DNA of 23,558 nucleotides from a virus. The notes below the pieces were generated by a model. The model did not search any database and was not told where the DNA came from. It saw nothing but the letters and a program-made list of their open reading frames with translations. A program made the position numbers and the translations under genes. The DNA is taken from the IMG/VR virus record IMGVR_UViG_3300046010_011548, positions 1-23,558 of that record. One strand, given 5' to 3'. Below are positions 1 through 23,558 of the stretch, in pieces (position 1 is the stretch's first letter; every line of letters begins with the position of its first letter).

Positions 1-147
1 AAAGTTAAGTATAAGAACGTTGTGGGAATTGTCACATTTATGTGTGACTCTTCCCTTTCTATTTTGGTAGCAAGGGGGCAACATCGTTCTCATGATGTTC
101 GTGTTATCGTGCATAAATTAGATTACAATAAAATTGTCAAATTATGA
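1..147 (+). CDS. 3' end of an unrecognised protein (partial)
   Basis: The first reading frame is open from base 1 to a TGA at 145-147 and gives 48 C-terminal residues ending in DYNKIVKL. The stop overlaps the ATG of the next gene in an ATGA junction, the usual sign of translational coupling in this genome. The fragment is basic with a short hydrophobic stretch (VVGIVTFMC) and has no motif I recognise. Its start lies outside the window, so neither length nor family can be judged. Confidence 0.6.
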   Translation, partial: KVKYKNVVGIVTFMCDSSLSILVARGQHRSHDVRVIVHKLDYNKIVKL

Positions 148-728
148 ACACGTTTCATCATGCAGTATTTCCGTCAATTATATCTGAAATTGAATCTCCA
201 TGTTTTGATTTAATACAACAATCTATGATTGATTGGATTTACCAATACCAAAAAACTAATGAAGGTGTAGTTATTTCTAATCGGGGCGGTTGGCAATCCC
301 CGTCAAATTTTTTTATGCAAGAAACATTTGCTGAGTATAGGCAATACATCTTACAAAATGCGTTATCTGGAGTAAGTTTTTATAATTGCAATTTTAATCT
401 GTCAAACATGTGGATAAACATTAACAGGCATGGTGATTATAATGTAGCACATTGTCATCCATTATCGGTTTTATCTGGAGTTTTGTGGGTTAAAACTCCT
501 AAAAACTGTGGAACTTTAAAATTTGATTCTCCAAATCTTTTTTCCGAACATGAACTAATTTCTAATGTCAGTAATGATGTTAGAAGAGATGCCAATTATA
601 CATCTTTTATTACATTTGAACCATCTGCGGGTAAAATAATACTCTTTCCTGCACATTTGTATCATTATGTTGAACCAAATGAGTCTGATGAAGATCGTAT
701 TTCGATTGCCTTTAATCTAAATACCTAA
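144..728 (+). CDS. 2OG-Fe(II) oxygenase, TIGR02466-like
   Basis: A 194-residue protein with the pattern of the TIGR02466 group of 2-oxoglutarate/Fe(II)-dependent oxygenases. The metal-binding region is NVAHCHPLSVLSG, with His103 and His105, followed by the SGVLWV strand. The distal part is LFPAHLYHYVEPN with His174, and R185 in DRISIAFN is the expected 2-oxoglutarate-binding arginine. Members hydroxylate an unknown substrate using O2 and 2-oxoglutarate, and they are frequent in marine cyanophages. It is coupled to the upstream gene by ATGA. Codon use is strongly A/T-ending, unlike the genes after 960. Family fairly sure; substrate unknown. Confidence 0.8.
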   Translation: MNTFHHAVFPSIISEIESPCFDLIQQSMIDWIYQYQKTNEGVVISNRGGWQSPSNFFMQETFAEYRQYILQNALSGVSFYNCNFNLSNMWININRHGDYNVAHCHPLSVLSGVLWVKTPKNCGTLKFDSPNLFSEHELISNVSNDVRRDANYTSFITFEPSAGKIILFPAHLYHYVEPNESDEDRISIAFNLNT

Positions 729-739
729 AAAGACAAAAG

Positions 740-958
740 ATGAAGTCATTTAAGGATTTTCAAGAACAATTACAGCGTGGTAGATTGACACCATCCACAC
801 CCGCACAAACGCAACAACAGCGAGCCACAAGCGCCCGGAGAGCGAATGTAATTGCTCGCAGGATGCGTAACCGAGCTGAAGATGAATTATCAGCACATCA
901 GTCAAACATGAGAACATTACTCAAAAAGAGTGGCGAAGACATCAAAGGTAGACACTAA
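740..958 (+). CDS. small basic hypothetical protein
   Basis: A 72-residue protein starting 11 bases after the oxygenase stop. The N-terminus MKSFKDFQEQ resembles the opening of many short cyanophage proteins. It is followed by a Gln/Thr/Pro-rich linker and a strongly basic helical stretch with many Arg residues (about residues 28-48). No catalytic motif is visible. It could be a nucleic-acid-binding or capsid/core-associated protein, but that is only a guess from its charge. It closes the first gene block; the first early promoter cassette follows directly. No good Shine-Dalgarno is seen before the ATG. Confidence 0.6.
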   Translation: MKSFKDFQEQLQRGRLTPSTPAQTQQQRATSARRANVIARRMRNRAEDELSAHQSNMRTLLKKSGEDIKGRH

Positions 959-1027
959 TTAAACTGTCCACCATCTTGCCAACTGCTCACTGTTCAATGT
1001 ATAGTGGCCATGTTCTTGAGGGACACT
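951..1027 (+). promoter_or_regulatory. early-type promoter cassette P1
   Basis: The -10 is TATAGT at 1000-1005, followed by GGCC. A possible -35 is TTGCCA at 976-981 (18-base spacer). The shared CTGTCCACC box starts at 964, 36 bases before the -10. An imperfect dyad GACAC-N8-CTGTC spans 951-968 and overlaps the stop of the preceding gene. The leader carries TTGAGGG ahead of the start at 1028. The cassette matches others at 1312, 2495, 4264, 4794, 5515 and 6146. Confidence 0.65.
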
Positions 1028-1150
1028 ATGTACGACGAACTTTGGACTGAGATTGTTGATGCTCCTGGGGAAATCTTCGACATTCCCGAACTTCGTGAAG
1101 ACGAAGGCTTTGACTTCAACGAATACCTTACTGCTGATTACGATTACTGA
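1028..1150 (+). CDS. acidic 40-residue hypothetical protein
   Basis: ATG at 1028 gives 40 residues, very rich in Asp, Glu and aromatics, ending in TADYDY. It sits just behind promoter P1 with a good TTGAGGG ribosome site. An in-frame ATG at 1010 would add MFLRDT, but it lies close to the predicted transcription start, so 1028 is preferred. The acidity and size fit a DNA-mimic or host-protein-binding early phage peptide, but nothing shows that directly. The next gene starts two bases after its stop codon. Confidence 0.6.
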   Translation: MYDELWTEIVDAPGEIFDIPELREDEGFDFNEYLTADYDY

Positions 1151-1151
1151 A

Positions 1152-1310
1152 ATGAAATCATCTGAAGTGCTGAAACAAATGAAAGAGTTGCGTGATGAAT
1201 GGCATCGTAACTATTTTCAACTCACAAAAGAACAACACAAACAGTATAACGAATTGCGTAAGCTACGTTATGAGCGTGTGAAAGAATTGCAAGAGTGTGC
1301 CAGTGCTTAA
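1152..1310 (+). CDS. charged helical 52-residue hypothetical protein
   Basis: The ATG at 1152 comes right after the stop of the acidic peptide, which suggests co-transcription from P1. The 52-residue product starts MKSSEVLKQMKELRDEWH. It is rich in Lys, Glu, Leu, Arg and Gln with heptad-like spacing, so it is probably one long helix or coiled coil. No family is recognised. A longer frame from 1053 is possible but would overlap the acidic gene out of frame, so it was not chosen. A hairpin at 1321-1338 follows the stop and may end transcription. Confidence 0.6.
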   Translation: MKSSEVLKQMKELRDEWHRNYFQLTKEQHKQYNELRKLRYERVKELQECASA

Positions 1311-1311
1311 A

Positions 1312-1360
1312 CTGTCACAAGGGGTCTTTACAGACCCCTATTTTCATGTATGATGGCCAC
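1312..1360 (+). promoter_or_regulatory. early-type promoter cassette P2
   Basis: TTTACA at 1327-1332 and TATGAT at 1349-1354 are separated by 16 bases and followed by GGCCAC. The shared box ACTGTCAC begins at 1311-1312, with its TGTCAC 36 bases before the -10. The -35 hexamer lies exactly in the loop of the GGGGTC/GACCCC hairpin. The predicted +1, seven bases after the -10, is the A of the ATG at 1361. Confidence 0.6.
1321..1344 (+). terminator. hairpin, probable intrinsic terminator overlapping P2
   Basis: Perfect 6-bp stem GGGGTC (1321-1326) / GACCCC (1333-1338) with a 6-base loop, followed by TATTTT. It lies 10 bases after the stop of the 1152-1310 gene. The U tract is short, so termination may be partial. 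The stem shares its bases with the -35 and spacer of P2. Confidence 0.45.
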
Positions 1361-2281
1361 ATGAAGAACACTCATCTCGAACATCCCGAAGATTCTGCAC
1401 TACTCGGCAAGAAAGCTGTGCAGAATACTATCAACTATCTTCGCAACTGTAAGGGTAGTTGCACTGTCAAATACGATGGTGCTCCCGCTATTGTGTTTGG
1501 TACGAATCCAGAGAATGGTAAGTTTTTCGTTGGTACGAAAAGTGTATTCAATAAAGTCAAAGTTAAGATCAATTATACTCACGCGGACATCGAGAAGAAT
1601 CATAGCAACAATCAAAAAGTTGCTGCAATTCTTCATACCATCCTGGCACACTTCCCGCAAATTGAAGGGATTTATCAGGGTGATTTTATTGGTTATGGTG
1701 GTGAAAGCAATTTTACGCCCAATACTATCACTTATGACTTTAGCTCCGTTCCCAGTATTCTGGAGCGTGATCTCGTGTTTGTTTGTCATACACGTTATAC
1801 TGGCAATTCGATCAAAGAATTGGAAGCACATTTCGGTGCCCCTCGGTATCTTACTGGTCCCTTTCTTGGTGTTCATTTTGTAGATCCCGATGCACAATTT
1901 ACCACCCGTCGCCGTCGAGTTGATTACATTCTTGGTCTTGCAAGTGTGGTTAGCAATTTTGTTAAGTACCCCGAGACAAAGAAAGAAACTGAAGCGTTGA
2001 AGATTGCAGTCAATAAGTGTATTCGTGATGGTCGTTCGGTTTCTGATGTTTTGAGTGGTAATTTGCTGCTGTTGTTCAATCTACTCACCGAAGCTAAATT
2101 GTTGCTGATGGAAGGAATCACTGTCACTGGTGATGATGTTCGCGCTACGATTGATCTCGGTGTTGATTACATCAACTCTGGTCATGAGGGTTATGTTCAC
2201 TGCAATGATTATGGTGCTTATAAATTAGTTAATCGTGAAGTATTCTCCCACTATAACTTCACACTTCCCAAGAGTTGGTAA
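1361..2281 (+). CDS. ligase-like nucleotidyltransferase (KxDG family)
   Basis: A 306-residue protein with nucleotidyltransferase-like motifs in the order seen in ATP-dependent DNA/RNA ligases. Motif I is VKYDGAPA, with Lys37 the candidate AMP-accepting lysine (K-x-D-G). GTKSVFNK follows around 58-65. A motif-III-like YQGDFIGYG lies around 105-113. Motif IV HEGYVH (Glu276) and motif V AYKLVNR (Lys288) lie near the C-terminus. The spacing between motifs III and IV is unusually long, filled by a mostly helical insert (about 185-260). A KYDGAP/KWDGAP protein of this kind recurs in T4-like marine phages, where I believe it is annotated DUF6267 or hypothetical. No OB-fold or helicase part is visible. 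The start at 1361 fits the promoter; ATG 1346 is in frame but lies just before the -10. Nucleic-acid end-joining or an RNA-capping-like role is inference. Confidence 0.7.
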   Translation: MKNTHLEHPEDSALLGKKAVQNTINYLRNCKGSCTVKYDGAPAIVFGTNPENGKFFVGTKSVFNKVKVKINYTHADIEKNHSNNQKVAAILHTILAHFPQIEGIYQGDFIGYGGESNFTPNTITYDFSSVPSILERDLVFVCHTRYTGNSIKELEAHFGAPRYLTGPFLGVHFVDPDAQFTTRRRRVDYILGLASVVSNFVKYPETKKETEALKIAVNKCIRDGRSVSDVLSGNLLLLFNLLTEAKLLLMEGITVTGDDVRATIDLGVDYINSGHEGYVHCNDYGAYKLVNREVFSHYNFTLPKSW

Positions 2282-2286
2282 TTACA

Positions 2287-2493
2287 ATGCAAGACGAGTT
2301 TTACATCACAAATGGCATCAATCACCACCATTGCAGTTCACTTGAAGAAGCATACCTGTTAGGTCAACATTATGCCACAGAATTGCAAGGTGAAATTGCA
2401 GTTTATGTGAATAATGTGAAAGTTGATACTATTTCCCCACAAACTAGATCATCTGAAGTAGAAGGAGAGACACCCCCTGTGCCACTTGAATAA
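2287..2493 (+). CDS. hypothetical protein, 68 residues
   Basis: ATG at 2287, six bases after the preceding stop. The in-frame TTG at 2275 would overlap the upstream gene and is not preferred. The product begins MQDEFYITNG and has a HHHCSSLEEAYLLGQ stretch, a short beta-rich part (IAVYVNNVKVDTI), and a Ser/Glu/Pro-rich tail. The layout suggests one small alpha/beta domain with a disordered end. The three adjacent His plus Cys (residues 12-15) could bind metal, but no known motif is complete. It is probably read through from P2; P3 begins at its stop codon. Confidence 0.55.
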   Translation: MQDEFYITNGINHHHCSSLEEAYLLGQHYATELQGEIAVYVNNVKVDTISPQTRSSEVEGETPPVPLE

Positions 2494-2494
2494 G

Positions 2495-2560
2495 TGTCAC
2501 AAGCCCCCTTGTGCAGAGCCCTTGGCCGTCGTATTATGGCCATGTTGAGAGAAATGACCC
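2495..2560 (+). promoter_or_regulatory. early-type promoter cassette P3
   Basis: TTGTGC at 2509-2514, 17-base spacer, TATTAT at 2532-2537, then GGCC and a leader TTGAGAGAAATGACCC ending at the ATG of 2561. The shared TGTCAC box starts at 2495, 37 bases before the -10. A CACAAG-N4-CTTGTG perfect inverted repeat covers the -35. The cassette starts directly at the stop codon of the gene before it. Confidence 0.7.
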
Positions 2561-2794
2561 ATGACTCACATCATCGCAGAGCGCACCACAATGTCGCAAG
2601 GGATGCCCATCACCGTTACCACTGTAGACGGTTTGGATCGTATTCAGATTAACAACAAACTGCACGATCTTGGTGAGCAAATCCTGAAGCTTCGTATGGA
2701 GCAAGATGCTCTCCTGCAAATGCGTAACATGATCGATTCCGAGAATGATCGCCGCGAGATGGGTGATCTGTTCGATGAAATGTTCGGAGGTTGA
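2561..2794 (+). CDS. hypothetical protein with coiled-coil segment
   Basis: A 77-residue product directly behind promoter P3, with GAGAGAAA in its leader as ribosome site. Residues 1-30 are polar and beta-prone. Residues 30-65 (KLHDLGEQILKLRMEQDALL) are amphipathic helix with leucine spacing that suggests a coiled coil. The tail is acidic (DLFDEMFGG). No family is recognised. It likely oligomerises or binds a partner protein, inferred only from the helix. The next gene starts four bases after its stop. Confidence 0.6.
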   Translation: MTHIIAERTTMSQGMPITVTTVDGLDRIQINNKLHDLGEQILKLRMEQDALLQMRNMIDSENDRREMGDLFDEMFGG

Positions 2795-2798
2795 TGTC

Positions 2799-3233
2799 AT
2801 GACCACCACCACACTTTCCAAGTATTCTGCACAACAAGAGGCGCAAGGTAACATAGAAAATGCTATCCTGGGTCACACTTTTGCATTGTGTGAAGCACTG
2901 CGTCAAAACTACATCGACTATTCTATTCGTTCCCATGCACTTCGCACGTCTGATGTAGAGTATCATGATGCACAGATTGCTAAACTGAAGGAAGGCATTT
3001 GTGACTACAATTTCTTTCCCGAGAGTGGTAAAAAGTATCACAAGATTGTGATGGATGCCAACGGATCTCGCTCTGTTCATTGTTTCATTGATAAGAAAAC
3101 TGGCGAGGTTTATAAGTCTGCATCGTGGAAAGCTCCCGCGAAAGGTGTTCGTTATGATCTGCGAATCATCGAGCAACGTGAGTGGTTGCTGCAACATGCT
3201 GATTGGGCAGGTTCTTATCTGTACGCACGATGA
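2799..3233 (+). CDS. conserved-looking phage hypothetical protein
   Basis: A 144-residue product from ATG 2799; upstream in-frame codons would overlap the previous gene. The N-terminal half is helical (QQEAQGNIENAILGHTF). The C-terminal half has a distinctive beta-rich segment, KYHKIVMDANGSRSVHCFID, then KTGEVYKSASWKAPAKGVRYDLR. I have seen that last pattern, with an invariant-looking SWKAPAKGVRY, in hypothetical proteins of other marine phages, but I know no function. It is coupled to the next gene by ATGA. It could be a small nucleic-acid-binding domain, given its Lys/Trp-rich loop; this is a guess. Confidence 0.65.
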   Translation: MTTTTLSKYSAQQEAQGNIENAILGHTFALCEALRQNYIDYSIRSHALRTSDVEYHDAQIAKLKEGICDYNFFPESGKKYHKIVMDANGSRSVHCFIDKKTGEVYKSASWKAPAKGVRYDLRIIEQREWLLQHADWAGSYLYAR

Positions 3234-3493
3234 CTTACTCTAATCTTTCCAAGATTCGTCCGAAACTGAGAACATCTGGCAATGTGACAGGTAACTTCGG
3301 GCGACCCAAAGCTAAAGCAGGTTCTTCACTCAATGATCTCGGAATGACTAACGCAAAGACTGTCAAATGTACCACACAAGATGAATACCTGAATCGTCTA
3401 CATTATGCGTTTGATAATACCACAGATCCAAAGTTGCGTCAGTTCATTTATACTGAGATTCGTAAGATTCATGTTCAGCGAGGAACTTGGTAA
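3230..3493 (+). CDS. basic hypothetical protein, 87 residues
   Basis: ATG 3230 overlaps the upstream stop (ATGA). The protein is basic, with a Gly/Lys/Arg-rich disordered N-terminus (residues 1-40) and a helical C-terminus (DEYLNRLHYAFDNTTDPKLR...). No recognised domain. It is the second gene of a tight four- to five-gene unit beginning at 2561, all without internal promoters. The start at 3203 (an in-frame alternative codon) is disfavoured because it would overlap the upstream gene by 31 bases. Confidence 0.6.
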   Translation: MTYSNLSKIRPKLRTSGNVTGNFGRPKAKAGSSLNDLGMTNAKTVKCTTQDEYLNRLHYAFDNTTDPKLRQFIYTEIRKIHVQRGTW

Positions 3494-3586
3494 ATGCTCT
3501 ATTTCCTTATCATTTCAGCAGCATTTGCGTGGTTCTTTTTTGTTCTATTCTCCAAGCGTTTTGATTACTTAAACAAAGATGATTGA
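3494..3586 (+). CDS. single-pass membrane micropeptide, 30 residues
   Basis: The ATG follows the upstream TAA with no gap. The 30-residue peptide MLYFLIISAAFAWFFFVLFS is almost entirely a transmembrane helix, followed by a charged tail KRFDYLNKDD. By the positive-inside rule the C-terminus should be cytoplasmic. Its 3' end overlaps the next gene by 8 bases. Size and context fit a phage early membrane effector, but no function can be named. The gapless arrangement and overlap argue that it is a real gene. Confidence 0.55.
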   Translation: MLYFLIISAAFAWFFFVLFSKRFDYLNKDD

Positions 3587-3761
3587 ACTTGCACTGATCG
3601 CTTCACTTTCTTCTGCACAAATAGAAGAAAGAATCAATAAAACTTGTGCCTACATTGTTGGTATCCCATACGCATCTGACAACTTTAGCGATAGAGAATG
3701 GGAAAGATTTGTGGTATGCAAGAATCTTATGAAACGCAATTTTACTCATAAAATACGCTGA
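3579..3761 (+). CDS. hypothetical protein, 60 residues
   Basis: Starts inside the end of the membrane micropeptide gene (8-base overlap) and encodes 60 residues. It is mostly helical, with a hydrophobic start (MIELALIASLSSAQIEERIN) and a basic C-terminus (KRNFTHKIR). The centre NFSDREWERFVVCKNL looks like an amphipathic helix. No family recognised. It ends the unit started at P3; the next promoter core begins 13 bases later. Confidence 0.55.
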   Translation: MIELALIASLSSAQIEERINKTCAYIVGIPYASDNFSDREWERFVVCKNLMKRNFTHKIR

Positions 3762-3773
3762 TCGTTCAGCCCC

Positions 3774-3826
3774 TTGACCCGAGCCCCCATCCATCGTATA
3801 TTGGCCATGTTGAGAGGAATCACTCC
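3774..3826 (+). promoter_or_regulatory. early-type promoter cassette P4
   Basis: TTGACC (3774-3779), 17-base spacer, TATATT (3797-3802), then GGCC and the leader ATGTTGAGAGGAATCACTCC. GAGAGG is the ribosome site for the ATG at 3827. Unlike most cassettes here, no clear TGTC(C)AC box is seen at the -10 minus 37 position. Confidence 0.7.
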
Positions 3827-4042
3827 ATGACTTTCGCTGATGCTCTGATTGCTGCAGGTTATGTATTCGATGCAGAGGATTATGATGGTTGTTTTGTAAA
3901 AGTTGACTCCGAAGGTTTCATTCATTGTTATCAGGAAGGTGAGGATGATAATGAGTGGAATTATGTGAAAATGACCAATGAGTTTGATGTCATCACTGAG
4001 GTGACTTTTGATCCTGAAACTGACACCATCAAGGAGGCTTGA
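3827..4042 (+). CDS. very acidic hypothetical protein, 71 residues
   Basis: First gene behind P4, with GAGAGGAAT as ribosome site. The 71 residues are dominated by Asp and Glu (for example DAEDYDGCF, QEGEDDNEWN) with beta-strand alternation, so a small acidic beta domain is likely. The extreme acidity recalls DNA-mimic anti-host proteins of phages, but no specific family is recognised. Its end contains the AAGGAGG that serves as ribosome site for the next gene. Confidence 0.6.
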   Translation: MTFADALIAAGYVFDAEDYDGCFVKVDSEGFIHCYQEGEDDNEWNYVKMTNEFDVITEVTFDPETDTIKEA

Positions 4043-4044
4043 TC

Positions 4045-4239
4045 ATGACCAATGATGATTGGGTTTCAGGCTTTCAGATTCTGATGTTACTTTTGGTTGT
4101 CATTGGTGTCATTCTTCTTTATGCTCACGACATCAAAGTTGACCACCAAAGTTGCATCCAACACGGCGGCCAATGGGTACACGGATTGAGCACATCTGGC
4201 GACTATCAGTATTATTGCATTGAGCCAGCTGGAATGTAG
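4045..4239 (+). CDS. small membrane protein, 64 residues
   Basis: ATG 4045 is preceded by an excellent AAGGAGG at 4031-4037, located in the end of the upstream gene. The product has one transmembrane helix near the N-terminus (about residues 10-28, ILMLLLVVIGVILLY). A polar domain follows with two cysteines (C37 and C57), which could form a disulfide if that part lies outside the cytoplasm. No lipobox or cleavage site is obvious. Function unknown. The TTG at 4039 is in frame but too close to the Shine-Dalgarno. Confidence 0.6.
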   Translation: MTNDDWVSGFQILMLLLVVIGVILLYAHDIKVDHQSCIQHGGQWVHGLSTSGDYQYYCIEPAGM

Positions 4240-4263
4240 CAAACGGATGGCCCAGTTGTCTGG

Positions 4264-4331
4264 CTGTCCACCATTCTCCCCACGGGGCAGCCAGGTTTGG
4301 TATCTTGGCCATGTTGAGAGGAATCACCCCG
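4264..4331 (+). promoter_or_regulatory. early-type promoter cassette P5 (extended -10 class)
   Basis: Box CTGTCCACCATTCTCCCCA begins at 4264. TATCTT at 4301-4306 lies exactly 37 bases further on and is preceded by TG-N (TGGTATCTT), an extended -10. No -35 hexamer is seen at the expected place. GGCC and the GAGAGGAATCACC leader follow. Confidence 0.65.
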
Positions 4332-4556
4332 ATGGATCAAGTCTACTCCTACGTCACCAGCTGGAAGGAAGGCAAAGTCAATCAAATGTTCATTCAAAAA
4401 GTGACACCTGAATGGCAAGAATGTGGTCACCAGTATGTTGCTGTTGCTCTCAATCCTGAGACCAATAAAAGTATGGTGATGAGCAAGCCACGCTCCCATT
4501 ATGATACTCTCCAATGGGTTCGTCGCTTCTGTGGTTCATTCTCTCTGCTCTACTGA
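4332..4556 (+). CDS. hypothetical protein, 74 residues
   Basis: ATG 4332 lies nine bases after the GAGAGGAAT site. An in-frame ATG at 4311 would add MLRGITP, but that is the leader shared with other cassettes, so 4332 is chosen. The 74-residue product is beta-rich in the middle (MFIQKVTPEWQ, QYVAVALNPETN) with a basic, aromatic C-terminus. No family recognised. Its TGA overlaps the ATG of the next gene by one base. Confidence 0.6.
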   Translation: MDQVYSYVTSWKEGKVNQMFIQKVTPEWQECGHQYVAVALNPETNKSMVMSKPRSHYDTLQWVRRFCGSFSLLY

Positions 4557-4795
4557 TGTATAAAGATCCCTGCACAATCGCTCTCGAAGTTAACAACAAC
4601 ATGCACACTGGTTTCACTCTGAATCGCGTAAGTTTCACTCAAGATGAAGAAACCTGCATTCTCAAGTTTCTCAACAATGCAAGAGAATGTGGCCACCCAA
4701 GTGCTAACGAACAGTGGTATCCAGTTATTGATAGTATTCTGCAAAAGTATTTCGATTCTGATGTAAAAGAAGCGCAGGCATGGCAGACCGTGTGA
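4556..4795 (+). CDS. hypothetical protein, 79 residues
   Basis: TGATG junction with the preceding gene sets the start at 4556; the in-frame ATG 4514 is deep inside the upstream gene. The first half is beta-prone (CTIALEVNNNMHTGFTLNRVSF). The second is helical (DEETCILKFLNNARECG ... IDSILQKYF) with an acidic end. Three cysteines, no recognised motif. It is the second gene of the P5 unit. Its stop codon forms part of the GACAG half-site of the P6 dyad. Confidence 0.6.
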   Translation: MYKDPCTIALEVNNNMHTGFTLNRVSFTQDEETCILKFLNNARECGHPSANEQWYPVIDSILQKYFDSDVKEAQAWQTV

Positions 4796-4873
4796 CAGTT
4801 GCACGGCTGTCCACCATTCTCCCCAGTGCCCCCGAATCCTTGGTATCTTGGCCATGTTGAGAGGAATCACCTG
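4794..4873 (+). promoter_or_regulatory. early-type promoter cassette P6 (extended -10 class)
   Basis: GACAG (4794-4798), 8-base spacer, CTGTC (4807-4811) form a dyad. CTGTCCACCATTCTCCCCA continues to 4825. TATCTT (4844-4849), 37 bases after the box start, is preceded by TGG. GGCC and the leader TTGAGAGGAATCACC follow. A six-codon reading frame from 4854 stops in a TGATG overlap with the start of the next gene. Confidence 0.65.
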
Positions 4874-5038
4874 ATGCGGATTGATGTTAAGTGCTACGGC
4901 GCACCTTGGGAGAACACTACCACTGATCTCGATCGAGCATACGATCTCGCGTATAGCTTGAGTGAAGAATACCAGTGTGATGTGGATCTTCGCTATAATG
5001 AAACTGGCATCATTTTCACCACTGTTTCTAACTACTGA
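4874..5038 (+). CDS. hypothetical protein, 54 residues
   Basis: ATG 4874 directly follows the P6 leader, with GAGAGG as ribosome site. The 54-residue product looks like a compact beta-alpha-beta unit: strand MRIDVKCYG, helix DLDRAYDLAYSLSEEY, strands DVDLRYNETGIIFTTV. This resembles small ferredoxin-like or beta-alpha-beta phage proteins, without catalytic residues. No family recognised. The next gene starts one base after its stop. Confidence 0.6.
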   Translation: MRIDVKCYGAPWENTTTDLDRAYDLAYSLSEEYQCDVDLRYNETGIIFTTVSNY

Positions 5039-5039
5039 C

Positions 5040-5231
5040 ATGACTGATTATCAGCAAGAAATCAGCATTAAGATTGCAACAACTCTTGAAAAGTTGCAGA
5101 ACTTAAATCCAGATCTTTATGCTGCTCGTTATCATCAACTTTACATGATTAATGATGTTCTTAAACCACAAGTTTGGACTGTAAGAACACTACATCTAAT
5201 CGAACAAGATCTAATTGAAAATGCAAAGTAA
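5040..5231 (+). CDS. helical hypothetical protein, 63 residues
   Basis: ATG 5040, one base after the previous stop. It encodes 63 residues predicted almost all-helical (QQEISIKIATTLEKLQNL ... RTLHLIEQDLIENAK), like a small helical bundle or dimerisation unit. No recognised family. It belongs to the P6 unit. Earlier in-frame codons overlap the upstream gene and are not preferred. Confidence 0.6.
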   Translation: MTDYQQEISIKIATTLEKLQNLNPDLYAARYHQLYMINDVLKPQVWTVRTLHLIEQDLIENAK

Positions 5232-5298
5232 GATTATGACTACCCATTGATTATCGCACTGTTCTCAAATGATTGCCCTTCCGAATCCTACTGCTAAA

Positions 5299-5514
5299 AT
5301 GACACTGACTCAAGACCAGCTTTCGAAACTGATTCAACTCTATGCTGAGCAAGTTGTTGATAGTATGGATGTGCGCGATTTATGTGCCTTTGCGATTGAC
5401 ACCATTTGTGATAACATGGATGGGCTGAGTGAGGATGAAATTAAAACAGAGATTGAAGAGCTTTATGATCATGAAATGCTCGCTGACCTGCTGGAGAGTG
5501 TGACAGCCGACTAA
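5299..5514 (+). CDS. acidic helical hypothetical protein
   Basis: From ATG 5299 the product is 71 residues (MTLTQDQLSKLIQLYAEQVV...). ATG 5269 is in frame and would add ten residues, MIALPNPTAK. The shorter form matches the way similar small cyanophage proteins begin in my memory, so it is chosen with modest certainty. The protein is all-helical and very acidic toward the end (DEIKTEIEELYDHEMLADLLE). No catalytic motif. It ends exactly where cassette P7 begins. Confidence 0.6.
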   Translation: MTLTQDQLSKLIQLYAEQVVDSMDVRDLCAFAIDTICDNMDGLSEDEIKTEIEELYDHEMLADLLESVTAD

Positions 5515-5620
5515 GTGGCACCCAGCCCCTTGTAGAGGGCCCCTGGCTGCCGTATTATGGCCACATGAGGGGGAGGGAACGACCTCCCACCCTCCTCCCG
5601 ATCCTTTCTCTTCTCAAACC
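5515..5620 (+). promoter_or_regulatory. early-type promoter cassette P7 with structured leader
   Basis: TTGTAG (5530-5535), 17-base spacer, TATTAT (5553-5558), then GGCCAC. The box variant TGGCAC starts at 5516, 37 bases before the -10. The roughly 55-base leader is unusual: a purine tract (GAGGGGGAGGG) then a C-rich tract (CCTCCCACCCTCCTCCC). GGGAGG (5571-5576) can pair with CCTCCC (5583-5588). No Shine-Dalgarno is seen near the ATG 5621. Confidence 0.65.
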
Positions 5621-5935
5621 ATGCGCAAGATCGAAACCCAGATGAACAAAGCCATCACCGCTGGTGTTGACTTCAAGAGTGCAAACACTGAGGTTATCAG
5701 CTGCACTCATGTCTCTGATGTGTTCCTGCATGGTAACTTGATTGCTCGCATTGGCGAGACCTGGATTGAACTGTTCGATGGCGGCTGGCGCACTGCTACC
5801 ACCAAAAGCCGTCTCAATGCTATTCTCGCTGAGCATGGCTGCCCTGGTGAGTATGTCTTTCAGAAGAACTATCAGTGGTTCATCAACTACAATGGTGCCA
5901 CGATTCCTTTCTTCTCCGGTATGCGCCTGAACTGA
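5621..5935 (+). CDS. hypothetical protein, 104 residues
   Basis: A 104-residue product behind P7. Features are a helical start (MRKIETQMNKAITAG), a block NTEVISCTHVSDVFLHGNLI, then IGETWIELFDGGWRTATTKSRLN, and a terminal YVFQKNYQWFI strand pair. The LFDGGWRTATTKSRLNA block looks like a conserved structural core and I recall similar proteins in cyanophages, all of unknown function. No membrane segment or catalytic signature. The start at 5621 lacks an evident ribosome site; a downstream Met8 is possible but leaves a similar gap. Confidence 0.65.
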   Translation: MRKIETQMNKAITAGVDFKSANTEVISCTHVSDVFLHGNLIARIGETWIELFDGGWRTATTKSRLNAILAEHGCPGEYVFQKNYQWFINYNGATIPFFSGMRLN

Positions 5936-5972
5936 ATCTTTCCTTCAATTCTTTACACTCACTGACACGATC

Positions 5973-6137
5973 ATGACTGAATCTCGCACTGTTACCTTCA
6001 CCAACGTGATCGACAATCAAGAACAAACTGTGACATTCCCTGATTATAATCGTGCTGCACAATTTGTCCTAAGTTTGCACATCGCTGGTGTAAAGGCAGT
6101 GGTTAATCTTCTCCCCGAAGATGTCGCGCTTCAATGA
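5973..6137 (+). CDS. small hypothetical protein, 54 residues
   Basis: ATG 5973 to TGA 6135-6137, 54 residues: MTESRTVTFTNVIDNQEQTV, then a helical segment (YNRAAQFVLSLHIAGVKAVVNL). It looks like a beta-hairpin followed by a helix. It sits 37 bases after the previous gene and fills an otherwise empty stretch ending at cassette P8. Codon use (C-ending codons) matches the neighbours, which supports reality. No family recognised; ribosome site weak. Confidence 0.5.
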   Translation: MTESRTVTFTNVIDNQEQTVTFPDYNRAAQFVLSLHIAGVKAVVNLLPEDVALQ

Positions 6138-6145
6138 TACAATGT

Positions 6146-6207
6146 GACAGTCATACAACTGTCCACCATTCTCACCACTGACCCTCAATCCTTGGTATCT
6201 TAGCCAC
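6146..6207 (+). promoter_or_regulatory. early-type promoter cassette P8 (extended -10 class)
   Basis: Dyad GACAG (6146-6150)-N8-CTGTC (6159-6163), continuing as CTGTCCACCATTCTCACCA. TATCTT (6196-6201), 37 bases after the box start, is preceded by TGG. AGCCAC then ATG at 6208. The predicted +1, seven bases after the -10, is the A of that ATG, so no leader would remain. Confidence 0.65.
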
Positions 6208-6408
6208 ATGAGCAAAGCAACTGCAATGATCTACTCTCAAGCATCGAATCTGCAAACTCGCTCGATTGTTTGGGTGAGCAATGATGCCCCTCAAGGGTTG
6301 CCCGCTGCTATCATTGCAGGACAGAATCACAACTATGAAGGATGGCAACATTCGACGCATCAGTATCATTGCAATCCTGAAGCTGCACGTATCTCATTCT
6401 TTGTATGA
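6208..6408 (+). CDS. hypothetical protein, 66 residues
   Basis: The ATG is seven bases beyond the -10 of P8, so the message may be leaderless. The 66-residue product MSKATAMIYSQASNLQTRSI... is rich in Ala, His, Gln and Asn, with a His-rich segment (QNHNYEGWQHSTHQYHCN). No recognised family. His spacing could allow metal binding, but that is speculative. Coupled to the following gene by ATGA (6405-6408). Confidence 0.55.
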   Translation: MSKATAMIYSQASNLQTRSIVWVSNDAPQGLPAAIIAGQNHNYEGWQHSTHQYHCNPEAARISFFV

Positions 6409-6536
6409 AAAAGAATCAGTATCTCCCTCTAGTCTTCCTCCTGTTCTTTATACTCTCCCCAGCATTAAGGTATAACACAGGAGAGTTATTTCATCTCATT
6501 GGTAACACAATCCAATCCACTGCACAACAACAATGA
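6405..6536 (+). CDS. small secreted or membrane peptide, 43 residues
   Basis: Joined at both ends by ATGA overlaps, which strongly supports a real gene. MKKNQYLPLVFLLFFILSPA is a textbook signal-peptide-like start: two Lys, a hydrophobic core, then Ser-Pro-Ala. About 20 polar residues follow (LRYNTGELFHLIGNTIQ...). It could be exported to the periplasm or kept as a membrane anchor. Function unknown. Confidence 0.55.
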   Translation: MKKNQYLPLVFLLFFILSPALRYNTGELFHLIGNTIQSTAQQQ

Positions 6537-6730
6537 GCAGCAAAACATTCAAGAAAGAACTCACTGTGATGATGGAATCGAATGGTTTTGAGTTACAGCG
6601 AAGTGCCTCACATCTGGTCTGGAAACATGTCTCAGGTGTGCAAATCTTCACCAGTGCTACACCCTCTTGTCGTCATGCATTGAATCAAATTAAACGACAA
6701 ATACGCCAAAAAGGTGTGCAAATCAATTAA
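6533..6730 (+). CDS. HicA-like small protein
   Basis: A 65-residue protein resembling the HicA/YcfA fold (dsRBD-like mRNA interferase). It shows an N-terminal helix (TFKKELTVMMESNGF), then LQRSASHLVWKHVSG with His27 in the place of the catalytic His, a strand VQIFTSATP, and a basic C-terminal helix (ALNQIKRQIRQKG). No HicB antitoxin gene lies next to it: upstream is a 43-residue signal-like peptide, downstream a terminator. It may act on host or phage RNA, or be a domesticated RNA-binding protein. Coupled to the upstream gene by ATGA. Confidence 0.6.
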   Translation: MSSKTFKKELTVMMESNGFELQRSASHLVWKHVSGVQIFTSATPSCRHALNQIKRQIRQKGVQIN

Positions 6731-6750
6731 AAAAGGCTTTTTTTAATTAA
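6724..6750. terminator. probable bidirectional intrinsic terminator
   Basis: An almost perfect palindrome of A and T tracts around GGC: AATTAAAAAAGG / CTTTTTTTAATT. On either strand it forms an A-T-rich stem with a U tract. It begins inside the stop region of the HicA-like gene and would also end any leftward transcript from the promoter at 6864-6892. Confidence 0.6.
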
Positions 6751-6767
6751 GCTGAGTATTTTTAATG

Positions 6768-6794
6768 TTCTCAATAAGTGTTAGTTATTGAGAA
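6768..6794. repeat. perfect 10-bp inverted repeat
   Basis: TTCTCAATAA (6768-6777) and TTATTGAGAA (6785-6794) are exact reverse complements with a 7-base loop. No U tract follows on the plus strand. A third partial copy, GTTGAGAATGA, lies near 6811-6821. It could be an RNA hairpin of a leftward transcript or an operator. Confidence 0.7.
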
Positions 6795-6863
6795 TCAATT
6801 AGGGGTATTGTTGAGAATGAAAGACCCTTAGAAAGCCCAGTTCTTATAGCGATCTTAGCCCGC

Positions 6864-6892
6864 AGTCTACCACAACCGCGCAGAAATGTCAA
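6864..6892 (-). promoter_or_regulatory. leftward sigma-70-type promoter
   Basis: On the minus strand TTGACA (complement of 6887-6892), exactly 17 bases, then TAGACT (complement of 6864-6869). Perfect -35 and optimal spacing; the -10 matches TATAAT at four of six positions. No protein gene lies directly downstream on that strand. Confidence 0.45.
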
Positions 6893-6965
6893 GACCTCGG
6901 AGATTACCAAATCCGCACAGTCCTCCCAATTCTTATAAGGACCGCTGATAAATACTCTCACGGTC

Positions 6966-7026
6966 TTGACAGTTTCCCCCCTGCATCTTATACTGGCCAC
7001 AGTTAAGTCCTCGTGCCCCTAAAACC
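6966..7026 (+). promoter_or_regulatory. sigma-70-type promoter P9
   Basis: TTGACA (6966-6971), 17-base spacer, TATACT (6989-6994), then GGCCAC as in the early cassettes. It drives the gene at 7027 with a leader of about 26 bases. The TGTC(C)AC box is absent. The stretch before it (6795-6965) holds no plus-strand gene. It does contain two similar segments, CCCAGTTCTTATAG at 6836 and CCCAATTCTTATAA at 6925. Confidence 0.7.
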
Positions 7027-7194
7027 ATGTCAGTTTCTTATCTTCAAGCCCAGAAAAAGAATGTGCGTGTAACACTGGATCTTTCCGTGTACAGTGACTT
7101 TGATGCCCGACAGATTGATTGGCGTAAGTTATTCCAACTCGATGGTGATGAGACCGTGGAGGCTTATGTGGAAGACCTGGATGTAGACTGGTAA
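7027..7194 (+). CDS. acidic hypothetical protein, 55 residues
   Basis: ATG 7027 to TAA 7192-7194, 55 residues: MSVSYLQAQKKNVRVTLDLS, then a segment ending EAYVEDLDVDW. Beta-prone N-terminal half, very acidic C-terminal half. It follows a strong sigma-70-type promoter, has C-ending codons like the early genes, and fills the gap, so it is probably real. No family recognised. An opposite-strand frame of 94 codons over the same bases shows no sensible protein. Confidence 0.55.
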   Translation: MSVSYLQAQKKNVRVTLDLSVYSDFDARQIDWRKLFQLDGDETVEAYVEDLDVDW

Positions 7195-7267
7195 GAGTAT
7201 AACCACAGAGGGAATGAGATGCGCCCTTATAGACACTCACCAAACACACAGTTTCTAACACTTTATC

Positions 7268-7384
7268 ATGACTCGTTCGATTGCACTTTCGCTGCTCGCA
7301 CAAGGTAACAACGGCAATGAGATTCTGAGCATTCTCGACTCTATCGCTGCCGACAATGTGGAGATTGACATTATCGAATTCTGA
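7268..7384 (+). CDS. conserved-looking 38-residue peptide
   Basis: ATG 7268 to TGA 7382-7384. MTRSIALSLLAQGNNGNEIL followed by SILDSIAADNVEIDIIEF. Peptides starting with RSIALSLLAQGNxGxEIL recur in cyanophages in my memory, always without function. One amphipathic helix plus a short strand. The 73 bases before it have no clear promoter. Its 3' end encodes IDIIEF and at the same time contains the TTGACA of the next promoter. Confidence 0.55.
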   Translation: MTRSIALSLLAQGNNGNEILSILDSIAADNVEIDIIEF

Positions 7385-7393
7385 TCGTATAAT
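7365..7393 (+). promoter_or_regulatory. perfect consensus sigma-70-type promoter
   Basis: TTGACA (7365-7370), exactly 17 bases, TATAAT (7388-7393): a full consensus match. It lies in the end of the 38-residue gene. The predicted start is near 7400, at the edge of a GGGTGC/GCACCC inverted repeat (7396-7421). No clear gene follows until 7585. Confidence 0.7.
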
Positions 7394-7433
7394 GAGGGTG
7401 CTGCGGTTATGCGTGGCACCCCACTTATTCGTA

Positions 7434-7462
7434 TTGACAGTTATTCGTGATGGCAGTATGTG
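7434..7462 (+). promoter_or_regulatory. second sigma-70-type promoter in tandem
   Basis: TTGACA (7434-7439), 17 bases, TATGTG (7457-7462), 69 bases downstream of the consensus promoter. Perfect -35, weaker -10. Followed by GGCC as in the early cassettes, then a GC-rich stretch. Confidence 0.45.
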
Positions 7463-7551
7463 GCCGTTGGCGGTTATAACGGCGGGCGGCGGCGCGGTTT
7501 ATAAAAATCGATAAGTCCCTAACCTACAGAGGTGACAATTCGACCGAGCTT
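7463..7551 (+). other. GC-rich non-coding stretch with hairpin
   Basis: GCCGTT (7463-7468) / AACGGC (7478-7483) can form a stem, followed by GGGCGGCGGCGCGG, then an AT-rich part. The whole 7385-7584 stretch has no frame longer than about 18 codons. It may be the leader of the 27-residue gene or a small RNA. No known RNA family is recognised. Confidence 0.35.
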
Positions 7552-7559
7552 TATAAATA
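7552..7559 (+). promoter_or_regulatory. T4-type late promoter
   Basis: TATAAATA, an exact match to the T4 late -10 recognised with gp55. It lies 26 bases before the gene at 7585, which has its own GGAGGA site. No -35 is needed for this class. Confidence 0.7.
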
Positions 7560-7584
7560 TCAAAAAAAATTCCCGGAGGAAAAA

Positions 7585-7668
7585 ATGGGCGTCAAATGGA
7601 TTCATAAAGACGGTTATTCGAGACCTGATAAGCGCACATTGCCTAAGAAGGGTGGCAAGAAAAAATAA
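7585..7668 (+). CDS. basic 27-residue peptide
   Basis: ATG 7585 preceded by GGAGGA (7575-7580), the strongest ribosome site in this part. The peptide MGVKWIHKDGYSRPDKRTLP ends in KKGGKKK. Its high positive charge suggests nucleic-acid or virion binding. The late promoter just upstream suggests late expression. It resembles in style the basic 48-residue gene at 10040. The next gene starts three bases after its stop. Confidence 0.6.
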   Translation: MGVKWIHKDGYSRPDKRTLPKKGGKKK

Positions 7669-7671
7669 AAA

Positions 7672-8364
7672 ATGAACAACATAATTCCCAGCACCGTAGT
7701 TGATGGTTTCTTTAATAATCCTTATCAGATAAGAGACTTTGGATTAGAAGCAACGAAACAAGGGGGTTCAAATCTCGGTAAACTTACATATCGAGGAGAA
7801 AGATCCAAATGTTTATCTGTAATACATCCAATTCTATTTTCTCATATTAATCGAAAAATTCTGAGTAGTTATTTTGATTTAAACCGAGATAATGTTTCAT
7901 GGACATCTGAAATGACTTATCAACTCACAGATGAGTCCTATGGTGATGGTTGGGTTCATACTGATCATTTTAGAAAAGCAGATTATTCTAGACCACCATT
8001 GTTAACTGGAATTATCTACTTAACTCCAAATGCACCATTAGAGTGTGGTACAAGTTTGTATAGACCTAAAAGTGTGGCTGCTGAGCATCTACATCTTGAC
8101 GTTAAGAATAGTGGAAACGTTGATCCAGATCTTAGAAAGTCCGAATATTATGATGTCTGCAGAAAGGAGAATAATGATCAGTTTGAAAAAATTATGACTG
8201 TAAATAATTTGTTTAATCGATTGGTTATATTTGATTCAAGTTATTTGCATTGTGCAGATCGTTTTTTTGGAAATACTAGAGAAAATAGTCGATTGACAAT
8301 TGTAATCTTTATGACTGAGTTATATGTGAATCAAACTCCGATTGCAAGAATTCGATCTTTATAA
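7672..8364 (+). CDS. 2OG-Fe(II) oxygenase-like protein (DUF6445-like)
   Basis: A 230-residue protein with the double-stranded beta-helix signature of 2-oxoglutarate oxygenases. GWVHTDHF gives His96-x-Asp98. LLTGIIYLTPN and ECGTSLYRPK follow. The distal histidine is His193 in FDSSYLHCADRFFG, and Arg207 in SRLTIVIFM fits the 2-oxoglutarate contact. The overall pattern is like the DUF6445 group common in marine phages. Substrate unknown; roles in sugar, lipid or protein hydroxylation are all possible. Likely read with the 27-residue gene from the late promoter at 7552. Codons are strongly A/T-ending. Confidence 0.75.
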   Translation: MNNIIPSTVVDGFFNNPYQIRDFGLEATKQGGSNLGKLTYRGERSKCLSVIHPILFSHINRKILSSYFDLNRDNVSWTSEMTYQLTDESYGDGWVHTDHFRKADYSRPPLLTGIIYLTPNAPLECGTSLYRPKSVAAEHLHLDVKNSGNVDPDLRKSEYYDVCRKENNDQFEKIMTVNNLFNRLVIFDSSYLHCADRFFGNTRENSRLTIVIFMTELYVNQTPIARIRSL

Positions 8365-8372
8365 AATAAATA
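8365..8372 (+). promoter_or_regulatory. T4-type late promoter (variant)
   Basis: AATAAATA immediately after the oxygenase stop and 25 bases before the GTG at 8398. Identical to the element ahead of gp25. Confidence 0.5.
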
Positions 8373-8397
8373 ATAGCGTTGAGCGCGAAAAAATCCC

Positions 8398-8589
8398 GTG
8401 CAAAAGATTTACCACATATACGCAAAAGATAAGTGTTTGTTTCATTCAATCGATGAGGAGGAATTCCAAGTAACATGGAATACTTTGAATCGAATGGTTG
8501 GTATTATGAAAACTGATTATTCTGAGAATGATCTTTCTTATGAAGAATTGGTTGTGAATAAAGAAATGGTTCTGAATTCTTCTCATTGA
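8398..8589 (+). CDS. hypothetical protein with GTG start, 63 residues
   Basis: The only sensible start is GTG at 8398, because no ATG occurs early in the frame. The 63-residue product begins MQKIYHIYAKDKCLFHSIDE and continues WNTLNRMV, then ends DLSYEELVVNKEMVLNSSH. I recall this pattern, with a closing LNSSH, from several cyanophages, without function. Predicted small alpha/beta domain. Its last bases contain the TTGACA that belongs to the promoter of the glycosyltransferase. Confidence 0.65.
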   Translation: MQKIYHIYAKDKCLFHSIDEEEFQVTWNTLNRMVGIMKTDYSENDLSYEELVVNKEMVLNSSH

Positions 8590-8614
8590 CAACACCATAT
8601 ATACATGGTAAAAT
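8586..8614 (+). promoter_or_regulatory. sigma-70-type promoter before glycosyltransferase
   Basis: TTGACA (8586-8591), 17-base spacer, TAAAAT (8609-8614): near-perfect. The start of transcription should be near 8621, 17 bases before the ATG at 8638. It gives this gene a host-polymerase promoter within a block otherwise headed by late elements. Confidence 0.65.
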
Positions 8615-8637
8615 TGATCTGAAAGTTATTTTCTCTT

Positions 8638-9417
8638 ATGGCAAAAGGATTTACTGTTAAGGCTCCTGCTCCAAAGGTATCTGAACCTGAGTGGGACTAT
8701 GATAAAATTAAAGAGCGGATGCGTGGAAAGTCAATTGTATTTTGTCTTCCTGGAAGAGGTTGTTCATATCAGTTTCTGAAGTCATTTGTACAACTGTGCT
8801 TTGATATGGTACAGAATCAAATGAGTATTCAGATTTCTCAGGATTACTCATCAATGGTGAACTTTGCACGTTGCAAGTGCTTGGGTGCTAACGTACTGCG
8901 TGGTCCTAAGCAGATTCCCTGGGATGGTAAACTGCAGTATGATTATCAACTGTGGATTGATAATGACATTGTGTTTAACACAGAAAAGTTCTGGCAACTC
9001 TGTGATCTGGCTCTGAGTGAAGACAGCGAAGGTAATCTCGTTGATAGAGAAATTACCGCAGGTTGGTATTGCACAGAAGATGGTCACACGACCTCAGTTG
9101 CTCACTGGTTGGAAGAAGATGACTTCCGTAAGAACGGTGGTGTGATGAATCATGAGACATTGACCACCATGGAAAAGCGTCGTAAGCCTTTCACCGTAGA
9201 CTACACTGGTTTCGGTTGGGTGATGATCAAGAATGGTGTCTTCGAGAACCTTGAGTACCCCTGGTTTGCTCCTAAGATGCAAGTATTTGAATCTGGCAAT
9301 GTCCAGGATATGTGTGGAGAAGATGTGTCATTCTGTCTGGACGCAAAGGAAAAGGGTTTTGAGATCTGGTGCGATCCTCGGATCCGTGTTGGTCATGAAA
9401 AAACAAGAGTTATTTGA
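8638..9417 (+). CDS. GT-A type glycosyltransferase
   Basis: A 259-residue protein of the GT-A fold, as found in many cyanophages. IVFCLPGRGCSYQF is the N-terminal nucleotide-sugar strand-loop. YQLWIDNDIVF holds the metal-binding DxD (Asp108-Asn-Asp110). DYTGFGWVMIKNGVFE and CGEDVSFCLDAKEKGFEIW supply the acceptor-side residues (Glu228, Asp229), with VGHEK (His253) at the C-terminus. It transfers a sugar from a nucleotide donor to an unknown acceptor: phage DNA, virion protein or host surface. It has its own sigma-70-type promoter and more C-ending codons than its two AT-rich oxygenase neighbours. The last 23 bases overlap the next gene. Confidence 0.8.
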   Translation: MAKGFTVKAPAPKVSEPEWDYDKIKERMRGKSIVFCLPGRGCSYQFLKSFVQLCFDMVQNQMSIQISQDYSSMVNFARCKCLGANVLRGPKQIPWDGKLQYDYQLWIDNDIVFNTEKFWQLCDLALSEDSEGNLVDREITAGWYCTEDGHTTSVAHWLEEDDFRKNGGVMNHETLTTMEKRRKPFTVDYTGFGWVMIKNGVFENLEYPWFAPKMQVFESGNVQDMCGEDVSFCLDAKEKGFEIWCDPRIRVGHEKTRVI

Positions 9418-9883
9418 AAATAAAATTATTGTATTAGATTCCGTTCTTTCAAAAACAGAATGCGATTTTCTAATAAATTTTTATAATCGGCATGGATGCA
9501 CCCATGGATGGGCAGGAACTTTTCCAATGACAATTGATTTCAAAGATCAACTTGTTAATCAATATATATTTAAAATTGAAGATAATATAAAAAAAATGTT
9601 ATCCGATAAAATAAGTGTAGATTGGTGTGAAATTGTAAAATGGCCTCATGGGTCTTACAAAAATGATCATTTTGATACTGCATCCAATAAAACTGTTTTT
9701 ACATCAGTCACATATTTAAATGATGATTACCATGGTGGAGAAACTTTTATTGTAAATGACATGAAAATTGTTCCAAAAATAGGAAGAACTGTTTACTTTG
9801 ATGGACAATTTTATAAGCATGGAGTATCAAAAGTTCAGAATACTGATAGATACACAGTTCCAATCTGGTATAAGTACAATTAA
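9395..9883 (+). CDS. 2OG-Fe(II) oxygenase, prolyl-4-hydroxylase type
   Basis: A 162-residue protein with a complete core of the prolyl-4-hydroxylase-like oxygenases. CDFLINFYN is the N-terminal helix. WPHGSYKNDHFDTAS gives His92-x-Asp94, then FTSVTYLNDDYHGGETFIV. VYFDGQFYKHGVSKV gives distal His142, and Arg152 in RYTVPIW is the 2-oxoglutarate ligand. All cofactor residues are present, so it should be active. ATG 9395 is chosen because the longer frame from 9233 lies inside the glycosyltransferase. A/T-ending codons contrast with the gene it overlaps. It may act on a protein or a sugar product made together with the glycosyltransferase; that pairing is inference. Confidence 0.82.
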   Translation: MKKQELFENKIIVLDSVLSKTECDFLINFYNRHGCTHGWAGTFPMTIDFKDQLVNQYIFKIEDNIKKMLSDKISVDWCEIVKWPHGSYKNDHFDTASNKTVFTSVTYLNDDYHGGETFIVNDMKIVPKIGRTVYFDGQFYKHGVSKVQNTDRYTVPIWYKYN

Positions 9884-9894
9884 AATAAGATAAA

Positions 9895-10047
9895 ATGTTT
9901 GACATTGTATACCGAGGGAGAGTCTTATACCGTAATCTCACACATGAAGAATGTGCCGAGATTCTTGATGACCTCTCTCAAAGGTATTATGAAGACGAAG
10001 AATTTGATGTAAATGAATTAGAACTAAGGGAGAGTACTTATGGCTAA
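9895..10047 (+). CDS. small hypothetical protein, 50 residues
   Basis: ATG 9895, stop TAA 10045-10047, 50 residues: MFDIVYRGRVLYRNLTHEEC, followed by AEILDDLSQRYYEDEEF and an acidic end. Strand-turn-helix layout. The THEECAEIL pattern recurs in cyanophage small proteins I recall. It overlaps the next gene by 8 bases, with GGGAG near the end as its neighbour's ribosome site. Function unknown. Confidence 0.6.
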   Translation: MFDIVYRGRVLYRNLTHEECAEILDDLSQRYYEDEEFDVNELELRESTYG

Positions 10048-10186
10048 AGTTGGATCTTCGATGAACAAGAACTTTCATGTTCCTGGACCTCCGAAGAAAA
10101 CTCGGCAGGGTATGAGTAAGATGACGCTGACCTCTGCCACTTCTCGCAATGGTAAGCAAAAGAAATACAGAGGGCAAGGTAAGTAA
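10040..10186 (+). CDS. basic 48-residue conserved-looking peptide
   Basis: ATG 10040, just behind AAGGGAGAG inside the upstream gene. The peptide MAKVGSSMNKNFHVPGPPKK continues with TRQGMSK and ends KQKKYRGQGK. Rich in Lys, Arg, Gly and Pro, likely disordered and nucleic-acid or virion bound. I recall near-identical peptides in T4-like cyanophages without assigned function. A clear terminator follows at 10196. Confidence 0.65.
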   Translation: MAKVGSSMNKNFHVPGPPKKTRQGMSKMTLTSATSRNGKQKKYRGQGK

Positions 10187-10195
10187 TATAGATAG

Positions 10196-10222
10196 AGCAG
10201 GGATCTTACCCTGCTTTTTTTT
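10196..10222 (+). terminator. intrinsic terminator
   Basis: Perfect 7-bp stem AGCAGGG (10196-10202) / CCCTGCT (10209-10215) with a 6-base loop, followed by an eight-T run. Classic rho-independent form. It closes the block ending with the 48-residue peptide. Confidence 0.85.
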
Positions 10223-10232
10223 ATTATATTTT

Positions 10233-10931
10233 ATGGCATATTTAAATCACAACTTACCAACGATCACTTGTTATATTCGCAATGAATTTTTGTATAATCA
10301 TAAAAAAGGCCATGGTGAGGTAACTTTATGCGATGTACACTCCGTAGCGTCCTTAGAGAAGCATGTACCCCTCTTTGAAGCGTTTTTAGAGAATGGGGTA
10401 AACTGGACACGAAGACCGATTCATGCATTTTGTTGGAAACCAGATGCACCTGTGCCAAAGTTAGAAGAGTGTATGTGGTGGGATTGCTTTTCTCCTTATA
10501 TTGACGTTCAAGTTCGTGCAAGACTGGCTAACTTACGTGCTGAACTAATCAATTATCGTGGAGAAAAGAATGAAGGAACTTACTTGTTTACTCTTGATTG
10601 GTCGTGGGAATCAAAATCAACATTGAATACAAATTTTAGTGAGACTCCAGAGCATAAATGTGCTCATGTCTTTAAGATGGACAATGGAAATTTCTATGCA
10701 TATCCAAATAATAAGATCTTATGGTATGATGATGCATGGACTAAGAACAGAATTACTCAAAATCCAGGTTATGAAATTGACTTAACAGAGTATTCTGTCG
10801 AAAATCGTAGAAAAATTGAGACCTCGGACGATTTTATGTACGATGTTACAGAAATTCGGGATAGCAACCCCGTAAAAAGTTCTGATTTTAACGAATCAGG
10901 AGCTAAAAACGATGGCCAACTCGCCAATTGA
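10233..10931 (+). CDS. unrecognised cyanophage protein, 232 residues
   Basis: ATG 10233 gives MAYLNHNLPTITCYIRNEFL. The start at 10149 is inside the upstream gene and terminator and is rejected. The N-terminal 120 residues are dense in Trp, Cys and His (HAFCWKPDAPVPKLEECMWW), which suggests a compact globular domain. The middle (residues 120-165) is mixed, and the last 50 residues are acidic and polar. I recall similar proteins near the baseplate genes of cyanophages but know no function. The ATG lies 11 bases beyond the terminator T tract with no ribosome site. It overlaps the next gene by 20 bases. Confidence 0.65.
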   Translation: MAYLNHNLPTITCYIRNEFLYNHKKGHGEVTLCDVHSVASLEKHVPLFEAFLENGVNWTRRPIHAFCWKPDAPVPKLEECMWWDCFSPYIDVQVRARLANLRAELINYRGEKNEGTYLFTLDWSWESKSTLNTNFSETPEHKCAHVFKMDNGNFYAYPNNKILWYDDAWTKNRITQNPGYEIDLTEYSVENRRKIETSDDFMYDVTEIRDSNPVKSSDFNESGAKNDGQLAN

Positions 10932-11106
10932 CAAAGGAAATGACTTTATGAAGTCGGGAATGACACTCATTACCGAACTTTCTTCAGAAAAATACCTTCA
11001 AAAACAGAAAAAAACTCAAAAATACGACGTTCCCGACGATCGTTACTCAAGACCATGTGGTGGATCTGGTGGATTTGACGATTTTGTTGAAAGATGGCAC
11101 GAATAA
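10912..11106 (+). CDS. hypothetical protein, 64 residues
   Basis: ATG 10912 inside the end of the 232-residue gene (20-base overlap). The product MANSPIDKGNDFMKSGMTLI... is polar and basic in the middle (KYLQKQKKTQKYDVPDD) with a Gly-rich turn (PCGGSGGFDDFVERWHE). Probably short helices with a flexible part. No family recognised. The next feature is a late promoter element. Confidence 0.6.
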   Translation: MANSPIDKGNDFMKSGMTLITELSSEKYLQKQKKTQKYDVPDDRYSRPCGGSGGFDDFVERWHE

Positions 11107-11120
11107 CCGTCAAAATTGCG

Positions 11121-11128
11121 AATAAATA
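11121..11128 (+). promoter_or_regulatory. T4-type late promoter before gp25
   Basis: AATAAATA, 21 bases before the ATG of gp25. Same sequence as the element at 8365. Matches the TATAAATA-type late -10 of T4-like phages at seven of eight positions. Confidence 0.6.
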
Positions 11129-11149
11129 AGTTAGATTTATTCTATTTTC

Positions 11150-11551
11150 ATGCCTTTAGAAAGGGTAAGTAAGGGTTTTAAGGACATTAGTGCTTCCTTT
11201 CAGGTAAGTGCATTGAATTATGACCTGATTGCACTCAAAAATGAGAGTGCGATTGCCCGTTCAATTCGAAATTTGGTACTTACCCTTCCAGGAGAAAAGC
11301 CTTTTAATGAAGATTTGGGTTCTGGTGTCTCAAAATCAGTTTTTGAGAACATGGATAACATTTCTACAACGATTGTAAAGGAAGAAATTGAAAATACAAT
11401 CAATAATTTTGAACCAAGAGTTAGATTAATTGATGTGAATGTAGAACCAAACTATGATGGCAACGATTTATACGTTACAATTCAATATGAAATCATTGGA
11501 ATTGATGTTTTACCACAGCAACTGGCATTTGCATTACAACAAACACGATAA
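11150..11551 (+). CDS. gp25: baseplate wedge subunit gp25
   Basis: A 133-residue homologue of T4 gp25, a baseplate wedge protein with lysozyme-like fold related to phage P2 gpW-type and type VI secretion TssE subunits. The signature LVLTLPGEKPFNEDLGSGV (about residues 42-60) is diagnostic, followed by the helix FENMDNISTTIVKEEIENTI and strands IDVNVEPNY and LYVTIQYEI. Length equals T4 gp25 (132). It is followed directly, without gap, by gp6, as in a conserved cyanophage order. Expressed late from the element at 11121. Confidence 0.93.
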   Translation: MPLERVSKGFKDISASFQVSALNYDLIALKNESAIARSIRNLVLTLPGEKPFNEDLGSGVSKSVFENMDNISTTIVKEEIENTINNFEPRVRLIDVNVEPNYDGNDLYVTIQYEIIGIDVLPQQLAFALQQTR

Positions 11552-13465
11552 ATGACACTCATAAATTTTAGCAATCTCGATTTCGATCAAATTAAGAGTT
11601 CTCTCAAAGAATATCTGAGAGCAAACTCAAATTTTACTGACTATGATTTCGAAGGTTCTAATTTATCAACGATTATTGATACTCTTGCATATAATACATA
11701 CATTACTTCGTACAATGCTAACATGGTTAGCAACGAAGTTTTCATTGATTCAGCAACTTTAAGAGAAAATGTTGTTTCTCTCGCAAAAGCAATTGGATAT
11801 ATTCCAAGATCGAGGAAGTCATCAATCGCAACCGTTTCATTTTTTGTTGACACTTCTTCTTTACCAATTACACCATTAACATTAACTCTTCAGAGAGGAC
11901 TTGTTTGTACAAGTTCTACAACTTTTCAGGGACTGAGTTATAGTTTTAATATTATTGATTCTGTTACAAAACCTGTTGTGAATAATATTGTAACATTTGA
12001 CGCAATTCAGGTTTATGAAGGAACATATCTTACTCAAACATTTACTGTAGATACAAATAATCCAAATCAAAAATTCATATTATCAAATGCTGGTATTGAC
12101 GTAAGTTCAATACGAGTTACAGTTAGAAATACTCAAAATAGTACTGTGACTCGTCAATTTAGCCTTTCAGAAAACCTGATTGATATTGGATCAACATCAA
12201 AAGTCTTCTTTATTCAAGAAATTGAAGATCAAAGATACGAAGTTATTTTTGGTGATGGAATTTTTGGGGTAAAACTTGAGAACCTTAACTTTATTGAAGT
12301 TTCTTATGTTGTAAGTAATGGTGAAAATGGAAATGGCATATCTAACTTCGTATATGCTGGAAGACTTTTAGATAATAATGACGCTTCAGTTGTAGAGTCA
12401 ATTTCAGAAATCACAACTGACATTGCATCAAATAATGGTCAAGATTTAGAGTCTGTAGATTCAATTAAAAAATTTGCTCCAAGAATCTATGCTTCACAAA
12501 ACAGAGCTGTAACCGCTGCTGATTATGAAGCGATTGTTCCTACAATATTCCCAGAGACAGAATCCATCTCCGTATATGGTGGAGAAACATTGAATCCACC
12601 CAGATATGGAAAAGTATTTATTTCAATCAAACCTTATAATGGAGATTTTTTATCCAGTATTATTAAGGATCAAATTAAAACTCAATTAAGAAAATATACC
12701 GTCGCAGGAATTGTTACTGAGATTATTGATCTCAAGTATATATTTGTAGAATATGAATCAACAGTTTACTATAATGCAAATTTATCTCCTGGTGCTGGAA
12801 ATGTAAAGTCAATTGTTGAAGCGAATCTTTCAAGATATTCCGATTCAACAGAGCTGAATCGATATGGATCAAGATTCAAATATAGCAAATTCCAAAAAAT
12901 AATCGACGACAGCCATCCATCAATTACATCAAACATTACAAAAATCACAATGCGTCGTGATTTAAGTGCAAAAGTAAATGTTCTTGCGGATTATGAATTG
13001 TGTTTTGGAAATCAATTTCACATTAAAAATTCAAGAACTGGATATAATATCAAATCCTCTGGATTTAATGTTGATGGAATTGTAGATCAAGTTTATTTTG
13101 GAGATTTACCAGGATCAAATGAAAAGACTGGAAGTATATTCTTATTTAAATTGAATTCTCTTACCGAACCAGTTATTGTTAGAAACAATGTTGGATCTAT
13201 TGATTATGAAAAAGGTGAAATTAATTTATCTCCAATCAAAATTACAAACACTGTAAAAATGAAAAATGGATTGAAGATTGTTGAAATTTCAGCAATTCCT
13301 AAATCAAATGATGTCATCGGAAAAGAGGATCTTTATTTGCAACTAGATATTAATAACAGTATCTTAAATATGCAAATAGATGATATTTCATCTGGCGCAA
13401 ATATTTCAGGATCAACATATACTGTAACATCTAGTTATACAAACGGCAGTTTAATCAGATCATAA
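11552..13465 (+). CDS. gp6: baseplate wedge subunit gp6
   Basis: A 637-residue homologue of T4 gp6 (660 residues), the wedge protein that clamps neighbouring wedges and belongs to the baseplate J-like family. The N-terminal helical part SLKEYLRANSNFTDYDFEGS, then STIIDTLAYNTYITSYNANM and FIDSATLRENVVSLAKAIGY, is characteristic. Beta-rich domains with a second core follow (AVTAADYEAIVPTIFPETES at about residues 321-340). Starts immediately after the gp25 stop; the next gene follows after one base. Codons A/T-ending, matching the giant gene. Confidence 0.93.
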   Translation: MTLINFSNLDFDQIKSSLKEYLRANSNFTDYDFEGSNLSTIIDTLAYNTYITSYNANMVSNEVFIDSATLRENVVSLAKAIGYIPRSRKSSIATVSFFVDTSSLPITPLTLTLQRGLVCTSSTTFQGLSYSFNIIDSVTKPVVNNIVTFDAIQVYEGTYLTQTFTVDTNNPNQKFILSNAGIDVSSIRVTVRNTQNSTVTRQFSLSENLIDIGSTSKVFFIQEIEDQRYEVIFGDGIFGVKLENLNFIEVSYVVSNGENGNGISNFVYAGRLLDNNDASVVESISEITTDIASNNGQDLESVDSIKKFAPRIYASQNRAVTAADYEAIVPTIFPETESISVYGGETLNPPRYGKVFISIKPYNGDFLSSIIKDQIKTQLRKYTVAGIVTEIIDLKYIFVEYESTVYYNANLSPGAGNVKSIVEANLSRYSDSTELNRYGSRFKYSKFQKIIDDSHPSITSNITKITMRRDLSAKVNVLADYELCFGNQFHIKNSRTGYNIKSSGFNVDGIVDQVYFGDLPGSNEKTGSIFLFKLNSLTEPVIVRNNVGSIDYEKGEINLSPIKITNTVKMKNGLKIVEISAIPKSNDVIGKEDLYLQLDINNSILNMQIDDISSGANISGSTYTVTSSYTNGSLIRS

Positions 13466-13466
13466 T

Positions 13467-16400
13467 ATGACACAGACAAGGGTAAAGACGAGTTTAATTG
13501 TTGAAAATCAAGTTCCCTCTTATATAAGAGATGAATTTCCCATGTTTGTTGAGTTTTTATCTCAATATTACAGATCTTTGGAATATCAGAGTGGCCCATC
13601 TGATATTTTACAAAATATAGATCGATATGTAAAATTAGAAAATCTTACAAATTTAATTGAATCCACTACTTTATCTGCAGACATTGAGTTTTTTGATACG
13701 ACAATATCCGTTGATTCTACAAGTGGATTTCCTGATTCATATGGATTACTTTTAATTAATAATGAGATCATCACATATGAATCAAAAACATCAACAACAT
13801 TTGTTAATTGTATTCGAGGATTTGTAGGAACTACATCATATCAAGATCCTGCAAATTATGATCAACTTGTTTTTTCAGATTCTGAAGTAGCAGAGCATTC
13901 TTCTGGAGAAACTGTTACAAATTTAAGTGTTCTTTTCCTAAAAGAATTTTTTACAAAAGTTAAAAATCAAGTTGCTCCTGGATTTGAAGTCAGAGAATTA
14001 TATTCAGAATTAAACGAATCCTTTTTTATTACTCGTATAAAAGATTTTTATTCTTCCAAGGGATCTGATAAGTCTTTTAAAATTCTTTTCTCAGCTCTTT
14101 ATGGAGAATCTGTATCTGTAATTAAACCAAGAGATTATTTAATTCAACCATCGGATGCTCAATACTATATCACCAAAGATCATGTTGTCGAGGTAATTTC
14201 TGGTGATCCTATGAGTCTCTCTGGATCAACTTTGATTCAAGACGAAACAGATTTTATTGATGGAGCTAAAAGAACGATTTCAAAAGTAGAAAGAATACTT
14301 AGAGGTGAAAAAGAATATTATATTATTAGTCTTGATTATGATCAAGAAAAAGATGTTAACGTTTCCGATTATAATTTTGGAGAATTTACAATTCATCCAA
14401 AAACTCAAATAGTAACAACTGCAGGAATTGGTGTTACAACACTTGATGTAGATTCGACTGCAGGATTCCCAGAATCTGGAACATTGACAGCAGTGGTTGC
14501 AAACGATACCACAATTTCGATTACTTATAGTGAAAAAACACTCAATCAATTTTTAGGGTGCTCTGGAGTAACTTCAGAGTTATCAGCATCTCAAGAAATT
14601 GCTCTTGATGTATATGCTTATGGAGTAGTTGGTATTTCAACAGATAATGTGGTGAAAGTTAGAATCACTGGTGTATTGTCAGATTTGCAAATTTTAGATG
14701 ATAATTACTATCAAGAAAAAAATGATATAATTCAAATTAAAACATTAGGATCAAAACTAGATTCGCCTAAAGCAAATAATTGGTTTTTTAATGTATCCGC
14801 ACGGTATGATGTTAAAAGTTTAGAATTACTTGATATTTCAAATTTTACGTATAAGGTAAATCTTTTTGACGAGCACGATTTTGTAATTGGTGATTCAATT
14901 ACACTTATTTCTTCAGATAGTAGAGAGTTTTATGGAAGTATAATTCCAGAAAATATTACTTCAATTTTTACTTCCAATGTTTCTGGATTTGATAATAAAA
15001 CTTCATTTAATATTTCTGGGCAGGGCCAATTAAGCACAAATTCTTTTTATACTGTCAGAAAAAATATTTCAAAGGTATCTACAACAAATTATGCCGAAAT
15101 CGAAAGATTTTCTTCTAATATTCAAAACATTTACACAGATTTACATGATTCGTTATATTTAGCTGCAAATTCTTTACCAACATATTTTAATAGACCATTA
15201 ACAATTACTGATCGTACAATTACTTTTTCTGGAACTTTTTCTGGAACTCAATTAGTAATTGGAACTCATGGACTATTAACTGGTGATGCGATTGTTTATA
15301 ATCCTACTGATAGTTCAAATAAATTAGATTTGATTAAAGGGATTTATTTTGTAAAGAGAATTAATTCTACAACGATATCTCTTGCAAGAAGTCGTCAAAA
15401 TATTTACACTCAAAATTATATTTCAATAACAGGAACAGTTACTAATAATAAATTTTTCTTCTTTGAATTTTCTGATAGATCTTTAAATCTTGAAAGAGTA
15501 AAACCACAAAAACTTATTCGAAAATTATCAACCCCAATTAATGATGGATTGGAATATGAAACGGAAGGACATACGGGAATTTTTGTTAATGGTGTAGAAT
15601 TATCAAATTATAAGTCAAGCGATTTAATTTATTATGGTTCGATTTTAAGAATAGTACCGACTTCTCCAGGATCTGGATACGATCTAATGAGTCCACCAGT
15701 TTTAACAATTTCCGATGATTTGGGAACTGGAGCTGTTGCAATTTGTACAGTAACTGGTGCATTAAATCGAGTTGATATTGTTGATCCGGGTTTTGATTAT
15801 CTGGAAGATCCAATTATCACTATTACTAGTGGTGGAGGAACAGGTGCAATCGTAAAACCAAATCTAATAGAATTTGATCACTCTGTAACATTTAATTCAT
15901 CTGCCTCTTCTTCACAAGTCAATACCACAAATGATACTATTGGGTTTGGAACTTTTCATAAATTTAGAGACTCTGAAGAAGTCATTTATGATACTCAAGG
16001 AGAAAGTAATGTCGGCGGTATTACAACCGGAGCAAAATATTATGTTTCCGTTCAAAACGGGACAACAATTAAATTGCATAATACTTTGACAGATGCTTCT
16101 GTAGGTATTAACACAATTAATTTATCCTCTTTTGGAACTGGAAATCATAGATTTTTATCAGTAAATAAGAAAAAGAAAATTGGATCAGTATCAGTAATAG
16201 AGAGTGGCACTGGATATGTAAGTAGTGGATCATCTATTCAATTAACAATTAAAGGTAGAATTGGTGTTTCAACCTTAACAGGACAAAATTTCAATGCAGT
16301 TTTAAAACCGATTTTTAGAGGAGAAATCACCTCAGTTTCTATTATTTCTGCTGGATCTGAATATGGTGATGAAGAAATCTTAAATTATCAAAGACAACCA

Positions 16401-19400
16401 ACATTCACTTTAAACAGTGGATCTGGAGCTCAGTTGGTAACGGTTGTATCTGATGGAAAAATCAAACAAGTTTTTGTAACCAATAATGGAAGCGGTTATA
16501 ATTCTCCTCCAAATTTGGTTATTAATAGCACTACTGGATCTGGTGCTGTTCTTACACCAATTATTAATAATGGTCAATTAGTTGAAGTAAAAGTTATATT
16601 TGAAGGAAACGGATATTCTGAAGGAACGGATATTGATGTTATACCTGCTGGAGCAGGAGCATTATTTGAAGCATCTTTAACATCTTGGAGAGTTGATACG
16701 GTACAAAGATTATTACAATCAAATCAAATACCATCCGATGATGGAATTCTTCAAAGATCATTGAAAGATTCTTATGGACTTCAGTATACCCATTCATATG
16801 CCGCAAGATCTTTAAGAATCTCTTCACTTGCAACACAATTTATTGCAGAAACTCCAATTTTTGTATCAGACTTACAAACTTCTGCAGGAGCTGAAATTGA
16901 ATCATCCACACACTCTCCTATTATTGGTTGGGCATTTGATGGAAATCCAATTTATGGACCATATGGATTTGATTCCTCTGGTATTGTTAAGAGAATGGTT
17001 TCTGGATATACTATATCATTAAGTCCAGATAGACCAAGCACTTTATTATATCCTTCCGGATATTTCGTTGAAGATTATATTTTTACAAACAGTGGAGATT
17101 TAGATGAACACAATGGAAAATTTGGACCAACTCCTGAATTTCCAGATGGAGTCTATGCCTATTTTGCTACTATAAATTCTATAAATGATTCCACTGGGCC
17201 ATTTGCATCATTTAGAAGACCAGTGTTCCCATATATTATTGGAAACACTTATAAATCAAAACCAATAGCGTTTAATTATTTGGCTTCATCAAATCAAGAT
17301 GAAATTGATATAAATGCTCAAGGTTGGAGTAGAAACACATATCCATATCACTTTACTAACGCTAGAAGTTATTATGATTTTGCCATAGACTCAAATAAAA
17401 TTAAAAAGCAATTATCGATTGTAAAAAATACAACAAGATCTGGAATTGATTCTATTGGTATCGTAACTGGAGGGACAAACTATCAAGTTGGTGATCAAAT
17501 TGTTTTTGATAATACTGGAACTGGTGGTTTTGGCATTTCGGTAGAAGTTTCTTTCCTTGAAGGAAAAGAAGTAAACAATGTTGGAATTGCAACTTCTGTA
17601 ATTGAAGGAGTTCAAATGATTCCCGTATCTAATGGAAAGCAGTTCATTGGATATACAACTAATCCACATACTTACAATAATAATGACTTGGTAAGTTTTA
17701 CATCAACTGGAATTAGCACCAGTGGAAAAATAAAAGTAGTTATTAATGAGTTGTTATTATCTACTGGAGTTGGTTCTACAGGATATACCGGAATTGTAAC
17801 ATACTTCAATGTAAATGGCAATTTGAATGTTGTAAAAGAAAACGACATATACCAAATTCTTGGAGAACAAGTAAAAATTCTTAACGTAGATACTCTCTCA
17901 TCAAGAGTTAGAGTTTTACGCAGTTATAATCAAACGCAAGGTATGACAACAATTGCTGCTGGAGTAGCAATTACCGAAAGAACCAGACGATTTGAATTGG
18001 CATTTGGAATTTCGACTTCTACATTTAATTTACAATTAAACAAGCAAATATATTTTGATCCTAAAGAAACTGTTGGATTGGGAACAATTGCTGGTCCTGG
18101 AATAGGATATAGTTTAAGTTTTACAAATCCTGGAGCTGGAATAACTCAAATTAATATTCCAACCAGAGCTTTATGGATACCAAAACATGGTTTGGAAACT
18201 GGAACAGAATTGATATATGCTGACAATGGTGGAACTGCAGTTTCAATATCTACAGATGGAGTATCAAGTTATCAACTTTCAAATAATTCTTCCGTTTATG
18301 TTGCAAGACTTGGAGATAATTTAATTGGTATATCAACAATTAAAGTTGGACTTGGAACTACCGGTTCTTTTGTGGGAATTGCAACAACTGCTTCTTTACT
18401 TTATTTCACAAATGTTGGAACTGGAAACTCTCATAGTTTTACTACAAACTATCAAAATACTTTAAAAGGAACAACGACTAGAAATTTAGTCACAGTTTCT
18501 CTTGCTGCAACTCATGGACTTGAAATAGGAGATTCTGTTAAAGTTTCAGTTCTTCCTGGAGTTGTAACAAGTTTATATTCTGGAACCTATGAGATTGTTT
18601 CTACATCATCTACTCAATTTGCATATACAATTTTAAGTTATCCAGAGGCATCAAGTTATTCATCCTCCAATGGGGAATTGAAATATCAAACTACATCCGG
18701 AACTGCTTATGGTCCAATTCATCAAGCAAAATTAAAATCAAAAGGTCTATCATATAGAACTCTTCCATATATTGAATCAATAACAACAGGTATTGGAACA
18801 AATGCAGTTTTAGTTCCATATGGCACTGGTATTGGGTCTATTAATAGAGTTGAAATTCAAGATATTGGATTTGACTATCCTTCAGATTTAAGTTTAAGGC
18901 CAACAGCAAAAATTCCAGAAATTTTAGAAGTAAACAATTTATTTTCAATTAAATCCATAGGAGTTACTTCAGTTGGAAGAAACTATATTGTAGCACCAGA
19001 CTTAATTGTTATTGATCGTTTAACAAGAGAAATTGATCAAGGTGTTGATTTAGAATATAATCTTGGAGATACTCAAGTTTCTATTCTAAAAAATTCAAGA
19101 TCTGTCAATAAAGAAACTTCAATAGTTTTTCCAATAAACAATAGTAATGGTGTTGGAATCAGTACGATTAGATTTATTTCTGCAAGTAAAGATGTTGTCG
19201 TAACACTTGGATCCAGTTTTAGTAATGTCGCAGATTTCCCCTTTGCAATTGGAGATAAAATTTTAATTGAAAATATTAGTGTTGGTATTGGATCGACTGC
19301 CAAAGGATATAATTCAGAAGCCTATGGATATGAGTCCTTTACAATTGTCAATATAGATCCAAATATTGGTGGAATTGGAGCAACGGTTTCCTATAATTTA

Positions 19401-22400
19401 ACTGGAAGACTATCTTTAACAGAAATTCCAGGAAACTATGATCCAATTAATTCTGCAGGAAGAATAATTGCGGAAAGAGATCTTCCATCATTTTCAATTG
19501 AGTATCAAAGAAATGAATTTTTTGATGGAGAAAATGTATTTTCACAATCATCCAGTGGAGTTATAGAAAATTGGGATGAAAATAATAATACCGTAAGAGT
19601 CTCTACAAATCAAGGATTTGTGCAAGGTGATACTTTAGTCGGTGAATCTTCTAAAACTGAGGCCGTAATTAATCGAGTAATTAGTTTTGATTCAATCTAT
19701 AATGTCAAATCAAATTCAATAGTTAAAAAAGGTTGGCAACAGCAAACCGGATTTTTAAATAATGATCTTCAAAAAATTGCAGATAATGATTACTATCAAT
19801 ATTTTTCATATTCTATCAAAACAAATACTCCATTTAGTGACTGGGATGATGTAGTAGATGATTTAAATCACCCCGCAGGATTTAAAAAATTTGCAGATCT
19901 TCAAGTTGTATCTTCTCCAGATTCAATTGGAATTGGAACAACCGCAGAAATGGAAATTGCCACTTTGGCCGAATTGGATTCTACAATCGATACTCACTGT
20001 ATATCAGATTTTGATCTCGTAACAGAAAATAATATTTTTGTTAGTAATAGATTTGCCTCAAATCAAATTAACTTCAATTCAGCGATTCTACAAGATTATT
20101 TTGAGTCGGTTGGAAATAGGGTTCTTAATATTGATGATCTTTCTCCGCAATTTAATAGTAATCCTAGATCAACTCCGTTTTCAACGATTGACGCATTTAC
20201 ATTATCCGATAATCGTTATAGAAAATATATTACATTTGTAAGCGATTTAGTTTTACCAGAACAAAATCAAGTACTATTGACATCATTACTTCACGACAAT
20301 AATTTTGGTTATTTGAATCAATATGGAAAAATTTTCAATCAAGATGATTTGGGAACCTTTGATTTTAGTATCGCTGGTACTGAAGGAGCTTTAGTATTTT
20401 ATCCAGTTTTTACAGAAGAAAATAATTATGATATTTCATTTTCAAGTATTAATGTTTCCGATGTTGTTACATCTACTGGAGAGTATAACCTTGGAAATAT
20501 TGTCAATATTAAATCTTCAACTGTAACGATTCCTGTTGGTGTTAGCACTGCAACTACAATTGTTGGAATTGCATCTACGTATAGGGCTTCTAAAGTTTAT
20601 GTTGTAATTGGAGCAACAGATGGTTCTTTCTATGAAGTCGATGAAATTAGCGTTCTTCATAATGGAACTGATGTAGAGTTCTTAGAATATGGGCAGTTAA
20701 CAACTGGTAACTTATCTTCTTTCAGTTCACCAGGAATTGGAACATACAATGCGTATTTGTCTGGATCCAATTTAAACATTGATTTAACTCCAGATGTTGG
20801 ATTATCTACAGCACACTTTGTAAATACTGTTCGCGTTTCAATTGCAAATTCATCTGCAGTTGGAGTGGGAACAACTATCATGTATGATAGTTTCCTTACC
20901 TCAACATTGACAAGTATTGCTTCATCAACAGCACCAGGAGTTTCTACGGTTTCTGAATTTTCATTAACTGGAGATGCTGCATACTATATTGCAGTTGTTG
21001 AGGACTTGACAAATCAACAATATCAAATGTCTGAGTTAGTTTCTCTTAAAAATCAATCAAATGCTTATGTGTCAGAATTTGGATTTGTACAAACAGACGG
21101 AGATCTTGGAAGTTTTACAATTGAAAGAGTTGGAGATAACACCCGACTACACTTTACTCCAAATGCAAACATTGAAGCACAAGTAAGAGTCTTCCAGCAG
21201 TCGGTTCATTCATCTGAAGGAAATAATTTCACCAGAGAAATATCATTGAATAATGCATCGATTGCTGCTGGAAATGGTTCTTACGAAGGAACTTTAGTTT
21301 CCACGAAAAAAGAATTTAATCTTACAAGCAATCAACTCCCAATTTTTGAAAGATATGCATTAGGATCTGATTCTAGTATTGTTGATTTAAGTTTAAACGC
21401 AGTTAAAATTCCTGGACATTTCTTTGTAACTGGAGAAGAAATTTCTTATGAATATAATTCATCAGACACAACCTCAATTAATGCTATTGGAATCGCAACC
21501 ACTTCCGTTGGTGTAGGAACAACCGATAAACTTCCAAGAACCATATATGCAGTTAAATCCGATAACTTATATGTAAAATTTGCAAAATCGGCAGCTGATG
21601 CTTTATCAACACCAGCGGTAACATTTGATATCACAAGTGTTGGAATTGGAACTTCCCACGTCTTCAGATCTAAAAAACAGAATGCAAAAACTTTAATATC
21701 AATCGATAACGTTATTCAGTCTCCTATCGTATCTACAGCAGTTACAACGATAACTTCTAGTTTTGTTGGAGAAATAACCAATTTAGTGACATTATCTGGA
21801 ATTACATCATTCTTTACCGGGGATATGATAAAAATTGGTAATGAAATTATGTTAATTGAAACTCTTGGATATGGATCTACAAATGTTGCAATTGTTCAAC
21901 GAGGATGGTTGGGAACTGGAATTAGTACGCATAGCACTGGTAGTCTTATTACAAAACTGAACGGAAATTATAATATTGATAATAATGCCATTTATTTCTC
22001 AACTGCTCCATATGGACAAGTTCCATTTACTAGTGTATCTGATAGAGGAGATGAACAAGATTATGTTGGATTGATTACTGGATCTACGTTTAGTGGAAGA
22101 GTTTTCTTAAAATCAGGTAATGTCAACTCAGTTGATGATACTTATTTTTATAATAAAGTTTTTGATGACATTTCTGGATCATTTAATGGTTCGAATAGTG
22201 TTTTTACATTAAAGTCTGGGGGATCCAATATTACTGGAATTAGCACATCAAATGCAATCGTCTTGGTAAATCAAATTTTCCAAGGTCCAGAAAGATCCAC
22301 AGGATCAGTTTTAGTTTCTGGAAATTATGACCTTTCTGAGTCTGCTGGTATTACTTCAATTACTTTCACAGGAACTCAAACTCAATCTTATGATATTAAT

Positions 22401-23558
22401 GCAACATCTTTACCAAGATCTGGTATTATTGTTTCAGTTGGATCTACTGCTGGATTTGGTTATCAACCACTAGTAAGTGCTGGAGGAACGGCCATTGTTT
22501 CTGTGGCTGGAACTATTCAATCTATTAGTATTGGAAATAGCGGTTCTGGATATAGATCAGGATCTCAACCAACGGTTCGAGTTGGAGTTATCACACAAAG
22601 TACAGGAACTCCAAATATTACTTATGTTGGTGTTGCATCAATTGGAACGTCTACAACAAATAAAGGTAGAATTGTGAGTATTGCAATTACAAACCCCGGT
22701 GTTGGATATACTTCATCAAATCCTCCATTAGTTGTTATTGATGCACCATTATCATATAGTAATATTCCTTTAGTTTATAGTTCTTCATCTCCAACTGGAT
22801 TTGGAAGTGGATCAACCGTTGATATTGTCGTTGGCCAAGGATCAAGCGTAATCACTTTTGAAATTAAAAATACTGGATACTCTTATGGTCAAGGGCAAAT
22901 TCTTACCGTTGGAGTCGGAGGCACTGTAGGAATTCCTACAGATATTGCCCTAACATTCAGTGAGTTCCAAATTACTGTTGATAGAACTTTCACAGATAGT
23001 TTCTCTGGATTATCTATCGGAGATCTTCAAGTAATAGATCCTTTTGATTCTCTATTTGATGGTGAGACCACGGTGTTCCCACTAAAAATTAATGATACTT
23101 TAACTTCCATTAGATCTAGAGTTGGTTCTGGAATTGATATTCAATCCACATTATTGGTTTTTATTAATGATGTTTTACAAGTTCCTGGAAAAGGATATCT
23201 ATTTTCTGGTGGAAGTTCGATAACTTTCCCAGAACCACCAAAACCAGAGGATACTTCAAAGATTCTTTTCTATAAAGGTAATGGTGAAGTTGATGTAACT
23301 TTTGTTGATATTATAGAACCAATTGAAGTTGGAGATGGACTGACTATAATTGGTGATACTATTGATCAAATTGAAAATGAAAGAATAGTATCTGAGATTC
23401 TTTCCAGCAATAATGCCAAAACAAATACCTATTTTAATCCAGGTCTTAGTTTAAATCAAAGTCTAATTAGACCAGTTACGTTATGTTATCAAACTCAAGA
23501 TAAAATTATTGATGGAGTTGAAATTGGAAAAAATAGAGTTCTTTACGAACCAGTTATT
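13467..23558 (+). CDS. giant virion structural protein at gene 7 position, YHYH domain (partial, open at 3' edge)
   Basis: From ATG 13467 the frame is open to the last base: at least 3,364 codons, without a stop or frameshift. T4 gp7, the wedge initiator at this map position, has 1,032 residues. The N-terminal 230 residues (SYIRDEFPMFVEFLSQYYRS; SDKSFKILFSALYGESVSVI) look like a baseplate-bound part. Beta domains of the type TTISVDSTSGFP...RGFVGT occur near residues 72-130, 315-370 and 2757-2831. A YHYH domain lies near residue 1145 (HSPIIGWAFDGNPIYGPYG). Many GSGY/GxGY modules with GTGA occur around 733, 985-1050, 1336, 1802, 1837, 3024, 3076 and 3135. Likely a baseplate or tail-fibre component that reaches the host; that role is inferred from position and repeats. 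Known cyanophages carry similarly large genes here. Confidence 0.85.
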   Translation, partial: MTQTRVKTSLIVENQVPSYIRDEFPMFVEFLSQYYRSLEYQSGPSDILQNIDRYVKLENLTNLIESTTLSADIEFFDTTISVDSTSGFPDSYGLLLINNEIITYESKTSTTFVNCIRGFVGTTSYQDPANYDQLVFSDSEVAEHSSGETVTNLSVLFLKEFFTKVKNQVAPGFEVRELYSELNESFFITRIKDFYSSKGSDKSFKILFSALYGESVSVIKPRDYLIQPSDAQYYITKDHVVEVISGDPMSLSGSTLIQDETDFIDGAKRTISKVERILRGEKEYYIISLDYDQEKDVNVSDYNFGEFTIHPKTQIVTTAGIGVTTLDVDSTAGFPESGTLTAVVANDTTISITYSEKTLNQFLGCSGVTSELSASQEIALDVYAYGVVGISTDNVVKVRITGVLSDLQILDDNYYQEKNDIIQIKTLGSKLDSPKANNWFFNVSARYDVKSLELLDISNFTYKVNLFDEHDFVIGDSITLISSDSREFYGSIIPENITSIFTSNVSGFDNKTSFNISGQGQLSTNSFYTVRKNISKVSTTNYAEIERFSSNIQNIYTDLHDSLYLAANSLPTYFNRPLTITDRTITFSGTFSGTQLVIGTHGLLTGDAIVYNPTDSSNKLDLIKGIYFVKRINSTTISLARSRQNIYTQNYISITGTVTNNKFFFFEFSDRSLNLERVKPQKLIRKLSTPINDGLEYETEGHTGIFVNGVELSNYKSSDLIYYGSILRIVPTSPGSGYDLMSPPVLTISDDLGTGAVAICTVTGALNRVDIVDPGFDYLEDPIITITSGGGTGAIVKPNLIEFDHSVTFNSSASSSQVNTTNDTIGFGTFHKFRDSEEVIYDTQGESNVGGITTGAKYYVSVQNGTTIKLHNTLTDASVGINTINLSSFGTGNHRFLSVNKKKKIGSVSVIESGTGYVSSGSSIQLTIKGRIGVSTLTGQNFNAVLKPIFRGEITSVSIISAGSEYGDEEILNYQRQPTFTLNSGSGAQLVTVVSDGKIKQVFVTNNGSGYNSPPNLVINSTTGSGAVLTPIINNGQLVEVKVIFEGNGYSEGTDIDVIPAGAGALFEASLTSWRVDTVQRLLQSNQIPSDDGILQRSLKDSYGLQYTHSYAARSLRISSLATQFIAETPIFVSDLQTSAGAEIESSTHSPIIGWAFDGNPIYGPYGFDSSGIVKRMVSGYTISLSPDRPSTLLYPSGYFVEDYIFTNSGDLDEHNGKFGPTPEFPDGVYAYFATINSINDSTGPFASFRRPVFPYIIGNTYKSKPIAFNYLASSNQDEIDINAQGWSRNTYPYHFTNARSYYDFAIDSNKIKKQLSIVKNTTRSGIDSIGIVTGGTNYQVGDQIVFDNTGTGGFGISVEVSFLEGKEVNNVGIATSVIEGVQMIPVSNGKQFIGYTTNPHTYNNNDLVSFTSTGISTSGKIKVVINELLLSTGVGSTGYTGIVTYFNVNGNLNVVKENDIYQILGEQVKILNVDTLSSRVRVLRSYNQTQGMTTIAAGVAITERTRRFELAFGISTSTFNLQLNKQIYFDPKETVGLGTIAGPGIGYSLSFTNPGAGITQINIPTRALWIPKHGLETGTELIYADNGGTAVSISTDGVSSYQLSNNSSVYVARLGDNLIGISTIKVGLGTTGSFVGIATTASLLYFTNVGTGNSHSFTTNYQNTLKGTTTRNLVTVSLAATHGLEIGDSVKVSVLPGVVTSLYSGTYEIVSTSSTQFAYTILSYPEASSYSSSNGELKYQTTSGTAYGPIHQAKLKSKGLSYRTLPYIESITTGIGTNAVLVPYGTGIGSINRVEIQDIGFDYPSDLSLRPTAKIPEILEVNNLFSIKSIGVTSVGRNYIVAPDLIVIDRLTREIDQGVDLEYNLGDTQVSILKNSRSVNKETSIVFPINNSNGVGISTIRFISASKDVVVTLGSSFSNVADFPFAIGDKILIENISVGIGSTAKGYNSEAYGYESFTIVNIDPNIGGIGATVSYNLTGRLSLTEIPGNYDPINSAGRIIAERDLPSFSIEYQRNEFFDGENVFSQSSSGVIENWDENNNTVRVSTNQGFVQGDTLVGESSKTEAVINRVISFDSIYNVKSNSIVKKGWQQQTGFLNNDLQKIADNDYYQYFSYSIKTNTPFSDWDDVVDDLNHPAGFKKFADLQVVSSPDSIGIGTTAEMEIATLAELDSTIDTHCISDFDLVTENNIFVSNRFASNQINFNSAILQDYFESVGNRVLNIDDLSPQFNSNPRSTPFSTIDAFTLSDNRYRKYITFVSDLVLPEQNQVLLTSLLHDNNFGYLNQYGKIFNQDDLGTFDFSIAGTEGALVFYPVFTEENNYDISFSSINVSDVVTSTGEYNLGNIVNIKSSTVTIPVGVSTATTIVGIASTYRASKVYVVIGATDGSFYEVDEISVLHNGTDVEFLEYGQLTTGNLSSFSSPGIGTYNAYLSGSNLNIDLTPDVGLSTAHFVNTVRVSIANSSAVGVGTTIMYDSFLTSTLTSIASSTAPGVSTVSEFSLTGDAAYYIAVVEDLTNQQYQMSELVSLKNQSNAYVSEFGFVQTDGDLGSFTIERVGDNTRLHFTPNANIEAQVRVFQQSVHSSEGNNFTREISLNNASIAAGNGSYEGTLVSTKKEFNLTSNQLPIFERYALGSDSSIVDLSLNAVKIPGHFFVTGEEISYEYNSSDTTSINAIGIATTSVGVGTTDKLPRTIYAVKSDNLYVKFAKSAADALSTPAVTFDITSVGIGTSHVFRSKKQNAKTLISIDNVIQSPIVSTAVTTITSSFVGEITNLVTLSGITSFFTGDMIKIGNEIMLIETLGYGSTNVAIVQRGWLGTGISTHSTGSLITKLNGNYNIDNNAIYFSTAPYGQVPFTSVSDRGDEQDYVGLITGSTFSGRVFLKSGNVNSVDDTYFYNKVFDDISGSFNGSNSVFTLKSGGSNITGISTSNAIVLVNQIFQGPERSTGSVLVSGNYDLSESAGITSITFTGTQTQSYDINATSLPRSGIIVSVGSTAGFGYQPLVSAGGTAIVSVAGTIQSISIGNSGSGYRSGSQPTVRVGVITQSTGTPNITYVGVASIGTSTTNKGRIVSIAITNPGVGYTSSNPPLVVIDAPLSYSNIPLVYSSSSPTGFGSGSTVDIVVGQGSSVITFEIKNTGYSYGQGQILTVGVGGTVGIPTDIALTFSEFQITVDRTFTDSFSGLSIGDLQVIDPFDSLFDGETTVFPLKINDTLTSIRSRVGSGIDIQSTLLVFINDVLQVPGKGYLFSGGSSITFPEPPKPEDTSKILFYKGNGEVDVTFVDIIEPIEVGDGLTIIGDTIDQIENERIVSEILSSNNAKTNTYFNPGLSLNQSLIRPVTLCYQTQDKIIDGVEIGKNRVLYEPVI

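Follow-up and report, generated by a model that had tools for sequence, protein, structure and literature searches.

The main finding of this study is that a short non-coding element at approximately positions 6720-6892 of the window, by which we mean the whole 23.6-kb virus record that was analysed, is probably a replication origin of T4-like cyanophages, at which a leftward transcript would open or prime the duplex. The nearest named relatives of the window are T4-like cyanophages (Kyanoviridae), which are among the most abundant virus groups of the sunlit ocean, and the literature that we searched describes no replication origin for them. Along the direction of its promoter, the element consists of the promoter, a leader often present in tandem copies, a box module and an A+T-rich tract (Table 1). 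A first-pass annotation of the same DNA, which had recognized several of these signals, read them as a small RNA gene. Its statements that the supported genes lie on the strand opposite to the candidate RNA and that no credible protein is encoded in this stretch both hold: the supported genes of the window all run rightward, leading into gp25, gp6 and gp7, and the sole minus-strand ORF of at least 60 aa in the stretch (6785-7000) has no match in Pfam.

Table 1. Features of the element and of its immediate neighbours in the window
Feature	Position	Strand	Remarks
HicA-like ORF, 65 aa	6533-6730	+	Non-constant left neighbour; last bases overlap the A+T-rich tract
A+T-rich tract, including the A/T dyad at 6725-6748	6720-6766		Proposed unwinding element, possibly a bidirectional terminator
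Box module, three TTCTCAA/TTGAGAA boxes	6768-6818		Boxes at 6768-6774, 6788-6794 and 6811-6817
Initial transcribed leader, GCGGGCTAAGATCGCTATAAG..., consensus GCtAAGATCACAAG	6820-6863	-	Conserved; start site expected near 6856-6858
Sigma-70-type extended -10 promoter, TTGACA-17-TAGACT	6864-6892	-	Promoter scan; recurrence in 154 loci
Divergent early-type promoter, TTGACA-17-TATACT	6966-6994	+	Promoter scan
55-aa ORF, phrog_12516	7027-7194	+	Most constant neighbour of the element

The element is widespread and its setting is constant. In BLASTn searches, three separate pieces of the stretch were matched in non-coding DNA of different cyanophages, in the same order throughout. While a rigid consensus pattern run over viral contigs gave no match, a promoter profile built from the BLAST seeds and run instead on gp25 neighbourhoods and on IMG/VR DNA-pattern matches identified 154 loci (including a few overlapping pieces of one contig), with exactly one match per locus. 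The strand of the neighbouring genes is always opposite to that of the promoter—100/100 for gp25, 113/113 for the glycosyltransferase and 120/120 for the 55-aa gene—and the element lies upstream of gp25, whose start is at a median distance of 3.6 kb. A diverged form of the element, represented by S-RIM2, Syn9 and S-SM1, was found in 220 phage records, and further diverged forms are present in DSL-LC02 and S-WAM1. Judged by these comparisons, the element is non-coding and is present as a single copy in the genomes of hundreds of cyanobacterial viruses from oceans and lakes. In P-SSM2, the profile had no match upstream of gp25 and visual inspection of the large gap in this region revealed no such element; a search of a plasmid collection gave no match. 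Across six complete genomes there is no consistent switch of GC skew at the element; in Sf-FS3, the detrended GC-skew minimum falls within ~400 bp of it.

The most constant part of the element is its leftward promoter, which is present where the first-pass annotation had placed it, with a -35 TTGACA at 6892-6887, a -10 TAGACT at 6869-6864, a 17-nt spacer and the TG of an extended -10. On its own, the copy in the window says little, because, with a score of 10/12, it belongs to a set of 99 promoter-like sites, of which chance alone would account for 75. It is the recurrence that is telling. Among 110 distinct promoter sequences, 109 have a recognizable -35, which is TTGACA in 88; the 17-nt spacer is kept in 103 of the 109 copies with a -35, and the TGn of the extended -10 is found in 106. 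From this pattern of conservation, the promoter is under strong selection. Conservation extends into the leader, where AAGATCACAAG is kept across copies and is tandemly repeated in several relatives (such as loci L074 and L146), so that the leader, too, may be an iteron. The repeated units measure ~31-36 bp and are present in 3-5 copies in L146, L074 and L144, and a shorter unit is seen in L020.

The box module that follows shows a different kind of constancy, in which spacing is maintained and sequence is exchanged. The perfect 10-bp hairpin sequence reported in the first-pass annotation is indeed present as an inverted repeat, TTCTCAATAA-7-TTATTGAGAA, at 6768-6777 / 6785-6794. That annotation missed a third TTGAGAA box at 6811-6817, and the "hairpin" is therefore two of three boxes spaced ~21 bp; when boxes are placed at random, three of them fall within 50 bp of one another in 0.17% of cases. 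The kind of box differs between copies of the element: TTCTCAA in the window and its close relatives, a TGATACGAAT type, TGATACGAATTCATATCATTATCA, unclassified repeats and, in the largest class, TTTTCCACA. Spacing is 22 bp for direct and 20-22 bp for inverted TTCTCAA boxes, and 20-22 bp for direct and 13-14 bp for inverted DnaA-like boxes, which, as far as sequence can tell, is as in helically phased initiator arrays. Two loci (L198 and L052) have the promoter, A+T-rich tract and HicA-like gene in common with the window, but TGATACGAAT-type boxes replace TTCTCAA, an arrangement indicating that one box module has been swapped for another between homologous flanks. Such exchange fits DNA-binding sites and is not what would be expected of a conserved structured RNA. 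The TTCTCAA and TGATACGAAT modules match no known initiator's site, and the TGATACGAAT dyad is absent from the two Synechococcus genomes searched. Sf-FS3 has the promoter and the A+T-rich tract and is without a clear box array. In another locus (L100, promoter pattern match at 1083-1110, minus strand), repeats of GTGTTACA/TGTAACAC, a further type of iteron, take the place of the module.

The identity of the largest box class would fit a role for a host initiator. TTTTCCACA is the reported DnaA box of Synechococcus elongatus PCC 7942, Anabaena PCC 7120 and Cyanothece (PMC4674748). It is 96-fold enriched in the modules relative to the rest of the same loci (45 forward, 5 reverse), and at least one exact box is present in 31/82 dereplicated copies. 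DnaA boxes together with an A+T-rich tract are also found in Syn9, S-SM1, S-RIM2, S-WAM1, LC02, LC03 and S-SM2, and the window copy is without them and has the other kind of box described above. There are few DnaA boxes per complete genome (1 to 10), and in 5/6 complete genomes they cluster only at the element, with 0.002-0.03 pairs expected by chance. Against this, the exact box is unclustered at the record starts of Synechococcus WH7803 and RCC307, which is the side expected for dnaN and the origin, so that use of TTTTCCACA by the DnaA of marine hosts is presumed; at the WH7803 record start, the presumed dnaN location, there are near-matches only, such as TTTTCCACG. For the TTTTCCACA pairs in the WH7803 and RCC307 genomes, we found no link to a known origin; one such pair in the RCC307 chromosome (L356, 3411-3452) is 33 bp apart and upstream of an ORF. 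In the DSL-LC03 record, five TTTTCCACA boxes at intervals of 12-18 bp form a second array (80507-80579, corresponding to ~3306-3378 of locus L002), ~160 bp past the promoter and on the side away from the A+T-rich tract.

Beyond the boxes, the A+T-rich tract has the properties expected of the proposed unwinding element. In 88% of copies, it ranks in the top 5% of 40-bp windows of the locus by A+T content, versus 35% for controls (random stretches), and in S-SM2 and S-WAM1 almost no other part of the genome melts as easily. Within it, the A/T dyad AATTAAAAAAGGCTTTTTTTAATT is self-complementary at 22/24 positions, and a T-run A/T dyad is present in 17/82 dereplicated copies versus 0.1% of shuffles. 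The first-pass annotation had called the tract a bidirectional terminator. The dyad is there and may provide a 3' end for the leftward transcript, but its function as a terminator can only be suggested, because it is not listed by a terminator scan, which requires three G-C pairs.

These features have parallels in known phage origins. In T4, uvsY adjoins gene 25, and the cyanophage element has a similar setting upstream of gp25. T4 oriF, or ori(uvsY), consists of a promoter and an A+T-rich unwinding element, and its transcript forms an R-loop that primes leading-strand synthesis (PMC3016281); likewise, the promoter of the cyanophage element points towards a proposed A+T-rich unwinding element that follows within ~100 bp. 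There are two differences. First, T4 oriF has a MotA-dependent middle promoter, whereas the cyanophage element, instead of a MotA-type middle promoter, has one of early sigma-70 type with a full -35 and an extended -10. Second, unlike oriF, for which no initiator boxes are described, it has a phased box array between promoter and A+T-rich tract. In that respect it resembles T4 oriE, in which an early-mode promoter is combined with evenly spaced iterons and which its relatives retain at syntenic positions (PMC3016281), since it too is a single syntenic copy with an early promoter and evenly spaced repeats (20-22 bp). However, where the iterons of oriE are 12-nt direct repeats, the boxes of the cyanophage element are of several exchangeable kinds and include host DnaA boxes, which occur in both direct and inverted arrangements. 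By comparison at the sequence level, the cyanophage element combines features of oriF and oriE, with host DnaA boxes in addition in many genomes. As in bacterial oriC and DnaA-dependent iteron origins, clustered TTTTCCACA boxes (PMC4674748) adjoin an A+T-rich tract in some copies, but unlike oriC, the element is short, carried by phages and organized about a conserved promoter, and only one class of its copies, to which the window copy does not belong, has DnaA boxes.

These features suggest a mechanism in which host RNA polymerase would start leftward at the promoter whose conservation is described above, and an initiator protein would bind the phased box array just downstream. At TTTTCCACA boxes, this initiator would be host DnaA; at the TTCTCAA boxes of the window, it would be another protein, of phage or host. 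Together, binding and transcription would open the A+T-rich tract next to the array. The leftward transcript, which may be terminated at the A/T dyad, would by analogy with T4 oriF serve as leading-strand primer or as an R-loop for replisome loading. A broader proposal, which we rate as slightly less than an even bet, is that Kyanoviridae have one conserved cassette origin in which a fixed promoter and A+T-rich tract are combined with an exchangeable initiator-box module, with host DnaA in many of these phages and a different initiator in others, including the window. Exchange of the module between near-identical flanks would make it possible to follow how viruses change from one replication-initiating protein to another, and the element provides a precise site in cultured phages (Syn9, S-SM1, S-SM2 and S-RIM2) for testing origin use, DnaA dependence and R-loop priming.

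The same boxes could be read in another way, as a regulatory hub or decoy at which host DnaA or Fur-family proteins regulate divergent early transcription or are titrated by the large number of phage copies, with no start of replication. DnaA boxes are indeed found in the modules of many phages, and the TTCTCAA core ATTCTCAATAA falls inside the published consensus of cyanobacterial FurA, AAATAAATTCTCAATAAAT (PMC4788461). Moreover, the divergent rightward promoter is 74 bp from the leftward one and is followed by the same 55-aa gene. However, the distance from the leftward start downstream to the boxes ranges from tens of bases to over 150, and the rightward promoter is located on the other side of that start; such a placement of the boxes would be odd for ordinary control. 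The 11-mer core ATTCTCAATAA has zero occurrences in the genomes of Synechococcus WH7803 and RCC307 and is therefore not a common operator in these hosts, and the constant joining of the A+T-rich tract to the boxes would be left unexplained. We thus consider this reading unlikely.

A regulatory RNA of ~130 nt that extends from the promoter to the A/T dyad, with an action in trans or an antisense effect on the HicA-like gene, is the reading in line with the first-pass annotation. It is in our view improbable, and to read this DNA as the gene of a small RNA that regulates HicA is probably a mistake. Like phage small RNA genes, the element has an orphan promoter, no ORF and a possible terminator, the T-run A/T dyad being found in a minority of copies, and the strength and conservation of the promoter, the excess of T-run dyads over shuffles and the conservation of the leader AAGATCACAAG beyond the needs of the promoter would all be consistent with an RNA product. 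Some class-W RNAs also fold better than shuffles (z of -3.7 for L017 and L202), but z is only -1.96 for the RNA of the window and -0.6 for that of L206. Unlike in phage small RNA genes, the transcribed part is exchangeable, being swapped for unrelated box types, and there is no conserved RNA structure. A covariance search had been proposed with that annotation as a check; among eight class-W copies, the hairpin has zero compensatory changes, the ninth pair is broken in 5/8 relatives and another pair in L201. In the same eight copies, the unpaired first box is kept in 8/8, although hairpin pairs break. Rfam, at gathering and relaxed thresholds, returned nothing relevant in the stretch. Nor is control of the HicA-like gene a conserved function of the element, because that gene adjoins only 15/154 copies. 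A stable RNA is nevertheless a possible by-product of leftward transcription, because about a fifth of copies have the T-run A/T dyad.

Very improbable is a third reading, in which the element is only an insulator, that is a bidirectional terminator between two early operons with an incidental leftward promoter: its location between rightward transcription units, the dyad in a minority of copies and the strong rightward promoter adjoining it would fit, but the conserved leftward promoter and leader and the phased, exchangeable boxes would be left unexplained.

The two genes that flank the proposed origin in the window differ in constancy. The match of the HicA-like ORF to Pfam HicA scores 19.2 bits, below the cut-off of 27, and genes related to it are present elsewhere in three of the loci (L117, L169 and L141). 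The 55-aa gene is beside the element in 120/154 loci, at a median of 127 bp from its promoter, and encodes an acidic protein for which Pfam has no match; this protein may have a role at the element, or its gene may be the first of the divergent early operon. Farther to the right, at 7365-7393, the window has a rightward sigma-70 promoter of perfect consensus (TTGACA-17-TATAAT, 12/12), which starts within a short ORF.
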